Source: Chryseobacterium sp. T16E-39
Lineage (GTDB): Bacteria; Bacteroidota; Bacteroidia; Flavobacteriales; Weeksellaceae
Length of the DNA: 64,000 bases
Reading direction: 5' to 3'
Assembly: GCF_002216065.1 (NCBI RefSeq)
Contig: NZ_CP022282.1
Coordinates: 3,224,001 to 3,288,000 of the forward strand
The position numbers were made by a program, and so were the translations under genes. A model generated the notes under the pieces. It had not been told where the DNA came from. It worked only from the letters and a program-made list of their open reading frames with translations, and did not search any database. Below, in pieces: positions 1-64,000 of this stretch (within the stretch, counting starts at the first letter, position 1; each line of letters begins with the position of its first letter).

Positions 1-130
1 AACCTTTAGCTCCTCCTCCTGCAAGAGAAAGTCCTATTCTGGGATTTTTTGGAATTACCAGGCCCTTTTTTACTTGCGAATGCATGAAAAGTAGCTGGAA
101 TAAGAGTATAAGAATGAGGGATTTTCTCAT
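1..130 (-). CDS. Patatin-like phospholipase, N-terminal part (truncated by window edge)
   Basis: The first 43 residues are visible. A hydrophobic signal peptide (MRKSLILILLFQLLFMHSQ) is followed by RIGLSLAGGGAKG, the oxyanion-hole glycine motif of patatin-family serine lipases. The catalytic Ser and Asp lie beyond the window. In Bacteroidota such exported patatins often carry a C-terminal surface-antigen barrel, which cannot be checked here. The start lies 4 nt after the stop of MurF-Alr on the same strand, so the two are probably co-transcribed. The family call rests on the glycine motif and the export signal only. Confidence 0.75.
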   Translation of the reverse strand, partial: MRKSLILILLFQLLFMHSQVKKGLVIPKNPRIGLSLAGGGAKG

Positions 131-134
131 AGGA

Positions 135-2582
135 TTAGTCTTTTATATAAATCCGTTTCACCCGGGGTGAGATGGAAGTTAATACTTCATAGGTTATCGT
201 TTTGCAGTACTCTGCGAATTCTTTTAAACTTGGCTTTGAATTAAATACGGTCACCATATCACCCTCTTTTACATTAGGAATATGATCCACATTGATCATC
301 ATCATATCCATACAGATGTTTCCTACAATGGGAGCTAATGTTTTATGTATTCCTACACTCCCGATTTGATTTCCTATCAATCTTGGGATACCATCGGCAT
401 AACCCACAGGAATAGTAGCTATTCTTGTTAGATGATCAGTCTTATATCGTCTGCTGTAGCCAATAGATTCTCCATTTTCTACCGATGAAATCTGAGAGAT
501 TACTGTCTTAAAACTGACTGTAGACTGAAGCTGTTTTTGTATTTCACTATTTGGTGATTCACCTAACATTCCTATTCCGATCCTTACCATATCATATTGA
601 TGATCAGTATAGTTTGTTATACCAGATGAGTTTAAGATGTGTCTGATGGGTTGATATCCAAGCTTTCCAATCAGGTAATTTGAATTTTTCTCAAAAGTAT
701 CAAATTGATTAAAAGTAAATTCTCTTTCTTCCGGCATATCCGAAGATGAAAGGTGTGTTAAAATACTTTGAACCTTCAGATTTTTGTTCTTTAATATTTC
801 ACTTAAATGATCCAGTTCAAATTCTTTAAAACCAAGACGATGCATTCCTGTTTCCAGTTTGATATGGATTGGGAATTTCTGATCATATCCTGATTTTTGA
901 ACAGCATCATTAAATAATTCCAATACCCTGAAACTATATATTTCAGGTTCAAGATTATACTGTATAATGGCATCATAGCTGTGCTGTGCAGCATTCATGA
1001 CCACAATAGGAGTTGTGATCCCTTTTTTCCGCAGCTCTACACCTTCATCTGTATAGGCAACACCAAGGTAATCAATATGGTGGTGCTGTAAAAATTCTGA
1101 AATTTCATAACTACCAAGTCCATAAGCATTTGCTTTTACCATAGCCATGACTTTGGTTTCCGGTTTTAGCAGGGATTTATGATAGTTGATGTTATGGAGG
1201 ATTGCATTCAGATTGATCTCTAAAACAGTATCATGTTTTCTAAGTTCAAGAATATCCTTTAATCTTTCAATCTCAAATTTCCTTGCCCCTTTTAAAAGAA
1301 TGATCTGGTTTTCGATATCGGTAAGATGTTTACTTTCAATTAATTCCTGAGTGTCAATAAAAGTGTAGGTTGTAGATCTAAAAAGATCGCTAAATGCAGT
1401 TATCTCACTTCCAACGAGGAATAGGGAATCAAATTTCTGTTCATTAACAAGTTCAGAAACTTCTTCATACAATTCCTTAGAATTTGAATTGACTCCAACA
1501 ATGTCTGTTAGAACAAGTGATTTTTTGGGTTTATTGTATTCATTCAGAAATTGTAGCGCCGTTTTTAAAGAATCCAGATCAAGGTTAAAAGAATCATTAA
1601 CAATAATATTATTCTTATTTCCCTCGATAGCCTCCAGTCGCATTTCAACGGTCTTTAAAGCGTTGATTTTTTCGATGATCTTTTGATTATCGATATTCAA
1701 CTCCTTTAGTACAGTAATAAGGGCCAGAGCATTAGTTAGCGTAGCTTCATCTCTTTGATGAACCGGGAAACTTATTTCCTCATCAATATATTGGACAATA
1801 ATATTTTCATCCCGGGAAATATTACTTTTGATAAAGACCTGGTTTTCATTTTTAAAACCGTAGGATATCAATTTTTTGTCAGCGTATAATTCTTTTATTT
1901 TTTGTTCAACAAGGGAATTGTCGCCATTATAAATAATGACCTGTGAATCTTTGAACAATTTGATTTTTTCATTAATCAGCATTTCTTCAGACTCAAAATT
2001 TGCAGCATGTGCTGTCCCGATATGCGTAAGAAGACCAATCTGAGGGCTGAAAATATTTTCAAGCTTATCCATTTCATTGGGCTTGGAAATTCCAACTTCA
2101 AAAATTCCAAGTTCATAAGAATCATTAATTTGCAGAAGAGAAAGGGGGAGCCCGATTTGTGAATTAAAACTTTTTGGGCTTTTTACCGTTGAAAACTCGT
2201 TCCATAGGCATTGATATAACCATTCCTTTAAAATGGTTTTCCCATTACTTCCAGTAATTCCAATTGATTTTAAATGGGAATGTTCGAAATGGTACTTAGC
2301 GAGTTTTTGGAGAAATTCCACAGAATTATCTACTATGATCCAGGTTATGTCTTCAAACTGAGGAAAAGCATGTTCTGAAATAATAATTTTTATACCTCTG
2401 CTTATGGCAGATTCAATAAATTTTTCCCCTGAATTTTTTTTAGTATTAATTGCGATAAAAGCAGTATTCTTGATCGAATATATAATTCTGCTGTCGAAAG
2501 CAATATTTTTAATGATAGCCTGAGTATCTCCAATAACTTCTGCATTGGTGATATCTGCAATTTCCTGTATCGTGTAGTTCAT
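135..2582 (-). CDS. murF-alr: Bifunctional MurF (UDP-MurNAc-tripeptide:D-Ala-D-Ala ligase) / alanine racemase
   Basis: An 815-residue fusion of two consecutive steps in peptidoglycan D-alanine supply. Residues 1-445 are a Mur ligase, with the ATP loop GITGSNGKT at 108-116 and a central HIGTAHAANF segment (188-196 region). Residues 452-815 are a PLP-dependent alanine racemase, with the PLP lysine K483 in AMVKANAYGLG and the C-terminal VGYADGIPR region. The fusion is typical of Bacteroidota. The MurF motif NDSFNLDLDSLKTAL (329-343) departs from the usual NDSYNANPDSM, so the ligase half may be divergent or partly degenerate. It is cytoplasmic. The patatin gene follows after 4 nt. Confidence 0.95.
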   Translation of the reverse strand: MNYTIQEIADITNAEVIGDTQAIIKNIAFDSRIIYSIKNTAFIAINTKKNSGEKFIESAISRGIKIIISEHAFPQFEDITWIIVDNSVEFLQKLAKYHFEHSHLKSIGITGSNGKTILKEWLYQCLWNEFSTVKSPKSFNSQIGLPLSLLQINDSYELGIFEVGISKPNEMDKLENIFSPQIGLLTHIGTAHAANFESEEMLINEKIKLFKDSQVIIYNGDNSLVEQKIKELYADKKLISYGFKNENQVFIKSNISRDENIIVQYIDEEISFPVHQRDEATLTNALALITVLKELNIDNQKIIEKINALKTVEMRLEAIEGNKNNIIVNDSFNLDLDSLKTALQFLNEYNKPKKSLVLTDIVGVNSNSKELYEEVSELVNEQKFDSLFLVGSEITAFSDLFRSTTYTFIDTQELIESKHLTDIENQIILLKGARKFEIERLKDILELRKHDTVLEINLNAILHNINYHKSLLKPETKVMAMVKANAYGLGSYEISEFLQHHHIDYLGVAYTDEGVELRKKGITTPIVVMNAAQHSYDAIIQYNLEPEIYSFRVLELFNDAVQKSGYDQKFPIHIKLETGMHRLGFKEFELDHLSEILKNKNLKVQSILTHLSSSDMPEEREFTFNQFDTFEKNSNYLIGKLGYQPIRHILNSSGITNYTDHQYDMVRIGIGMLGESPNSEIQKQLQSTVSFKTVISQISSVENGESIGYSRRYKTDHLTRIATIPVGYADGIPRLIGNQIGSVGIHKTLAPIVGNICMDMMMINVDHIPNVKEGDMVTVFNSKPSLKEFAEYCKTITYEVLTSISPRVKRIYIKD

Positions 2583-2609
2583 TGGTGCCTTTCTACTATG
2601 TTTTTTTGG

Positions 2610-2708
2610 GGCGAAATTGTCGAATTGCGAAACAACAAAAAACTGTATAATTATGTAACAATTTTACAGTTAAACAATTCGGCAATTTTACAATTCGGCG
2701 ATTTCGCC
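2610..2708. repeat. Intergenic AT-rich inverted-repeat element, copy 1
   Basis: Two 18-nt arms (2610-2627 and 2691-2708) are complementary apart from two T/G wobbles. They enclose about 63 nt of AT-rich sequence. The word CAATTCGGCAATTTTACAATT at 2675-2695 recurs with one change (CAATTCGACAATTTTACAATT) at 21815-21835, also in an intergenic gap. The element lies between the start of murF-alr and the end of tdk. It resembles a REP/MITE-like extragenic palindrome. It has no long ORF. Confidence 0.6.
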
Positions 2709-2721
2709 TTTATAAATTTAA

Positions 2722-3312
2722 TTATTTCTTCTTTTTTAAAAGGACTTCATCAATGAAGACCCTACGGCTTACTGCCTCATAACTTTCGGTTTCTCCTAAT
2801 TCAACCAAACTGTCTCCCTCGGAAGTTCTCATGGAATAATTAGCAAGATTCCCTGTTCTCTTACAGATAGCATGTACTTTGGTTACGTATTCAGCAGTCG
2901 CCATAAGATTGGGCATTGGCCCAAAAGGACGTCCTAAAAAATCCATATCCAAACCTGCAATAACAACTCTTATACCACTATTTGCCAATTGATTGGCAAT
3001 TTCAACAATGCTTTCGTCAAAGAACTGGGCTTCATCAATTCCTACCACATCACAATTAGAACCCAATAAGAGAATTTCATTTGGGTTTTCTACTGCTGTA
3101 CTTCGGATTTTATTCTGATTATGTGAAACCACATCCTCATCAGAATACCTTGTATCAGTTTTTGGTTTAAAAATTTCCACATTTTGCCCTGCCATTTCTG
3201 CTCTTCTAAGCCTTCTGATCAACTCTTCAGTTTTTCCGGAAAACATTGAGCCACAAATAACTTCCATCCAACCGCTTTGTTTGGAGTGATTAATTGTATT
3301 TTCTAAAAACAT
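2722..3312 (-). CDS. tdk: Thymidine kinase (type II/TK1-like)
   Basis: Phosphorylates thymidine to dTMP in the salvage pathway. The Walker A loop GSMFSGKT is at residues 21-28 and the catalytic acidic motif GIDEAQFF is at 91-98. Length (196 aa) is normal. The TK1 zinc lobe normally has two CxxC pairs. Here only C150 remains, and the other three positions are T153, S182 and V185, so the structural zinc site is probably absent. The neighbouring murF-alr lies downstream beyond a repeat element. A divergent gene starts about 60 bp upstream. Confidence 0.95.
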   Translation of the reverse strand: MFLENTINHSKQSGWMEVICGSMFSGKTEELIRRLRRAEMAGQNVEIFKPKTDTRYSDEDVVSHNQNKIRSTAVENPNEILLLGSNCDVVGIDEAQFFDESIVEIANQLANSGIRVVIAGLDMDFLGRPFGPMPNLMATAEYVTKVHAICKRTGNLANYSMRTSEGDSLVELGETESYEAVSRRVFIDEVLLKKKK

Positions 3313-3341
3313 TTGTTAAATTAGCCGTAATATTTTAAGAT

Positions 3342-3349
3342 CAAAAGTA
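3342..3349 (-). promoter_or_regulatory. Putative -7 box (TACTTTTG) for tdk
   Basis: On the minus strand this matches the Bacteroidota TAnnTTTG consensus 30 bp upstream of the tdk ATG. No TTG at the usual -33 spacing was found, so support is moderate. Confidence 0.4.
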
Positions 3350-3373
3350 AGCAATTTTTAACAAGAATCTTAT

Positions 3374-4789
3374 ATGCAGAATATCCAAGATTTAAAGGAA
3401 AAAATTTTTTTCGAGTCCAAGAACATTATTGATATCCTCGAAAAAATAAACAATGTGGATGAATTACTTTCCAAGCAAGATCTTGTGGATGAACTTGCCA
3501 ATAGGATTTCTTTTTTAAGAATGCTGGAAAAGAATATTGAATACTTTATACCCGCTTCTTTACCACAAAATTCGGAAAATCAAATCAATACAGCTTCTGT
3601 AAATGATGATTTTGAACCTCAGGATTCAGCTCATGAAGTAACAGAAGAAGAAGCCATCTTCAATAATGAATTGAATGAAATCGGCGAGGATGAGGATCCC
3701 GGATATCAGGAAGAGATTGAACAGGGACCAGAAACGGAAGAAGAAGAGGAAGAGATTTTCAATAATCAACTTGAAGAGATTGTTGAAAATGAATACCATG
3801 AGAATAGAGTAAGTTTTGCTGAAGAAGGTTTCAATGATCAAAATCCGGAAGGTAAATTGGATGATGATCAGATGGAAGAAGAAGTCATTTTTACAAATCA
3901 ATTGAATGAGATCAATGAATTTGAAAATGAACCTTCAGATTATCAGGAATCCAGCTTAAATTCTTTTGACGAAGAAGAAAACATTCAGAATAATCTGGAA
4001 GAAGATGCAAAGTCTGATCAAGCAAAAGCCTTTGCCAATAAGGGCGATGAATTTTCTGAAGTTAATGAGAAAATGCCAAGTATTTTTGATACTGAAGTCT
4101 TGGAAGATGACGAAATGCTGATCGAAGAAAATGAATCCCAGTTTATATCTTCCAATGTAGCTATTGAGCAGGGTGAAATGGTAATGGAAACTTCTAATGT
4201 AGAAAATATTCTGAACGAAATAAAAAATGATGCTCAGGTTGAAGAAAGACGTGAGGAACAGGCTATTTCAGAAGAAAATAATAAGAGAAAAATCGTTGAG
4301 ATCGATAATGGTCATCAGGAACATATCCAGGAGAAATACCCTTCAGATGAAAGTTTTGAAAATCTTGATGAGTATAATCAGGAGAAGAAAATTAAGCTGG
4401 CCAATATTAAAGGATTAAAATCCATACAGTCATTATTTGATGATGATCCTTTAGACCGTGAAATTCCTCAGGAAAGAGGGAAAGGGGAATCGATCGTAAA
4501 AGAAGATAATGGAAGCTTACTAAAAAATAATATTCCTACTCATTTTATGGAGGCTGAAAAGTCTAAACCTGTGTTTAAATTGGATCTGAATGACAGGATT
4601 GCATTTTCAAAAATGCTGTTTGAAGGAAGTCAGTCTGAGCTGAATGAAGTGATTTCAGAACTGAACAGCTTTAGAACGCTTGAAGAAGCAAAGGAATATC
4701 TAAGTGATCTGTATTACTCCAGAAACTGGAGAAAAGTAGATGAATATGCCCAAAGATTATGGGTATTGGTGGAAAATAAATTTTTATAA
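3374..4789 (+). CDS. Acidic repeat protein of unknown function with conserved C-terminal domain
   Basis: A 471-residue, very acidic, probably cytoplasmic protein with no signal peptide. The N-terminus (1-60) is helical. Residues about 80-330 are low complexity and rich in Glu, Asp and Asn. They hold three copies of a motif close to EExIFxNxLxEI (about 91-103, 123-136, 168-180). The C-terminal about 75 residues (KPVFKLDLNDRIAFSKMLFEG to the end) are compact and resemble a domain seen at the ends of Bacteroidota hypothetical proteins beginning LNDKF/LNDRIAF. rsmI follows after 8 nt, suggesting co-transcription. I do not recognise a function. Confidence 0.8.
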   Translation: MQNIQDLKEKIFFESKNIIDILEKINNVDELLSKQDLVDELANRISFLRMLEKNIEYFIPASLPQNSENQINTASVNDDFEPQDSAHEVTEEEAIFNNELNEIGEDEDPGYQEEIEQGPETEEEEEEIFNNQLEEIVENEYHENRVSFAEEGFNDQNPEGKLDDDQMEEEVIFTNQLNEINEFENEPSDYQESSLNSFDEEENIQNNLEEDAKSDQAKAFANKGDEFSEVNEKMPSIFDTEVLEDDEMLIEENESQFISSNVAIEQGEMVMETSNVENILNEIKNDAQVEERREEQAISEENNKRKIVEIDNGHQEHIQEKYPSDESFENLDEYNQEKKIKLANIKGLKSIQSLFDDDPLDREIPQERGKGESIVKEDNGSLLKNNIPTHFMEAEKSKPVFKLDLNDRIAFSKMLFEGSQSELNEVISELNSFRTLEEAKEYLSDLYYSRNWRKVDEYAQRLWVLVENKFL

Positions 4790-4797
4790 TTTTAATT

Positions 4798-5472
4798 TTG
4801 AGTGGAATCCTATATTTTGTTCCTACCCCTGTTGGGAACTTAGAAGATATGACTTTCAGAGCAGTGAACGTCCTGAAAGAAGTCGATTATATTTTATGTG
4901 AAGATACAAGAACCTCTGGAGTTCTTTTAAAACATTTTGAGATTTCTAAACCATTGAAATCTTATCATTTACATAATGAACATCAGGCTACGGAAAAAGT
5001 AATTTCTGACCTGGAAAGCGGCCAGAATATTGCGATTATTACTGACGCGGGAACACCTGGAATTTCGGATCCTGGATATTTACTGGCAAAAGCAGGATCT
5101 GATCATCATATTGAAATGATCTGCCTGCCTGGGGCAACTGCCTTTGTTCCTGCCCTGGTAGTATCTGGTCTTCCGAATAATGAGTTTTTATTTGCTGGTT
5201 TTCTTCCTCAAAAGAAGGGAAGGCAAACAAAGCTTAAACAGCTTGCTGAAGAGAAGAAAACAATCGTTTTATATGAGAGTCCTCATAAAATAAATACAAC
5301 ACTGGAACAGATTAAGGAGTTTTTCGGAGAACATACGAAAGTAAGTTTGAGCCGTGAGATTTCTAAAAAATTTGAAGAAACTAAAAGAGGAACAATCAAC
5401 GAACTAATCGAATTTTCCAAAAGTAAAACTTTAAAGGGAGAAATTGTTCTTATCGTGAATAATTCTATTTAA
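4798..5472 (+). CDS. rsmI: 16S rRNA 2'-O-ribose methyltransferase RsmI (C1402)
   Basis: SAM-dependent tetrapyrrole-methylase-fold enzyme that methylates the decoding-centre cytidine of 16S rRNA. Family motifs are present in order: FVPTPVGNLEDMTFRAV near the N-terminus, CEDTRTSGVLLKHF, ITDAGTPGISDPGYLL and LPGATAFVPALVVSGLP. Length 224 aa is normal. The start is a TTG at 4798, since no ATG precedes the first conserved residues. The next gene begins immediately after its stop. Confidence 0.93.
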   Translation: MSGILYFVPTPVGNLEDMTFRAVNVLKEVDYILCEDTRTSGVLLKHFEISKPLKSYHLHNEHQATEKVISDLESGQNIAIITDAGTPGISDPGYLLAKAGSDHHIEMICLPGATAFVPALVVSGLPNNEFLFAGFLPQKKGRQTKLKQLAEEKKTIVLYESPHKINTTLEQIKEFFGEHTKVSLSREISKKFEETKRGTINELIEFSKSKTLKGEIVLIVNNSI

Positions 5473-6951
5473 TTGAAAAAGCTATTTTTTATACTGCTAT
5501 CATCAGTTTGTATTGCACAACAGACTGATCAATACAAACAGATCTTATTATCAAAACAATTAGGGAAAGAAGTACGCTTTTATGCTAATGGATATGGAAT
5601 AATTTCAGATACAGGAAAATCAAGTATCGTAGATTCTTTAGGAGTCGTTACTGCTGCTTTTCCCTACAAAAATGAGATACTAAGACTTACTAAAGACCGG
5701 TTTATATTAAAGGTTAAAGAAGGGACTTTTAATGGAAAAACAGCGTTAATAGATGCCAAAGGAAATCAATTGATCCCCCTCGATAACTTTAAGTTCAGGA
5801 CCTGGGAGAATAAGGAAAGACTTATTTACTCTAAAGGAGGGAAGGATTGTGTGTATGATTATAATGGAAAGCAGATAACCCCATTCTTTGATAAAATTGA
5901 ATTCGCTAATGAAAGCAGGCTTTTTATTAAAACAGGAAAGGTCTGGAAAATCTATGATTTTAATGGTCAACAGATCTCTGATAGAGAATTTGATGATCAT
6001 CTACATTTCTATAAAGGAAGGGTATATATTATTACAGGGTTTAGAAAAGGAGAAGTGATAGATTATAATGGAAAAACGATAAGTTCCATCTCCAACCATT
6101 ATGTCGATGGGATTGTTTCTTACCCTTTTCTGGTAACTAAAAATATATCCAAAGATAAGTATGGGATCATAGATGCTGATGAAAACGTTCTGGCAGAAGA
6201 AATTTATGATCAGGCATTTGTGGGGACCGAATATATTTATCTTATAAAAGACGATAAAGTAAGTATTTTTTCTAAAAAAGAGAAAAAAGTATATCCTACA
6301 GAATTTGCCTATGTAAATCATTTATTTGATGGCTTATTTAAAACAGTTCCGGAAAGTAGAAATCAAAAAATAAAAATTGCGATAATCAGAACGAATGGTG
6401 ATATTGTCCTGCCTCAGGAATACGATGAAGCAGATGATCTTACAATTTCTGGTGAAAATTTTATTTACCTGAAAAAAGATAATATAGAAACACTACTGGA
6501 TAAAAATTTAAAAAATGTTTTAGACGAAGGGTACGATATTGAGAAAATATTTTCTAATTATCTGATTGTTAAAAAGGAAAATACTTTTTATAGATTCTCA
6601 CCAAAGGACAAAGAATATAAAGAATTACCGGATATTGTTTCGATAAAACCTTTTGGTGTATTACCAGGGATAATTTATAAAAACAAAGAGAATAAGTACG
6701 GGATGATCAATGAAAAAGGGGAAGAAGTTATTCCATCTGTTTATGATGACATCACGCCGTTTCTTTTAGCGAATGAGTTGATTATAAAGAAAGGCAATAA
6801 ATTCGGGGTTACAAATCAGAGAAATGAACCGCTCAAAGAGGTGATATATGATAGCTATTCTTCTGACAGAAAAGGGCTGAAACTCACAAAAGGGAAGAAT
6901 TCTGAATATTTATATTTTACTCATTCAGAGGATAAAATACTTTGGGAATAA
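5473..6951 (+). CDS. Exported WG-repeat protein
   Basis: 492 residues with an N-terminal signal peptide (MKKLFFILLSSVCIAQQ). About ten WG-type beta repeats follow, for example YGIISDTGKSSIVDSLG, KTALIDAKGNQLIPL, YGIIDADENVLAEE and KYGMINEKGEEVIPSVYDD. Such repeats form propeller-like or solenoid scaffolds, usually periplasmic or surface exposed, with no known enzymatic role. The start is a TTG directly abutting the rsmI stop, so translation is probably coupled. The product is confidently a WG-repeat protein, but its ligand is unknown. Confidence 0.85.
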   Translation: MKKLFFILLSSVCIAQQTDQYKQILLSKQLGKEVRFYANGYGIISDTGKSSIVDSLGVVTAAFPYKNEILRLTKDRFILKVKEGTFNGKTALIDAKGNQLIPLDNFKFRTWENKERLIYSKGGKDCVYDYNGKQITPFFDKIEFANESRLFIKTGKVWKIYDFNGQQISDREFDDHLHFYKGRVYIITGFRKGEVIDYNGKTISSISNHYVDGIVSYPFLVTKNISKDKYGIIDADENVLAEEIYDQAFVGTEYIYLIKDDKVSIFSKKEKKVYPTEFAYVNHLFDGLFKTVPESRNQKIKIAIIRTNGDIVLPQEYDEADDLTISGENFIYLKKDNIETLLDKNLKNVLDEGYDIEKIFSNYLIVKKENTFYRFSPKDKEYKELPDIVSIKPFGVLPGIIYKNKENKYGMINEKGEEVIPSVYDDITPFLLANELIIKKGNKFGVTNQRNEPLKEVIYDSYSSDRKGLKLTKGKNSEYLYFTHSEDKILWE

Positions 6952-7025
6952 AAGCATTTAAATCAAAAAGGAAGGAAATATCGAAGTAATTTGTGATTAA
7001 TAATGCATTGAATAACAAATTATAA

Positions 7026-7033
7026 TATCTTTG
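7026..7033 (+). promoter_or_regulatory. Putative -7 box (TATCTTTG) for fabG
   Basis: An exact TAnnTTTG match in the 171-bp gap before fabG. A TTG lies at 7008-7010, but the spacer is 15 nt, shorter than usual. The leader would be about 85 nt. Confidence 0.5.
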
Positions 7034-7122
7034 CGGCTGTTTATTTTACCAAAAATAAATATCTTAAATTAGCCGTCAATCAATAGGTTAGTAAAATAGA
7101 AAAGAAAATAATTGTCATAGAT

Positions 7123-7866
7123 ATGAAACTATTAGAAGGAAAAGTAGCATTAATTACGGGAGCTACAAGAGGAATTGGGAAAGGGATTGCTGAAGTTTTT
7201 GCTCAACAGGGAGCAAAAGTAGCATTTACTTATGCCGGTTCTGTAGACAAAGCAAAAGAATTAGAAGCAACTTTGAGTTCTGTAACTCAAATAAAAGGAT
7301 ACCAATCTGATGCATCGGATTATGATGCAGCTCAAAAATTAGTGGATGATGTAATGGCCGATTTCGGTAATATTGATATATTGATCAATAATGCTGGAAT
7401 TACCAGAGATAACTTATTGTTGAGAATGTCTAAAGATGATTGGGATACCATTATTAAAGTAAATCTGGATTCTGTATTTAATCTTACAAAGGCGGTTATC
7501 AAACCGATGATGAAGGCAAAAGCAGGTTCTATTATCAATATGACATCAGTAGTTGGTGTAAAAGGAAACGGAGGACAATCCAATTATGCAGCTTCTAAAG
7601 CTGGAGTTATTGGTTTTACTAAGTCTATTGCTTTGGAGCTGGGATCAAGAAATATCCGTTGTAATGCGATTGCACCAGGATTTATTGAAACTGAAATGAC
7701 TGCTTCTTTAGATGAGAAAACCCTTAAAACATGGACAGATGGAATTCCAATGAAGAGAGGAGGACAGCCACAAGATGTTGCTAATGCATGTGTATTTTTA
7801 GGAAGTGAAATGTCAACTTATATTACAGGACAAACGTTACACGTAGACGGTGGAATGTTAACATAA
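7123..7866 (+). CDS. fabG: 3-oxoacyl-[acyl-carrier-protein] reductase
   Basis: NADPH-dependent short-chain dehydrogenase of fatty-acid elongation. The Rossmann motif GATRGIG is at residues 13-19, NNAG at 89-92, and the catalytic S142, Y155 and K159 sit in the expected arrangement (TSVVG, NYAASKAG). The C-terminus APGFIETEMT and HVDGGMLT are classic FabG. Length 247 aa is typical. It is monocistronic by position, with its own -7 box and a strong bidirectional terminator downstream. Other SDRs share this fold, but the C-terminal motifs favour FabG. Confidence 0.93.
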   Translation: MKLLEGKVALITGATRGIGKGIAEVFAQQGAKVAFTYAGSVDKAKELEATLSSVTQIKGYQSDASDYDAAQKLVDDVMADFGNIDILINNAGITRDNLLLRMSKDDWDTIIKVNLDSVFNLTKAVIKPMMKAKAGSIINMTSVVGVKGNGGQSNYAASKAGVIGFTKSIALELGSRNIRCNAIAPGFIETEMTASLDEKTLKTWTDGIPMKRGGQPQDVANACVFLGSEMSTYITGQTLHVDGGMLT

Positions 7867-7892
7867 AAAATAGCTTTTAGAAGTTATAAAGA

Positions 7893-7918
7893 AGCCAGAT
7901 CATTTGATCTGGCTTTTT
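7893..7918. terminator. Bidirectional intrinsic terminator between fabG and guaC
   Basis: A perfect 10-bp stem (AGCCAGATCA at 7893-7902 with TGATCTGGCT at 7905-7914) is followed by TTTTT. It sits between convergent genes. Confidence 0.9.
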
Positions 7919-7923
7919 GGTTT

Positions 7924-8964
7924 TTAATCTTTAAAAATTTGATTTTCCTGTTCCTGAACTCTTATAAAAGTTGTTCTTTTGGACAATTCCTTTAATTTGG
8001 AAGCTCCTACATAAGTACATGTAGATCTTACACCCCCTAAAATGTCTTTTACCGTTTCAGAAACCGGACCTTTATAGGCTGCTTTTACCGTTTTACCTTC
8101 GGATGCTCTGTATTCTGCAACACCTCCGGAATGCTTATCCATTGCTGTTTTAGAGCTCATCCCATAAAAAAGACGGTATTTCTTTCCGTTTTCTTCGATC
8201 ATCTCGCCACCACTTTCATCATGTCCGGCAAACATTCCACCCAACATAACAAAGTCTGCACCACCTCCAAAAGCTTTGGCAACATCTCCGGGAACTTTAC
8301 AACCGCCATCCGCAATAATATGGCCTCCAAGTCCATGAGCGGCATCGGAACATTCGATAATAGCTGAAAGTTGTGGATATCCAACCCCTGTCTTTACACG
8401 GGTAGTACATACTGAACCAGGGCCGATACCGACTTTAATGATATCTGCTCCTACTAAAAGAAGCTCTTCAACCATTTCTCCGGTAACCACATTCCCTGCC
8501 ATGATGATTTTATCAGGAAAATTAGCTCTTGCCTGCTTTACAAATCCAACAAAATGCTCAGAATAACCATTGGCTACATCGATACAGAGAAACTCGATTT
8601 TTGGGTGTCTTTCAAGGATTTGCTTAAGCTTTTCCTCATCTGCCTTTCCAGTACCGGTACTTAGGGCTATATATTGATGAATACTTTCCGGCTGGCTTTG
8701 TAAGAACTGATCCCATTCCTCCACAGAATAGTGCTTATGAATGGCAGTGATAATTTTGTCTTTAGCCAATTCTACAGCCATTTCAAAAGTACCTACTGTA
8801 TCCATATTGGCTGCAATAATAGGAGTTCCTTTCCATTTCTTCTTTGTATGTCGGAAAGTAAATTCTCTTTCTAAATCTACTTCAGACCGTGATTTTAAAG
8901 TAGATCTTTTAGGGCGGAACATGACGTCCTTAAACCCTAGTTTTATCTCATATTCTATACGCAT
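7924..8964 (-). CDS. guaC: GMP reductase
   Basis: NADPH-dependent deamination of GMP to IMP in purine interconversion. The IMPDH/GMPR barrel is evident. The loop [19 protein letters not shown] carries the catalytic C186, and [16 protein letters not shown] and [13 protein letters not shown] bind phosphate. At 346 aa with no CBS domain pair, and beginning [16 protein letters not shown], it matches the GuaC subfamily rather than IMP dehydrogenase. The gene appears monocistronic. It is divergent from the Lgt-like operon with a 59-bp gap. Confidence 0.94.
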
Positions 8965-9010
8965 TGTAATTATTTAGGATATTAAAATTAGCAAATAATA
9001 TTAAATATAG

Positions 9011-9018
9011 TATTTTTG
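9011..9018 (+). promoter_or_regulatory. Putative -7 box (TATTTTTG) for the Lgt-like / radical SAM operon
   Basis: An exact TAnnTTTG match ends 5 nt before the ATG at 9024. If used, the transcript would be leaderless or nearly so. No clear -33 TTG is present. Confidence 0.35.
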
Positions 9019-9023
9019 AAAGG

Positions 9024-9770
9024 ATGGATTTTCCGGTTACTTTTCAAATATTTGGTAAAACAATGTTAGCGCATCCTATTTTTGAAGCGCTAGGAATGTT
9101 TATGGGAATGCGTTATTATTTTTATTTAAAAAGAAAATCTTCCGAAAAACTTTCTTTCAATACGTCCGCTGCGGTACTTATTGGGGCTACAGCCGGGGCA
9201 TTAATTGGATCAAAACTAATTGGAAACCTTGAGAACCCTTATAAGCTTTTTGAACATTTTAACTTTAAGAGTATCTGGTCCAATAATACCATCGTTGGGG
9301 GACTTGCTTTCGGATTAATAGGGGTAGAATTGGCAAAAAAAATTGTCGGACATAAGGAAAGTACAGGAGACCTGATCGTGTATCCTTTACTTCTGGCTAT
9401 AATTATTGGAAGAGTAGGTTGTTTTCTTACAGGAGTTGATGAGGAAACTTACGGGGTACCCACCCAATCTATCTTCGGAATGCATCTCGGAGATCAATAT
9501 CTCAGACATCCGGTAGCTCTTTATGAAATCGTATTTTTACTGGGTCTTTGGGTTGTTTTAAAAATCAAACAGAGTACAGCAGATTATCCGTCTGGTTATA
9601 TCTTTCAGATTTTTATGGTAAGCTACTTTATATTCAGGTTCTTTCTGGATTTTATAAAGCCAAGAGTTGAACTTATTGGAAATTTTGGGACAATACAGCT
9701 CGTTTGTCTAAGCGTAATTATTTATTACATTTTTAAAATCAAAGAAACAAAAACCGTAAATTCACATTAA
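9024..9770 (+). CDS. Lgt-family (prolipoprotein diacylglyceryl transferase-like) membrane protein, divergent active site
   Basis: 248 residues with about seven membrane helices. Lgt-family landmarks are visible: VGGLAFGLIGVE (91-102), GDLIVYPLLLAIIIGRVGCFLTG (116-137), YGVPT (143-147), RHPVALYE (161-168) and FRFFLDFIKPR near the end. In true Lgt the signature is GRxGNFxNGE, preceded by a HGG motif. Here the conserved Asn is C133, the glutamate position is changed, and the His before GG is Val. It may therefore act on another lipid substrate or lack the classical activity. It heads a tight three-gene operon (gaps 10 and 15 nt) with a radical SAM enzyme, pointing to membrane-lipid chemistry. 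Confidence 0.75.
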   Translation: MDFPVTFQIFGKTMLAHPIFEALGMFMGMRYYFYLKRKSSEKLSFNTSAAVLIGATAGALIGSKLIGNLENPYKLFEHFNFKSIWSNNTIVGGLAFGLIGVELAKKIVGHKESTGDLIVYPLLLAIIIGRVGCFLTGVDEETYGVPTQSIFGMHLGDQYLRHPVALYEIVFLLGLWVVLKIKQSTADYPSGYIFQIFMVSYFIFRFFLDFIKPRVELIGNFGTIQLVCLSVIIYYIFKIKETKTVNSH

Positions 9771-9780
9771 AATATTTAAA

Positions 9781-10011
9781 ATGAAACTGTTAAGTCTTTT
9801 AGAGGTAGGAAACCTGGGTGGGTTAGTTGCTATGATTATTCTCATAATGGTATTGGGGGGGCTTTTTATATCTTTTATCATTACAATGATTGTAAAGATC
9901 TCTTACGAATGGAAAGGGGATAAAAAGTTTACTAAAAAGCAGTTTATTCAAAGCATGCTCATTTGCCTTTTAATCTGCGGTTTAATTAGTGGATACATTT
10001 GTGGAGCTTAA
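9781..10011 (+). CDS. Small two-helix membrane protein in the radical SAM operon
   Basis: 76 residues. Two hydrophobic helices are clear, about 13-40 (GGLVAMIILIMVLGGLFISF) and 56-75 (QSMLICLLICGLISGYICGA). A short basic loop (KGDKKFTKKQF) connects them. No family is recognised. Its position between the Lgt-like protein and the radical SAM enzyme, with short gaps on both sides, suggests a membrane-anchoring or accessory role in the same pathway. That role is inference from context. Confidence 0.7.
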   Translation: MKLLSLLEVGNLGGLVAMIILIMVLGGLFISFIITMIVKISYEWKGDKKFTKKQFIQSMLICLLICGLISGYICGA

Positions 10012-10026
10012 ATTTAAAATACTATT

Positions 10027-11430
10027 ATGCCAGTAAGAAACTATACCTATTACGATTATACGATCAGTCTTTGCCCGGAATGTCTGAAAAGGGTAGGAGC
10101 AAAGATAATCATAGAGGATGAAGCTGTTTTCATGACAAAAAGATGTCCCGAGCACGGTTTTTTCAAAACAAAAATAGCCTCTGACGTCCACTATTATAAA
10201 AATATCAGAAACTACAACAAGGCCTCTGAAATGCCTTTACATTTCGGAACTGATGTAGAATATGGATGCCCTTATGATTGCGGGCTCTGTGTAGATCATG
10301 AGCAACATAGTTGTTTATCTATTGTAGAGGTTACAGATCGTTGTAATCTGACATGTCCGACCTGCTATGCGATGTCGTCTCCACATTATGGAAGTCACAG
10401 AAGTTTAGAAGAAATAGAGGCAATGTTTGATGTCATTGTTAAAAATGAAGGACAGCCGGACGTTGTTCAGATCAGTGGAGGAGAACCGACAATCCATCCA
10501 GAGTTTTTTAAGATCATGGATATTGCCAAATCTAAACCCATCAAACATCTGATGCTGAACACCAACGGGGTAAGAATAGCCAATGATCCCGGATTTGCAG
10601 AAAAACTGGCTACATATGCTTCCGAGTTTGAAGTCTATCTTCAGTTTGATTCTTTTAAGCCTGAGGTTTTAATGGACTTCAGAGGAAAAGATCTTACAGA
10701 TGTGCGAATGAAAGCTCTGGAAAAACTCAATGAGCTGAATCTTTCAACGACCTTGGTTATTGTTCTTCAACAGGGAAAGAATATTGATGAGATCGGGAAA
10801 ATTATTGAATTTGCATTGAAACAAAAATGTGTGCGGGGAATTACCTTTCAGCCTGTAGAAATTGCCGGAAGAAACAGGGAGGATTCGGCGCATGAGAAAA
10901 TTACGTTAACAGAAGTAAGGCAGGAAATTTTGAATCAATTTCCTTTACTGAATTCAGATGATATCATTCCGGTCCCTTGTAATCCGGATGCTTTGGCAAT
11001 GGGTTATATTTTAAAGTTAGAAGGTGAAATAATTCCTTTAACAAGATATATCAATCCTGCTGATCTGCTGAATAATGAATCACGGAATACAATTGTATAC
11101 GAACAGGATGCAGGACTTCAAATGCAGCTGCTGGATATTTTCAGTACAGGAATTTCAGTAGATAAAGTAAAGCCTAAGGTGAACCAGTTACTCTGTTGTC
11201 TTCCTGAAGTTTCCGCACCTGATTTGGATTATGACAATCTGTTTAGGATTATCATCATGAACTTCATGGATGCTCATGATTTTGATGTTCGGGCAGTAAA
11301 AAAATCTTGCGTTCACATCGTGAATAAAGATTTGAAGTTAATCCCTTTTGAAACCATGAATCTTTTCTATCGCGATGGGAAAAAAGAATATCTTGAAGAA
11401 TTAAGAAAGGAAGATAAAGTCCTGTTTTAG
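10027..11430 (+). CDS. Radical SAM enzyme of the MJ0619 / tetraether-lipid-synthase (Tes-like) type
   Basis: 467 residues. In order: a rubredoxin-like N-terminal site (C16PEC19 and C40PEHG), an auxiliary cluster motif CPYDCGLC (C81, C85, C88), the radical SAM motif CNLTCPTC (C106, C110, C113), and ISGGEPTIHPEF (SAM-binding GGE). PVPCNPDALAMGYIL with IPLTRYINP follows (C318), then the C-terminal FMDAHDFD and KKSCVHIV (C428). This architecture is that of archaeal MJ0619-like proteins, which include the synthase that joins lipid tails C-C to make tetraethers. The last conserved cysteine of the usual IPFC motif is Glu here (IPFE). Substrate in this bacterium is unknown. The operon with an Lgt-like protein favours a membrane lipid or lipid-modified protein. 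Confidence 0.82.
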   Translation: MPVRNYTYYDYTISLCPECLKRVGAKIIIEDEAVFMTKRCPEHGFFKTKIASDVHYYKNIRNYNKASEMPLHFGTDVEYGCPYDCGLCVDHEQHSCLSIVEVTDRCNLTCPTCYAMSSPHYGSHRSLEEIEAMFDVIVKNEGQPDVVQISGGEPTIHPEFFKIMDIAKSKPIKHLMLNTNGVRIANDPGFAEKLATYASEFEVYLQFDSFKPEVLMDFRGKDLTDVRMKALEKLNELNLSTTLVIVLQQGKNIDEIGKIIEFALKQKCVRGITFQPVEIAGRNREDSAHEKITLTEVRQEILNQFPLLNSDDIIPVPCNPDALAMGYILKLEGEIIPLTRYINPADLLNNESRNTIVYEQDAGLQMQLLDIFSTGISVDKVKPKVNQLLCCLPEVSAPDLDYDNLFRIIIMNFMDAHDFDVRAVKKSCVHIVNKDLKLIPFETMNLFYRDGKKEYLEELRKEDKVLF

Positions 11431-11493
11431 TATAGTCCAGAACTACCTTTCTGAATTAAAGTATAATGGTCAACAGAAAAAAGGGGTGAAAAA

Positions 11494-12156
11494 CTATCGT
11501 TTAACACCCCATAAATTTATGGTTCCTCTGTGATCGAAACCGAGTTTCTCATAAAGTTTTTTAGCTCCTGTATTTGTTTCAGCAACATGTAGAAAAGGGG
11601 TTTTGTTATCTTCAAATATCTTTGAGGAAACAAATGCAACCAGTTGTTTCGCATAGCCTTTTCCCAGATAATCAGAATCTGTAATCACAGCACTTACTTC
11701 AGTCATATCGTTCATCTGCATTCTCTCACCCGTTACCGCAACCAGTTTATTATCCTTAAAGATTCCAAAATAACGACCTAGTTCGGGAGTTCTGTTTTTG
11801 AAGTAATGAGGATAGAATTTTTTGACAAATAAAAGAAGCTCAGTCTGATTTTCTTCTGTTAGAAGAAGGATGTCTTCTGTAAGCTCCAGATTGATTTTCT
11901 TTTCTAAAACGTACTGATCACAGACAAGCTGAGATAATTCTGTTTTAAAATTGCCAATAGGTTTAGCACCAAACATTAGAAAATCATCACAGATTTTTGA
12001 GTATTCTGCGATGTCATTTTCTTTTCCAGCTTCTAATGCTCCTCCAAAGGCAGCTACTTCCGGATTATAAAACTTAGAATCACCAAAGTTTAAGCAAAAC
12101 TTCTCATGATGCTCATTAAGTGAATGATAAACAGGGTTATCGAGCTTACTATACAT
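11494..12156 (-). CDS. GNAT-family N-acetyltransferase
   Basis: 220 residues. The C-terminal half is a GNAT fold: GIFKDNKLVAVTGERM (beta4 region), the acetyl-CoA loop SDYLGKGYAKQLVAFV, and NTGAKKLYEKLGFDHRG near the end. The N-terminal 100 residues are less conserved, as in FR47-type acetyltransferases. The ATG overlaps the surE stop by one base (TAATG), so the two are translationally coupled. The substrate is unknown. Confidence 0.85.
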   Translation of the reverse strand: MYSKLDNPVYHSLNEHHEKFCLNFGDSKFYNPEVAAFGGALEAGKENDIAEYSKICDDFLMFGAKPIGNFKTELSQLVCDQYVLEKKINLELTEDILLLTEENQTELLLFVKKFYPHYFKNRTPELGRYFGIFKDNKLVAVTGERMQMNDMTEVSAVITDSDYLGKGYAKQLVAFVSSKIFEDNKTPFLHVAETNTGAKKLYEKLGFDHRGTINLWGVKR

Positions 12157-12926
12157 TAGTCAAAATTCATAACCTCTTCCAGGGTCTTCATATATTCGTA
12201 GGCTGTTAAATCAAATTTTACAGGAACGATAGAGATATATCCGTTGGCCAAAGCTGTTTCATCAGCATCTTCAGATTCATCCATATTGTTGAAATATCCT
12301 GTCAGCCAATAGTATTTTTTTCCATGTGGATTTACCCTTTCATCAAAGCTTTCTTCCCATTTTGCATTAGCCTGTTTGCAGACTTTAATTCCTTTTATTT
12401 CTCCGGCAGGAAGTTTTGGAATATTTACGTTAAGAACGATTCCTTTGGGCATTGGGTTTTCCAGGGTTCTTTTTACAATATTTTGGATAAATTCTTTTGC
12501 CTGTGTAAAATCTGCTTCCCAGCTAAAATCAAGCAGCGAGAATCCAATAGCGGGAATCCCTTCTACGCCGGCTTCTACAGCAGCAGACATCGTCCCGGAA
12601 TAAATAACATTAATCGATGAGTTCGCTCCGTGATTGATTCCTGAAACAACAATATCCGGTCTTCTTGTCAAAATTTTGTCAAGAGCCATTTTTACACAAT
12701 CAACAGGAGTTCCGCTACAAGAATAATCAGTTTGTGGACCATCAAGTTTTACTTCTTCATAACTTAAAGTAGAATTGATAGTAATAGCATGTCCTTTTCC
12801 ACTTTGCGGAGAGTTGGGTGCTACCACAATCACTTCTCCGATTTCATTCATAAAATTAATAAGATTTCTGATACCAGGTGCTGTAATTCCATCATCATTA
12901 GTTACCAGAATAAGTGGTCTTTCCAT
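12156..12926 (-). CDS. surE: 5'/3'-nucleotidase SurE
   Basis: Metal-dependent phosphatase acting on nucleoside monophosphates. The N-terminal metal motif TNDDGITAPGI includes N10, D11 and D12. PNSPQSGKGHAIT supplies S42, and VSGINHGANSS supplies N98. SGTPVDCVKMAL is also conserved. At 256 aa it is of normal length. It is the first gene of a two-gene operon with the GNAT. The Prc gene starts divergently about 145 bp away. Confidence 0.95.
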   Translation of the reverse strand: MERPLILVTNDDGITAPGIRNLINFMNEIGEVIVVAPNSPQSGKGHAITINSTLSYEEVKLDGPQTDYSCSGTPVDCVKMALDKILTRRPDIVVSGINHGANSSINVIYSGTMSAAVEAGVEGIPAIGFSLLDFSWEADFTQAKEFIQNIVKRTLENPMPKGIVLNVNIPKLPAGEIKGIKVCKQANAKWEESFDERVNPHGKKYYWLTGYFNNMDESEDADETALANGYISIVPVKFDLTAYEYMKTLEEVMNFD

Positions 12927-13071
12927 AAAATATTTTTATTTTAACAAAAATACTCAAAACTATCCGATATTTGTAAATAAGGTATTAAATTTGATAGTTT
13001 GTAACAGTAATTTAAATGTTACTACTAATTCATATAATTTAGAAAAAATTAATAAAATACATTACAGATTT

Positions 13072-15201
13072 ATGTGGAAAAATTTTAAACTCAATAAATT
13101 TTTACTCCTAATTCCATTGACAAGTCTAATGTTTTGTTTCAACTCGCCTAAGAATGACGATGAAAAGATGCAGACGATAATGGTAAGCGTGAAGAATACA
13201 CTTTCTTATTTACATTACAGCCCAAAACCTATCAATGATGCCTATTCAAAAGATGTTTATAAACATTATTTTGAAATGGTAGATTCCGGGAAAAGATATT
13301 TCCTTCAGTCAGACATGGATGAATTCAGCAAGCATGAAACAAAACTGGATGACTATCTGAACCTTGGAGACTTAACCTTCTATAAACTTACCATTGACAG
13401 ATTGTATCAAAGAGTAGATGAAATTGATCAGATTACTCAGGATATTTTCAGTAAACCAATCAATTTAGAGGAAGATGAAACACTTACTTTAGAGCCTAAA
13501 TTGAAAAAGGTTCCAGCTAACAAGCAAGAACAGTATAACGAATGGAGAAAGTTTATTAAATATAATATCCTTCAGGAAATTGAGTCGATGAACAGTAAAG
13601 AACAGGCTCAAAAAGAGAAGAAAGATTCTGTTCAAAAGTACAATCTTAAAGATACCATTAAGCTGAAGATTCTTAGTCCAGACGAGAAAAGACTAAAAGC
13701 AACAGATGAAGTTAAAGATCTTGTGAAGGAAACTTTTACAAGATTTAAAAAGAGAAAAAAAATGGATTGGTTCACAGTATATATGAATGCATATACTGAG
13801 GTTTTCGATCCTCACACAAATTATTATTCTCCAAAAGATAAAGAAGACTTTGATACTCAATTTGCAGGAAAGGTAATTGGTATTGGAGCGATTATCCAGG
13901 AGAAAAAAGGATATCTCTACTTAGGGGCTCTAACGATTGGTGCTCCGGCCTGGAAATCAAAACAATTGTCCGAAGGGGATAAGATTTTGAAAGTGAAGTC
14001 TAAACCGAAAGAAGATGCTGTAAATGTTGTAGGGATGCTTTCAGATGAAGCGGTAAGATTAATCAGAGGTGAAAAAGGAACTCCTGTGACGCTGACCGTT
14101 CAGAAAAAAGATGGAACCATAAAAGAAGTTACCATGCTTCGTGAAGAGGTAGCTATTGAAGATACATTTGCAAAAAGTATTGTTGTGAATTCTCCGAATG
14201 GAAAGAAATATGGGTTCATTAATTTACCTAGTTTTAACGCTGATTTTGAAGATTCTAAAGGTAGAAATGCCTCAGACGATATTAAGAATGAGATCATTAA
14301 ATTGAAAGCTCAGAATATCGAAGGGATTATTTTAGATTTAAGAAATAATGGCGGAGGATCATTAACTGAGGTTGGTGATATTATGGGATTATTCATGAAT
14401 GCAGGTCCTTATGTTCAGGTAAAAGATGGAAATGGAAAAATCCAGACCCTAAAAAATAAAAATGAAACTCCGATCTGGACGGGACCATTGGTAATCATGC
14501 AAAATGAACTTTCAGCATCAGCTTCCGAAATTTTAGCGGGAGTAATGCAGGATTATGGAAGAGCTGTTATTATTGGTTCTCCTCAATCTTTTGGAAAAGG
14601 AACAGTACAGACTTTTGTTGATCTGAACAGGTTCTTGAATACAGAAGATGATTTCGGATCTTTAAAACTAACAATTCAAAAGTTCTATAGAATTACAGGA
14701 GAATCAAATCAAAGAAAAGGAATTGTTTCTGATATTCAAATGAAGGACTTTTTCACCTATGCTGAGATCGGAGAACGTTATGATGATTTTGCATTAGCTT
14801 GGGATAAAATTCCAGGAACACAGTTCCAGAAATTAAATTATTTCAATATTCAGGCACTGGAAAAGGCAAGCGCTGAAAGGATGGCTAAAAATGCAAATTA
14901 TCAGCTCTTATTGGAATCTGCGCAATGGAGAGAGAAATTGGATAAAGAAGAGACCATTACGCTGAACATTAATAAATTCAATGAGGTCATGAAGCAAAGA
15001 AAAGCTCAGATTGAAAAATTCAAGGCGTTGACTAAATTTGTGAATGGACTTCAGTTTACAATGTTTCCAAGTGAGATTGAAAGGGAGAAAAAGGATGAAG
15101 CATTCAAGAAGAAGTCTGAAATGTGGATCAAGAACCTTAAGAAAGATACTTATCTTCAGGAAGCAATGAATATTGTTGCCGATATGAATGTAAAATCATA
15201 A
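13072..15201 (+). CDS. prc: Carboxy-terminal (tail-specific) protease, S41 family
   Basis: 709 residues from the ATG at 13072. This start gives a signal-like N-terminus (KFLLLIPLTSLMFCF). An in-frame upstream extension to 12775 would overlap surE and is rejected. The order is a Tsp N-terminal helical domain, a PDZ domain (IGAIIQEKKGYLYLGAL to EGDKILKV), the S41 catalytic core with NELSASASEILAGVMQDYG supplying the Ser near 481-485 and SFGKGTVQ supplying the Lys, and a C-terminal Tsp domain. It degrades or trims periplasmic proteins from their C-termini. It ends in a strong terminator. Confidence 0.93.
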   Translation: MWKNFKLNKFLLLIPLTSLMFCFNSPKNDDEKMQTIMVSVKNTLSYLHYSPKPINDAYSKDVYKHYFEMVDSGKRYFLQSDMDEFSKHETKLDDYLNLGDLTFYKLTIDRLYQRVDEIDQITQDIFSKPINLEEDETLTLEPKLKKVPANKQEQYNEWRKFIKYNILQEIESMNSKEQAQKEKKDSVQKYNLKDTIKLKILSPDEKRLKATDEVKDLVKETFTRFKKRKKMDWFTVYMNAYTEVFDPHTNYYSPKDKEDFDTQFAGKVIGIGAIIQEKKGYLYLGALTIGAPAWKSKQLSEGDKILKVKSKPKEDAVNVVGMLSDEAVRLIRGEKGTPVTLTVQKKDGTIKEVTMLREEVAIEDTFAKSIVVNSPNGKKYGFINLPSFNADFEDSKGRNASDDIKNEIIKLKAQNIEGIILDLRNNGGGSLTEVGDIMGLFMNAGPYVQVKDGNGKIQTLKNKNETPIWTGPLVIMQNELSASASEILAGVMQDYGRAVIIGSPQSFGKGTVQTFVDLNRFLNTEDDFGSLKLTIQKFYRITGESNQRKGIVSDIQMKDFFTYAEIGERYDDFALAWDKIPGTQFQKLNYFNIQALEKASAERMAKNANYQLLLESAQWREKLDKEETITLNINKFNEVMKQRKAQIEKFKALTKFVNGLQFTMFPSEIEREKKDEAFKKKSEMWIKNLKKDTYLQEAMNIVADMNVKS

Positions 15202-15210
15202 ATCATAAAT

Positions 15211-15240
15211 AACCCGGTATAAGAAATACCGGGTTATTTA
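15211..15240 (+). terminator. Intrinsic terminator after prc
   Basis: A 10-bp stem (AACCCGGTAT at 15211-15220 with ATACCGGGTT at 15226-15235) has an AAGAA loop and is followed by ATTTATT. Confidence 0.8.
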
Positions 15241-15256
15241 TTGATCGAAAACAATA

Positions 15257-15296
15257 AAAATAAAATCGGAACCCAGAAGGGTTCCGATTTTATTTT
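15257..15296. terminator. Bidirectional terminator between prc and sodC
   Basis: A perfect 18-bp stem (15257-15274 with 15279-15296) has an AGAA loop. A- and T-rich outer ends make it functional in both directions. Confidence 0.85.
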
Positions 15297-15349
15297 CAAT
15301 AATTAGGCTATTGGGAGCCTATTCCATTTACTTTTCGGGCTTTGAAATG

Positions 15350-15853
15350 TTATTTGATCTCTACACATCCTACACGGCCTCCGGCATTTCCTGTTGGCTG
15401 TGTGTGAAAGTCATCTGCTGCTGCATGTACAATAAGACCTTTTCCAATAATATTCTTAGACTCATCGGCACATCCTACACACCATTTATTGGTTTTGAAT
15501 GTTAAAGTTGCTGTTCCACTCTGATCAGCGACAAGGTTACCGATGTCTCCCATATGGAAATGTTCCGCTCCCCATTTTCCGTGATCATCTTTTGCAGGAT
15601 TCCAGTGTCCTCCTGTAGAAGTTCCATCAGCAGCCGAGCAATCTCCTTTTTCGTGAATGTGTACGGCATGGATTCCCGGAGTTAAATTAGTTACATCAAG
15701 CTTCATGATAACTTCATCTCCTTTCTGGGTGAACTTAGCAGTTCCACCAGTATTCGTTCCGCTTTTAGCATTGACCATGTATGTGTTTGTTGTTCCACAA
15801 GAAACAGCAAATAAGGCCAATCCCGTTAATAATGCAAATTTTTGTACTTTCAT
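15350..15853 (-). CDS. sodC: Cu/Zn superoxide dismutase, lipoprotein
   Basis: Dismutates superoxide in the envelope. A lipoprotein signal ends at LFAVSC with lipidated C19. Copper and zinc ligands are visible: H65 and H67 in HAVHIHEKGDC, H83 in GGHWNP, the HFHMGDIG region (98-105, including D103), and H143 in IVHAAADDFH. C72 and C163 (GGRVGC) form the usual disulfide. An extra KWCVGCADE segment (C125, C128) adds a CxxC pair not found in E. coli SodC. Length 167 aa is normal. Confidence 0.95.
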   Translation of the reverse strand: MKVQKFALLTGLALFAVSCGTTNTYMVNAKSGTNTGGTAKFTQKGDEVIMKLDVTNLTPGIHAVHIHEKGDCSAADGTSTGGHWNPAKDDHGKWGAEHFHMGDIGNLVADQSGTATLTFKTNKWCVGCADESKNIIGKGLIVHAAADDFHTQPTGNAGGRVGCVEIK

Positions 15854-16006
15854 TTTAAAATGATTTTAAGTAATTTTTATAATAACCTAAAATTAGACAT
15901 AATTTTTGAAACCACTTTATGATTCCCGTCTGTTTTAAAAACATTCCGCAATAAAAGACAAATTCACTCTGTTTAATCTTGTTATTTTTGTGAGTAAAAA
16001 CAATAA

Positions 16007-16909
16007 TTGGAAGCGTACAAAAAAAGAATTGTAAAAATTATTCAGTATATAGAGGATCACCTTGATACGGAGCTCAGCCTTGAAAAAGTTGCAGAGATCG
16101 GGGCTTATTCACCGTTCCATTTTCACAGGGTTTTTAAACTTATTACGGGAGAGACACTCCAAAACTATGTGACCAGAAAAAAAATAGAAAAAAGCGCTTT
16201 ATATCTTTCTTTACGAAAGGGAATACACATAAAAGAGATCTATTTGGAGCTTGGATTTGCCAACCATTCGGTTTTTAATAAAACATTTAAAAAATATTAC
16301 GGAAAGTCTCCTTCAGAATTTCGAAGATCTGCACCGGATAGTTTTCACAAGATTTTACAAATCGAAAGCAAGAACGGACAAGTTGATACGGTTTTTCACC
16401 AATACCTTTGCAAGGTAGAAAACCTATTAAAATGGCGAACCATGAATTTAAAAATTGAAGTAAAGCAACTTGAAGAAATGCATCTTGCATCCGTAATGAG
16501 CCTGGGCCTTAAAAACGTAGAGCCTTCTTACGGTAAACTAATTAGCTGGGCCACAGAAAAGCGTCCTTTTCCCGCGGATCACGTAAAAATGATCTCTGTA
16601 TATCATGATAGTTTTAAAATAACGCCGCCGGATAAAGTAAGAATCCATGCCAGCATGCTTCTGGAGACTCAACTGAAAGGGCAGGAAGGTGAAATTTTTC
16701 CCGAAACTATTGAGGCGGGGAAATTCATCGTAGGAAGTGGAGAAGTAACCTTAAATGACTTTGAACAATGCTGGGCATCCTTATTCCTGTGGATGAATGA
16801 AAATCATTATACTATTAGAAAGGCTTTTCCTTTTGAAATCTATCATTCTAACTTTAAAGAACATCCCGAGGGGAAAATGATCGTCGATTTTTGTATCCCG
16901 ATACATTAA
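16007..16909 (+). CDS. AraC-family regulator with C-terminal GyrI-like effector domain
   Basis: 300 residues. The N-terminal 105 residues form a double helix-turn-helix AraC domain (IEDHLDTELSLEKVAEIGAY, FHFHRVFKLITGET, LELGFANHSVFNKTFKKYYG, SPSEFR). The C-terminal 150 residues resemble the GyrI/SOUL-like small-molecule-binding fold common behind AraC domains of the Rob/SoxS type. The start is a TTG at 16007. A TATTTTTG box at 15983-15990 is a plausible promoter. It lies just upstream of the TonB-receptor cluster on the same strand, but that cluster has its own operator. Confidence 0.85.
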   Translation: MEAYKKRIVKIIQYIEDHLDTELSLEKVAEIGAYSPFHFHRVFKLITGETLQNYVTRKKIEKSALYLSLRKGIHIKEIYLELGFANHSVFNKTFKKYYGKSPSEFRRSAPDSFHKILQIESKNGQVDTVFHQYLCKVENLLKWRTMNLKIEVKQLEEMHLASVMSLGLKNVEPSYGKLISWATEKRPFPADHVKMISVYHDSFKITPPDKVRIHASMLLETQLKGQEGEIFPETIEAGKFIVGSGEVTLNDFEQCWASLFLWMNENHYTIRKAFPFEIYHSNFKEHPEGKMIVDFCIPIH

Positions 16910-16915
16910 TTTCCG

Positions 16916-16984
16916 ACTCAGGACGCAAACTTTACCTTTCAGTAATATTTTTTTTACTGAAAGGTATCTTCTATAGTATTTTTG
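16916..16984 (+). promoter_or_regulatory. Direct-repeat operator (LytTR-like) plus -7 box upstream of the TonB receptor
   Basis: ACTCAGGAC (16916-16924) and TTTCAGTAA (16937-16945) are 21 bp apart start to start. A TATTTTTG -7 box follows at 16977-16984, 31 bp downstream. The same arrangement recurs at 20046-20113 and 22543-22611. The LytTR family typically binds two 9-bp repeats with a 12-bp spacer. A 12-bp inverted repeat (16934-16945 with 16954-16965) overlaps the second half-site. Confidence 0.7.
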
Positions 16985-17002
16985 ATCCGAAAATTAATAA
17001 CA

Positions 17003-19246
17003 ATGAAAACTCAAAAACAAAAACTATTATTTCTCTTTGCTTTTCTCTCGTTTCTACTGAGTGTTGCTCAAGTTAAGATTACTGGAAAAGTAACTTATAG
17101 AAATAAAGGGGTTGGGGAAATCAACGTCACTTTAAAGGGAACCTACGATGGAGCAACGACGGATGCAGGAGGTAAATTCTCTTTTGAGACGACAGAAAAA
17201 GGAAACCAGACCCTTACTTTTACCCATCCAAAATACAACGATATTGAAAAATCAATTGTTATTGATAATCAAGATATTTCCGTAGATGCAGAGTTAAAAG
17301 AACAGATCAATGAAATTGATGCAGTGGTGATTTCTGCCGGTTCAATAGAAGCAAGCGACAAGAAAAGAGCGACAGCATTATTGACACCGATAGATGTTTA
17401 TACAACGGCAGGTGCTGATGGGCAAATTTCATCTGCATTAACCTATCTTCCCGGTGTACAAAAAGTAGGAGAATCTGAAGGACTCTTTATTAGAGGCGGT
17501 ACAGGAACGGAATCTAAGATCTTCATGGATGGAAGTCTCATCAACAACTATTTCTCGAGCTCAGTTCCCGGGATTGCGGGAAGAGACCGATTTAATACAT
17601 CGCTTTTTAAAGGAAATGTTTTTTCAAGTGGTGGATATTCTGCATTATATGGGCAGGCTCTTTCCGGTGCATTAATGCTTGAAAGTGTCGATCTGCCAGA
17701 TCAGAGTTCTTATGATTTTGGGATTTCACCGATCTTTTTGAGTGGTGGGTTTCAGAAATTGAGTGAGGATAAAAACCATTCCTACGGGGCAACTTTAGGA
17801 TATTCTCTTTTAAGTCTTATGCAAAAGGTGCTTAATTTCAACACAGATTTTATAAATGCACCAGAGGGGCTTAACGGAGATGCTAATTTTAGAATTAAAA
17901 CAAAATCCGGAGGGTTTTTCAAGTATTACGGAATGTACGATACCAATAAAATGGGAGTAAGAGCAGCAAGTTTGGAGCCGGGATCGGACTATGCACTGGT
18001 TAGAATCAATGGAAAAAATACCTATCACAATTTGTCTTTTAAACAGAAGTTCGGAAAGTATCTGTTGAATACAGGAGCTTCCTATTCGTATAACAGGTCT
18101 GATCTTAATTTTTCCGGGGAAACGAATGATATTGAATCTGCTAAAACCCAACTTTTAACCACAGGTAATTATATCAATTTTAAGGCTGTGTTAGAAAGGA
18201 AGATCAATAAAATAAGTGCAGTACGTGGAGGGTTTGAATTAAATAATACGGACGAAAAACTGAATTTTGAGGACGTAAAAAAACATTATCAGGATTTTAT
18301 ATCTTCTGTTTTTGCAGAAACGGATCTTGGGTTTAGCAACCAACTCTCAGCAAAGATAGGAGTAAGAGCAGAAAATTCTTCCTTTTTAAATAAAAGTAAT
18401 ATAGCTCCCCGCTTAGCATTAGCTTATCGTTTAGCTCAGAACTGGACGACTTCATTTGCCTATGGATTGTTTTATCAAAATCCTGAAAGTAAATATATTA
18501 ATGGCCCGGCCAGCTTGGACTTTCAAAAATCACAGCACTATATTTTACAGTTGCAAAGAACATCTGAAGGGAGAAGCTTAAGATTGGAGGCTTTTTATAA
18601 AAAATATGACCAGCTGATAAAAGTGAAAAACATTGCTAATATTGATAGTCAAAATCAGCCCGTACAGACTGCAATTAATAACGATGGCTATGGATATGCA
18701 AAAGGATTGGAGCTATTTTGGAGAGATAAAAAAACATTTGAAAATATTGATTATTGGATCAGCTACTCGTTTTTGGATTCTAAAAGAGATTTTATGAATT
18801 ATCCCGTTAGCTTAAAACCCAATTTTGCATCTGAACACACCCTTTCAGTAGTGGGCAAAAGATTTATTCCGGAATGGAAATTAGGCGTTAATCTTTCATA
18901 TACCTATTCTAAGGGGCGTCCTTATTATGATATCGCCAGCAAGGATGTCAATGGAAATGTGGTGAACTTTACAAGGAATGAAGGGAGATTAAAAGATTAT
19001 AATGCATTAAATTTAAGTTTTAATTATCTTCCAAATCTCGGAAAAAAAGATTCTAAAGTATTTACTGTTTTCGTATTAAGTGTATCCAATGTGCTGGGGA
19101 CAAAAAATGTATATGGATATAATTTCTCACAAGATGGATCACGAAGTTCTGCTGTAGTTCCTCCGGTAAATACATTTGTTTTTGTTGGTGCATTTATCAG
19201 TTTTGGGGTCGATAAAACCCAGGATGCTATCAATAATAATTTATAA
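17003..19246 (+). CDS. TonB-dependent outer-membrane receptor
   Basis: 747 residues from ATG 17003. This start gives a clean signal peptide (MKTQKQKLLFLFAFLSFLL), whereas the TTG at 16982 lies inside the predicted -7 box. A carboxypeptidase-regulatory-like domain (VKITGKVTYRNKGVGEINVTL, about 25-100) precedes the plug domain (LTYLPGVQKVGESEGLFIRGG, KIFMDGSLI) and a beta-barrel rich in aromatic strands. The substrate is unknown. There is no SusD partner. Position under a LytTR-like operator and next to the kinase cluster suggests signal-controlled uptake. Confidence 0.9.
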   Translation: MKTQKQKLLFLFAFLSFLLSVAQVKITGKVTYRNKGVGEINVTLKGTYDGATTDAGGKFSFETTEKGNQTLTFTHPKYNDIEKSIVIDNQDISVDAELKEQINEIDAVVISAGSIEASDKKRATALLTPIDVYTTAGADGQISSALTYLPGVQKVGESEGLFIRGGTGTESKIFMDGSLINNYFSSSVPGIAGRDRFNTSLFKGNVFSSGGYSALYGQALSGALMLESVDLPDQSSYDFGISPIFLSGGFQKLSEDKNHSYGATLGYSLLSLMQKVLNFNTDFINAPEGLNGDANFRIKTKSGGFFKYYGMYDTNKMGVRAASLEPGSDYALVRINGKNTYHNLSFKQKFGKYLLNTGASYSYNRSDLNFSGETNDIESAKTQLLTTGNYINFKAVLERKINKISAVRGGFELNNTDEKLNFEDVKKHYQDFISSVFAETDLGFSNQLSAKIGVRAENSSFLNKSNIAPRLALAYRLAQNWTTSFAYGLFYQNPESKYINGPASLDFQKSQHYILQLQRTSEGRSLRLEAFYKKYDQLIKVKNIANIDSQNQPVQTAINNDGYGYAKGLELFWRDKKTFENIDYWISYSFLDSKRDFMNYPVSLKPNFASEHTLSVVGKRFIPEWKLGVNLSYTYSKGRPYYDIASKDVNGNVVNFTRNEGRLKDYNALNLSFNYLPNLGKKDSKVFTVFVLSVSNVLGTKNVYGYNFSQDGSRSSAVVPPVNTFVFVGAFISFGVDKTQDAINNNL

Positions 19247-19339
19247 CAAAATAAAAAGATTGTATGTTTAGTTTCATCAACATGAAAATGAAATCATACC
19301 TTTCAATAGAATAAAACAAACCCTAAAAATTAAAAAACA

Positions 19340-19990
19340 ATGAAAAAGTACCTATTAAGTTTTGCTTTAGCTTTTATGAGCTTAACCGCTTTTGCTCAGG
19401 CTGATTATGAAAAAATAATGTCTGAAAAGATTGCAAAAATCGAAACCTGTAAAACAGTGGAAGATTTCCAGACTTTAGCGAATGATTTCCAGAGAATAGG
19501 AAGTAAGGAAAGCGGGAAATGGCTTCCAAGTTATTATGCTGCTTTTTCGTACATACAGAAGGGACGCGTAATGATGAGAGAAGGAAAAACACAGGATCTT
19601 GATGAGGTAGCCAATCAAGCTGACAAACATTTGGCAACTGCTCAGAATCTTGCGGGAGCAGATAATGCAGAGATCCATCTACTAAAAAAAATGGCGTATT
19701 CTTTAAGAATGATGGTGAATCCGCAGCAGCGATATATGACGGATGGGATGAAAGCAGCAGAAGAACTTCAGATAGCGGAGAAATTAGACCCTACAAACCC
19801 AAGAATAGCTTTGATCAAAGCAGAAGATATATACTTCACACCAGAACAGTACGGAGGAAGCAAAACTAAAGGAATTGAAATGTTTAAGAAGGCCGCAGAT
19901 CAATACAATTCATACAAACCGAAATCTTCAATGGATCCAAATTGGGGAAAAGGAGAAGCCGAATATTTCATCAGCCAACCTGCAAAATAG
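19340..19990 (+). CDS. Exported helical protein of unknown function
   Basis: 216 residues with a signal peptide (MKKYLLSFALAFMSLTAFAQ). The rest is helical and TPR-like: ADKHLATAQNLAGADNAEIHLLKKMAYSLR and AAEELQIAEKLDPTNPRIALIKAEDIYF. It is probably periplasmic. It lies 93 bp after the TonB receptor with no clear promoter between, so it may be in the same transcript. A strong terminator follows. The function is not known, though context suggests it works with the receptor or the adjacent kinase. Confidence 0.75.
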   Translation: MKKYLLSFALAFMSLTAFAQADYEKIMSEKIAKIETCKTVEDFQTLANDFQRIGSKESGKWLPSYYAAFSYIQKGRVMMREGKTQDLDEVANQADKHLATAQNLAGADNAEIHLLKKMAYSLRMMVNPQQRYMTDGMKAAEELQIAEKLDPTNPRIALIKAEDIYFTPEQYGGSKTKGIEMFKKAADQYNSYKPKSSMDPNWGKGEAEYFISQPAK

Positions 19991-20011
19991 CCGTAAAATA
20001 TAATATTAATG

Positions 20012-20037
20012 AAGTCTTCCCAATCGGGAAGACTTTT
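20012..20037 (+). terminator. Intrinsic terminator after the exported helical protein
   Basis: A 10-bp stem (AAGTCTTCCC at 20012-20021 with GGGAAGACTT at 20026-20035) is followed by TTTTATTTTG. It separates the receptor unit from the kinase unit. Confidence 0.85.
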
Positions 20038-20045
20038 ATTTTGCC

Positions 20046-20113
20046 TTTCAGTAAAGGAAAATGACGATTCAGTGAAAAATAATTTTTGCTACATTTATTA
20101 TCGACTAATTTTG
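20046..20113 (+). promoter_or_regulatory. Direct-repeat operator (LytTR-like) plus -7 box upstream of the histidine kinase
   Basis: TTTCAGTAA (20046-20054) and ATTCAGTGA (20067-20075) are 21 bp apart start to start. TAATTTTG follows at 20106-20113, 30 bp further on. The first codon at 20131 would then have a leader of about 12 nt. The arrangement matches the operators at 16916 and 22543. Confidence 0.7.
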
Positions 20114-20130
20114 GACCAAGAAATAAACTC

Positions 20131-21465
20131 ATGAAACGCAAAAGCCTTATCGTTCTGCTTTGGGTATCCATAGGAACCGCACTATTTTTCTTTTTAGTTT
20201 TTACAAAAGAGAAAACAATAGAAAATTTCATGCTTTCCTTTCTGATTTCCGGTCTTTATTCCTTTGTCCTGGGAATAGGAAACGGTTTAATTAATGATTA
20301 TTTAAATAAAAAGATTCCCTGGTCAGAAGCGACTACCAGAAGAGCGATTATAAGTGTAGTTTCGATCCTTGTTGCCAATATTATTTTAGTGTATGTATGT
20401 AATTACATTAATTTTGTGATTTTTCAAAGGGCATCAACATCACAAGAGTTCTTTTCAGGAAAATATAATTTTACCAATTGGTTTATGGTGAACATTGCCC
20501 TTCTTATTTCAGCTTTTCTGCATGCCAGAGGATTTATGGAAGAGCTTAAAAAGACCTCCAAAAAAGAAGTCGTAGAGCAGAAACTGATTGCAAAATCAGC
20601 TAATGCCCAGTTTGAAACACTTAAAAACCAATTGGATCCCCATTTTCTGTTCAATTCTTTAAATGTTCTTAGTTCTTTAATTGATGAGAATCCAAAACAG
20701 GCACAGAAGTTTACTTCTTCAATGTCAAAGATTTACAGGTATGTTTTAGAGCAGAAGGATAAAGAACTGGTGACGGTAGAAGATGAGATAGAATTTGCTA
20801 AAATTTATTGCGAATTACTGAAAACCAGGTTTGAAGACAGCGTGGATTTTATTTTTGACGTCCGGAAGGAAGATTATAGGCGATATGTGGTTCCTCTTTC
20901 TCTACAACTGCTGTTGGAGAATTGTATCAAACATAATTATGCAACTTCGTCAAAGCCTTTAATGATCAGGATATTTTCTGAAAATGATACGTTGTGTATA
21001 GAAAATAACCTGCAGATAAGAGAACAGATCAAAGAAAGTGCAGGTATTGGATTGGCTAATATTGTCCAGCGATATTCTCTCCTTACAAAGAGAAATGTTT
21101 TTATTGAAAAATCTGAAGATTATTTTAAAGTAAAACTTCCGGTTCTATCTGATAAACCAAATGATATCAGTATCAAACCTGAAGATCATGATAAAGCGTA
21201 TAAGAGAGCACAGAAAAGAGTAAAAGAGATTAAAGGGTTTTATGCAAACCTGACTTCTTATTGTATTATTATTCCTTTTTTAATTTTTATTAACCTTTAT
21301 ACACAAAGCAATTACCTGTGGTTCTGGTGGCCCTTGTTAGGATGGGGAATAGGAGTTGCCTCTCATGCATTCCAGGTTTTTGGTATAGGTGAGCCATGGC
21401 AGGAAAAAAAGATTCAGGAGATTATGGATAAACAAAAAAAACAAGACAATGGAAACATTCGATGA
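20131..21465 (+). CDS. LytS-type sensor histidine kinase with C-terminal 2TM domain
   Basis: 444 residues from ATG 20131. The longer frame from 20086 begins upstream of the predicted -7 box and is rejected. Four N-terminal membrane helices (about 5-135) are followed by a coiled linker. The His_kinase (PF06580 type) motif QLDPHFLFNSLNVL has phospho-acceptor H171. The ATPase has an N box LLENCIKHN (N264) and a G box AGIGLANIVQRY. Residues about 352-435 form a 2TM domain homologous to the small proteins encoded just downstream. The LytTR response regulator at 23290 is its likely partner. Confidence 0.9.
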   Translation: MKRKSLIVLLWVSIGTALFFFLVFTKEKTIENFMLSFLISGLYSFVLGIGNGLINDYLNKKIPWSEATTRRAIISVVSILVANIILVYVCNYINFVIFQRASTSQEFFSGKYNFTNWFMVNIALLISAFLHARGFMEELKKTSKKEVVEQKLIAKSANAQFETLKNQLDPHFLFNSLNVLSSLIDENPKQAQKFTSSMSKIYRYVLEQKDKELVTVEDEIEFAKIYCELLKTRFEDSVDFIFDVRKEDYRRYVVPLSLQLLLENCIKHNYATSSKPLMIRIFSENDTLCIENNLQIREQIKESAGIGLANIVQRYSLLTKRNVFIEKSEDYFKVKLPVLSDKPNDISIKPEDHDKAYKRAQKRVKEIKGFYANLTSYCIIIPFLIFINLYTQSNYLWFWWPLLGWGIGVASHAFQVFGIGEPWQEKKIQEIMDKQKKQDNGNIR

Positions 21466-21748
21466 AAATGATATTCGATATCAACAGGCTAAAAGGCAAG
21501 TAGAGCGATTAAGGGGTTTTTACGGACATTTATTCTCTTATATTGCTGTAAATATTTTGATTGCTTATTTTAATTACACCAATTTAAAGCCCGGAGAAAG
21601 TTATTTTGAGTTTAAAAATTTCTTTACCGCAACATTTTGGGGAATAGGGCTTCTGGCGCATGCATTATTTGTTTTTTTACCCAATATCAGTTTTGCAAAG
21701 AAATGGGAAGAAAAGAAAATTAAAGAATTTATGGATAAGAATAAATGA
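21449..21748 (+). CDS. 2TM-domain protein
   Basis: 99 residues. The motif AKRQVERLRGFYGHLFSYIAV, two hydrophobic helices, GIGLLAHALFVF and KKWEEKKIKEFMDK define the 2TM domain (PF13239 type). The ATG at 21449 overlaps the kinase 3' end by 17 bp in another frame, indicating translational coupling. It is related to the kinase's own C-terminal domain and to the proteins at 22646 and 22929. Its role is unknown. Membrane association with the kinase is plausible. Confidence 0.85.
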   Translation: METFDENDIRYQQAKRQVERLRGFYGHLFSYIAVNILIAYFNYTNLKPGESYFEFKNFFTATFWGIGLLAHALFVFLPNISFAKKWEEKKIKEFMDKNK

Positions 21749-21749
21749 A

Positions 21750-21860
21750 AAAGCAAAATTGCCAATTTGCAAAATCGTAAAATTGCTAAAATGTGATATT
21801 CATTTATGATTCAGCAATTCGACAATTTTACAATTTTACGGTTTCACAATTAAGCTTTTC
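21750..21860. repeat. Intergenic AT-rich inverted-repeat element, copy 2
   Basis: The gap carries many copies of AAAATTGC- and CAATTTTAC-like words in opposite orientation. CAATTCGACAATTTTACAATT at 21815-21835 matches 20 of 21 bases at 2675-2695. The arms are imperfect but would fold extensively in RNA. It splits the 2TM gene from the ICMT-like gene. Confidence 0.5.
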
Positions 21861-21896
21861 GGCTTTTTTGCCCTTTTACCAAAAAACGATAATACG

Positions 21897-22460
21897 ATGA
21901 ATTTACAAATACTATTCTACGCTTCAATGGGAGCTTGGTTATTGACTGAGATCATTTACAAGCAAAAGCTGAAATCTGCAGATAACGATCAGAAGAAAGA
22001 CCAATCCACACTTAACCTACTCTGGGTTGTTATTATTCTGTCAATTGCTGGAGCTGTGACCACTTCAAATATGATTAGTTTTCCTATTAGTGATTCTGGC
22101 TGGATCTTTTATCTTGGTGAAGGTTTGATTCTTTTAGGAATCGTTTTTAGACTAATTATTATCAGATCTTTAGGGAAGTATTTCACAGTTGATGTTACCA
22201 TAAAAGAAGATCATAAAATTAAAAAGGAAGGTTTCTACAGATACCTTAGACATCCATCTTATGCTTTTTCATTATTAACTTTTCTCGGACTAGGCTTATA
22301 TTTAAATAATTGGCTTTCCCTGGTCATCGCATTTATTCCGCCTTTTTTAGCATTTAGTTACAGGATTAAAATAGAAGAGCAAGTTCTTATACAGCGATTT
22401 GGTGAAGAATACGTGCAGTATAGAAAAATCACAAAGAAATTGATCCCTTTTTTGTACTAA
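21897..22460 (+). CDS. ICMT-like (isoprenylcysteine carboxyl methyltransferase family) membrane methyltransferase
   Basis: 187 residues with about five membrane helices. The family motif is clear: SLGKYFTVDVTIKEDHKIKKEG, YRYLRHPSYAF, then IKIEEQVLIQRFGEEYVQYR near the C-terminus. In eukaryotes the family methylates prenylated cysteines. Bacterial members act on unknown lipids or small molecules. It sits inside the 2TM/LytTR cluster, between two 2TM genes, and ends before a terminator. The function in the cluster is inference only. Confidence 0.8.
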   Translation: MNLQILFYASMGAWLLTEIIYKQKLKSADNDQKKDQSTLNLLWVVIILSIAGAVTTSNMISFPISDSGWIFYLGEGLILLGIVFRLIIIRSLGKYFTVDVTIKEDHKIKKEGFYRYLRHPSYAFSLLTFLGLGLYLNNWLSLVIAFIPPFLAFSYRIKIEEQVLIQRFGEEYVQYRKITKKLIPFLY

Positions 22461-22508
22461 AAAGGGAAAACGGAAAAGACGAAAGTGTTACATTTCTTAG
22501 GTATAAAT

Positions 22509-22539
22509 AAATCCTGATTTCAATGAAGTCGGGATTTTT
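22509..22539 (+). terminator. Intrinsic terminator after the ICMT-like gene
   Basis: A 13-bp stem with two T-G pairs (22509-22521 with 22525-22537) and an AAT loop is followed by a T run. It ends immediately before the operator at 22543. Confidence 0.6.
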
Positions 22540-22542
22540 GCA

Positions 22543-22611
22543 ACTCAGAACCGAAATTCAACGGTTCAGTAAGATATAGTTGATTTGAAGATGTTTTTCA
22601 GCATACATTTG
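22543..22611 (+). promoter_or_regulatory. Direct-repeat operator (LytTR-like) plus -7 box upstream of the 2TM pair and response regulator
   Basis: ACTCAGAAC (22543-22551) and GTTCAGTAA (22564-22572) are 21 bp apart start to start. TACATTTG follows at 22604-22611, 31 bp further on. The first downstream gene starts at 22646. This is the third copy of the arrangement and would make the response regulator autoregulated. Confidence 0.7.
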
Positions 22612-22645
22612 ATTCAAGAAAATAAATAAATCAAAATTCAATAGT

Positions 22646-22945
22646 ATGGAAACACTATCATTCAACAAAGAAAACCGCGCGTATGAAAAAGCGGCAAAGA
22701 GAGTAAAAGAACTTAAAGGATTTTATGGAAACCTTACATCTTATTGTTTAGTCATTCCCTTTTTATTCGTTTTAAACCTTTTAACATCACCTTATCATTT
22801 ATGGTTTTACTGGCCAATGCTAGGCTGGGGGATCGGTCTCGTGGCTCATGGAATAAATGTTTTTGGAATTGGAAAAGACTGGGAAGAGAAGAAAATCAAA
22901 GAACTAATGGAAGCAGACAAAAGAAATCATGGAAAAATACTTTAA
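22646..22945 (+). CDS. 2TM-domain protein
   Basis: 99 residues. It is closest to the kinase's C-terminal domain: AAKRVKELKGFYGNLTSYCLVIPF, two membrane helices, PMLGWGIGLVAHGINVFGIG and WEEKKIKELMEA. It begins the third operator-controlled unit. The next gene overlaps its end by 17 bp. Confidence 0.85.
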   Translation: METLSFNKENRAYEKAAKRVKELKGFYGNLTSYCLVIPFLFVLNLLTSPYHLWFYWPMLGWGIGLVAHGINVFGIGKDWEEKKIKELMEADKRNHGKIL

Positions 22946-23225
22946 TACCAATACGATGGATTACAATCAGGCATACGAACGAGTGAGAAAGCTGAAAAAC
23001 TTTTACAAAAGCCTTTCTTGGTATGGTATAATAGCAGGAATCCTGTTTTTCAATGAGTATTTTGAACATGGAACAATAGATTTTTCATTTTATCATGGCT
23101 CAATACTTCTGTTAATCTGGGGAATTATTCTGGTTATAAAAGGGGTGAAGTTATTTGTATTTGACTCTTCCTGGGAGCAAAGAATTTTAGATAAAGAACT
23201 CAGAAAAAGCAAACCAAAATTATAA
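22929..23225 (+). CDS. 2TM-domain protein (divergent)
   Basis: 98 residues. AYERVRKLKNFYKSLSWYG, two hydrophobic helices and SSWEQRILDKELRKS follow the 2TM pattern, but the inter-helix WGIG segment is altered. The start at 22929 overlaps the previous gene. An alternative ATG at 22956 would avoid overlap and keep the whole domain, so the exact start is uncertain. It lies 64 bp before the response regulator. Confidence 0.75.
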   Translation: MEKYFNTNTMDYNQAYERVRKLKNFYKSLSWYGIIAGILFFNEYFEHGTIDFSFYHGSILLLIWGIILVIKGVKLFVFDSSWEQRILDKELRKSKPKL

Positions 23226-23289
23226 ATCAAAATTGAATTCTTTTATCTACTTTTAATACCGCTATTTTAAAAACTAAAACTACTGTTCT

Positions 23290-24033
23290 ATGATCAAAAC
23301 TGTCATTATTGAAGATGAAAAGCCGGCTTCAAGGAAATTAGAAAGAATGCTCAGCATATTTCCTGACATTGAGGTTGTTGCGAAAATTGAATCAGTAGAA
23401 GAGGGAGTTGCCTGGTTTTCTGAAAATGAACATCCTCAGCTTATATTTTCGGATATTGTTTTAGGTGATGGATTATCTTTCGATATTTTTGAAAAGGTGC
23501 CTTCAAAAGGGTTTATTATTTATACGACAGCTTTTGACCAGTATACATTAAAGGCATTTAAATTAAATAGCATTGACTATTTATTAAAACCAATTTTGGA
23601 CGAAGATCTAGCGGGCGCGATAGAGAAATTCAAATCATTTCTTCCTTCTGACAATTCGGTGAGTGGACAGGATATTAAGCAACTAATCAAAAAGGATAAA
23701 TCCACTCTCTCCAGGATTTTGGTTAAGATAGGATATAATCTGAAAATCATTCAAACTCAGGAGATAAGCTGTTTTTTCAGTGAGAATAAAATTGTTTATC
23801 TTCAAACTAAAGACAGAACATATCCTTCAGATTTTACATTGGATGATCTGGAGGAGACTTTAGAAGGTAAAAAATTCTTCCGGGTGAACAGGCAATTTAT
23901 AATCAATTCAGATTATATTAACAACATTCACACTTCACCTAATTATAAGGTAGAATTGGAATTTCAGCCCAGTGAAGAAATTACAGTAAGCAGGGATCGG
24001 GTTAAAGATTTTAAAGATTGGCTTGTGGGTTAA
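23290..24033 (+). CDS. LytTR-family response regulator
   Basis: 247 residues. The receiver domain has IIEDE at 6-10, phospho-acceptor D55 in FSDIVLGD, T80 in IIYTTAF and K100 in YLLKPI. The C-terminal LytTR DNA-binding domain spans about 145-245 (SRILVKIGYNLKIIQ, ENKIVYLQTKDRTYPSDFTL, FFRVNRQFIINSDYI). It is the natural partner of the kinase at 20131. LytTR proteins bind paired 9-bp repeats about two helical turns apart, and three such sites occur in the cluster. Confidence 0.95.
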   Translation: MIKTVIIEDEKPASRKLERMLSIFPDIEVVAKIESVEEGVAWFSENEHPQLIFSDIVLGDGLSFDIFEKVPSKGFIIYTTAFDQYTLKAFKLNSIDYLLKPILDEDLAGAIEKFKSFLPSDNSVSGQDIKQLIKKDKSTLSRILVKIGYNLKIIQTQEISCFFSENKIVYLQTKDRTYPSDFTLDDLEETLEGKKFFRVNRQFIINSDYINNIHTSPNYKVELEFQPSEEITVSRDRVKDFKDWLVG

Positions 24034-24096
24034 TTAGGAATCAGAAAAATCTTCTTCTGTTAGCTTTCATCCCTCAACTTTCCATTCTCAACTCAT

Positions 24097-24993
24097 CTAT
24101 TTGTAATCTATCCTGTTAGCCTCTGTATCTTCAAGCTGTTTAACGATAGAGATTGGGATTTCGTCACTATCAATTGGGAAGCTGATAGAATCGGGAAGAA
24201 AGTTTTTACGATCTGCCTTTTGGAAAATTTCGAATAGAGCAATAGGCTCTTGATTAAAACTAATACATGTACTTATAAAATGCAATTCATGGAGTTTGTA
24301 TTCTGGATTTTTAAGCTTTTCGTTGATATCTTTTATCCTTGATATAAAGTGTCTTTGCCGTATAAAAGTATTGCTGTTCATGATGATGAATACATAATCT
24401 GAATATGCCGTTACTTTTCCGAAGTATTTATGGTGATCACCCCCACTTCTTTCAATGAAATATTCCCCAGATGTTTCAGATTTGTATATTTCCATGGCAG
24501 AGCGCCAAATCCGTTCCTCTTTTGCTTGTAAAGGAGTATCGGGTAAATTTCTGTTGTACGAATACCAACAACCGATAAGTTTATCCAGAAGGGTCGTATT
24601 CTGCTTTGCATTGTTCATATCGATCCGAAGATCATTGAAGTTAAATGCTTCCGTATTCGAATTAATGAAATCAATATAATTGGAGTATCCTAAAGCCCTT
24701 ACGATGACGCTTAACTTTGCCAGATTGGGTTTACTGATACTGGCATTTTCATTTTGATAATATTTCTTTAACTTATTAATGATCAGATGTTCATACAGAT
24801 AGTTTGAACCTAAAATATCTACTTTATTTTTAATGTGATTGGCAGTTTCAGAGCTTACTATCAGTTCGTTAAGTTCGTCAACAATATAAGACCATTCTGT
24901 TTTGGTAATATCTTCCCAACTTCCTTTTTTTAGAAAGTAAAGACCTAAATAATTCATTAATTTCTCAAGATGTAAAATATCTTCTTTTTTCAT
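24097..24993 (-). CDS. Hypothetical cytoplasmic protein
   Basis: 298 residues, with no signal peptide or membrane helix. The N-terminal 130 residues are helical (KKEDILHLEKLMNYLGLYFL, KNKVDILGSNYLYEHLIINKLKKYYQNEN). The C-terminal half is beta-rich and starts near LDKLIGCWYSYNRNLPD, with GEYFIERSGGDHHKYFGKV. I do not recognise the family. It is transcribed towards the response regulator, not with it. Confidence 0.7.
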   Translation of the reverse strand: MKKEDILHLEKLMNYLGLYFLKKGSWEDITKTEWSYIVDELNELIVSSETANHIKNKVDILGSNYLYEHLIINKLKKYYQNENASISKPNLAKLSVIVRALGYSNYIDFINSNTEAFNFNDLRIDMNNAKQNTTLLDKLIGCWYSYNRNLPDTPLQAKEERIWRSAMEIYKSETSGEYFIERSGGDHHKYFGKVTAYSDYVFIIMNSNTFIRQRHFISRIKDINEKLKNPEYKLHELHFISTCISFNQEPIALFEIFQKADRKNFLPDSISFPIDSDEIPISIVKQLEDTEANRIDYK

Positions 24994-25093
24994 AAGACTA
25001 ATTTAAGATTTTTTTAAAACCAAATGAGACTCTCATAAGACTTTTATATTTTATAATCAATGCATATTTGAGTAGAAATAAAAAGTTGAAACA

Positions 25094-25828
25094 ATGGAAA
25101 CAAAAATGATCATAAAGAATGATGCTCTGTGGAACAGAATTCAGGATTTTTCTTTAGATGTTCCAGATATTAATTTTCCTTTCTCTAAAAAACTCGCTAA
25201 AGAGGAAAACTGGACCTTGGACTTTACTCAAAAAGCAATAGAAGAATATAAAAAGTTTGTTTATCTCTGCTGCATTCTTCCCAATGGAGCTTCTCCAAGT
25301 GAAACCATAGATAAAGTATGGCATATGCACCTGATCTATACTCAAAATTACTGGGAGGAATTTTGCCCCGATATTCTCAAAAGAAAACTGCACCATCACC
25401 CATCTAAAGGAGGGATAACAGAAAAAAATAAGCATGTTAGTTGGTTTTCAGATACTTTGAAGTATTATAAAGAAGTCTTTCAGCAAGAAGCACCTGTAGA
25501 AATCTGGCAGAATTCCAAGCCGAAAAATATTCTATTTAGAGGTTGGGGAAAAAAAATAAAACTAATCTCACTGTTTATGATTCTTTTGATGCTCTCATCG
25601 TGTTTAGGTAATGTTTTAGACACTTTGGTCATCCTGTTTATAGCGATTCTCGGAATCATAATTTTTGGATCTATTATCTCTTTATTTGAGGATCCTGACC
25701 ATAAAGGATCCGGAGATAAAGCTGATGGAGGAGGTACCGGAGGTTCCGGTTGCAGTAGTGGAAGCAGTTGTGGAGGAGGCTGCGGTGGATGTGGTGGATG
25801 TGGAGGTTGCGGGGGTTGCGGGGGTTAA
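25094..25828 (+). CDS. Glycine-rich-domain protein with WHxH motif, membrane helices and Gly/Cys-rich tail
   Basis: 244 residues. The N-terminal 145 residues contain DKVWHMHLIYTQNYWEEFC, the signature of GRDP-like/TIGR04222-associated proteins. One or two hydrophobic helices follow (LISLFMILLMLSSCLGNVLD and LVILFIAILGIIIFGSIISL). The last 35 residues are a near-uniform run of Gly and Cys (seven Cys in CGG-type triplets), encoded by imperfect 9-bp TGYGGNGGN repeats at about 25770-25825. The tail is extracytoplasmic or cytoplasmic depending on topology. The function is unknown. Two membrane-protein genes follow with 11- and 4-bp gaps. Confidence 0.75.
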   Translation: METKMIIKNDALWNRIQDFSLDVPDINFPFSKKLAKEENWTLDFTQKAIEEYKKFVYLCCILPNGASPSETIDKVWHMHLIYTQNYWEEFCPDILKRKLHHHPSKGGITEKNKHVSWFSDTLKYYKEVFQQEAPVEIWQNSKPKNILFRGWGKKIKLISLFMILLMLSSCLGNVLDTLVILFIAILGIIIFGSIISLFEDPDHKGSGDKADGGGTGGSGCSSGSSCGGGCGGCGGCGGCGGCGG

Positions 25829-25839
25829 AATAAATACTT

Positions 25840-26211
25840 ATGAAAAAGATAATATTATATGGAGTTTCACTGATCATAAGTATGATGTGGCTCATTCTTA
25901 ATCATCAGACTATTGATCCGTTTTCCTTGAAAGGTCCGGAATTCTTAAAATTCTATTTGATTTTTTTATTTGGGTTTTATACTTCTGTAATAATCATGAA
26001 ATATTTTAAAGAACAAAGATCAAACACAACAATCTTCTTTATGATTTTCATTCTGGCAATTGGAATTATAAAACTGATAAAAGGGCTTATTCTTGGAAAA
26101 CCCGTTGGATATCTCGTAATACTGTTGGGTATAGAATTCATTGTAATTTTATGTCAGTCTACTTTAAAATCCGGTGAGAACGGTAAAATGTCTAATCGGA
26201 TCAAAAAATAA
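25840..26211 (+). CDS. Hypothetical membrane protein
   Basis: 123 residues with four hydrophobic helices: about 5-22, 36-54 (FYLIFLFGFYTSVIIMKYF), 64-85 and 88-110. The C-terminal tail is basic (NRIKK). No family is recognised. It starts 11 bp after the Gly/Cys-rich gene and 4 bp before the next, suggesting one operon. Confidence 0.7.
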   Translation: MKKIILYGVSLIISMMWLILNHQTIDPFSLKGPEFLKFYLIFLFGFYTSVIIMKYFKEQRSNTTIFFMIFILAIGIIKLIKGLILGKPVGYLVILLGIEFIVILCQSTLKSGENGKMSNRIKK

Positions 26212-26215
26212 TATC

Positions 26216-27007
26216 ATGATCAGAAGATTTACAGAAAGAGAGAAAAATATTTTGTACAAGAATATACCATTACAAAAGCAAGGGAATGGAGTGGGCTGGG
26301 AAGCGATTCTCTTTATTGTTTTGAATATGTTGCTTATTATATTTGGATTTAAACTGCTCATTTTTGATTATAATCCTTTTTTTGAAGATGCAGAGGATAC
26401 GGTTGGATCATTCATTTACTTCATGATCACTTTTATAGCGATTGGATTTTTTTCTTTTGTAGGAGTTGCCCTCTTATTTAATCTTATAAAAAATATATTG
26501 GTTTACCCCAAATATGGAAAATATGCGGTGGAAAAAAGTATTGAAACAGAGAAGATAAATATTCTTCAGGGAAATGAGGATGAAGATTGTATAGTAGAGA
26601 TTTTCAGTACCCACAGAAGAAAAATAGAAATAAAAGTATATCTGAAGATTGCTGTAGAATTGTCTTCAAAAACAAATTTCTTAGAAAGAATTGAAGGATA
26701 CAGGGTTTCAGGGTCTGAAAAAATTGATATCCCTATCTATAAAATTTTGGAAATTACGGATAATCAGCTTTTTTGGCCAATGGGTAGCATAAGAATATCT
26801 GATTTTTCTACAGGAGTAAGATTGGATTCCAGCCAGGAGATAAATTCCTTCAATGATTTTCTGAAGACAAAATACAAGCTGGTTTATAGTAAAAAAAGCA
26901 ATGAATTGTTGTTTATCAATTTTTATGGAGAGGATGTCGAAAAGAAAATAGATATTCTTATAAGGGACGTTGAAAGTAAGATCATTTATTTTTCAGCTCA
27001 GGAATAA
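26216..27007 (+). CDS. Hypothetical membrane-anchored protein
   Basis: 263 residues from ATG 26216. A GTG at 26174 would extend it into the preceding gene and is less likely. Two hydrophobic helices (about 27-47, AILFIVLNMLLIIFGFKLLIF, and about 65-90) are followed by a soluble domain of about 165 residues with alternating beta strands. The C-terminus has charged segments such as EKKIDILIRDVESKI. I do not recognise it. It is the last gene of the three-gene unit. Confidence 0.7.
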   Translation: MIRRFTEREKNILYKNIPLQKQGNGVGWEAILFIVLNMLLIIFGFKLLIFDYNPFFEDAEDTVGSFIYFMITFIAIGFFSFVGVALLFNLIKNILVYPKYGKYAVEKSIETEKINILQGNEDEDCIVEIFSTHRRKIEIKVYLKIAVELSSKTNFLERIEGYRVSGSEKIDIPIYKILEITDNQLFWPMGSIRISDFSTGVRLDSSQEINSFNDFLKTKYKLVYSKKSNELLFINFYGEDVEKKIDILIRDVESKIIYFSAQE

Positions 27008-27050
27008 CTTTAGATCAGTTTAATTTTCAATTTATAAATCAACTATTTAC

Positions 27051-27084
27051 AAAAAAAAGAGTTCTGAAATATTTCAGAACTCTT
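27051..27084. terminator. Intrinsic terminator serving the small membrane gene at 27091 (minus)
   Basis: A perfect 28-bp palindrome (27057-27070 with 27071-27084) has an A-run at 27051-27058 that becomes the U-tail on the minus strand. It is weak for the plus-strand gene ending at 27007. Confidence 0.75.
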
Positions 27085-27090
27085 GTGAGT

Positions 27091-27288
27091 TTATTTATCT
27101 TTTGTCTGCTTATAACCATATTCCCGACACATAAACAAAGTAATTGCCAATAGAATAATGCTGAGTATCAGATGTGATTTATCAGGATGTACAATTGCCT
27201 GATAAAGATTGTATCCGAAAACAAACGAAACCAAAAATATTAAAATTTGGTTGGTTTTGGCATATTGATTTTTCAAAGAAGTTTTCAT
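27091..27288 (-). CDS. Small two-helix membrane protein
   Basis: 65 residues with helices at about 13-34 (NQILIFLVSFVFGYNLYQAIV) and 38-55 (SHLILSIILLAITLFMC). A basic N-terminus (MKTSLKNQYAK) and C-terminus flank them. No family is recognised. It has its own terminator. It lies upstream of mnmA's 3' end on the same strand. Confidence 0.65.
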   Translation of the reverse strand: MKTSLKNQYAKTNQILIFLVSFVFGYNLYQAIVHPDKSHLILSIILLAITLFMCREYGYKQTKDK

Positions 27289-27362
27289 AATTAATGATTT
27301 TTGTTGTTATTTACAAAGTAAGTATCACTTTTGAAAATAGGTTACAAAAATCATTTTTTTAA

Positions 27363-28550
27363 TTATGCAATAACTCCGCTTCCTAAAAGTTCATCATCAA
27401 TATACCACGACGCAAATTGTCCTTCTGCAATCGCAGATTGAGGTTCTTCAAACTCCATATAAAAAGCATTTTCAAACTGATAAATCGTTGCTTTCTGAAG
27501 AGCCTGTCTGTAACGGAATCTTGCCATCACTTCCATCGATTCACCATTGGCAAGTCTTAGATCTTCACGAACCCAGTGAAGTTCGGAATTATCCACTTTT
27601 AAAGCTTTTTTATGTAATCCCGGAAAACTGTGACCTTCTCCAACGAAGATTATGTTGTTTTCCATGTCTCTTGATACGATAAAACAACTTTCTTTGTGTC
27701 CTCCGATTCCTAACCCCTTGCTTTGTCCGATCGTGAAAAATTGAGCGCCCTGATGCTTTCCAATTACTTTTCCGTCAGATTTTTTATAATTGATCTTTTG
27801 AGATAAAAATTCCAATTCCTCTTCTTTTGAAGAAAACGCAGGTTTTTCTCCTGAAAATAATGGAGAATCGCTGAATATTTCTACAATTTCACCTTCATTT
27901 GGTTTTAATTGCTGCTGTAAAAATTGAGGAAGACTTACTTTCCCGATAAAACATAGACCCTGAGAGTCTTTTTTATCTGCTGTAACCAGACCGATTTCTT
28001 TTGCAATCTCTCTTACCTCAGGCTTCGTTAGCTCACCAATCGGAAATAACGCTTTAGATAATTGATCCTGATTCAGCTGACATAAAAAATAGGACTGATC
28101 CTTATTGTTATCTTTTCCAGCTAGAAGATGGAAAATTTCTTTTCCGTTCTCATCAAAAGTTGAATGTACTCTTGCATAATGCCCTGTTGCAACCTTGTCG
28201 GCTCCCAAAGACATTGCTGTTTTCAGAAAAACATCAAATTTAACCTCTCTGTTACATAGAACATCAGGATTTGGGGTTCTTCCTTTTTGATATTCATCGA
28301 ACATGTAATCAACAATACGTTCCTTGTAAAGTTCACTCATATCAATGACCTGAAATGGGATTCCAAGTTTTTGAGCAACCATTAATGCGTCATTACTGTC
28401 TTCTATCCACGGACACTCATCTTCCAGTGTTACTGAAGCATCATTCCAGTTTCTCATAAACAAAGCCACCACTTCGTGGCCCTGCTGCTGAAGCAAATAT
28501 GCTGTAACGCTGGAATCTACACCTCCTGAGAGGCCTACTACTATTTTCAT
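27363..28550 (-). CDS. mnmA: tRNA 2-thiouridylase MnmA
   Basis: Forms 2-thiouridine at position 34 of tRNA Glu, Gln and Lys. The ATP-binding PP-loop is [10 protein letters not shown] near residues 6-15. C99 in [12 protein letters not shown] and C200 in [10 protein letters not shown] are the catalytic persulfide cysteines. HYARV, KDQSYFL and [13 protein letters not shown] are also conserved. It is 395 aa. A TATTTTTG box (minus strand, 28601-28608) lies upstream. Confidence 0.95.
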
Positions 28551-28743
28551 TGTATTTCAATTTTACGAAACTCTTAACGGGAGTTCTTAGTTTGACGCGG
28601 CAAAAATACGACTAAAAAATTCGGAAAAAAACCATAATTTTAAACATTGATAAAAACGATGTTAGTATAAGATCACGAAATTTTTGACCTCAGTGAATGA
28701 ATATACTTTCGTATAGTCTTTAAAAACAATTAATTATCTGAAT

Positions 28744-29274
28744 ATGAAAAAAATAATTATTCCATTGATGCTGATGTTCTCAATATCAATATTTTCCCAG
28801 GTTTCAGTAGGAACTCCTTCTGTAGCAGAAACCAACAGATGGACTTTTGGTGGTGGGATTGGTTTAGGGTTTGGAAGTAATAGTGCATTCTCTCTTCAGG
28901 CGGCTCCAAGAGTAGGATACAGATTGACCGAAGATCTGGAAGGGGGAGTGGTAGGAAGTGTTTCCTGGCAGACATCCAATTATTACAGGTCAACAATGTT
29001 TGGAGTTGGTCCTTTTGTGAATTATTATTTTGCAAGATCATTTTATGTAGGAGCAAACCTTCAACATTATTTTATTAATTATCATGATAAGTTTTACGAC
29101 TACAAAGATAATAGAGAAGAAACAGCGCTCTATCTTGGAGGAGGATATATGCAGAGGATTGGTGGAAATTCTTTTATGCAGTTAGGATTGATGTACAATG
29201 TTTTATGGAAAGAGAATTCAAGTATTTTCTCAAGTGGATTAGTTCCTAATATAGGATTTGTGGTTGGATTATAA
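28744..29274 (+). CDS. Outer-membrane beta-barrel protein
   Basis: 176 residues with a signal peptide (MKKIIIPLMLMFSISIFSQV) and a small porin-like barrel. Alternating strands include WTFGGGIGLGFG, FSLQAAPRVGYRL, TMFGVGPFVNYYF, FYVGANLQHYF and TALYLGGGYMQRI. The last residues are a hydrophobic final strand (VPNIGFVVGL). No family function is known. A terminator follows. Confidence 0.8.
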   Translation: MKKIIIPLMLMFSISIFSQVSVGTPSVAETNRWTFGGGIGLGFGSNSAFSLQAAPRVGYRLTEDLEGGVVGSVSWQTSNYYRSTMFGVGPFVNYYFARSFYVGANLQHYFINYHDKFYDYKDNREETALYLGGGYMQRIGGNSFMQLGLMYNVLWKENSSIFSSGLVPNIGFVVGL

Positions 29275-29316
29275 TAATCGATACGGATAAAACCAAATGG
29301 TTTTGGCTTATATATA

Positions 29317-29352
29317 AAAAGCATCGGAATATAGATATTCCGATGCTTTTAT
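29317..29352. terminator. Terminator between the outer-membrane protein and clpC
   Basis: A perfect 16-bp stem (29317-29332 with 29335-29350) has an AG loop. A/T-rich ends on both sides suit two convergent genes. Confidence 0.85.
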
Positions 29353-29370
29353 TTTAATAAAATTATTTAT

Positions 29371-31902
29371 TTATTGAGAAGACTTTTCAGTCGTCTTTTT
29401 TGTCTTGTGAGGTTTTCCTGTTAACCCGTCTTTAGCTTCATTCACGTCAAGAACGATGGTCTCTCCTTCACTTAATTGTTTATTTACAAGCATTTCTGCT
29501 AATAAATCCTCAATGTATTTCTGGATGGCTCTTTTCAGTGGTCTTGCACCGAAATCTTTATCCCATCCTTTTTCAGAAATAAAGTCTTTAGCTGCATCAG
29601 TTAAATCAACTTTATATCCTAGTTTTTCAAGTCTGTTGTAAAGCTTGTTCAATTCAAGATCAATGATCTTCTTGATGTCAGTCTGCTCAAGAGAGTTGAA
29701 GATCACGATGTCATCAATTCTGTTCAGGAATTCAGGAGCAAATGCTTTTTTAAGGGCATTTTCAATCGTGCTTCTTGCTCTTGTATCTGAATTTGTTTTC
29801 TTAGCAGAAGTTCCAAATCCGACACCGTCTCCAAAGTCTTTAAGATCTCTGGTACCGATATTTGAAGTAAGGATAATGATCGTATTTCTGAAATCAATTT
29901 TTCTACCTAAACTATCAGTAACATGACCCTCATCCAGAATTTGTAATAAAATATTGAATACGTCAGGGTGAGCTTTTTCAATCTCATCTAAAAGAACCAC
30001 AGCATAAGGTTTTCTTCTTACCGCTTCTGTTAACTGACCCCCTTCCTCATATCCAACATATCCCGGAGGCGCACCGACCAAACGAGATACTGCAAATTTC
30101 TCCATGTATTCACTCATGTCAATTCTGATCAAAGCTTCATCTGAATCGAAAAGCTCTCTTGCCATTACTTTTGCAAGTTCAGTTTTACCAACACCCGTAG
30201 TCCCCAGGAAAATAAACGTTCCGATCGGACGGTTTGGATCTTTAAGACCCGCTCTGTTTCTCTGAATAGCCTTAACAACTTTTCTTACAGCATCTTCCTG
30301 TCCAATTACTTTTCCGTTTAGATTGCTGTCCATCTGAGCTAATTTATCCAACTCATTTTTACCAACCTTGGTCACTGGAACACCACTCATCATAGAAACC
30401 ACTTCGGCTACATTTTCTTCTGTAACGGTTTCTTTTTTCTCTTTTACATCTTTATCCCACTGATCCTGTGCTGCATTAAGCTCCATCTGAAGACGTTCTT
30501 CCTCATCTTTAAGCTTTCTTGCCTCAAGGTAATCCTGAGCTTTTACAGCTTTCTGCTTCATTTCTTTGATGTCCTCAATTTTCTTTTCGAAATCAATGAT
30601 TTCTGTTGGGACTTTCATGTTTTTAATATAAACACGGGAACCTGCTTCGTCCATTGCATCAATTGCTTTGTCCGGTAAGAAACGGTCTGTAATATATCTT
30701 GATGTCAAATTCACACAAGCTAATATAGCTTCTGGTGTATAAACAACATTGTGATGCTCTTCATACTTATCTTTGATCTGATTTAAAATCTGAATGGTTT
30801 CATCAATATTGGTTGGTTCCACCATTACTTTCTGGAACCTTCTTTCCAATGCTCCGTCTTTTTCAATATACTGACGGTATTCATCTAAAGTTGTTGCTCC
30901 GATGCATTGAATCTCGCCTCTTGCTAATGCTGGTTTGAACATATTGGATGCATCCAAGCTTCCAGTAGAGCTTCCCGCACCTACAATAGTGTGTAACTCA
31001 TCGATGAATAAGATGACGTCGCGGTTTTTTTCAAGTTCAGTCATGATCGCCTTCATTCTCTCCTCAAACTGACCACGGTATTTTGTTCCTGCAACTAAAC
31101 TTGCAAGATCCAAAGTGATCACTCTTTTTCCGAAAAGAACTCTTGACACCTTTTTCTGTTGAATTCTTAAAGCCAGCCCTTCTGCGATGGCAGATTTACC
31201 AACTCCAGGTTCTCCGATAAGAAGTGGATTGTTTTTCTTTCTACGAGAAAGGATTTGAGACACACGCTCAATTTCTTTCTCACGGCCGATTACAGGATCC
31301 AATTTCCCATCTCTTGCCAAAGAGGTAAGGTCTCTACCAAAGTTATCCAATGTAGGAGTTTTGCTCTTCGCGGCACCTAAGTTGCCGGCAGGCTTTCTCA
31401 TTTGCTCAAATTCCTCTCTTTCGTCGTCATCGTCATATGCACTCATTTGAGGTGACTGGCCAGAGTTTTTAAGCATGGTTTGATATTCTCTTGAAACTCC
31501 TTCATAGTCAATATCGTAAGCTCCTAATATATTTGAGGTTGGATCTTCATATTTATAAAGAATGCCTAAAAGTAAATGAACGGTATTAATTTCATTACTT
31601 TTGTATTGTCGACATTCTAATTCTGCACGTTTAACGGCATGATCTGCCATTTTAGTGAAGGAAATATTGGTTACCTCCTCAGAAATAGGATTAAGACTTG
31701 CTGTATTTAGAGTTTCAATTTTTCTTCTGATTTGTGTTAAATCGGCATTAAGGTTTTGAAGGATTTCTTTTGCAGAGTTTTCTGTTTTTATAATACCTAA
31801 AAGTAGATGTTCTGTATTAAGAAATTCACTTTTCAGCCTTTTAGCTTCATTTTTGCTCTGTTTGAACACCTGGCTCAAACCTTGTGAAAACTTATAATCC
31901 AT
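29371..31902 (-). CDS. clpC: ClpC-type AAA+ unfoldase
   Basis: 843 residues from ATG 31902. A TTG-initiated extension to 31914 is less likely. Two Clp-N repeats (1-150) precede AAA+ domain 1 with Walker A GEPGVGKS (about 230-237), a coiled middle region (about 410-480, including a UVR-like segment), and AAA+ domain 2 with GTTGVGKT (about 567-574) and [14 protein letters not shown]. The C-terminus ends in Lys/Thr-rich sequence. It feeds substrates to ClpP and controls protein quality. Transcription converges with the outer-membrane gene. Confidence 0.93.
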
Positions 31903-32056
31903 AATATATCTCAATTAGAATAAAGATGGAAGTATCTTTTATTCATTATTCTAAATTACAAATATTTTACCAAAAATCAATTAATGACTTAATGGCAGAA
32001 AAAAGTTTTATTATCTTATTGAAAATGACTAAGTTTGTGTCCCTAAAATTTTTCTG

Positions 32057-32281
32057 ATGAGTCCCGAAATTGCTACTTATGTTGGATATTCTGCTTCACT
32101 TTTTATAGTTTTAAGCTTTATATTAAAAGATGTAAGAAAAATTAGAATCGTTAATATGATAGGCTGTATTTGTTTTGTCATTTATGGTATATTTAGCGGA
32201 ATGCTTTGGCCGGTGATTATCCCGAACGGATTGATCTGTTTTATACAGATTTACCATCTGATGGCTGGAAAGAAAAGCTAA
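32057..32281 (+). CDS. Small SemiSWEET/YgjV-like membrane protein
   Basis: 74 residues and three helices. GYSASLFIVLSFILKDVRKIRIVNMIGCICFVIYGIF and WPVIIPNGLICFIQIYHL match the PQ-loop half-transporter pattern. Substrate is unknown. A TAAGTTTG box at 32030-32037 is a plausible -7. Its stop overlaps the next ATG by one base (TAATG), so it is coupled to the glycosyltransferase. Confidence 0.75.
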   Translation: MSPEIATYVGYSASLFIVLSFILKDVRKIRIVNMIGCICFVIYGIFSGMLWPVIIPNGLICFIQIYHLMAGKKS

Positions 32282-33375
32282 TGAGGAAAAAAATAATTAC
32301 ATCTGCTTTCAGTAACCTTTATACAGATCAACGAATAGAAAAGGTCTGTAAGACTTTGCATGAAAACGGCTATCAGATAGAGCTGATCGGCAATGATTGG
32401 GGAGGAGCCTCAGAAATGAAAAGACCTTATTCTTTTTCAAGGATCTCATTGATTTCTAAAAGTTTAAAGACCGCTTATTTTGAATTTAACTGGAAGCTGT
32501 ATAAAGAGCTAAAGAATAAAGCGGATAAGCATACCATTCTCCATGCTAATGATATTGATGCTTTGCTTCCTAATTATCTTATCGCTAAAAAATTAAATAT
32601 TCCTTTAATTTTTGACAGTCATGAAATTTTTTCCGAAATGCCGGCAATTCAGGGCAAAATGTCACAAAAAATGTGGCGCTACCTTGAAAAGAAGGTGCTT
32701 CCGAAATTAAAATTCATGATAACGGCTAGTGGAAGTTATGCACAATGGTTCAAAGAGAAGTATAATATTGATCCTGTTGTAGTTCAAAATTCACCAAGAA
32801 GAATGAGTTTTTCAATAGATATTCCTGAAAACAAGCCAAAAATATTTTTGTATCAGGGTGCAATCAATCCATTTCGGGGAATTGACAAAGCAATTTTGGC
32901 GATGCATCATCTCGACCATGTTATCTTTAAGATTGCAGGTGATGGTCCCAGAAGGAAAGAATATGAAGATTTGGTTGTAAAGGAAAGTTTGCAGCAGAAA
33001 GTTCAGTTTTTAGGGAAACTAATGCCAGAAGAATTAAGAAAAGTCACCCTTACAGCTGATGTTGGAATGAGTATAGAGGAAAATGGAGGAGACAGTTATC
33101 TATATTCTCTTCCTAACAAGGTCCTGGACTGCATCCAGGCAAGGGTTCCTTTAATTATGGCAGACCTTCCGGAGATGCAGAATATTAAAAGGCAATTTGA
33201 TGTCGGAGAAATTATTAAAGATCACCAGCCCGGAAATATTGCAGAGGCAATCAATAAAGTTTTAAATAGGGGGAGAAAGAACTATCAGGACGAATTGGAA
33301 AAGGCATCAGAAGTACTTTGCTGGGAAAATGAAGAGGTAAAGCTATTGGAGGTTTTTCAAAAAGCATCTCAATAA
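32281..33375 (+). CDS. Glycosyltransferase family 4
   Basis: 364 residues from ATG 32281. A longer frame from 32206 overlaps the upstream gene and is rejected. A GT-B fold is shown by HANDIDALLPNYLIAKKLN in the N-terminal domain. The C-terminal domain has YQGAINPFRGIDKAI, IAGDGPRRKEY, and SYLYSLPNKVLDCIQARVPLIMADLPEM. It transfers an activated sugar, probably to an envelope glycan. The acceptor is unknown. It begins a run of three glycosyltransferases. Confidence 0.85.
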   Translation: MRKKIITSAFSNLYTDQRIEKVCKTLHENGYQIELIGNDWGGASEMKRPYSFSRISLISKSLKTAYFEFNWKLYKELKNKADKHTILHANDIDALLPNYLIAKKLNIPLIFDSHEIFSEMPAIQGKMSQKMWRYLEKKVLPKLKFMITASGSYAQWFKEKYNIDPVVVQNSPRRMSFSIDIPENKPKIFLYQGAINPFRGIDKAILAMHHLDHVIFKIAGDGPRRKEYEDLVVKESLQQKVQFLGKLMPEELRKVTLTADVGMSIEENGGDSYLYSLPNKVLDCIQARVPLIMADLPEMQNIKRQFDVGEIIKDHQPGNIAEAINKVLNRGRKNYQDELEKASEVLCWENEEVKLLEVFQKASQ

Positions 33376-33394
33376 ATTATCTTCACAAAATTGG

Positions 33395-33402
33395 TATCTT
33401 TG
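33395..33402 (+). promoter_or_regulatory. Putative -7 box (TATCTTTG) for sufE
   Basis: An exact TAnnTTTG match, 18 bp before the sufE ATG at 33421. No -33 TTG is seen at good spacing. Confidence 0.4.
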
Positions 33403-33420
33403 CATAAAGATTGTTAAAAA

Positions 33421-33840
33421 ATGACCATTAAAGAAAAACAGCAGGAAATAATTGACGAATTTGCATTTCTTGAGGATTGGGAGCAGAAGTACGAATATAT
33501 TATTGATCTTGGGAAAGAATTAAAAGGACTTTCAGAAAGCAAAAAAAACGATGATAACCTAATTAAGGGTTGTCAGAGTAAGGTTTGGATTGATGCTGAA
33601 TATAAAGATGGCAAGCTCTATTTTGATGCAGACTCTGATGGTATTTTGCCAAAAGGGATCGTTTCTTTACTGGTTAGCATTTATAGTGGACATTCTACGC
33701 AGGAAATCTTAGATTCAGATTTCCAGTTTATTTCTGAAATCGGATTACAGGAGTTTTTATCTCCTTCCAGAGCTAATGGTCTAATGGCAATGACTAAACA
33801 GATCAAGTTTTATGCAGTTGCCTATCAACTGAAATCATAA
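33421..33840 (+). CDS. sufE: Cysteine desulfuration protein SufE
   Basis: 139 residues. SufE accepts sulfur from SufS for Fe-S cluster assembly. The persulfide cysteine is C51 in IKGCQSKVW. Helices LIKGCQS and SPSRANGLMAMTKQIK are characteristic. It lies between glycosyltransferase genes, 2 bp upstream of the GT9 gene, with its own -7 box. Confidence 0.95.
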   Translation: MTIKEKQQEIIDEFAFLEDWEQKYEYIIDLGKELKGLSESKKNDDNLIKGCQSKVWIDAEYKDGKLYFDADSDGILPKGIVSLLVSIYSGHSTQEILDSDFQFISEIGLQEFLSPSRANGLMAMTKQIKFYAVAYQLKS

Positions 33841-33842
33841 TT

Positions 33843-34808
33843 GTGACAAGAATTCTAGCATATCGTTTTTCCGCTTTTGGTGATGTTGCGATGACAGCAC
33901 CTGTTTTTCGTGAATTTCTTGAACAAAACCCAAATGTGGAGATCATAATGGTTTCCAGAAAAAATTTTGAAAGTCTGTTTTCTGATATCCCGAATATTAT
34001 CTTTAAGGGAATTAATCTTGATGATTATAAAGGGTTTTTTGGTTTAAACAGATTGGCTAATCAACTCATAAAGGAGTTTAAACCTGATTATATTGCAAAT
34101 TTACACGATGTAATCAGAACTAAGATCCTGGATAAGATCTATCGAAGAAAGGGATATACTGTATTTAAAATCGATAAAGGTAAAGAGGAAAAAGAAGCCC
34201 TTACCGACATTTGGAACCTTGATAAAACACAGCTAAAACGTACTGTTGAGCGTTATGCTGATGTATTCAGAGAGATGGGATTTAATATAACATTATCGAA
34301 TCAGCTAAGGCCACTTACGAATCAAAAATCAGGGATAGGTTTTGCTCCTTTTGCACAGCATAAGGGAAAAATGCTTCCTCTGGATAAATCTTATGAGCTC
34401 GTAAAAATATTAGCTCAAAAAGAAAAAATATACTTTTTTGGGGGTGGAAAAAATGAGACTGAAACTCTTGAGAAATGGGAGCATGAAATTCCTAATACAA
34501 AAAGTCTGTCAGGTAAATTAAATCTTAAACAGGAATTAGACAAGATTGCAGAGTTGGAACTCATGATTTCCATGGATTCTGCAAATATGCATTTAGCAAG
34601 TCTTGTTGGGACAAGATGTGTTTCCATATGGGGATCTACACATCCTTATGCTGGATTTTTAGGGTTCGGGCAAAGTGAAAATGATGTGGTACAAATAAAG
34701 GACCTAACATGTAGGCCATGTTCCGTATTTGGAGATAAAGAATGCTTTAGGGGAGATTGGGCGTGTCTGGAAGAGTTGAATATTCAGAAAATCATTGAAA
34801 AAATCTGA
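33843..34808 (+). CDS. Glycosyltransferase family 9 (heptosyltransferase-like)
   Basis: 321 residues from GTG 33843. The N-terminus RFSAFGDVAMTAPVFREFL is the family's Rossmann start. LELMISMDSANMHLASLVGTRCVSIWGSTHP is the nucleotide-sugar motif. Probably acts on LPS core or a related glycan. It is followed by GT2 after 3 bp. Confidence 0.88.
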   Translation: MTRILAYRFSAFGDVAMTAPVFREFLEQNPNVEIIMVSRKNFESLFSDIPNIIFKGINLDDYKGFFGLNRLANQLIKEFKPDYIANLHDVIRTKILDKIYRRKGYTVFKIDKGKEEKEALTDIWNLDKTQLKRTVERYADVFREMGFNITLSNQLRPLTNQKSGIGFAPFAQHKGKMLPLDKSYELVKILAQKEKIYFFGGGKNETETLEKWEHEIPNTKSLSGKLNLKQELDKIAELELMISMDSANMHLASLVGTRCVSIWGSTHPYAGFLGFGQSENDVVQIKDLTCRPCSVFGDKECFRGDWACLEELNIQKIIEKI

Positions 34809-34811
34809 TTA

Positions 34812-35717
34812 ATGAAGATTACCATCTGTATTCCTGTGTATAATTTCGATGTCAGGGAGCTGGTTTCTGATTTAAAAAAAGAGATTATAGCAAAGGATTT
34901 TAATGCAGAAATTATATTAATAGACGATCAATCGAAAGAAGAATTTAAACAAATCAATGAAGTTCTTCAGAAGCAGGTAGATCAATTCATCTATCTTGAT
35001 AAAAATATAGGAAGATCCAAGATTCGGAATCTATTTCTTACTTATTCTAAAGGAGACTACTTACTTTTTCTTGATTGTGATGGCAAAGTGACGGATAATA
35101 ACTTCGTTGGAAATTATATTCAATTTATTAATGAAAACCCAGGCACAAAAGTTATATATGGCGGCAGAGTGGTGTCAGAATCCAATCCGGATCGGGATCA
35201 TTATCTGAGGTGGAAATTTGCCGTGGAGCGTGAAAACCTGCCGGTTTCAAGTCGACTGGAAAATCCCTATCTGAGTTTTCAGACCAATAATTTTATCATC
35301 GGAAAAGAGGTATTCCAAAAAATTTCTTTTAATTCTGAATTTCAGAAATATGGTTATGAAGACCTTTTATTTGCAATGGATCTGAAATCCAACAATATAA
35401 AGATTGACCATATTCATAACCCTATTCTTAATATTGATGTAGAAGACAATAGGCTTTATCTTGAAAAAGTAAAAGAATCAGTGGATAGCTTATCTAAGAT
35501 GCTGGCTGATGAGGAACTCAATTCCAAGATGTCAGAGGTCAAGTTGGTAAAAGCGTTTAATATGATCTGCAGAATAGGGTTAAAAAGAGCATTTATTGTT
35601 CTTTTCAAGATAAATAAGCCTATGGTAGAAAAAAAACTTTTAAAGGGAAAGGGAAAGATTAATCTACGATATCTCGATTATTATAAGCTGGGATTGCTGT
35701 TGCAGAAAACAGAATAG
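34812..35717 (+). CDS. Glycosyltransferase family 2
   Basis: 301 residues. The GT-A start ITICIPVYNFDVRELV leads to IGRSKIRNLFL and the DxD-like LLFLDCDGKV. YEDLLFAMDLK is the acceptor-region motif. The C-terminal helices lack membrane segments. It is cytoplasmic. The acceptor is unknown. Confidence 0.9.
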   Translation: MKITICIPVYNFDVRELVSDLKKEIIAKDFNAEIILIDDQSKEEFKQINEVLQKQVDQFIYLDKNIGRSKIRNLFLTYSKGDYLLFLDCDGKVTDNNFVGNYIQFINENPGTKVIYGGRVVSESNPDRDHYLRWKFAVERENLPVSSRLENPYLSFQTNNFIIGKEVFQKISFNSEFQKYGYEDLLFAMDLKSNNIKIDHIHNPILNIDVEDNRLYLEKVKESVDSLSKMLADEELNSKMSEVKLVKAFNMICRIGLKRAFIVLFKINKPMVEKKLLKGKGKINLRYLDYYKLGLLLQKTE

Positions 35718-35740
35718 GGGTGTTTTAAAACCCCATTTAT
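35717..35740 (+). terminator. Intrinsic terminator after the glycosyltransferase cluster
   Basis: GGGG-TG-TTTTAAAACCCC folds into a stem with a two-base bulge and is followed by ATTTAT. It begins inside the stop codon of the GT2 gene. Confidence 0.5.
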
Positions 35741-35795
35741 AAAATATTTTCTTAAATCTCTTTACTTTGTAAGACACTTTTGATAAAAGTTGAAA

Positions 35796-35825
35796 TAAAA
35801 AACCTTTACCAAAGCTGATAAAGGT
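35796..35825 (-). terminator. Putative terminator of the frameshifted lipoprotein gene
   Basis: A 7-bp stem (ACCTTTA at 35802-35808 with TAAAGGT at 35819-35825) is followed on the minus strand by TTTTTTATTTC. It lies just past the true 3' end of the lipoprotein frame. Confidence 0.55.
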
Positions 35826-35852
35826 CTTAAGTTATTAATAAAGTAAGGAGTT

Positions 35853-36448
35853 CTATTGTCTTGTAAATATCAAGTCTTTTGTTTCAGGTAGGTAAACTGC
35901 CTTATCTGTACTTGCAGGACAAGTAGCACTATCAATTAGAGAGTCATTTGCTTTATATACCCATGACAGCTGTGTTGCATTTATTTTTTTAATAATATCT
36001 TTCCCCAACCAATTCCACAATTAGTCCCTCCATAATATAGCAGTGCTAAATTTTGACTTGGGCTTGTTCCGAAACTATAAATTGTGTGAATAGTTTGAGT
36101 TGCAGGAATAGACATGTTTTTCGTGTCCTGTAAAATTTGACCACTTGCATTCTTGACAATGTATCTTATGGAAAGAACATCCTGAAAGTAATTTTTAGTT
36201 TGTAGATTAATAGGCTTTTTTAACTCTTTTGTTATAAATAAGTTAATTGTCTTACCTTCAAAATTTGCAGTAAAATTTCCCACGTAGCTATCAAGTTCAT
36301 TATTCACATCTTTCAGATAAGAGTTAGCAATAATATCTTTCAAATTAGTATTTAGAGGTTGTATTTGTTGTGCTTTACAAGCAGTTATGTTTATAAATAA
36401 TTCTAAGATTATTATAACTTTAAAAAATATTGTCTTCATAATTTTCAT
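35853..36448 (-). pseudogene. DUF6705-like lipoprotein gene interrupted by a frameshift
   Basis: The continuous frame from 36448 to 35981 gives 155 residues. It has a signal peptide ending ITAC (lipidated C24) and a domain NSYLKDVNNELDSYVGNFTANFEGKTINLF typical of DUF6705-like lipoproteins. It ends LLKK at a stop made by a run of seven A (forward 35984-35990). The next frame continues without a break as NATQLSWVYKANDSLIDSA and reaches a stop at 35853, matching a family-like C-terminus (KAVYLPETKDLIFTRQ). One missing A in the run would restore one protein. This is a frameshift, a sequencing error or phase variation. Confidence 0.75.
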
Positions 36449-36451
36449 TTT

Positions 36452-37849
36452 TTATGGGCATGGGGTGGCTGTTGTAGTAGCACCACCACTGTTTAATGTT
36501 ATGTTTTTCACTGCTCCATTGTCTTCAATTCTCTGCAAATTTACTTTTCCTTCCATTCCCATGCCTCTTAAAGTTTCAAAAAAAAGTTTCTCTAATCCTT
36601 GGGCATTTAGGTCAGCTCCTAAATAGTCAACATTTGACAAATCTAATGCCATCTGCCCCTCTAATATCTGAAATTCTGTTTTTAATTTATTGAGATCCCA
36701 GCTCGTGTTATATAAAAATTGTGATAACTCCTGTGAGGTGCCACTAAAGTTAATGATGTAATTGTAATATCTAATACCTCCAGGACAACTACTACATGAT
36801 TCAGAACCAATCATTCCCATAAAACCATTTCCAATATTTCCATTAGGTTGTGCAATTGAAAAATCAAAAAGTTTAATAATATCTGGTGGGGAGAGCATTT
36901 TAATGCCATTTGGCGTATGATTGTGATAACCTCCTTGATACCCAGATGTATCTCCTAAATCCACTTCATGTGTGCCACCAAGGATTGTTGTACTCGTTGT
37001 TCCATCTGATTTTATTTTTACTCCAATTTCTCCACCTTTAGGAGCTTGAGTTTTTAGTTCCTTGATTTTTGCTTGTACTTTGGGATCTGATAATATACTT
37101 TTTGTTTTTTCGCAAGGATTTGCGTTGGGGCTATTATTAGGATTATCATCACTACCAGCAGTTCCTCCTGCGTCGGGATTATTGAGACAGTCTTCATAAG
37201 GGCCACACCCACCTGGAGGAATCCAACCACCACCTGGAGGCAAAGAACCACCACCTCCTCCACCACCTCCAATGGTGATTACAACAGGCTCTATGTCACA
37301 TGATGGATATCCATCAAAGCCACATGGACCACCAGCAGCCTTATTTGAAGATTTATTTTTTGAATTGCTCTTTATATACTGAGCTCGAAATAACCCTAAT
37401 ATTACATTGTAATTATCAGCTTCTGGAGACATTTTTAGAAATTCTACCTGAGTACCATTCTCTTTTAAAACTGCAATAATAATTCCTTCTACTGTATAAT
37501 TTTTTATTAGTGGGAACAGGGTATACTTTTCGTTATTCTTAGTTGTAATATCCTGAGATCTGATATTAAATTCGACATATTCATCAGCTATTTTTGATGA
37601 ATTTTTCCAAACGTTTCTAATTGCTTTTAAAGTATGTTGAACCTTATTAATTTCATCATAACGTTCTAGTAAAGTTTTAAAGCCATTACCATAGTTAATT
37701 GTTTCTTTTTTTTTAGCTGAAAATACCTGAAACTTGTTTGAGAGTTTTTCTTGTTTATTGTTAAGAAAATCTTCTTCAGAACTACAGGAGTTCAACCACA
37801 CAACTGATGCTGTCAAAAGCATTAGCCGAATAATTAAATTTTTCCTCAT
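36452..37849 (-). CDS. Lipoprotein with Gly/Pro linker and JAMM-like C-terminal domain
   Basis: 465 residues. The signal VVWLNSC gives lipidated C22, and the following SSEEDF resembles the surface-export tag of Flavobacterium lipoproteins. Residues 40-160 form an uncharacterised N-terminal domain. A Gly/Pro/Cys-rich linker (about 173-245) has runs of Gly. The C-terminal domain holds GGYHNHTPNGIKMLSPPDI, an H309-x-H311-x8-S320-x2-D323 pattern close to the JAMM metalloprotease motif (x7 in the classical form). E274 (GGEIGVKI) is a candidate acid. It lies 3 bp upstream of the frameshifted lipoprotein. Function is not established. Confidence 0.75.
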   Translation of the reverse strand: MRKNLIIRLMLLTASVVWLNSCSSEEDFLNNKQEKLSNKFQVFSAKKKETINYGNGFKTLLERYDEINKVQHTLKAIRNVWKNSSKIADEYVEFNIRSQDITTKNNEKYTLFPLIKNYTVEGIIIAVLKENGTQVEFLKMSPEADNYNVILGLFRAQYIKSNSKNKSSNKAAGGPCGFDGYPSCDIEPVVITIGGGGGGGGSLPPGGGWIPPGGCGPYEDCLNNPDAGGTAGSDDNPNNSPNANPCEKTKSILSDPKVQAKIKELKTQAPKGGEIGVKIKSDGTTSTTILGGTHEVDLGDTSGYQGGYHNHTPNGIKMLSPPDIIKLFDFSIAQPNGNIGNGFMGMIGSESCSSCPGGIRYYNYIINFSGTSQELSQFLYNTSWDLNKLKTEFQILEGQMALDLSNVDYLGADLNAQGLEKLFFETLRGMGMEGKVNLQRIEDNGAVKNITLNSGGATTTATPCP

Positions 37850-38106
37850 TTATTGTTTTTATTTTGCTAATATAAAAATATATTTTAATTCACAGTTTGG
37901 GGTTTTCCGTATTGTTTAATTTAGATTTTTACTACATCAAGCCTTTGTTTTATTTTCTATTATATTAAATAGTATTCATACTTAATTATATTAATAAGGG
38001 TTTGAGTGGATAACGTCAGTTTAAATTTATTTTGTGAATTTTTTAGAGAATAATTTACAGAGAGATCAAAAATCTATGTAAACTACTATGAATAGGACTA
38101 AAAAGA
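37850..38106. other. AT-rich intergenic stretch with no recognised gene
   Basis: 257 bp of very AT-rich DNA between the JAMM-like lipoprotein and the tRNA-Val pair. I see no ORF with family character, no RNA motif and no TAnnTTTG box of quality. It may be the end of an acquired segment next to the tRNA genes. Confidence 0.4.
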
Positions 38107-38134
38107 AAAATCTCTCAATTTCTTGAGAGATTTT
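38107..38134 (-). terminator. Terminator of the tRNA-Val operon
   Basis: A 12-bp stem (AAAATCTCTCAA at 38107-38118 with TTGAGAGATTTT at 38123-38134) is followed on the minus strand by a T-rich run (complement of AAAAGAAAAA just left). Confidence 0.85.
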
Positions 38135-38137
38135 CTG

Positions 38138-38212
38138 TGGGCCCTGAGGGATTCGAACCCCCGACCCTCTGGGTGTAAACCAGATGCTCTGAACCAACTG
38201 AGCTAAGAGCCC
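38138..38212 (-). tRNA. tRNA-Val (anticodon UAC), second copy in the transcript
   Basis: A 75-nt cloverleaf. The acceptor stem GGGCTCT pairs with AGGGCCC, with discriminator A. The D-arm is AGCTCAGTTGGTTCAGAGC, and the anticodon stem CTGG/CCAG encloses TTTACAC with anticodon UAC. The T-arm GGGGGTTCGAATCCCTC carries the TTCGA loop. CCA is not encoded. The sequence is identical to the copy at 38248-38322. Confidence 0.97.
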
Positions 38213-38247
38213 TGAAATTTTTTGAAAGGCTTCAGTTTCCTTTTTTG

Positions 38248-38322
38248 TGGGCCCTGAGGGATTCGAACCCCCGACCCTCTGGGTGTAAACCAGATGCTCT
38301 GAACCAACTGAGCTAAGAGCCC
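38248..38322 (-). tRNA. tRNA-Val (anticodon UAC), first copy in the transcript
   Basis: Identical in sequence to the copy at 38138-38212, with the same cloverleaf and anticodon loop TTTACAC. The 35-nt spacer between the two copies is AT-rich and has no terminator. One transcript probably carries both, from the promoter at 38351-38381. Confidence 0.97.
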
Positions 38323-38350
38323 CACATTCGATTTCTCGTTTTGAGTGGTG

Positions 38351-38381
38351 CAAATATACGACTTATTCCTTTACTCGCAAA
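38351..38381 (-). promoter_or_regulatory. Promoter of the tRNA-Val pair
   Basis: TTTG (38378-38381) and TATATTTG (38351-38358) with a 19-nt spacer on the minus strand fit the Bacteroidota -33/-7 consensus exactly. The start point would lie near 38345, about 23 nt before the first tRNA. It overlaps the 3' end of folC. Confidence 0.85.
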
Positions 38382-39607
38382 TTTTTTTCTAAAAATTCTC
38401 CCACTACAAAGTTGCTTCCGCCTATAAAAATCATTTCTTCATTTGTACATTCTTGTTTTGCAGCTAAATACGCTTCCTGTACTGAATCGAAAATTTTATA
38501 AATTATTTTTGCATTCATCAGCAAATCCTCATAATCTTTTGGGTGTCTTCCTCTGTGGATCGAAGGTTTGGCAAAATAAAATGTAGAATTTTCAGGTAAC
38601 AAATTCATTACTTCATCTATTTTTTTATCGTTCACAAATCCTAAAATAATATGCTTGCGACGATCGATAGAATTAAGCTGGGAAAAAACCTGTTCTAAGC
38701 CTGCTTGATTATGAGCCGTGTCACAAATTGTTAAAGGGTTTTGAGAAAACTCAAACCATCGTCCGATGAACCCGGTATTTTCGTGAACGTGGAGCAGTCC
38801 ATTCTGGATATTTTTGTCAGAGATTTTAATATGTAATTTGATCAGCTCATCAGTTAGTCCCAAAACTACTCTGATATTCTTTTGTTGATAATTGCCTTTA
38901 AGGTCTGATTGTAAGTCTGATTGAAACAGAGAAGCATCTATAAATGGGGCATTATTCAGATTCGCTTTGTCACGGATAATTTTTTTAACAGCCTCATTTT
39001 CATCACCCGAAATAATAGTAACTCCCTCTTTGATTATGCCTGCTTTTTCACCTGCAATTTCTTCAACCGTATTTCCTAGTATATTTTGGTGGTCCAGTTG
39101 TACATTGGTAATGGCCGAAACTAAAGGCCTTATAATATTTGTAGAATCTAATCTTCCTCCCAGTCCGACCTCTATGATCGCAAAGTCTACCTGTTGCTGA
39201 TAAAAATATTCAAAAGCCATGATGGTTGTAAATTCAAAGAAAGAAGGGAGAATGTCTTCCGGAAGCGTTTTCAACTTTTGAATAAAACTAAACACAAATT
39301 CTTTATCACAGTTTTTGCCATTTACTTTTATACGCTCCGTAAAGTCAATAAGATGTGGAGAATTGTATATTCCTACTTTATAACCGGCATCCTGAAGTAT
39401 AGAAGCCAACATATTGCTTGTTGAACCTTTACCATTAGTTCCTCCAATATGGATGCATTTTATTTTTTCCTGAGGGTTGTCAAAAAATGAACAAAGCCTC
39501 GTTATATTGCCTAAACCAGGCTTATATGCCTTTTCTCCGTCGATCTGATAGTTGGGTGCCTGCACGAAAAGCCAGTCAACGGCTTCTTGATATTCTTTGG
39601 TTGTCAT
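38363..39607 (-). CDS. folC: Folylpolyglutamate synthase / dihydrofolate synthase
   Basis: Adds glutamate to folates, and in bacteria often also makes dihydrofolate from dihydropteroate. The Mur-ligase-like ATP loop GGTNGKGST is at residues 55-63. HIGGTNGKGST and IIEVGLGGRLDSTN are family hallmarks, with LDHQNILG following. At 414 aa it has normal length. The tRNA promoter lies over its stop codon. Confidence 0.95.
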   Translation of the reverse strand: MTTKEYQEAVDWLFVQAPNYQIDGEKAYKPGLGNITRLCSFFDNPQEKIKCIHIGGTNGKGSTSNMLASILQDAGYKVGIYNSPHLIDFTERIKVNGKNCDKEFVFSFIQKLKTLPEDILPSFFEFTTIMAFEYFYQQQVDFAIIEVGLGGRLDSTNIIRPLVSAITNVQLDHQNILGNTVEEIAGEKAGIIKEGVTIISGDENEAVKKIIRDKANLNNAPFIDASLFQSDLQSDLKGNYQQKNIRVVLGLTDELIKLHIKISDKNIQNGLLHVHENTGFIGRWFEFSQNPLTICDTAHNQAGLEQVFSQLNSIDRRKHIILGFVNDKKIDEVMNLLPENSTFYFAKPSIHRGRHPKDYEDLLMNAKIIYKIFDSVQEAYLAAKQECTNEEMIFIGGSNFVVGEFLEKNLRVKE

Positions 39608-39669
39608 GATGCAAAATTCTCAAAAGTTTTATTAAAATGAAACATTAATTTTTAAATGTGTAACTTTTT

Positions 39670-39677
39670 TATCTTTG
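39670..39677 (+). promoter_or_regulatory. Putative -7 box (TATCTTTG) for the TolC-like gene
   Basis: An exact TAnnTTTG match, 27 bp before the ATG at 39705. No TTG at -33 spacing was seen. Confidence 0.4.
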
Positions 39678-39704
39678 GGGCGTCTAATATTGTAAAATCT
39701 TAAT

Positions 39705-41045
39705 ATGAAAAAAGTTTGGATCATCGTTTTCGGATTAACTTGCCTGGGTATGAATGCTCAGAAAAAATGGTCCTTAAGAGAATGTGTAGATTATGCAGTA
39801 AAGCATAACCTTCAGGTTATCCAAAATGAATATTCTAAGCAAGTTCAGGATTCTAATCTAAAAATTGCAAAAAAAGGATATTTACCCTCTGTATCTGCCA
39901 GTGTTGGAAACACAGTCAGTTTTGGACAAGCTTCATTAGGAACTGGAAGTATTCGAAACGACAGGTTTAGTAATAATGGAAACCTGTCGGCAGATGTTTT
40001 AGTTTACAACAATGGACGACTTGAGAAAACAATTAGAAAATCGCAATTTGATGTTGAAGCAAGTCAGTATGATATTGAAACGATAAAAAATGATATTTCT
40101 TTACAGATCGCACAACAATATCTGACTACATTGTTGAAAAAGGAAATAATAAAAATATCACAAAGTGCTCTTAACAATGCTCAAAAACAGTATGACAGAG
40201 CAAAAATAACGACCCAGGTAGGTACAACTGCTGAGACTGTATTGGCAGAAGCACAGTCTGCTTTAGCCAGAGAAAAGCAAAACCTTAAAACGGCAGAGAT
40301 TGATACAGGAAGAAGCTTATTTGCTCTTGCCCAACTTCTGCAATTACAGGATTATAAAGATTTTGATGTTGAGGATGTAAACGTATCTGATGAGCTTTCT
40401 CCACAATTGAAATCGGTAGATGATGTCTTAAGTACGGCGTATGATACTCAGCCACAAATAAAAGCAGCTGAGAGCAGAATTCGATCTGCCGAAGCTCAAA
40501 CTGAGGTGTCTAAAACCGCTTTTTGGCCTACTGTAACAGCAAGTGCAGGAATAGGAAGTTTTTATAATAACTTACTTAACACGGATAATGTAGGAAATTC
40601 ATTAGTTTACATTAAAGAACGTAATTTTTTCCAGCAATATAAAGACAACTTTGGTCAGCAGGCAGGATTATCTGTGAGTATTCCCATTTTCAATAAAGGA
40701 ATTACAAAATTACAGGTAGAGCAATCCAGAATCAATGAAAGTGTCGCCAAAAATACATTGGAACAACAAAAACAGACTGTACGACAAAATGTACAGAAAG
40801 CACAGTTTGATGTAGAAGCAAACTATGAATCTTATATTGCTGCAGTAGAAGCAGCAAAAAGTACAAAGCTTTCGCTAGACTTTGCAGATAAAAGCTATAC
40901 AGCAGGAAGAACGACTATTTTTGATCTGAACGTAGCCAGAAATAATTATGCTAATGCACAGGGCTCTGTAGCTCAGGCGAAATATAATTATCTTTTCAGT
41001 CTTAAATTATTGAATTTCTATGCCGGAATTCCATTAAGTTTGTAA
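39705..41045 (+). CDS. TolC-family outer-membrane efflux protein
   Basis: 446 residues with a signal peptide (MKKVWIIVFGLTCLGMNAQ). WSLRECVDYAVKHNLQVIQNEYSKQVQDS starts the repeated helical-hairpin unit. Long coiled-coil helices with Gln/Ala heptads (EQQKQTVRQNVQKAQFDVEANYESYIAAVEAAKSTKLSL) form the periplasmic barrel. It exports substrates with inner-membrane partners that are not in the window. The next gene starts 1 bp downstream. Confidence 0.92.
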   Translation: MKKVWIIVFGLTCLGMNAQKKWSLRECVDYAVKHNLQVIQNEYSKQVQDSNLKIAKKGYLPSVSASVGNTVSFGQASLGTGSIRNDRFSNNGNLSADVLVYNNGRLEKTIRKSQFDVEASQYDIETIKNDISLQIAQQYLTTLLKKEIIKISQSALNNAQKQYDRAKITTQVGTTAETVLAEAQSALAREKQNLKTAEIDTGRSLFALAQLLQLQDYKDFDVEDVNVSDELSPQLKSVDDVLSTAYDTQPQIKAAESRIRSAEAQTEVSKTAFWPTVTASAGIGSFYNNLLNTDNVGNSLVYIKERNFFQQYKDNFGQQAGLSVSIPIFNKGITKLQVEQSRINESVAKNTLEQQKQTVRQNVQKAQFDVEANYESYIAAVEAAKSTKLSLDFADKSYTAGRTTIFDLNVARNNYANAQGSVAQAKYNYLFSLKLLNFYAGIPLSL

Positions 41046-41046
41046 A

Positions 41047-41637
41047 ATGTCGATCCAATCATTAGAAAAATATTTACCACAGAATACACTTCAATATTTA
41101 AAAATCTGGTTTTCAGATTACTATATTCATATCAAAATTACACGAAATAGGAATTCGAAACTGGGAGATTACAGAAAACTCCCAGATCATTCCCATGAAA
41201 TAACGATCAATTCGACACTCGCACCACAGCTTTTTTTCTTTGTGCTTACTCATGAATTGGCTCATCTTATTGCCTTTGAAAAATATGGAAGAAGAATTTC
41301 TCCCCATGGAAACGAATGGAAAGACACTTTCAGGCGAATGCTTCTGGAAAGTGTGGAGGTATATGAAGACGCTTTAAGACCTATCATCATAAAGTTTTCA
41401 AGGTCTCCAAAGGCTAACTTTATGGCAAGTCCGGATTTGGTAAAGTATTTTCATATTGAGAAACAAGATGATAAGCTTCAATTCATAGAAGAGCTAGAAA
41501 AGGGTGATTTCTTTATGTACAGAAACGAAAAGTATTTTTTAGAAGGTCTGATTAAAAAAAACTATCTTTGTAAGAACCTGGCTAGTGGAAGGAAGTATTC
41601 TTTTAAACCTCTGGCAAGGGTAGAAAAATGTAGTTAA
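41047..41637 (+). CDS. SprT-like metallopeptidase-domain protein
   Basis: 196 residues. The zinc motif LTHELAHLIAFEKYGRRISPHG gives H69, E70, H73 and a third ligand H88. This is the SprT/Spartan-like fold. Bacterial SprT-like proteins have no firmly established role, and some may cleave DNA-protein crosslinks. It overlaps the start region of manC by 2 bp spacing and probably shares its transcript. Confidence 0.85.
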   Translation: MSIQSLEKYLPQNTLQYLKIWFSDYYIHIKITRNRNSKLGDYRKLPDHSHEITINSTLAPQLFFFVLTHELAHLIAFEKYGRRISPHGNEWKDTFRRMLLESVEVYEDALRPIIIKFSRSPKANFMASPDLVKYFHIEKQDDKLQFIEELEKGDFFMYRNEKYFLEGLIKKNYLCKNLASGRKYSFKPLARVEKCS

Positions 41638-41639
41638 AT

Positions 41640-42722
41640 ATGTCAAAATCAGATAAGTACTGTGTTATCATGGCTGGTGGAATTGGAAGCAGATTCTGGC
41701 CTATGAGTACTCAGAAATTTCCAAAGCAGTTTCAGGATATTTTAGGTGTTGGACGTACAATGATTCAACAGACATATGACCGAATCAGTAAAATTATCCC
41801 TAATGAAAATATATTCGTTATTACCAATAAGGAATATGTAAGCCTTTCTCATCAACAATTACCCGAGATTCCTGAACATAATATTGTCGGAGAACCGCTG
41901 ATGAAAAATACAGCAGCCTGCAATCTTTATATGGCAAACAAAATTGCTGAAATTAATCCTGACGCGACAATTGTTGTTTTGCCCGCAGATCATCTTATAT
42001 TAAAAGAAGAAACATTCCTTGAAAAAGTACAGCTTGCTTTTGATCTTGCATCAAAAAACGATTACCTTGTTACATTAGGAATTACGCCAACAAGACCAGA
42101 TACAGGATATGGTTATATTCAATTTGTGGATAAAAAAGGAGCAGAATATTTTAAAGTTAAAACATTCACTGAAAAACCAATTTTGGAAATAGCCCAGAGT
42201 TTTCTGGAAAGTGGAGATTTTCTTTGGAATGCAGGGATTTTTATTTGGAGCGTTAAAAGCATTCATCGTGCTTTTGAAACACATCTTCCAGAAATGGCAC
42301 AGCATTTTATGGCTTGCGAGTATAACTCCTCCAGTGAAGATAATTGTATAGAGCTTATTTATCCGAAGGTTCAGAAAATTTCTATAGATAATGGTATTCT
42401 GGAAAAGGCTAAAAATGTATATGTAGTGCCTTCTGATCTCGGATGGAGTGATTTAGGAACATGGACTTCTGTTTATGAAAATGCAGAAAAGGATGATAAT
42501 GAAAATACAGTAAAATTAAAGTACCTTTTAGCTTACAACTCGAAAGGAAACATTGTTCGGATGAAAAGTAACAACAAAGCTGTTATTATAGACGGACTGG
42601 AAAATTACATTATTGTAGATACAGATAAAGCATTGCTTATTTGTCCGAGAGACAACGACCAGCTGATAAAAGACTATGTTCTGGATCTGAAAAATTTTAA
42701 AAAAGGAGAGAAATTTATGTAA
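41640..42722 (+). CDS. manC: Mannose-1-phosphate guanylyltransferase
   Basis: Makes GDP-mannose for envelope polysaccharides. The nucleotide-binding start MAGGIGSRFWPMSTQKFPKQF is clear. LPADHLI, FTEKP and FLWNAGIFIWSV follow in order. Length 360 aa matches the single-domain form without the isomerase half. It lies in a run with TolC and SprT genes. Confidence 0.93.
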   Translation: MSKSDKYCVIMAGGIGSRFWPMSTQKFPKQFQDILGVGRTMIQQTYDRISKIIPNENIFVITNKEYVSLSHQQLPEIPEHNIVGEPLMKNTAACNLYMANKIAEINPDATIVVLPADHLILKEETFLEKVQLAFDLASKNDYLVTLGITPTRPDTGYGYIQFVDKKGAEYFKVKTFTEKPILEIAQSFLESGDFLWNAGIFIWSVKSIHRAFETHLPEMAQHFMACEYNSSSEDNCIELIYPKVQKISIDNGILEKAKNVYVVPSDLGWSDLGTWTSVYENAEKDDNENTVKLKYLLAYNSKGNIVRMKSNNKAVIIDGLENYIIVDTDKALLICPRDNDQLIKDYVLDLKNFKKGEKFM

Positions 42723-42758
42723 TTATCAATTCTCTTTTATTAACTTCCGAAATATGCT

Positions 42759-43421
42759 ATGGGAAAATTGAGTTCAAAAATTATCATATTCACTTTTATT
42801 CTTTTGGGAGTATTGTCTTATTCTCAGACAAAAAAGAAATTTTCAAGCATTCCAAATGTTCTTCAGGGGATCCAATCGGATGATAAGATTGACTTTTGGG
42901 TATTAAATTACAATACCTATGGTAAAGATCAGGAAATAAAAATTTCGGGAACTAAAAAAGATTATGTGCCGCAATCCTCCGGGTTTGATATGTTTCCCGA
43001 TGAAGATAGTTTTTATTATATTGCTTATTCTTCAGGTGGGAAAATAGAGTATGTAACAAATTTAGAGGGACTGAAAAAGTTTATTGGAAAAATAGATAAT
43101 GTACAGGAGGCCGCTATTGCAGCTACGGCGGATGGATATATGATAGATGAGGAATTTACTGACGTTGCAGGAAACTACTATGAAGATAAGACAAACTATT
43201 ATCTCGACTTAGGAAAACTAACATCAAAAGCCTGCCCATATCAGAAAACACATTATACGCTTACGGTAAATAAGACCAGTGGAGCTGTTACCAATGTGAA
43301 GGATAATGGAACATATATAGAACTCTATAATAAGAAATGTGCGAATAATCCGAGGCTTTTGAAAATTGAGAAAAAAGAAGAACCAAAAGATGAGCCTAAA
43401 AAACCAAGTAAAAGAAAATAG
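42759..43421 (+). CDS. Exported protein of unknown function
   Basis: 220 residues with a signal peptide (MGKLSSKIIIFTFILLGVLSYSQ). The mature part is beta-rich with no known motif (DDKIDFWVLNYNTYGKDQEIKISG; EAAIAATADGYMIDEEF). It ends in a Lys/Pro/Glu-rich tail. It overlaps the next gene's start. No function is recognised. Confidence 0.7.
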   Translation: MGKLSSKIIIFTFILLGVLSYSQTKKKFSSIPNVLQGIQSDDKIDFWVLNYNTYGKDQEIKISGTKKDYVPQSSGFDMFPDEDSFYYIAYSSGGKIEYVTNLEGLKKFIGKIDNVQEAAIAATADGYMIDEEFTDVAGNYYEDKTNYYLDLGKLTSKACPYQKTHYTLTVNKTSGAVTNVKDNGTYIELYNKKCANNPRLLKIEKKEEPKDEPKKPSKRK

Positions 43422-43923
43422 TTTTTACGAAACAGAAAGACTGATCCTTCGTCCGATATCTTTGGAGGACGGAGCATTTATATTTGACCTTTATAACAGG
43501 CCAAAATTTATCCAGTTTATTGGAGACCGTAACCTTAAAAACATTTCTGATGCTGAAGAGTATATCAAAAATAGATTTCTTCCTCAGCTGGAGAATTTAG
43601 GATTCGGAAACTACCTTGTTGTGACTAAAGATAAAAATGAAAAAGTAGGCGCTGTTGGAATTTTTGAACGCGAGGGGCTTGATGTTGTCGATATTGGATT
43701 CTCTCTACTGGATGAATTCGAGGGAAAAGGATATGCGTATGAAGCAGCTGTAAAGGTTAAATCTATCGGAATGGATGAATTTGGATTGAAAAAAATCTCT
43801 GCCATTACTTCAAAGGATAATTTTTCTTCCCAGAAATTGATTGAGAAACTAGGATTAAAGTTTCAAAAACACATAACTCTTCCTAATGATAGTGAAGAAC
43901 TCAGATACTACGAGACCGAGTAG
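43390..43923 (+). CDS. GNAT acetyltransferase, RimJ/RimL type
   Basis: 177 residues from ATG 43390. A TTG at 43366 would extend it by eight Lys-rich residues and is less likely. TERLILRPISLEDGAFIFDLYN is the RimJ-like start. VGAVGIFEREGLDVVDIGFSLLDEFEGKGYAYEAA and KISAITSKDNFSSQKLIEKLGLK form the acetyl-CoA region. The substrate is unknown. The start overlaps the preceding gene by 32 bp. Confidence 0.85.
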   Translation: MSLKNQVKENSFYETERLILRPISLEDGAFIFDLYNRPKFIQFIGDRNLKNISDAEEYIKNRFLPQLENLGFGNYLVVTKDKNEKVGAVGIFEREGLDVVDIGFSLLDEFEGKGYAYEAAVKVKSIGMDEFGLKKISAITSKDNFSSQKLIEKLGLKFQKHITLPNDSEELRYYETE

Positions 43924-44012
43924 ATTGGTAACAAATAACACAAATCTCTAAACTAAACAAAGGTATTTAATGCAGTTGTTAGTGAAAAGATTTGTGTTAT
44001 TTGTCTTAAAAA

Positions 44013-44462
44013 TTATCCCTCCAGAATTTGATCGGCTGCAGTCTTTGAGGTAACCTTTTCAATAACTCTTGTACAGATTCCTTTTTCATCAAAAATAAAA
44101 GTGGTTCTTACAATTCCCATATAGGTTTTGCCGAACGTTTTTTTCTCCTGCCAAACACCAAATTTTTCAATAATATTACGGTTTTCATCTGCGATAAGAT
44201 CGTAAGGAAAAGCAAATTTGCTGTGAAAGTTTTTCTGTTTTTTTACGGAATCTCCGCTGATTCCTAAAAGCTGGAATCCTGCCTTCTTTAGCTGCGAATA
44301 ATTGTCGCTTAAATTGCAGGCTTCCACAGTACAAGTGGGGGTATTAGCCTGAGGATAAAAGAATATAACGAGCTTCTTTCCAATTAACTGGGATGAATTT
44401 ATCGTTTCTCCATCCTGATTAGTTCCTTCAAATTCCGGTAATTTGTCTCCTACTTTCAGCAT
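44013..44462 (-). CDS. bcp: Peroxiredoxin, Bcp/PrxQ type
   Basis: 149 residues. Reduces peroxides. The peroxidatic C44 in YPQANTPTCTVEAC has its resolving partner C49 five residues on. LLGISGDSVKKQKNFHSKF and LIADENRNIIEKFGVW are typical. It is divergent from nth with a 32-bp gap. Confidence 0.95.
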   Translation of the reverse strand: MLKVGDKLPEFEGTNQDGETINSSQLIGKKLVIFFYPQANTPTCTVEACNLSDNYSQLKKAGFQLLGISGDSVKKQKNFHSKFAFPYDLIADENRNIIEKFGVWQEKKTFGKTYMGIVRTTFIFDEKGICTRVIEKVTSKTAADQILEG

Positions 44463-44468
44463 AATGTT

Positions 44469-44476
44469 TATTTTTG
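44469..44476 (+). promoter_or_regulatory. Putative -7 box (TATTTTTG) for nth
   Basis: An exact TAnnTTTG match, 18 bp before the nth ATG. A short leader would result. Confidence 0.4.
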
Positions 44477-44494
44477 TTCAAATTTAGTGGTTAA

Positions 44495-45115
44495 ATGACA
44501 AAAAAGCAAAGAGCTGAACTTGTTCAGCTTGAATTAGAAAAATTATATCCTGAAGTTCCCATTCCTTTAGCACATACTGACGCTTATACGTTGATGGTTG
44601 CCGTAGCGCTTTCTGCACAGACAACAGATAAGAAGGTGAATGAAGTAACACCCGAGCTATTTAAAGTGGCAGGAACTCCAGAAAAGATGGCTAAGCTTGA
44701 AGTTTCAGAGATTAAAGAGCTCATCAAAGAGATTGGACTTTCCAATACAAAAGCAAAAAACCTGAAAAGAATGGCCGAACTTTTACTGGAAAGACATAAT
44801 GGAGTGGTTCCTCAGACATATGAAGAATTAGAGGCATTACCTGGTGTCGGACATAAAACAGCTTCTGTAGTAATGAGTCAGGGGTTTGGGTTTCCTGCAT
44901 TTCCGGTAGATACACATATTCACAGGCTAATGACCCAATGGAAGCTTACTTCCGGGAAAAATGTAGTTGAAACCGAAAAAGATGCCAAAAATATTTGGAA
45001 AGAGGGGGTATGGAACAAACTTCATCTCCAGATCATCTTCTATGGAAGGGAATATTCTCCCGCGAGAGGAAAAGGAGAGAAGGATTTTATTACAAAGATG
45101 ATGTTTGAAAAGTAA
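44495..45115 (+). CDS. nth: Endonuclease III (DNA glycosylase/AP lyase), without the Fe-S cluster
   Basis: 206 residues. Removes oxidised pyrimidines. The helix-hairpin-helix ELEALPGVGHKTASVVMSQ carries catalytic K121, and FPVDTHIHRLM carries D139. E. coli Nth ends with a Cys-x6-Cys-x2-Cys-x5-Cys loop holding a [4Fe-4S] cluster. Here the C-terminus reads REYSPARGKGEKDFITKMM with no cysteine at all, so the cluster is absent. The stop abuts the next gene (tail to tail). Confidence 0.92.
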   Translation: MTKKQRAELVQLELEKLYPEVPIPLAHTDAYTLMVAVALSAQTTDKKVNEVTPELFKVAGTPEKMAKLEVSEIKELIKEIGLSNTKAKNLKRMAELLLERHNGVVPQTYEELEALPGVGHKTASVVMSQGFGFPAFPVDTHIHRLMTQWKLTSGKNVVETEKDAKNIWKEGVWNKLHLQIIFYGREYSPARGKGEKDFITKMMFEK

Positions 45116-45562
45116 TTAGTTGTCCAGTAGCCTTCTGTGATAATTAATTTGACCCAAATGATAACTCAAATGTCCCATTAAATGAATCAGAAAATACTCA
45201 GTGGTCATCTTATACCCTAAAGGCTCGAGAGGATAAGCTTTTTGGAGATCGGATTCTGTTAATTGATCAAGGGAAGATTGTACAATATCAATTGTACTTT
45301 CTATTTGACGAATGAGTTCAGTACGTGGAATATCTTTTAATGAAAATTCAAGTTCTCTGTTCCTTACATATCCAGAGTTTCCAAGTATTGCCCCCACAAA
45401 GTGACAGAGGTTTCCAGCTAAATGTAACGAAAGGTTTCCAGCAGAATTTGAAATACTTTTATCGGTCTTCCAGATTGATTCTTCGTTTTGATACGCTTCA
45501 ATTTCTGTTTTTAATTTATTTAAATCTCTGATAAAAAGAGATTGTAGTGATTCTGTTATCAT
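45116..45562 (-). CDS. DinB-family protein
   Basis: 148 residues forming a four-helix bundle. LSLHLAGNLCHFVGAILG and HLMGHLSYHLGQINYHRR place the metal-binding histidines on helices 2 and 4, as in DinB/YfiT-like proteins. The biological role is unknown, with thiol transfer suggested for relatives. Its stop touches the nth stop with no gap between convergent genes. Confidence 0.85.
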   Translation of the reverse strand: MITESLQSLFIRDLNKLKTEIEAYQNEESIWKTDKSISNSAGNLSLHLAGNLCHFVGAILGNSGYVRNRELEFSLKDIPRTELIRQIESTIDIVQSSLDQLTESDLQKAYPLEPLGYKMTTEYFLIHLMGHLSYHLGQINYHRRLLDN

Positions 45563-45704
45563 TTTTTATTTAATCAAAATTTTATTTGAGGATAACTGTT
45601 GGTATAATGGCTTAGTTGTTATGAATTTTACTTTTCTTAAAGTCTTAGGATCAGTATCTTTATCTAAAATATTCCTTGTTTTATTTAAAATATAAATGTA
45701 AAAT

Positions 45705-45733
45705 AAAAAAGCCACAAAAATCAATTTGTGGCC
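45705..45733 (-). terminator. Terminator of the DUF885 peptidase gene
   Basis: An 8-bp GC-containing stem (GCCACAAA at 45711-45718 with TTTGTGGC at 45725-45732) is followed on the minus strand by TTTTTTATTTT. Confidence 0.75.
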
Positions 45734-45750
45734 TTCATATTTTGTTTAAA

Positions 45751-47547
45751 TTACTTCTGCTTTTTCGCCCAAAGCTCCATTTTTCTGTTTAAAACATCTA
45801 AAGGAAGACAGCCCTGGCTCAATACTTCATCATGGAAGCTGGCAAGGTTGAATTTCTTTCCAAGTTGTTTTTGATACTGATCCCTCAATTCTCGTATTCT
45901 TAAAGATCCAATTTTGTATCCTAAAGCCTGACCAGGCATTGCCATATATCTTTCTACTTCTGCTGTAGCTCCTGCCTCGTCATAAGAGATATTACTTAAA
46001 AAGTATTTGATTGCCTCTTCTCTGGTCATTTTTCCTGTATGTAAACCAGTATCAACAACAAGTCTTACCGCTCTCAACATTTGGTCACTTAAATACCCCA
46101 TTTTTTGATAAGGATCGGTGTATAACCCAAATTCAGGACCTAAAGTCTCGCAGTAATGTGCCCAGCCTTCTCCGTAAGCTCCAAACCATCCGAATCTCAT
46201 GAACTTTGGCAGTTTTGTGTTTTCCTGCTGAAGAGAAACCTGATAGTGATGCCCCGGAATGGCTTCATGTAAGAAAAGAGATTCCATTCCAGAAGTAACA
46301 TTGAACTTGGCAGGATCGGGAAGAGGGACATAAAAGATACCTGGTCTTTTGCCATCAGGAGTTCCCGGAGTATACTCTGCACTTGCACTTGCCTCTCTGA
46401 ACTTCTCCGTCTGCCTGATCTCGAATTTTGTTTTCGGGGTTACATTGAACATGGTTTTTAGCTTCGGAGTAATTTTAGATAAAATCCCATTAAAACCTGC
46501 TAAAACTTCTTTTGACGTTTTGTAAGGCATTGCCTTAGGATCTGTTTTGACAAACGTTATAAATTGTTCCAGACTTCCTGTGAATCCAACCTGTTGCTTT
46601 ACTTTTTCCATTTCGGTACGAAGCATAGCCACTTGCTGAAGTCCAATTTTATTGATTTCTTCAGGAGATTTGTTGGTTGTGGTCCAGCTTTTTACATAGT
46701 ATTGATAGATTTCGTTTCCTTTAGGTAGACTGTTGTAACCATCTGTGTCCCTTCCTTTAGGAAGATATTCCTTTTCTAAAAAGGTGCCCATTTTAGTATA
46801 GGCAGGAATGATTTTTTTCAAAATAGCCTCCTTATAAAGGGCTGTAAATTTTTCTCTCTGAGATTGTGAGAAATCTTTTGGAAATTTTTTAATAGGCCCA
46901 TAGAAGATATTCTTTTCGAAATCCGGGGTAATGATTTCTTCAGCTTTCATCTGTGGGATCATTTTTACGATAAGCTTTTTAGGAAGAACTATTTTATTAT
47001 TAATCCCTTCTTTGAAGTTTTCAATGGCGCTATCCATCCATAAAGGGAATTTATTCATTCTTTGTAGCCAGTCAGTATAATCTTTTTCTGTTTTGAATGG
47101 CTGACTTCCTTCACCACTTCCAAATAAAGGGAAATTTAGAGGCAGACCTGTAAATTGGCTGAATGGGATATATTCGGGATGGTAGGCGTAAGCTTCAATT
47201 TTATCTTTTAGGGTGTAATCTAATACATCATAAACGACTTTGTCTTCATCTGAAAGACTTTTATAATCCACTTTATCTAACTGATTTTGAATTGAATTGT
47301 AAAAGGCAATTTCTCCTGAAATAAAATCTTTATCGATATTGATGGATAGTTGGTCGTTATATCTGGTATCTCCCTGCGAAGTAGCATCTAGTGGATACAG
47401 TTTCAAATATTGTTCATAATAATTTGACGCAATCGAATCAAGATTGGTGGGCGTTACCTTTGTGAGGGGAGAATCGGACTTTTTACAAGACATAAGGCCT
47501 ACAGTCAGGCCCAGACATAAAATACTTTTAGACAAAACGTTTTTCAT
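45751..47547 (-). CDS. DUF885-family lipoprotein, probable metallopeptidase
   Basis: 598 residues. The signal ILCLGLTVGLMSC gives a lipidated Cys. The HExxxGH segment HEAIPGHHYQVS is the predicted zinc site. YGEGWAHYCETLG follows, and the protein ends WAKKQK. DUF885 proteins resemble M32/M3-type metallopeptidases and are usually envelope anchored. It is monocistronic and followed by a clear terminator. Confidence 0.88.
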   Translation of the reverse strand: MKNVLSKSILCLGLTVGLMSCKKSDSPLTKVTPTNLDSIASNYYEQYLKLYPLDATSQGDTRYNDQLSINIDKDFISGEIAFYNSIQNQLDKVDYKSLSDEDKVVYDVLDYTLKDKIEAYAYHPEYIPFSQFTGLPLNFPLFGSGEGSQPFKTEKDYTDWLQRMNKFPLWMDSAIENFKEGINNKIVLPKKLIVKMIPQMKAEEIITPDFEKNIFYGPIKKFPKDFSQSQREKFTALYKEAILKKIIPAYTKMGTFLEKEYLPKGRDTDGYNSLPKGNEIYQYYVKSWTTTNKSPEEINKIGLQQVAMLRTEMEKVKQQVGFTGSLEQFITFVKTDPKAMPYKTSKEVLAGFNGILSKITPKLKTMFNVTPKTKFEIRQTEKFREASASAEYTPGTPDGKRPGIFYVPLPDPAKFNVTSGMESLFLHEAIPGHHYQVSLQQENTKLPKFMRFGWFGAYGEGWAHYCETLGPEFGLYTDPYQKMGYLSDQMLRAVRLVVDTGLHTGKMTREEAIKYFLSNISYDEAGATAEVERYMAMPGQALGYKIGSLRIRELRDQYQKQLGKKFNLASFHDEVLSQGCLPLDVLNRKMELWAKKQK

Positions 47548-47659
47548 TTCAGAATCTTTATAAAAACAAAAGTAAGTAATATTGGAAAACTAAATTGAGA
47601 CGGATCGCTGATTTTAGAAAAATAATTTTCAAAATATTTTTCAAATTCAATCTATTTTT

Positions 47660-47667
47660 TATCTTTG
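47660..47667 (+). promoter_or_regulatory. Putative -7 box (TATCTTTG) for the 153-aa acidic protein
   Basis: An exact TAnnTTTG match, 48 bp before the ATG at 47716. Confidence 0.4.
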
Positions 47668-47715
47668 CTTAAAACATTTAACAATCATATTATTACAGCT
47701 CTTTTTTAAGAAATA

Positions 47716-48177
47716 ATGAAAGGGATTTTAAAAATTTACCATCCGGACGAAACATTAAAATACAATATAAGAAGCACTTATTGCAAGGCTATTTATAGTA
47801 ATCAGCAACATTTCCTTGAAGTTGAGGTCATTACGGATGATGGCTTGGATCACGTAGACGATGATTCTTTACAGTATAACTTTCCACAACTTTCAATGGA
47901 AGTTTTCGATTTTCCAATAGATTCTGCGGATATTGAAGGAAAAACAATTAGAATCAATGATTCTGATGAAGAAACTTACACAGAGGTAGATCTATTTGAT
48001 GATGAAGACGCCTTTATCTATGATAATGAGCTCTTATTTGAGAAAAATGAAGAAGGAGAATTGGAACTGATCTGGAAAGGAACCATTGATGATTTCTATA
48101 CGGGATCAGATACCCCCATTGCTTTCAGGCTTAAATGCGAATTTAAACAGGATAATATTGAGGTAGACGAAGATTAA
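47716..48177 (+). CDS. Acidic hypothetical protein
   Basis: 153 residues, pI clearly acidic, with no signal peptide or membrane helix. The start MKGILKIYHPDETLKYNIRS and the beta-rich middle (HFLEVEVITDDGLDHVDDD) suggest a small soluble fold. No family is recognised. A weak hairpin (about 48205-48241) follows. Confidence 0.75.
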   Translation: MKGILKIYHPDETLKYNIRSTYCKAIYSNQQHFLEVEVITDDGLDHVDDDSLQYNFPQLSMEVFDFPIDSADIEGKTIRINDSDEETYTEVDLFDDEDAFIYDNELLFEKNEEGELELIWKGTIDDFYTGSDTPIAFRLKCEFKQDNIEVDED

Positions 48178-48314
48178 AATCGGTCTTATTCAATCCTTTA
48201 TATTCAAATTTCTTTTCAAATTCTTTTTGGAAAGAAATTTGCTATTTATGTCTCGGTGGAAAAATTTAAGTTGTTTTTAAGCATTTTTTAAGACACGAAT
48301 TGATAATATTCCAT

Positions 48315-48322
48315 TACTTTTG
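48315..48322 (+). promoter_or_regulatory. Putative -7 box (TACTTTTG) for exbB
   Basis: An exact TAnnTTTG match, 32 bp before the exbB ATG. Confidence 0.4.
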
Positions 48323-48354
48323 TCGTTTAAAATCATTATAAAATATTCACATTA

Positions 48355-49059
48355 ATGCTGTTAACGGAACTTACTCAGATCTTATTTGCGCAAATTGCAA
48401 CACCCGCAGTTGCCACAGACAACTTAGAATTTTCATTTTGGAATATCATGTTCCACGGAGGGGCTTTCGCTAAAATAGTGATGGTTACCGTGTTACTACT
48501 TGGTGTGTTTTCGGTATATCTGTTTTTTGAGCGTTTTTTCTTTATTAAAAGATTGTCTTCAAAGACGGATTCCAATTTTATGAATAATATCGAAGACTTT
48601 ATTAAAGAAGGAAAAATTGAGTCGGCAGTGGATTATTGCAGAAGACAAAATTCTCCGGAAGGAAGGATATTGGAAAAAGGGATTTCAAGATTGGGAAGAC
48701 CTGTTTCAGATATTGTAAGCGCAATGGAGTCACAGGCTCAGGTAGAAGTAGCAAATATGGAAAAAAATCTTAACCTTTTAGCTGTGGTACCGAGTATTGC
48801 GCCGATGTTGGGACTTTTAGGAACAGTTATTGGGATGATCATTGCCTTCTTTAATTTGTCTCATGCGACAGGGTCTTTCTCTCCAAAAACACTTTCGGAA
48901 GGGATCTATACAGCTTTGGGGCAAACGGCTGTTGGTTTGGCAGTAGCTATTCCGGCTAACTTTTTCTACAATATACTATTAACAAGAATTGATAAATTTG
49001 TTCTGAAAGCTCAGAATATGTCGGGTGAATTTTTAGACCTTATCAATAAACCTTTATAA
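48355..49059 (+). CDS. exbB: ExbB/TolQ/MotA-family proton-channel protein
   Basis: 234 residues and three membrane helices. The first helix (about 38-58) is followed by a cytoplasmic loop. AVVPSIAPMLGLLGTVIGMIIAFFNL and EGIYTALGQTAVGLAVAIPANFFYNILL are the family's core helices. With ExbD it forms the proton-driven motor that energises TonB. The ExbD and TonB-like genes follow directly. Confidence 0.93.
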   Translation: MLLTELTQILFAQIATPAVATDNLEFSFWNIMFHGGAFAKIVMVTVLLLGVFSVYLFFERFFFIKRLSSKTDSNFMNNIEDFIKEGKIESAVDYCRRQNSPEGRILEKGISRLGRPVSDIVSAMESQAQVEVANMEKNLNLLAVVPSIAPMLGLLGTVIGMIIAFFNLSHATGSFSPKTLSEGIYTALGQTAVGLAVAIPANFFYNILLTRIDKFVLKAQNMSGEFLDLINKPL

Positions 49060-49152
49060 ATCTTTCTTATGAAATCGTCATCAAAAGAAACTTCATTTGT
49101 AAGAATTAATTGAGCGATTCCATCTGACCATTAAAAATATTAGAATAAACAG

Positions 49153-49551
49153 ATGAAAATTCAAAGAAGAAATAAAGCAAATCCGGAATTTAGTTTAGCA
49201 GCAATGACTGATGTTATTTTGCTTATGCTAATCTTCTTTATGATAACGTCTTCAGCTGCCAATCAAAGTGCGATTGATGTAAATTTGCCAAAAACGACTA
49301 CTGCTGACGATAATATACCCAATCCACTTACGGTAACAATTAAACCTGATGGAACTTATTATATTGATGATAAGCTTGTTGCCAGAGAACAGCTTGAACA
49401 GGCAATCGTTAATAACCTGACAAATCAAACGAATAAGTCTTTTACAATTAGGGCGGATGAAAATACACTGCATAAAGATGTTGTTTTTGCAATGGAAATT
49501 GCAGAGAAATACAAGTTTAATATTGCTCTTGCAACTGTTAAAGATAAATAA
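49153..49551 (+). CDS. exbD: ExbD/TolR-family protein
   Basis: 132 residues. One N-terminal membrane helix (AMTDVILLMLIFFMITSSA) contains the functional Asp. The periplasmic domain has DVNLPKTT, VTIKPDGTYYIDDKLV and DKSFTIRADENTLHKDVV-like segments. It is part of the ExbB-ExbD-TonB energy system. Confidence 0.92.
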   Translation: MKIQRRNKANPEFSLAAMTDVILLMLIFFMITSSAANQSAIDVNLPKTTTADDNIPNPLTVTIKPDGTYYIDDKLVAREQLEQAIVNNLTNQTNKSFTIRADENTLHKDVVFAMEIAEKYKFNIALATVKDK

Positions 49552-49578
49552 ACCGGATACTGGTAAGTATTAAAAATA

Positions 49579-50460
49579 ATGAAAAGCTATAGTGTAGACA
49601 AAAACGAGGAAACCCGTGATCGGATAAAAAGTGGAATACTTTCTATTTTAGTCTGGTCTGCAATCCTGCTTTTTGTTTTTCTTTATAAGTTAAAACCGGA
49701 TCAGAATAAGGAGCCCGAAGTGGTGACGACGATGCTGGTCAACTTTGGAGATAACCGTAATGGAAAAGGGATTGAAGAACCTGCAGAGCAGGAGGGCAGC
49801 TTAGCATCCAAAACAGAAGAGGTAACTCCTGAACCTGTGGAGGCTGTTGTTCCTGAGACCAAAACAGTAGTAAAGCCGGAACCAAAGACTGAAACTAAAA
49901 AATCAGAACCAAAAGAAAAGGTAATAACCGGAAACAGTAAAAAAACAAGTGTCCCTAAAAAGGAAGAATCAAAGTCTAATAAAAAAGAAACGACAAGCGC
50001 TTCGGCTTCTAAAAATAATAAAAAAAGTTCTGGTACAACCGCTAATTCTAAAACCGGAAACGGAGATGGAAAAGGCAATGCTGCTATCGGAAATCTTATA
50101 AAAGGAAGAGGGACAAAGGCTGGTAGTCAAGGCACGGGGACGGGTGTTGGAAACAATGGAGATCCTCTAGGGGGAGACGGTAATGGAGACAGTAAAGTCG
50201 GAATCGACAGAAAGCTGATTGGTTACATACCGGGAACAATGGGCAGAGGAGGAGCACAGCCACAGCATAGTTGTACAGCAAGCGGATCCGTTACTGTTGC
50301 CTATACAGTAGATAAAGCAGGAAATGTAGTCTCTGCAAGAAGAGTAGGTGGGATATCAGATCCATGCGTTTCTTCAACCTCAGTGGCTTGGGTGAAAAAA
50401 TATGTAAAAGCTGAAAAGGCAAGTACATCATCAACGGGAAGTTATAAGATTACATTCTAA
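49579..50460 (+). CDS. TonB-like energy transducer
   Basis: 293 residues. One N-terminal helix (GILSILVWSAILLFVFLYKL) is followed by a Pro/Glu/Lys-rich spacer (EVTPEPVEAVVPETKTVVKPEP) and a Ser/Gly/Asn-rich stretch. The C-terminal domain (GSVTVAYTVDKAGNVVSARRVGG to the end) is TonB-like. It completes the operon with exbB and exbD. A bidirectional terminator follows. Confidence 0.88.
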   Translation: MKSYSVDKNEETRDRIKSGILSILVWSAILLFVFLYKLKPDQNKEPEVVTTMLVNFGDNRNGKGIEEPAEQEGSLASKTEEVTPEPVEAVVPETKTVVKPEPKTETKKSEPKEKVITGNSKKTSVPKKEESKSNKKETTSASASKNNKKSSGTTANSKTGNGDGKGNAAIGNLIKGRGTKAGSQGTGTGVGNNGDPLGGDGNGDSKVGIDRKLIGYIPGTMGRGGAQPQHSCTASGSVTVAYTVDKAGNVVSARRVGGISDPCVSSTSVAWVKKYVKAEKASTSSTGSYKITF

Positions 50461-50465
50461 AATAC

Positions 50466-50492
50466 AAAAGCACTTTATTCAAGTGCTTTTTT
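50466..50492. terminator. Bidirectional terminator after the TonB-like gene
   Basis: A 10-bp stem (AAAAGCACTT at 50466-50475 with AAGTGCTTTT at 50481-50490) has a TATTC loop and a T-tail. It covers the stop of the minus-strand gene at 50475. Confidence 0.85.
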
Positions 50493-50867
50493 TATTTCAT
50501 TAATTCTGTTGATAATGGGAAGGGCAAAAATTCCGCTGGTCTGGAGATACAATTCGTAAAATGTTTTTGCTTTATCCAGAAAATTGTGATTGTTCGTTTC
50601 TTTTCCTTTAAAATAGAAAAGATTTCCAAGCATTTCGTAGTAATCTTTATGATCTCTCTCTTGCCTTTCATTAACGATCTCTATTATTTCCTCTTTTGAT
50701 TTTGATGATATTTCGACAAAGTCTATCTTGAAGATATCCTTCATTAAAGAATCAAAATCAAGTTCTTTTTGCATTAAACTTTCTTCGGGTTTGTCTAGAA
50801 TAAGTTTTTCCAATGCCTGTGTTAATTGACGAATCAATCGCAAGGTGAATTCTTTATCTGTAATCAT
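50475..50867 (-). CDS. Small helical hypothetical protein
   Basis: 130 residues, all-helical, cytoplasmic. FTLRLIRQLTQALEKLILDKPEESLMQKELDFDSL and NFLDKAKTFYELYLQTSGIFALPIINRINEIKKALE resemble TPR-like helices. No function is known. It lies downstream of the SpmAB gene by 36 bp and probably shares its transcript. Confidence 0.75.
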   Translation of the reverse strand: MITDKEFTLRLIRQLTQALEKLILDKPEESLMQKELDFDSLMKDIFKIDFVEISSKSKEEIIEIVNERQERDHKDYYEMLGNLFYFKGKETNNHNFLDKAKTFYELYLQTSGIFALPIINRINEIKKALE

Positions 50868-50903
50868 TTCTTTTGATTTTGTTGTTCAATTTTTTTTTAA
50901 ATG

Positions 50904-52307
50904 CTAGGCGAAAAATAAATAAGCTAACGCAATAGATGTAATAACGCCTACTAGATCCGCCAGAAGCATAGCAATAACAGCATATCTGGTGTTTTTAACG
51001 GCTACGGCTCCAAAATAAACTGCAATGACGTAAAAGGTCGTATCTGAGCTTCCTTGAAGGACTGCAGCAAGCTTTCCTTGAAAACTATCAGCTCCGAAAG
51101 TGGACATGGTGTCAACCATCATTCCTCTGGCTCCTGAACCCGAAAGCGGTTTTATTAATGCCGTTGGTAGTCCATCTACAAATCTGGCATCTAAATTAGC
51201 CATGTTGGCTACCCATTTCATTCCGTCAATAATAACATCAAAAACACCTGAAGTTCTGAGAAGTGAAATTGCTATTAACATTCCTACCAAATAAGGAATG
51301 ATTTTAACACAAGTGGTAAAGCCTTCTTTGGCTCCATCAATAAAGGCATCAAAAACATTGATCTTTTTGTAAACGGCTCCCAGTACTATTGCTAGGAAAA
51401 TAAATAAAATAAGTCCGTTACTTAAAACCTTGCTGAAAGTATCCAATTCATCCTTACTCAGTCGAACAAGATACAGAACTAATAGTCCGATAATAGCCGA
51501 AATTCCTCCAACATATGCAATTACTATTGGCCGCAGAAGATTGATCTTTTGATATAGAGAAACAATAATCATTGCAGCCAGTGTTGCAGTAAACGTAGCA
51601 ATCATGCATGGGAGAAAGATATCAGTCGGCGTTTTTGAACCCATTGAAGCTCTGATGGCTATAATAGAAACCGGGATCAGAGTCATTCCTCCTGCATGAA
51701 GACAAAGAAACATGATCTGAGAGTTGCTTGCGGTATCTTTGTTTGGATTTAATGTTTGCAAACTTTCCATTGCTTTCAGCCCGAATGGAGTTGCAGCATT
51801 GTCAAGCCCAAGAAGGTTTGCGCTGAAATTCATCAGCATATGACCAAATGCAGGATGGTTTTTTGGGATGTCAGGAAATAATTTTGAAAAGAATGGTTGG
51901 ATCAGTCTGCTTAATAAGTTAATTCCACCTGCTTTTTCAGCAATACTCATAAAACCCATAAATAAGGTCATAATACCAATCAATCCGAGACATATTTTGA
52001 CAGCTGTTTCTGCGGTTCCTATAACACCATCTGCTTCCTGTACGCGGTATACTTTAACCTCTTGTTTTATTGAATCTGTTTTATAATGAATTCTGTTATC
52101 GGCAAAGTCAGACTTCTTCATGAGACTGTCTTTAATGATCGGAGAGAGTGTATTCATTTTTTGTGAAGCAATCTGTACCGTATCTCCTCCTTTTCCAACA
52201 ACCATATCATTGAAAATAGTATTATAATGACTCGAAGAAATATATTTTATACTAGCGATAGCAATAGCGATAATAATAAAAGCGGACCAAATTCTGCTGA
52301 GAACCAT
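50904..52307 (-). CDS. SpmA-SpmB fusion (nucleoside-recognition/Gate-domain membrane protein)
   Basis: 467 residues with about 10 membrane helices. The N-terminal half is SpmA-like (LMNFSANLLGLDNAATPFGLKAME; LCLHAGGMTLIPVSIIAIRA). The C-terminal half is SpmB-like (LVGMLIAISLLRTSGVFD; LPTALIKPLSGSGARGMMVDTMS; GSSDTTFYVIAVYFGAVAVKNTRYA). In spore formers the two are separate spore-maturation proteins. This organism should not sporulate, so the fusion must serve another transport role. It begins an operon with the helical protein. Confidence 0.9.
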   Translation of the reverse strand: MVLSRIWSAFIIIAIAIASIKYISSSHYNTIFNDMVVGKGGDTVQIASQKMNTLSPIIKDSLMKKSDFADNRIHYKTDSIKQEVKVYRVQEADGVIGTAETAVKICLGLIGIMTLFMGFMSIAEKAGGINLLSRLIQPFFSKLFPDIPKNHPAFGHMLMNFSANLLGLDNAATPFGLKAMESLQTLNPNKDTASNSQIMFLCLHAGGMTLIPVSIIAIRASMGSKTPTDIFLPCMIATFTATLAAMIIVSLYQKINLLRPIVIAYVGGISAIIGLLVLYLVRLSKDELDTFSKVLSNGLILFIFLAIVLGAVYKKINVFDAFIDGAKEGFTTCVKIIPYLVGMLIAISLLRTSGVFDVIIDGMKWVANMANLDARFVDGLPTALIKPLSGSGARGMMVDTMSTFGADSFQGKLAAVLQGSSDTTFYVIAVYFGAVAVKNTRYAVIAMLLADLVGVITSIALAYLFFA

Positions 52308-52357
52308 CTGTTTGAATTAAATTTTAGAAAAGATAATAAATTAAATGTTATGAAAAG

Positions 52358-52870
52358 TTATTTTTCATCGAGATACACCAAATACCCCTCAAAATCATCA
52401 TCCAGATTTTTCAGAACTTTTGCATCATCCATTTTTTTAATTAATGCGTCTATAAAGAAGCTTTTTTCAAAAAACTGACGATGGATCCCTGGGAGAATCT
52501 CCATAAAATAATCCATTCCAATCTTATTGTTGTGAAGATCCATTTTTGTTTCCAAAGGTTTGTTGGGGAACAATTCTTCGTGCAGATCAGTTATTCTTTT
52601 ACAGAAGTCGAGTGCTTTTTGAGGTGAAGAAATTTTAGAGCAGTACATCAGAATAAAACAGCACCAAAGGGCATGTCTGAATGCATTACCTATTCCGTTA
52701 TTGGAAGCGGTTTCAGGAAAACGTTTTTGAGCAATGGTAAAGGCTTTCGCGGTAGCATGAAAACTTAAAATCGAGAATAAGGGATGGGGCATAACGAGAG
52801 ATAAAAGACGCATAATCTTTTTAAAGCTCATTGCCCGGATCGTATCGAAAAATATTTTAAAAGTTCTCAT
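52358..52870 (-). CDS. DUF6973-like hypothetical protein
   Basis: 170 residues. The motif GIGNAFRHALWCCFILMYCSKI and KMDLHNNKIGMDYF resemble DUF6973 proteins, where an RHALW histidine and a HNN segment are conserved. A hydrophobic N-terminal stretch is present. Enzymatic function is not known. It is near the accD promoter region on the same strand. Confidence 0.7.
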   Translation of the reverse strand: MRTFKIFFDTIRAMSFKKIMRLLSLVMPHPLFSILSFHATAKAFTIAQKRFPETASNNGIGNAFRHALWCCFILMYCSKISSPQKALDFCKRITDLHEELFPNKPLETKMDLHNNKIGMDYFMEILPGIHRQFFEKSFFIDALIKKMDDAKVLKNLDDDFEGYLVYLDEK

Positions 52871-52924
52871 AAATAAAAATCTCTCCCTAATTAGAGAGAG
52901 ATTATATTGTATTTGTTACAAAAT

Positions 52925-53779
52925 TTAAGCATGTACTGCTAATAAATTTACTGTTTTAGAAACAACATCTTTAATCTCAGTTCTTTTTACGATAAAGTCT
53001 ACAAATCCTTTTTCCTGAAGGAATTCCGAAGTTTGGAAACCTTCCGGTAAATCTCTACCAATTGTTTCACGGATAACCCTAGGTCCGGCGAAACCGATAA
53101 GTGCTTTTGGTTCTGCCATAATAATATCTGCAGTCATCGCAAAAGAAGCCGTAATACCTCCAAAGGTAGGATCACATAAATAAGCGATATACAAAAGACC
53201 AGCTTCTGAAAGCTGAGCCAATTTAGCCTGTACTTTTGCCAATTGCATTAGTGAATAAGTCGCTTCCTGCATTCTTGCACCTCCGGACTGACAGATAATC
53301 ATATAGGGAAGTTTATGAGCGATACAGTAATCTACAGCTCTTCTGATTTTTTCACCCATTACAGAACCTAAAGATCCTCCGATAAAAGCGAAATCCATAC
53401 AAGAAACCACCATCTCAGTTCCTTTTACAGTCCCGACAGCATTTCTGATAGAATCTGTAAGTTTTGTTTTTGCTTTTACCTCTTTCAAACGGTCTGCGTA
53501 AGCTTTTGTATCTTTGAAGTTTAGGATGTCTATACTTTCGACACTAGCATCTAGTTCAGTGAATTTACCCTCATCAAAAAGGATATCAAAAAATTCTGCA
53601 CTTCCTATTCTTACATGAAATCCATCTTCAGGAGAAACGTAATTGTTTTTCCTAAGCTCTTCGTGTTCCACTATTTTTCCTGATGGAGTTTGGTGCCAAA
53701 GCCCCTTAGGAACATCCTTTTTTTCATCAGTAGAAGTGGTAATGTTTTTTGCTTTTCTTTTAAACCAGTCGAATGCCAT
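52925..53779 (-). CDS. accD: Acetyl-CoA carboxylase carboxyltransferase beta subunit, zinc ribbon lost
   Basis: 284 residues. Transfers carboxyl to acetyl-CoA in fatty-acid synthesis with Acc[51 protein letters not shown] and [19 protein letters not shown] are present. The N-terminal CxxC...CxxC zinc ribbon normal to AccD is absent. The aligned positions read HQTPSG (29-34) and VSPEDG (48-53), with no Cys. The rest of the protein is intact. Confidence 0.93.
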
Positions 53780-53786
53780 TTTTCCT

Positions 53787-53856
53787 TGTATTAATGTATA
53801 AATGTAAAATGTATTAATGTAAAGGTATCCTAATGAATACTTTTTACATTAATACA
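53787..53856. repeat. Three copies of a TGTATTAATGTA word upstream of accD
   Basis: TGTATTAATGTA occurs at 53787-53798 and 53810-53821, 23 bp apart. Its reverse complement occurs at 53845-53856. The second copy and the inverted copy extend to a 14-bp inverted repeat (53810-53823 with 53843-53856). They lie between the accD start and the end of fbaA. They may be an operator or an RNA hairpin. Confidence 0.6.
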
Positions 53857-53867
53857 AATGTACAGTC

Positions 53868-54938
53868 TTATTTTAAAGTATTTACGTTATTTAAATCTTC
53901 AAAAGCTTTAACTAATCTTGTAGAGAAAGTTTCTTCACCTTTTCTTACCCAAACTCTTGGATCATAGAATTTCTTGTTAGGTTTTTCTTCTCCCTCAGGA
54001 TTTCCGATTTGAGCTCTTAAATAATCAATATTATTAACCATATAATCTCTTACACCTTCTGTATAAGCAAATTGAAGATCGGTATCGATATTCATTTTAA
54101 TTACACCGTAATCGATTGCCTCTCTGATTTCTTCTAAAGTAGAACCAGAACCTCCGTGGAATACAAAGTTTACAGGTTTCGCAGCAGTTCCGAATTTCTC
54201 CTGAACGAATTTCTGAGAATTATCTAGGATTTTTGGAGTAAGAACTACGTTTCCTGGCTTATATACACCATGTACGTTACCAAAAGCAGCAGCAATAGTA
54301 AAGTTATCAGAAACAGCTTTTAGTTTTTCATAAGTATAAGCTACATCTTCTGGTTGCGTATATAATTTAGAATTATCTACATCAGAATTATCAACACCAT
54401 CTTCTTCTCCTCCTGTTACACCTATTTCTACTTCTAAAGTCATTTGCATTTTAGCCATTCTTTCAAAATATTGAGCAGAAACTTCTATGTTTTCTTCTAA
54501 AGGCTCTTCAGAAAGATCCAGCATGTGAGATGAATACAAAGATTTTCCTGTTAATCTGAAAAATTCTTCGTTAGCATCCATGATACCATCGATCCATGGC
54601 AATAATTTTTTTGCACAGTGGTCAGTATGTAAAATTACAGTAGCTCCGTATGCTTCTGCAAGAGTGTGGATATGTCTTGCTCCGGCAATCGCTCCCAAAA
54701 TAGCAGCCTTTTGTCCATCATTGCTCAATCCTTTTCCTGCATTGAAAGCAGCTCCACCATTTGAAAACTGAATAATAACAGGAGAGTTTAATTTTGCTGC
54801 AGTCTCCATAACAGCGTTTACGTTGCTAGAACCGATAACGTTTACAGCTGGTAACGCAAATTTATTTTCTTTAGCATACTGAAAAATATCAGTAACCAAT
54901 TGACCTGTGGCAACTCCTGCCGGAAAAATTCTGCTCAT
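53868..54938 (-). CDS. fbaA: Fructose-bisphosphate aldolase, class II
   Basis: 356 residues. Zinc-dependent aldolase of glycolysis and gluconeogenesis. Zinc ligands appear in VILHTDHCAKK (His and Asp) and in FVFHGGSGSTLEEI (His), with AAFGNVHGVYKPGNV before them. IKMNIDTDLQFAYTEGVRDY is the substrate loop. Length is normal. Confidence 0.95.
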   Translation of the reverse strand: MSRIFPAGVATGQLVTDIFQYAKENKFALPAVNVIGSSNVNAVMETAAKLNSPVIIQFSNGGAAFNAGKGLSNDGQKAAILGAIAGARHIHTLAEAYGATVILHTDHCAKKLLPWIDGIMDANEEFFRLTGKSLYSSHMLDLSEEPLEENIEVSAQYFERMAKMQMTLEVEIGVTGGEEDGVDNSDVDNSKLYTQPEDVAYTYEKLKAVSDNFTIAAAFGNVHGVYKPGNVVLTPKILDNSQKFVQEKFGTAAKPVNFVFHGGSGSTLEEIREAIDYGVIKMNIDTDLQFAYTEGVRDYMVNNIDYLRAQIGNPEGEEKPNKKFYDPRVWVRKGEETFSTRLVKAFEDLNNVNTLK

Positions 54939-55006
54939 GTTTTACTTTTTAAATAAATTATTAGGTGTTTTTAAAGTTTGTAAAGGTAAGAAAATTTGTG
55001 TAATCA

Positions 55007-55873
55007 CTAATTTCTTTTATCCCGCCCCCAAAGTAATTTCTGACGGATGGTTTCATAAAAACTTAAGTTATTAGGCTGAACCAGAAGGATCTGAAAATCA
55101 GCCTTTTTTATAATGATTTCTTTATCCGTTTCTATATGTATCAGTCTCGAATCTAAAGAAAGGGAATACTGAGATACCCGGCTTTCTACTTTGAATTTTA
55201 TCTCAACACTGTCATTAACGACTAAAGGCCGCACATTTAAGTTATGCGGGGCAATAGGGGTTATGACAAAATTTTCATTGTTAGGAGAAATGATCGGGCC
55301 GCCGCAGCTTAATGAATATGCGGTGGAACCTGTAGGAGTAGAGACGATCACTCCGTCTCCCCAAAATACATTTAGGAATTCATCGTTTATAAATGAATCT
55401 ACTGTAATCATTGATGTCGTTTCTTTTCTTGAAACGGTAACGTCGTTTAAAGCGTAAGGAAAAAATTCTTCTGATCTTGGAGACACGACTTCAATTACAG
55501 AACGACGACTGGTTTTTACATCTCCTTTTAAGATAGCATCCAGTTCCTTAAAAGCCTCTTCCTTGGTAAAGCTGGCTAAAAACCCTAACCTTCCTGTGTT
55601 TACTCCAACAATCGGGATTTCAAGATCTTCGATGAATGTCAAAGAATTTACAATCGTTCCATCTCCTCCAAAAGTGAAGAAAAGATCCACCTCCTTTTCG
55701 ATAAGGTCCTGCTTGTTGTTGAACGTTTCAAATATTTTTGAAAATTGAAGGGCCTCAGCCATTTCATCAAACAGGACAGATTTTACGCCTCTGCTCTCAA
55801 GTTCTGAAACGAATTTGCTTAAATATAAAAAAGTATCGAGATCTTTTTTTTGAGAATATATAGCTGCCTTCAT
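55007..55873 (-). CDS. nadK: NAD kinase
   Basis: 288 residues. Makes NADP from NAD. The motif FFTFGGDGTIVNSL holds GGDG at 69-72. NTGRLGFLASF and DGVIVSTPTGSTAYSLSCGGPII are the family's second and third motifs. It lies 1 bp downstream of the CBS-domain gene. Confidence 0.95.
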   Translation of the reverse strand: MKAAIYSQKKDLDTFLYLSKFVSELESRGVKSVLFDEMAEALQFSKIFETFNNKQDLIEKEVDLFFTFGGDGTIVNSLTFIEDLEIPIVGVNTGRLGFLASFTKEEAFKELDAILKGDVKTSRRSVIEVVSPRSEEFFPYALNDVTVSRKETTSMITVDSFINDEFLNVFWGDGVIVSTPTGSTAYSLSCGGPIISPNNENFVITPIAPHNLNVRPLVVNDSVEIKFKVESRVSQYSLSLDSRLIHIETDKEIIIKKADFQILLVQPNNLSFYETIRQKLLWGRDKRN

Positions 55874-55874
55874 G

Positions 55875-56525
55875 TTATATTTCTATAAATTTTTGGAAAA
55901 AACCGAATCGGTCTTTAAAAAGATCCGTTTTCTCGTCGGAATAGAATTTTTCAACAATTCTATAATCGTATCGATCAAAAGTAGCATCAATTGACGCCAG
56001 GTTTTCATTGCTGATCTTTATGGTAATACGAACCACTTCTTCAGACATAAAACTGATAAAGCCACCATAAAATTTGGAATTGTTACTCTCCACAATATTG
56101 GCAATTTCTGTCATTGAATACTTTCTTGCAGGTGCTTCTACCGTAAGAATAGCACCGGATTCAGAAAATAAAGGATATCTTGATAAATCCTGAAAAACGT
56201 CTTCACAGGTGATATATCCCAAATATTTTTCAGTTTTATTGATGACGGGAATCACGTTGGAATTAAAAGTGTAAAACAAACGGATACTGTCCATGATATT
56301 ATTATCTTCGAGAATCGCGAACCTTTCAACCTGATGCTCCAGATCTTTAAGTATTCCCTCAGTTTCGTAAAGAAAGTCTTTGGCAATAGCCCCATAAAAA
56401 TGATGAGACTTTTTAATGAAAACATGCGTATATCCAAAATCTTCTAATGTGCTTCTTGCTGATTCTATCGAGTCAGTCAGGCTAAAACATGGGAAATCCT
56501 TTGAGATATAGTCCTTGATAAACAT
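55875..56525 (-). CDS. CBS-domain protein
   Basis: 216 residues. Two CBS domains (about 1-60 and 65-125) are visible: DYISKDFPCFSLTDSIESARSTLEDFGYTHVFI and NNIMDSIRLFYTFNSNVIPVINKTEKYLGYITCEDVF. The C-terminal 80 residues are an ACT-like or other unassigned domain. CBS pairs sense adenine nucleotides. The role here is not known. The product is probably coupled to NadK. Confidence 0.85.
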   Translation of the reverse strand: MFIKDYISKDFPCFSLTDSIESARSTLEDFGYTHVFIKKSHHFYGAIAKDFLYETEGILKDLEHQVERFAILEDNNIMDSIRLFYTFNSNVIPVINKTEKYLGYITCEDVFQDLSRYPLFSESGAILTVEAPARKYSMTEIANIVESNNSKFYGGFISFMSEEVVRITIKISNENLASIDATFDRYDYRIVEKFYSDEKTDLFKDRFGFFQKFIEI

Positions 56526-56609
56526 TGTGCTAATTTATAAAAAATTAAACGAAACTGTTTTGTAATATTCGGTTTTTTTTTCGGGAAAATGAAAAATGCG
56601 ATCCTAAAA

Positions 56610-56640
56610 TTTGTTTGTAAATAAAAAAAAAGTATCTTTG
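56610..56640 (+). promoter_or_regulatory. Plus-strand promoter in an intergenic region (candidate sRNA promoter)
   Basis: TTTG (56610-56613), a 19-nt spacer and TATCTTTG (56633-56640) are a full match to the Bacteroidota consensus. No plus-strand ORF follows before the terminator at 56677-56712. The neighbouring genes are both on the minus strand. Confidence 0.8.
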
Positions 56641-56644
56641 TCGC

Positions 56645-56712
56645 CTTTCATTTTTACTTTTTATTAGATTTATTTCAAACTGCACTGTCTCTTAGACATA
56701 TGCAGTTTTTTT
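56645..56712 (+). ncRNA. Candidate small RNA (about 70 nt)
   Basis: From the predicted start near 56645 the sequence runs to a strong hairpin and T-tail. The hairpin has AAACTGCA (56677-56684) with TGCAGTTT (56701-56708) as the outer stem. TGTCT/AGACA (56686-56690 with 56694-56698) is the inner stem. Seven T follow. The strand, promoter and terminator all point to a short independent transcript on the plus strand. It ends over the stop codon of the TrmH-like gene. No known RNA family is recognised by eye. Confidence 0.6.
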
Positions 56713-57241
56713 ATTTTAGGGCCTTGGCGAATTCCCACATCACCAGCCCTCCGCATACACTTACATTTAAAGAATGCTTCGTTCCCAACTGAGGAATTTC
56801 TAAGAAAACATCAATGTTTTCTAATGCTTCATCACTAATCCCATCTACTTCATTACCCAGAATTATAGCATATTTTTTAGATTGATCAATTATGAAGTCC
56901 GTAATCATTGTACTATTGCTGGTTTGTTCTATGCCTATAATATCAAATCCCTGACTCTTCAAATCCTGTATTGCGGTATTAATATCGCTTTCATATCCCC
57001 AGTCTACACTTTCTGTTGCCCCCAAAGCAGCTTTGTGAATTTCCCGGTGAGGAGGTTGGGGGGTAATTCCACAAAGGATTATTTTTTCAATTAAAAAAGC
57101 ATCTGCCGTTCTGAATGTGGCGCCCACATTGTGCATACTTCTTACATTATCCAAAATGACGATCAAAGGAATTTTTTCAACTTTTTTGAATGTTTCTACA
57201 TCTATTCTGTTGAGTTCTTCCAGTTTTAATTTATGTACCAA
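56711..57241 (-). CDS. TrmH/SpoU-family RNA methyltransferase
   Basis: 176 residues. SPOUT-fold motifs are present: LDNVRSMHNVGATFRTADAF, ALGATESVDWGY, GNEVDGISDEAL and IPQLGTKHSLNVSVCGGLVMWEF. It methylates tRNA or rRNA ribose, but the site is not known. It ends over the candidate sRNA terminator. The YwqK-like gene lies 4 bp upstream. Confidence 0.92.
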   Translation of the reverse strand: MVHKLKLEELNRIDVETFKKVEKIPLIVILDNVRSMHNVGATFRTADAFLIEKIILCGITPQPPHREIHKAALGATESVDWGYESDINTAIQDLKSQGFDIIGIEQTSNSTMITDFIIDQSKKYAIILGNEVDGISDEALENIDVFLEIPQLGTKHSLNVSVCGGLVMWEFAKALK

Positions 57242-57245
57242 TATA

Positions 57246-57866
57246 TTATTTTGTAGAGATTAATTTTCCGTCTTTGTATATTTCTGTTTTTTCTATACTT
57301 CCATCTTCACGGTAGTGAACTCTCGTTCCATTCCACTGGTCATTGGCAAATTCAGTTTCACGCTGAACTTTTCCAGATGGATAAAGCATTTTCCATTTTC
57401 CGGTTGCCAGTCCGTTTTCATAATAGCCAATCTGCTTCACAGATTTTCCGTTTTCATAAAAAACCTTGCTTTCTCCATTCAGTTTTCCTAGTCTGTAATT
57501 GGAAATTTCGGTAATGGTGCCTGAAGGTGAATAAAAAGTTCCTGTTGAACTGTTGTCATACACGTTTTTTTCGCCGTTTCTGAAAACTTCTTTAGAGGTT
57601 AAGACTCCATTTTTGTCGTAGTAAGCCCATTCTTTTATTTTATAGTCCTTTTTGTATTCCCCTTTTGCCTGAACTTTTCCGCTTTCATAATAGAAAACGG
57701 CGTCACCATCCAGCTTTCCTTTTTTCCATTCGGCAACCTCTTTTACCTGGCCGTTTTCAAAGAATTGCTTGCAGCTTCCTTCTTGTAATCCATCCTTAAA
57801 CCCACAAGGTTTTTGTGCAAAAACCAGCGAAGATGTAGAAAATAATAAAAGAAAAATGTATTTCAT
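57246..57866 (-). CDS. Exported MORN/YwqK-like repeat protein
   Basis: 206 residues from ATG 57866. A longer frame from 57923 begins before the predicted promoter and is rejected. The signal peptide is MKYIFLLLFSTSSLVFAQ. Repeated units such as ENGQVKEVAEWKKGKLDGDAVFYYESGKV and ENGKSVKQIGYYENGLATGKW are YwqK/MORN type. The label antitoxin used for this family is by similarity only. A TATTTTTG box (minus strand, 57881-57888) precedes it. Confidence 0.82.
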   Translation of the reverse strand: MKYIFLLLFSTSSLVFAQKPCGFKDGLQEGSCKQFFENGQVKEVAEWKKGKLDGDAVFYYESGKVQAKGEYKKDYKIKEWAYYDKNGVLTSKEVFRNGEKNVYDNSSTGTFYSPSGTITEISNYRLGKLNGESKVFYENGKSVKQIGYYENGLATGKWKMLYPSGKVQRETEFANDQWNGTRVHYREDGSIEKTEIYKDGKLISTK

Positions 57867-57880
57867 AGATATTTTTATTT

Positions 57881-57906
57881 CAAAAATAGTAAAATAGTTA
57901 TATTTG
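57881..57906. promoter_or_regulatory. Divergent -7 boxes between the YwqK-like gene and the 57922 gene
   Basis: The minus strand has TATTTTTG (57881-57888) for the YwqK-like gene. The plus strand has TATATTTG (57899-57906) for the gene at 57922. Both fit TAnnTTTG. Both place start points just before the chosen ATG codons. Confidence 0.5.
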
Positions 57907-57921
57907 ATTAAAAAATATGAC

Positions 57922-58521
57922 ATGAAAAATTTACTTGTAATTATAACGGTAATGTCCGCTGTTATATTATCAAAAGCCCAAAATACCTACTATCCGCAGG
58001 CTTTCTTTGATAAAAAATTAGCTCAAAGTATGATCGGTTTCGGGAATTCTACGATTGAAGGAGTAGCATCTACAAAGCAAAAAAATAGCTGGGGAATAAA
58101 GCCTCTATTGGGTGAAAAACATTACGCCCGGGAGGGGACTGTGGTCATGCTTTTTCCTGTAACTCCATATTTTGAAGAGTTTTATAGTATGAGAAAGAAG
58201 TATGAGAACAAAAAGACAACCGTTTATATGTCCGAAGAAGCCTTTAAATATAGAATAGAGGCATTAACAGATGCGCATGGAAGATTTAAATTTGAAAAAC
58301 TGAAACCAGGCAAATATTATTTAGAAACGATTGTGAACTTTACGGCTACTGCAAACTATCAGCAGCAAACCGGACAATCAAATGCTTATAATGCTTATGG
58401 AAATTTTTTATATTCCACCCCAATATATCAGACTTTTTTCTACAATTATGCCTCCTCAAACAGAGAGAGTAAATTTGTAGAAATAAAGCAAGATGGCGAA
58501 CTAAAAGAAATCAACCTTTAA
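57922..58521 (+). CDS. Exported protein with carboxypeptidase-regulatory-like region
   Basis: 199 residues from ATG 57922. A TTG at 57904 lies inside the -7 box and is rejected. The signal is MKNLLVIITVMSAVILSKAQ. The sequence YRIEALTDAHGRFKFEKLKPGKYYLETIVNF is a carboxypeptidase-regulatory-like beta sandwich. It is likely surface or periplasmic. Its stop overlaps the stop of the bestrophin gene by 3 bp inside a perfect palindrome. Confidence 0.78.
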   Translation: MKNLLVIITVMSAVILSKAQNTYYPQAFFDKKLAQSMIGFGNSTIEGVASTKQKNSWGIKPLLGEKHYAREGTVVMLFPVTPYFEEFYSMRKKYENKKTTVYMSEEAFKYRIEALTDAHGRFKFEKLKPGKYYLETIVNFTATANYQQQTGQSNAYNAYGNFLYSTPIYQTFFYNYASSNRESKFVEIKQDGELKEINL

Positions 58522-58540
58522 AGGTTGATTTTATTTTTTA
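58508..58540. terminator. Shared bidirectional terminator overlapping two stop codons
   Basis: A perfect 24-bp palindrome (58508-58519 with 58520-58531) has no extra loop bases beyond its centre. The TAA at 58519-58521 and the TAA of the minus gene (58518-58520) both lie at its centre. A T-run follows on the plus strand. Confidence 0.85.
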
Positions 58541-59411
58541 ATCCCATGATCTGATGAACATTCTTTTCGATATTCTGTGCTATGGTCTCCATCGGAATGT
58601 CATTCTCATCATTATTGAAAGGATCCTCAATTTCTTCAGCAATAAGTTCAAGGCTCATTAATACATAATATACAAAGACAGTAAGTGGGATCATAAATAG
58701 ACCAATACTGATAACGTACGCAACCGGCAACGCCAATACATAAAGTATGATGAATTTCTTTACAAAGGAAGAATAAGAATAAGGAATTGGAGTATTTTTA
58801 ATCCTTTCACATCCACCACATATATCCAGAAATCCGGAAAGCTGACTATCCAGATATACCATTTCTACATCTGAAATTTTTCCTTCTTTTTTTAATTGAT
58901 TCAATTTGTGGCTAAGGAGAATGACAATTTCACTGGGTCCGTGATGCTTAAGAGAGTTCTCAATTTCAGAATAATCTTCATCCAATGCCAGTCTTGTGGA
59001 CTCTTTGGACAGATGTTTTGCCAGGAAATGAGGAAAGAATTTTAAATATCTTGCTATTTGCTCTGCACTTTGCCGGTCATTTTCAAGAATCAAATTGATC
59101 TTAATGGCAATGTTTCGGGTGTCATTAACAAGTTTTCCCCATAGTTTTCTTCCTTCCCACCATCGGTCGTATGCCGTGTTTGTTCTGAAAACCAATAATA
59201 GAGAAAGTACAAATCCAAGCAGCGAATGAATCATCCCCACATTGCTTACCGCTGATTTTGTTGTGAGATGAAGGTATTCAACTTCCAGATATTCGATTCC
59301 ATATGAGTATATTCCAACAAGGATCATTGTTGGGAAAAGAATTTTCATAGTATCACTTTTGTGAAGGCTGAAAAGAATTTTCAGGAAATGCTTGGTATTA
59401 TAAACTCTCAT
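58518..59411 (-). CDS. Bestrophin-family membrane channel protein
   Basis: 297 residues from ATG 59411. A start at 59447 would begin upstream of the minus-strand -7 box, so it is rejected. The motif VYNTKHFLKILFSLHKSD, then LGFVLSLLLVFRTNTAYDRWWEGRKLWGKLVNDTRNIA, is the bestrophin/YneE family signature. Membrane helices are visible at about 25-50, 60-85, 210-235 and 240-265. Bacterial members form pentameric ion channels. The ion is not known here. Confidence 0.88.
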   Translation of the reverse strand: MRVYNTKHFLKILFSLHKSDTMKILFPTMILVGIYSYGIEYLEVEYLHLTTKSAVSNVGMIHSLLGFVLSLLLVFRTNTAYDRWWEGRKLWGKLVNDTRNIAIKINLILENDRQSAEQIARYLKFFPHFLAKHLSKESTRLALDEDYSEIENSLKHHGPSEIVILLSHKLNQLKKEGKISDVEMVYLDSQLSGFLDICGGCERIKNTPIPYSYSSFVKKFIILYVLALPVAYVISIGLFMIPLTVFVYYVLMSLELIAEEIEDPFNNDENDIPMETIAQNIEKNVHQIMGLKNKINL

Positions 59412-59428
59412 AAATTTAGTTGATACTA

Positions 59429-59436
59429 CAAATATA
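59429..59436 (-). promoter_or_regulatory. Putative -7 box (TATATTTG) for the bestrophin gene
   Basis: An exact TAnnTTTG match on the minus strand, 18 bp before the ATG at 59411. It supports that start over the one at 59447. Confidence 0.45.
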
Positions 59437-59516
59437 ATTTTTTTCATTTTATGGCTTCTTTACGGGAATCCACAAATTTGTCTGCGCAACCCTCCTTTTC
59501 TTTGTGAAAAAATAAT

Positions 59517-59678
59517 ATGGGATATTACAGAAAAGGACATTATAAAAAAGACGGAACATGGGTAAGCGGACACTACGTCAGCAAATACAGTAAAAAGAGT
59601 TTTCAGAAAGGAGGGAATGGCTGTGCTGTCATCTTTTTTTGGGGAATGATTTCTATATTGATTTATTTCCTCTCATAA
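59517..59678 (+). CDS. Small protein with C-terminal membrane helix (53 aa)
   Basis: Begins MGYYRKGHYKKDGTWVSGHY and continues VSKYSKKSFQKGGNGCAV, ending in a hydrophobic segment (IFFWGMISILIYFLS). The GHYxKxGTWVSGHY motif is common at the start of small secreted or membrane proteins in Bacteroidota. It lies in a 345-bp gap between the bestrophin and JmjC-like genes. It has a TTTG and a weak -7-like TTTCTTTG upstream. Expression is not shown. Confidence 0.5.
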   Translation: MGYYRKGHYKKDGTWVSGHYVSKYSKKSFQKGGNGCAVIFFWGMISILIYFLS

Positions 59679-59792
59679 GCATATTCTTTCTTTAATGCTG
59701 ATTTTTAAATAGTAAAGGGAAAATGTAAAAGCAAAAATTTTTCTAAATTTCAAAAAAGCACTACTTTTATTTCGCATTAAATCAACAAATAA

Positions 59793-60668
59793 ATGATTCT
59801 CGAAAAAGTAGATGTGGTTAATGACATCAGTAAAGAAGATTTTCAAAAAAAATATTTTACTAAGAAAAAACCTCTATTGATCAAAAACTTTGCAGCCAGA
59901 TGGGATGGTTTTGATCTGTGGAGTCTTTCTTATATCCGTGAAAAAGCTGGAGAACAGGAGGTTCCTTTGTATGATAATAAGCCGGCTAATGCATCCAAAA
60001 GTTCGGATGCTCCGGCAACCCATATGAAGATGAAGGATTATATTGATACCATTAAAAGTAAACCTTCAGATCTCCGTATCTTCTTTTATATCATTACTGA
60101 TAGACTGCCGGAATTATTAAAGAACTTTACCTATCCGGATCTTGGAATAAAATTTTTTAAAAGACTTCCCACATTATTTTTTGGAGGGAGTGAGGCCCAT
60201 GTTCTGATGCATTATGATGTAGATCTGGGAGATTTTATGCACATTCATTTTGAGGGAAGAAAAAGGATCTTGCTTTTTGATCAGGAGCAATCTGCTTTTT
60301 TATATAAAGTCCCTTTATCTGTACATACAGTATATGATGTAGATTATGAAAATCCGGATTATAAAAAGTTTCCAGCCCTCCAGTACGCAAAAGGATATGA
60401 GATTTTTATGGAGCATGGAGACGCTCTTTTTATACCTGGAGCATTCTGGCATTTTAACAGGTATCTTGAGCCTGGGTTTTCTTTATCACTTCGGGCACTT
60501 CCAAACAAGCCCAAGGTTTTTGCAAGCATGCTTTATCATGTATTTATTATGCGATATACAGATAAACTTTTAAGAAAGCTTTTTAAATCAAAATGGGTAA
60601 ATTACAAGCAGAAATGGGCTTATAAAAAAAGTACAGAGGCGCTGGAGAAACATTTGAGAAAGTTATAA
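59793..60668 (+). CDS. JmjC/cupin-8-like Fe(II)/2-oxoglutarate oxygenase-type protein
   Basis: 291 residues. HVLMHYDVDLGDFMHIHFEGRKRILLF contains H140-x-D142, and GDALFIPGAFWHFNRYLEPGFSLSLR contains H220. Together these match the metal triad of JmjC-type cupins. The N-terminus KPLLIKNFAARWDGF is also typical. Its substrate (protein hydroxylation or other) is not known. It is monocistronic by position. Confidence 0.85.
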   Translation: MILEKVDVVNDISKEDFQKKYFTKKKPLLIKNFAARWDGFDLWSLSYIREKAGEQEVPLYDNKPANASKSSDAPATHMKMKDYIDTIKSKPSDLRIFFYIITDRLPELLKNFTYPDLGIKFFKRLPTLFFGGSEAHVLMHYDVDLGDFMHIHFEGRKRILLFDQEQSAFLYKVPLSVHTVYDVDYENPDYKKFPALQYAKGYEIFMEHGDALFIPGAFWHFNRYLEPGFSLSLRALPNKPKVFASMLYHVFIMRYTDKLLRKLFKSKWVNYKQKWAYKKSTEALEKHLRKL

Positions 60669-60686
60669 ATAAAACTATTGCCGGTT

Positions 60687-61217
60687 CTATTCTTTTATAA
60701 GTCCAAAAATAGTAGCATCTACAAACTTTCCCTTTTCAAAGAAAAAATCACGCATGGTTCCTTCTTTCTGAAAACCGGTTGAAAACAGAAGTTTTTCAGA
60801 AGAGATATTAGCAGGATCAATGAAGGCCTCTATTCTGTGAAGATTCATTTTTTCAAATCCATAAGATAAAATAGGCTGTATGGCCTCTTTCATGTATGAT
60901 TTTTGCCAGTATTTTGGATTCAGTTCATAACCTATTTCAGCCTTGAAATGCTCGTGAAACCAATTATGATAACCACATGTTCCTATGACCTTTTTTTCTT
61001 CTTTGAGTTCAATAGCCCATCTAAATCCTTTTTTATTCTCAAACTCTGTATTGAAGGTATTGATCACATTTTCAGCTTCTTCAATTTGAGTAAATGTGGC
61101 CAGATCATAATATTCCATAACGATATCTAAAGAAAAGTATTCAAATAAATCTTTAGCATCATTAGCTGTGAGTTGTCGTAAAATTAATCTTTCAGTTTCT
61201 AATATTGGAAAATCCAT
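60687..61217 (-). CDS. GNAT acetyltransferase, RimJ/RimL type
   Basis: 176 residues. ETERLILRQLTANDAKDLFEYF starts the fold. VIGTCGYHNWFHEHFKAEIGYELNPKYWQKSYMKEAI and HRIEAFIDPANISSEKLLFSTGFQKEG are the family signatures. It probably acetylates a protein or small-molecule amine. The target is unknown. Confidence 0.88.
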   Translation of the reverse strand: MDFPILETERLILRQLTANDAKDLFEYFSLDIVMEYYDLATFTQIEEAENVINTFNTEFENKKGFRWAIELKEEKKVIGTCGYHNWFHEHFKAEIGYELNPKYWQKSYMKEAIQPILSYGFEKMNLHRIEAFIDPANISSEKLLFSTGFQKEGTMRDFFFEKGKFVDATIFGLIKE

Positions 61218-61318
61218 TACTCAATTTTACCGAAAAATACAATAAAAAATTAATTTCGGCAAAGCTGTTTCCGGAAAGATTAATCCCAAAACAATTTTCT
61301 AAGCCTGAATTTATTTTT

Positions 61319-61326
61319 TAAATTTG
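61319..61326 (+). promoter_or_regulatory. Putative -7 box (TAAATTTG) for mutS
   Basis: An exact TAnnTTTG match, 16 bp before the mutS ATG. No clear -33 TTG was found. Confidence 0.4.
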
Positions 61327-61342
61327 ACGTTCATTTTTTACT

Positions 61343-63946
61343 ATGGCAAAAACAAAGAAGGAATCTCCCTCGAAAAAGGAAACTCCATTAATGACTCAGT
61401 ATAATACCATCAAGGCAAAATATCCTGATGCTCTATTGTTGTTCCGGGTAGGAGATTTTTATGAAACTTTTGGACAGGATGCAATTCGGGCTTCTCAGGT
61501 TCTGGGTATTGTCCTCACCAAAAGAGCCAATGGAGAAGGTCATATTGAATTAGCTGGTTTTCCTCATCATTCAGTAGATTCTTATCTGCCAAAATTAGTT
61601 AGAGCAGGACTTCGCGTCGCTATTTGCGACCAATTGGAAGATCCAAAAACAGTGAAAGGAATAGTAAAAAGAGGAGTTACGGAACTGGTTACTCCCGGAG
61701 TTACATTCAATGATCAGGTATTAAGTTCGAAAAAGAATAACTTTCTTCTTTCTCTGCATAAAGAAAAAGAGAAATTTGGGATGGCTTTAGTGGATATTTC
61801 TACCGGAGAATTTTTAGTAAGCGAGGGAAATCTTGAAAAACTCTTGCACATTGTGGCTACTTTTGATCCAAGCGAGATTATTTATCAAAGAAGTGTTCAG
61901 ATTCCTGAGCAATTAAAGAATAAAAGTGCTTTCAAACTGGAAGACTGGGCTTTTCAATATAATTTTGCCTATGAAAAGCTGACCAGCCACTTTAAAACCA
62001 ATTCATTAAAAGGATTTGGTATAGAAGGATTTTCCCTGGCGATTACAGCAGCGGGGGCTATTTTTGCTTATCTGGTAGAGGATACTCATCATAATCTGTT
62101 AGCTCATCTTACTAAAATTAAAGTGATTCCTCAGGATGATTTTTTAATGATGGATAATTTCACATTGAGGAATCTTGAAATTGTTTATCCCAGTAATCCA
62201 CAAGGAAAATCGCTTTTAGATATTATTGATAAAACAGCCACCCCAATGGGAGGAAGGTTGCTAAGAAGAAGGATCATCCTTCCTTTAAAATCAGTTAACG
62301 AAATACAACGGAGGCTTTCACTGATCGATTTTTTAAATGAAAATGATATATTAAAATATGAAATCTCCCAGTTACTAAGATCCATTTCTGATTTAGATCG
62401 TTTAATGGGTAAACTAGCGGCTGAAAAAATATCGCCTAAAGAAATCGGATACCTGCGTCAAAGTTTAGTTAATATCCATACAATCAAAGGATTGCTTCAT
62501 CCGTTTGCTGATGTGTTGGCATGGTTAGAGCCTTTGTATGATTTAAATGAACTTATTAAATTTTTACAGGATCGCCTTAATGATGAGCTTCCGGTAAATA
62601 TTTCAAAAGGGAAGGTAATTAAAGAGGGCATTTCAGAAGAATTAGACAGGTTAAGAAACCTCCAGAGTAAAGGGCGTGGTTTTCTGGATGAGATGTGCCA
62701 ACGGGAAATTGAAAGAACAGGAATAACAAGTCTTAAAATAGATTTTAACAACGTTTTCGGATATTTTATAGAAGTTCGGAATACGCATAAAGATAAGGTT
62801 CCAAGTGATTGGTTAAGAAAACAGACCCTGGTAAGTGCAGAACGTTATATCACTGAAGAATTAAAAGAATATGAAAGTCAGATTCTTGGGGCTGAAGAAA
62901 AGATCAGTGTTTTGGAGAATGAGCTTTACAGGAATGTTTGTTCTGAAACCATGGTGTATATGGATCAGATCCAGGAAAACTCAAATATTATTGCACAGCT
63001 TGATGTCGCAGTAGGTTTATCGGAATTAGCCGTTTCTGAAAGCTATACGAAACCGATCTTGAATGAAAGCTATATTGTTGATTTAAAAGAGGCAAGACAT
63101 CCAATTATTGAAAATGCACTTCCGTTAGGGGAGAAGTATATTCCTAATGACATATTTCTAGACAAAGATTCTCAGCAAATTATAATGGTAACGGGTCCCA
63201 ATATGGCGGGTAAGTCTGCGATCCTTCGTCAGACGGCTATAGTATGTCTCTTAGCTCAAATAGGAAGTTTTGTGCCTGCAAAATATGCTGAAATCGGAGT
63301 TTTAGATAAGATCTTTACCAGAGTAGGGGCTACAGATAATATTTCTGCGGGCGAATCAACTTTTATGGTTGAGATGAATGAAGCCGCCAATATTTTGAAT
63401 AATATTTCAGAAAGGAGTTTAATCTTACTGGATGAAATTGGTCGTGGAACATCTACCTATGATGGGGTTTCCATTGCGTGGGCTATTGCAGAGTATCTGC
63501 ACCAGCATGCAAGTCAGGCAAAAACTTTATTTGCTACCCACTATCATGAATTGAATGAGATGACCGTGAATTTTGAAAGGGTAAAGAACTTCCACGTTTC
63601 TATTCAGGAAAACAAAGGGAATATAATTTTCCTTAGAAAGCTTGTTCCAGGCGGAAGTGAACATAGTTTTGGTATTCATGTAGCAAAGTTAGCGGGGATG
63701 CCTGCAAAAGTCGTAAATAGAGCTAATGAAATTCTAAAAACATTGGAAGCAAGCCGTACTCAGGGAACTTCATCAGAAAGCATTAAAAGAGTAACCGATG
63801 AAAATATGCAGTTGTCGTTCTTTCAGTTAGACGATCCTGTGTTGGAAAATATCCGGGAAGAACTTACGAAAATAGATATCAATACTTTAACACCTATTGA
63901 AGCTTTAATGAAGCTGAATTCGATAAAGAAAATGATTGGAGGTTAG
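61343..63946 (+). CDS. mutS: DNA mismatch repair protein MutS
   Basis: 867 residues. The mismatch-reading motif is GDFYETFG (F39 and E41). The core, clamp and lever domains follow, then the ABC ATPase with Walker A GPNMAGKS at 618-625. LLDEIGRGTSTYDGVSIAWA is the Walker B and D-loop region. ATHYHELNEM is the switch histidine region. It recognises mismatches and recruits MutL. It ends in a very strong terminator. Confidence 0.97.
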   Translation: MAKTKKESPSKKETPLMTQYNTIKAKYPDALLLFRVGDFYETFGQDAIRASQVLGIVLTKRANGEGHIELAGFPHHSVDSYLPKLVRAGLRVAICDQLEDPKTVKGIVKRGVTELVTPGVTFNDQVLSSKKNNFLLSLHKEKEKFGMALVDISTGEFLVSEGNLEKLLHIVATFDPSEIIYQRSVQIPEQLKNKSAFKLEDWAFQYNFAYEKLTSHFKTNSLKGFGIEGFSLAITAAGAIFAYLVEDTHHNLLAHLTKIKVIPQDDFLMMDNFTLRNLEIVYPSNPQGKSLLDIIDKTATPMGGRLLRRRIILPLKSVNEIQRRLSLIDFLNENDILKYEISQLLRSISDLDRLMGKLAAEKISPKEIGYLRQSLVNIHTIKGLLHPFADVLAWLEPLYDLNELIKFLQDRLNDELPVNISKGKVIKEGISEELDRLRNLQSKGRGFLDEMCQREIERTGITSLKIDFNNVFGYFIEVRNTHKDKVPSDWLRKQTLVSAERYITEELKEYESQILGAEEKISVLENELYRNVCSETMVYMDQIQENSNIIAQLDVAVGLSELAVSESYTKPILNESYIVDLKEARHPIIENALPLGEKYIPNDIFLDKDSQQIIMVTGPNMAGKSAILRQTAIVCLLAQIGSFVPAKYAEIGVLDKIFTRVGATDNISAGESTFMVEMNEAANILNNISERSLILLDEIGRGTSTYDGVSIAWAIAEYLHQHASQAKTLFATHYHELNEMTVNFERVKNFHVSIQENKGNIIFLRKLVPGGSEHSFGIHVAKLAGMPAKVVNRANEILKTLEASRTQGTSSESIKRVTDENMQLSFFQLDDPVLENIREELTKIDINTLTPIEALMKLNSIKKMIGG

Positions 63947-63950
63947 ATAT

Positions 63951-63990
63951 AAATAAGAAAGAAAGTTTGTTATAACTTTCTTTCTTATTT
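63951..63990 (+). terminator. Intrinsic terminator after mutS
   Basis: A perfect 17-bp stem (63951-63967 with 63974-63990) has a 6-nt loop. The distal arm is T-rich and continues into TTGTT. Confidence 0.8.
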
Positions 63991-64000
63991 TGTTAGCAGC

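What the first reader, a model, noticed from the sequence alone, without database searches (positions are those of the whole stretch)
16916..22611. Three promoters share a LytTR-geometry direct repeat at fixed distance from the -7 box
Pairs of 9-bp half-sites with core YTCAG are found at 16916/16937, 20046/20067 and 22543/22564, each exactly 21 bp apart start to start. In each, the second half-site ends 30 or 31 bp before an exact TAnnTTTG box (16977, 20106, 22604). The three sites precede the TonB receptor, the kinase and the 2TM/response-regulator unit. This fits direct activation by the LytTR regulator at 23290, including positive autoregulation. I found no similar pair elsewhere in the window by eye.
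Basis: partly seen in the sequence, partly recalled or inferred. Interest (0 to 1): 0.78.

Follow-up and report, generated by a model that had tools for sequence, protein, structure and literature searches.

The report
Conserved LytTR operator at three promoters
Three promoters in this Chryseobacterium-like genome carry the same conserved paired DNA signal, most likely the landing site of the neighbouring LytTR response regulator, which would switch on an outer-membrane receptor and its own sensor and regulator genes.

Summary
Three YTCAG pairs 21 bp apart, each 33-34 bp before TAnnTTTG, lie upstream of the TonB receptor, the 2TM histidine kinase and the 2TM/LytTR unit; 200 simulated windows give 0.01 such sites on average. 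In 80 related loci the pair, with the core widened to YTCRG, precedes TonB in 75 of 76, kinase in 67 of 79 and 2TMb in 78 of 79, and any other cluster gene in at most 4 of 77. A profile built from other genomes ranks exactly these three first in the genome, with a gap. Outside genes the 21-bp pair recurs in 34 of 40 loci of other genera of the family and 16 of 20 of a second family (14-bit threshold), other tested spacings in at most 5 and 1. In 14 of 20 fetched places a TonB or HypT homolog away from the kinase carries the site. The half-site resembles that of E. coli BtsR, with the same 21-bp period, but not strongly enough to single it out there. Best reading: operators of the cognate LytTR regulator, probably activating, with feedback on its own genes. 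Binding, activation and signal are inferred. New member of a known kind.

The parts
16913..16921 (+). site 1, first (distal) half-site
16934..16942 (+). site 1, second (proximal) half-site
16977..16984 (+). TATTTTTG, putative -7 box of the TonB receptor promoter
17003..19246 (+). TonB-dependent receptor with N-terminal CarboxypepD_reg-like domain
19340..19990 (+). HypT: 216-aa protein, no Pfam or NCBIfam match; follows TonB; has its own site in some other genera
20043..20051 (+). site 2, first half-site
20064..20072 (+). site 2, second half-site
20106..20113 (+). TAATTTTG, putative -7 box of the histidine kinase promoter
20131..21465 (+). LytS-type histidine kinase (PF06580) with C-terminal 2TM domain
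21446..21748 (+). 2TM protein a (no site of its own)
21897..22460 (+). ICMT/PEMT-family methyltransferase-like membrane protein (no site of its own)
22540..22548 (+). site 3, first half-site
22561..22569 (+). site 3, second half-site
22604..22611 (+). TACATTTG, putative -7 box of the 2TM/response-regulator unit
22646..22945 (+). 2TM protein b
22929..23225 (+). 2TM protein c
23290..24033 (+). LytTR response regulator, presumed binder of the three sites

Best explanation
The three sites are operators of the two-component LytTR response regulator encoded at 23290. Each is a direct repeat of RCNNYTCRG (the two N mostly C or G, then A or G), two helical turns (21 bp) apart, so that two regulator molecules can bind one face of the DNA just upstream of the -33 region of a Bacteroidetes-type promoter whose TAnnTTTG box starts 33-34 bp after the second half-site. 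Phosphorylated regulator, made by the 2TM histidine kinase, most likely recruits RNA polymerase to three transcription units: TonB receptor (with HypT), kinase (with 2TMa and the methyltransferase-like gene), and 2TMb-2TMc-regulator. That is a small regulon with positive feedback on its own sensor and regulator. Shown: the sites, their conservation, spacing and placement, their rank in the genome, and their presence at TonB/HypT homologs that lie elsewhere. Inferred: the identity of the binder, operon limits, phosphorylation, activation and the signal.
For: Sites real. Orthologous conservation at one spacing: TonB 75/76, kinase 67/79, 2TMb 78/79, against AraC 0/54, HypT 4/77, 2TMa 1/79, ICMT 0/73, 2TMc 1/80, regulator 1/80. 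A C three bases before the core, not part of the search pattern, is kept in 98-100% of the sites in both halves at all three promoters. Model R1, built from 60 sites of other genomes, ranks exactly the three window sites first in the 4.87-Mb genome (25.2, 22.8, 20.9 bits; next 15.9); of the 17 weaker matches only one has a box on its own strand, and it lies in a 1009-codon open frame. Outside genes, pairs of 14 bits or more at 21 bp: 34 of 40 loci of other genera, 16 of 20 of a second family; seven other spacings at most 5 and 1. TonB/HypT homologs elsewhere keep the site. Model hits in 62 of 87 family genomes with a kinase match, 4 of 33 without (Fisher p 4.6e-9, not corrected for relatedness). 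Best NCBIfam models of the regulator are BtsR and LytR, both under cut-off; the YehT fragment of the yjiY promoter holds ACCGCTTA and ACCACTCA 21 bp apart by my reading. The TonB site does not depend on the AraC gene: 46/46 with it nearby, 29/30 without.
Against: No binding or expression data. 20 LytTR-domain genes over the cut-off, so a paralog could bind. LytTR sites are said not to share a common consensus (PMC4847170 passage). The core was widened from YTCAG to YTCRG after seeing the relatives; T, C and G of the core are invariant by construction. The pair is missing upstream of 12 of 79 kinase genes, 1 of 76 TonB and 1 of 79 2TMb. 25 of 87 family genomes with a kinase match gave no model hit and 4 of 33 without did. 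The R1 search did not report the E. coli btsT promoter; as a weight matrix the btsT site is best in its own 3-kb locus, but two unrelated places in 17 kb of other E. coli DNA score higher. A small excess at 16 and 31 bp in the other genera (13 and 10 of 40 at 10 bits) is unexplained. The direction of regulation rests on position alone.
Confidence: 0.83

Rival explanations
1. The sites are LytTR operators, but the main regulator is one of the other LytTR paralogs, or several share them.
For: 20 LytTR-domain genes over the cut-off in the genome.
Against: Sites lie beside this regulator across Chryseobacterium and near its kinase in other genera; sites and kinase co-occur (62/87 against 4/33); no comparable site with a box was found elsewhere in the genome.
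Confidence: 0.1
2. The regulator binds the sites but represses, i.e. negative autoregulation.
For: LytTR proteins can repress (AgrA at bsaA, from a site downstream of the promoter; passage); binding alone gives no sign.
Against: The repeats end upstream of the -33 region, as in LytTR-activated promoters (passages); TonB promoters lack a TTG 16-24 bp before the box in 69 of 73, as expected of activator-dependent promoters (inference).
Confidence: 0.1
3. The TonB site belongs to the adjacent AraC-family regulator (16007).
For: An AraC gene ends within 400 bp upstream of the receptor gene in 46 of 76 loci; AraC proteins also bind direct repeats about 21 bp apart (recalled).
Against: The pair is present in 29 of 30 loci without a nearby AraC gene, and the same motif precedes the kinase and 2TM genes.
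Confidence: 0.02
4. Chance, or shared ancestry of non-functional intergenic DNA.
For: The pattern was found by eye, the core was widened afterwards, and related genomes are not independent.
Against: Simulation mean 0.01 against 3; conservation at 21 bp in two families; the same motif at three different promoters and at genes lying elsewhere.
Confidence: 0.01

Closest known systems
E. coli BtsS/BtsR (YehU/YehT), LytS/LytTR system acting on btsT (yjiY)
   Same: LytS-type kinase (PF06580) and LytTR regulator; BtsR is the best NCBIfam model hit; regulators 26% identical end to end; ACCGCTTA/ACCACTCA with a 21-bp period in the YehT fragment (my reading of the oligo), in register with our profile.
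   Different: BtsS has 5TM-LYT and GAF domains, ours a C-terminal 2TM domain; the E. coli target is a pyruvate transporter, not a TonB receptor; the regulator scores under the BtsR cut-off (110 of 246 bits).
LytTR Regulatory Systems (LRS) of S. mutans and LRS-like operons of Bacteroides (PMC6193735, passages)
   Same: Direct repeats 11-13 bp apart, often 10 bp upstream of -35; Bacteroides examples sit 11 bp before TGTA-19-TATCTTTG, the layout seen here; positive autoregulation shown for HdrR.
   Different: LRS pair a regulator with a membrane protein, called an inhibitor in S. mutans; here there is a histidine kinase; half-sites differ; no TonB receptor.
S. aureus AgrA at P2/P3 (PMC4227749, passages)
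   Same: LytTR dimer on direct repeats upstream of promoters of its own operon region.
   Different: Firmicute promoter; quorum-sensing circuit and lack of an outer-membrane receptor are recalled.

Membership tests
LytTR-type operator | two 9-11 bp repeats separated by 11-13 bp (PMC4847170, passage) | tested here: met
   9-bp half-sites, 12-bp spacer, 21-bp period
LytTR-type operator | fits the broad LytTR half-site consensus [TA][AC][CA]GTTN[AG][TG] (recalled) | tested here: inconclusive
   variants such as ACCGTTCGG fit fully, but many sites have A instead of G at the fourth base and C instead of T at the fifth
LytTR-type operator | lies just upstream of the -35/-33 element | tested here: met
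   box 33-34 bp after the second core in 73/76, 65/79, 78/79; a TTG starts 10 bp after the second core in 78/78 2TMb promoters; a TTG 16-24 bp before the box exists in 41/66 kinase but only 4/73 TonB promoters
LytTR-type operator | bound by a LytTR protein | not testable with these tools
   needs gel shift or ChIP
LytS/LytTR two-component system | LytS-type kinase and receiver-LytTR regulator in one locus | tested here: met
   PF06580; PF00072 plus PF04397; receiver residues D9, D55, K100 kept in the alignment with BtsR (their roles recalled)
BtsR proper | scores above the NCBIfam BtsR equivalog cut-off | tested here: not met
   110.4 bits against 246
LytTR Regulatory System (LRS) | regulator paired with a membrane protein, no histidine kinase (as I understand the passages) | tested here: not met
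   a histidine kinase is encoded in the cluster

The most novel reading that the evidence does not exclude
A LytS/LytTR operator code (ACCRYTCRG-type half-sites, 21-bp period) has been kept since before Bacteroidota and Proteobacteria split, and in Flavobacteriales it drives a dedicated uptake circuit in which an outer-membrane TonB receptor and a partner protein feed a signal to a 2TM kinase that raises receptor, kinase and regulator together.
Probability: 0.25. Interest if true: 0.65.

Novelty: new member of a known kind. Interest (0 to 1): 0.5.

Why it matters
This genome has 20 LytTR-domain genes over the cut-off, yet in the literature searches made here (listings only) I saw no operator described for a kinase-coupled LytTR regulator of this phylum; most subscription journals are not in the library. 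The result gives a precise, testable site, a small candidate regulon (TonB receptor, HypT, a DUF2141 protein in some genomes, kinase, 2TM proteins, regulator) and a way to find the targets of a system whose signal is unknown. That TonB/HypT homologs lying elsewhere keep the site suggests that they are the true output.

Tried and rejected
Extra model hits downstream of the regulator, inspected in 12 Chryseobacterium loci: no box follows, and they correspond by position to the opposite-strand gene after the regulator, so I take them as coding coincidences. Model hits inside the TonB gene of second-family loci (a YNSVF-type stretch) are coding coincidences; the count outside open frames of 100 codons or more is 16 of 20 at 14 bits and 18 of 20 at 12 bits. 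Own-genome matches after the first three (17): one of 17 has a box on its own strand, in a 1009-codon open frame. E. coli btsT promoter: not reported by the model search; by weight matrix best in its own 3-kb locus but third in 20 kb of E. coli DNA, so the cross-phylum link is at consensus level only. My first script score of the btsT oligo was low because the typed oligo stops one base short of the 36-column window. TonB ligand: no PDB sequence match, no NCBIfam match. Of the 20 places, two (L222, L223) precede an alpha/beta hydrolase gene (Pfam run on L222 only) and two (L224, L227) show no pair-plus-box. Kraxenberger 2012 (PMC3416263) is not held.
Full report
OBSERVATION. By script the window has three YTCAG-N16-YTCAG pairs followed by TAnnTTTG at 30-38 bp and no fourth on either strand. 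In 200 first-order Markov simulations of the window the mean is 0.01 and the maximum 1. The genome is one 4.87-Mb contig; the window is bases 3224001-3288000. By the regulator's closest listed relative it is Chryseobacterium-like (96% identity to C. paridis).

ANATOMY. The cluster reads AraC-family gene, TonB receptor (CarboxypepD_reg-like domain, plug), HypT (216 aa, no family), LytS-type kinase with a C-terminal 2TM domain, 2TM protein, ICMT/PEMT-family protein, two more 2TM proteins, receiver-LytTR regulator. The regulator keeps D9, D55 and K100 of the receiver in the alignment with BtsR.

CONSERVATION IN THE GENUS. The 80 best relatives of the regulator were fetched with flanks (256 candidates confirmed, 80 kept); the cluster is syntenic in most of them, with exceptions such as L056, L073 and L074. 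Reading the core as YTCRG, pairs at 21 bp occur within 250 bp upstream of TonB in 75 of 76, kinase in 67 of 79 and 2TMb in 78 of 79 loci; for AraC 0 of 54, HypT 4 of 77, 2TMa 1 of 79, ICMT 0 of 73, 2TMc 1 of 80, regulator 1 of 80; no other spacing from 12 to 35 bp is found in more than 3 loci upstream of any gene. With TCAG in both halves the counts are only 40 of 76, 11 of 79 and 18 of 80 (one of the 18, L049, is at another place), so the core had to be widened, and that was done after seeing the sequences. A box starts 33 or 34 bp after the second core in 73 of 76, 65 of 79 and 78 of 79. Column counts on the 73, 66 and 78 sites with a box in reach (71, 64 and 71 distinct) give RCNNYTCRG, the two N mostly C or G and A or G. 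The T, C and G of the core are invariant by construction of the search, but the C three bases before it is not and is kept in 98-100% in both halves of all three promoters.

GENOME-WIDE. A sequence-only model of 60 sites from other genomes (20 per promoter, chosen for diversity; it includes close relatives such as L009-L011) places the three window sites first in the genome at 25.2, 22.8 and 20.9 bits; the fourth has 15.9 bits, lies in an open frame of 686 codons and has no box. The tool scored 150 of 4145 first-look candidates. Of the 17 weaker matches one has a box on its own strand, in a 1009-codon open frame. The regulon therefore looks confined to this cluster, although the genome has 20 LytTR-domain genes over the family cut-off.

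OUTSIDE THE GENUS. The kinase has a match at E 1e-60 or better in 87 of 120 family genomes, 75 of them outside the genus. In 40 loci from 40 of these 75 genomes, 25 have an exact pair-plus-box on the kinase strand; in 23 of the 25 one lies within 300 bp of the start of the kinase, TonB or HypT (counted from the printout; L181 and L194 are the others). By weight matrix 35 of 40 have a half-site pair of 14 bits or more at 21 bp, against at most 6 for any other spacing from 12 to 32 on the same strand and 5 on the opposite strand; outside open frames of 100 codons or more 34 of 40, against at most 5 for the seven other spacings tried. The model hits 66 of the 120 genomes at E 0.02: 62 of the 87 with a kinase match (12 of them of the genus) and 4 of the 33 without (G004, G031, G033, G076); Fisher p 4.6e-9, not corrected for relatedness. 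In a second, unnamed family of the order (f3, by its genes probably Flavobacteriaceae; 27 matching genomes among 55) 20 loci were fetched: the 21-bp pair of 14 bits or more is in 17 of 20 raw, against at most 4 for another spacing on the same strand, and outside open frames in 16 of 20 at 14 bits and 18 of 20 at 12 bits, against at most 1 and 2 for the seven other spacings tried; L234 and L245 have none. These sites lie before TonB, before a DUF2141 or HypT gene, before the kinase, or (L248) after the kinase and before a 2TM gene (by eye; DUF2141 by Pfam in L231).

SITE FOLLOWS GENE. Twenty model hits away from the kinase's own site were fetched from 18 genomes. Eighteen of 20 have pair-plus-box; 16 of these precede homologs of TonB and/or HypT, two an alpha/beta hydrolase gene; two of the 20 have no pair-plus-box. 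In 14 of the 16 the TonB or HypT homolog lies about 8 kb or more from the kinase or on another contig (not so in L211 and L220). In 9 of the 16 both TonB and HypT have their own site; in several others the fetched stretch cuts TonB off. This is the strongest sign that the receptor pair is the true target.

MECHANISM. Direct repeats two helical turns apart that end about 10 bp before the -33 region are the layout of LytTR-activated promoters: PMC4847170 (passages) gives 9-11 bp repeats with 11-13 bp spacers but says there is no common consensus; PMC6193735 (passages) gives a bias for 10 bp upstream of -35 and Bacteroides examples 11 bp before TGTA-19-TATCTTTG, with positive autoregulation shown for HdrR; PMC4227749 (passages) describes AgrA, which can also repress from a site downstream of a promoter. 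A TTG 16-24 bp before the box is absent in 69 of 73 TonB promoters, 25 of 66 kinase promoters and 0 of 78 2TMb promoters: the receptor promoter should depend most on an activator, the regulator's own promoter least. Activation is inference.

RELATION TO BtsR. The best NCBIfam model of the regulator is BtsR (110 bits, cut-off 246), LytR next (109 of 375); it is 26% identical to E. coli BtsR. The YehT fragment of the yjiY promoter has ACCGCTTA and ACCACTCA 21 bp apart by my reading, in register with our profile and the best place in its 3-kb locus by weight matrix. Against a strong claim: the model search did not report it, and two unrelated E. coli places score higher.

ALTERNATIVES. The AraC neighbour is very unlikely (29 of 30 loci without it nearby keep the site). 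A paralog as binder, and repression instead of activation, remain open at about 10% each.

LITERATURE. Ten searches; in their listings, and in passages of five papers, I saw no description of this regulon or operator. Most subscription journals are not in the library.

Noticed in passing
16935-16964: The second half-site of the TonB promoter is one arm of a perfect 11-bp inverted repeat (CCTTTCAGTAA/TTACTGAAAGG) reaching towards the box; by a 7-of-8 test 23 of 73 Chryseobacterium TonB promoters have such an inverted copy (control 0), none of the kinase or 2TMb promoters. Perhaps a third, reversed half-site or a second regulator's operator.
   Followed up: partly
L222 1068; L223 reverse strand 1014: In two genomes of another genus the same site with box precedes an alpha/beta hydrolase gene (Pfam on L222; L223 alike by eye), a possible extra regulon member.
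   Followed up: partly
L231, L232, L233, L237, L238: In second-family genomes the site lies before a small gene; in L231 it is a DUF2141 protein by Pfam, the others look similar by eye.
   Followed up: partly
G000 whole genome: 20 LytTR-domain genes over the Pfam cut-off; the operators of the others are unknown and the model of this report does not find them.
   Followed up: no
L169-L208, L229-L248: A small excess of half-site pairs at 31 bp (and 16 and 26 bp) besides 21 bp, unexplained.
   Followed up: no
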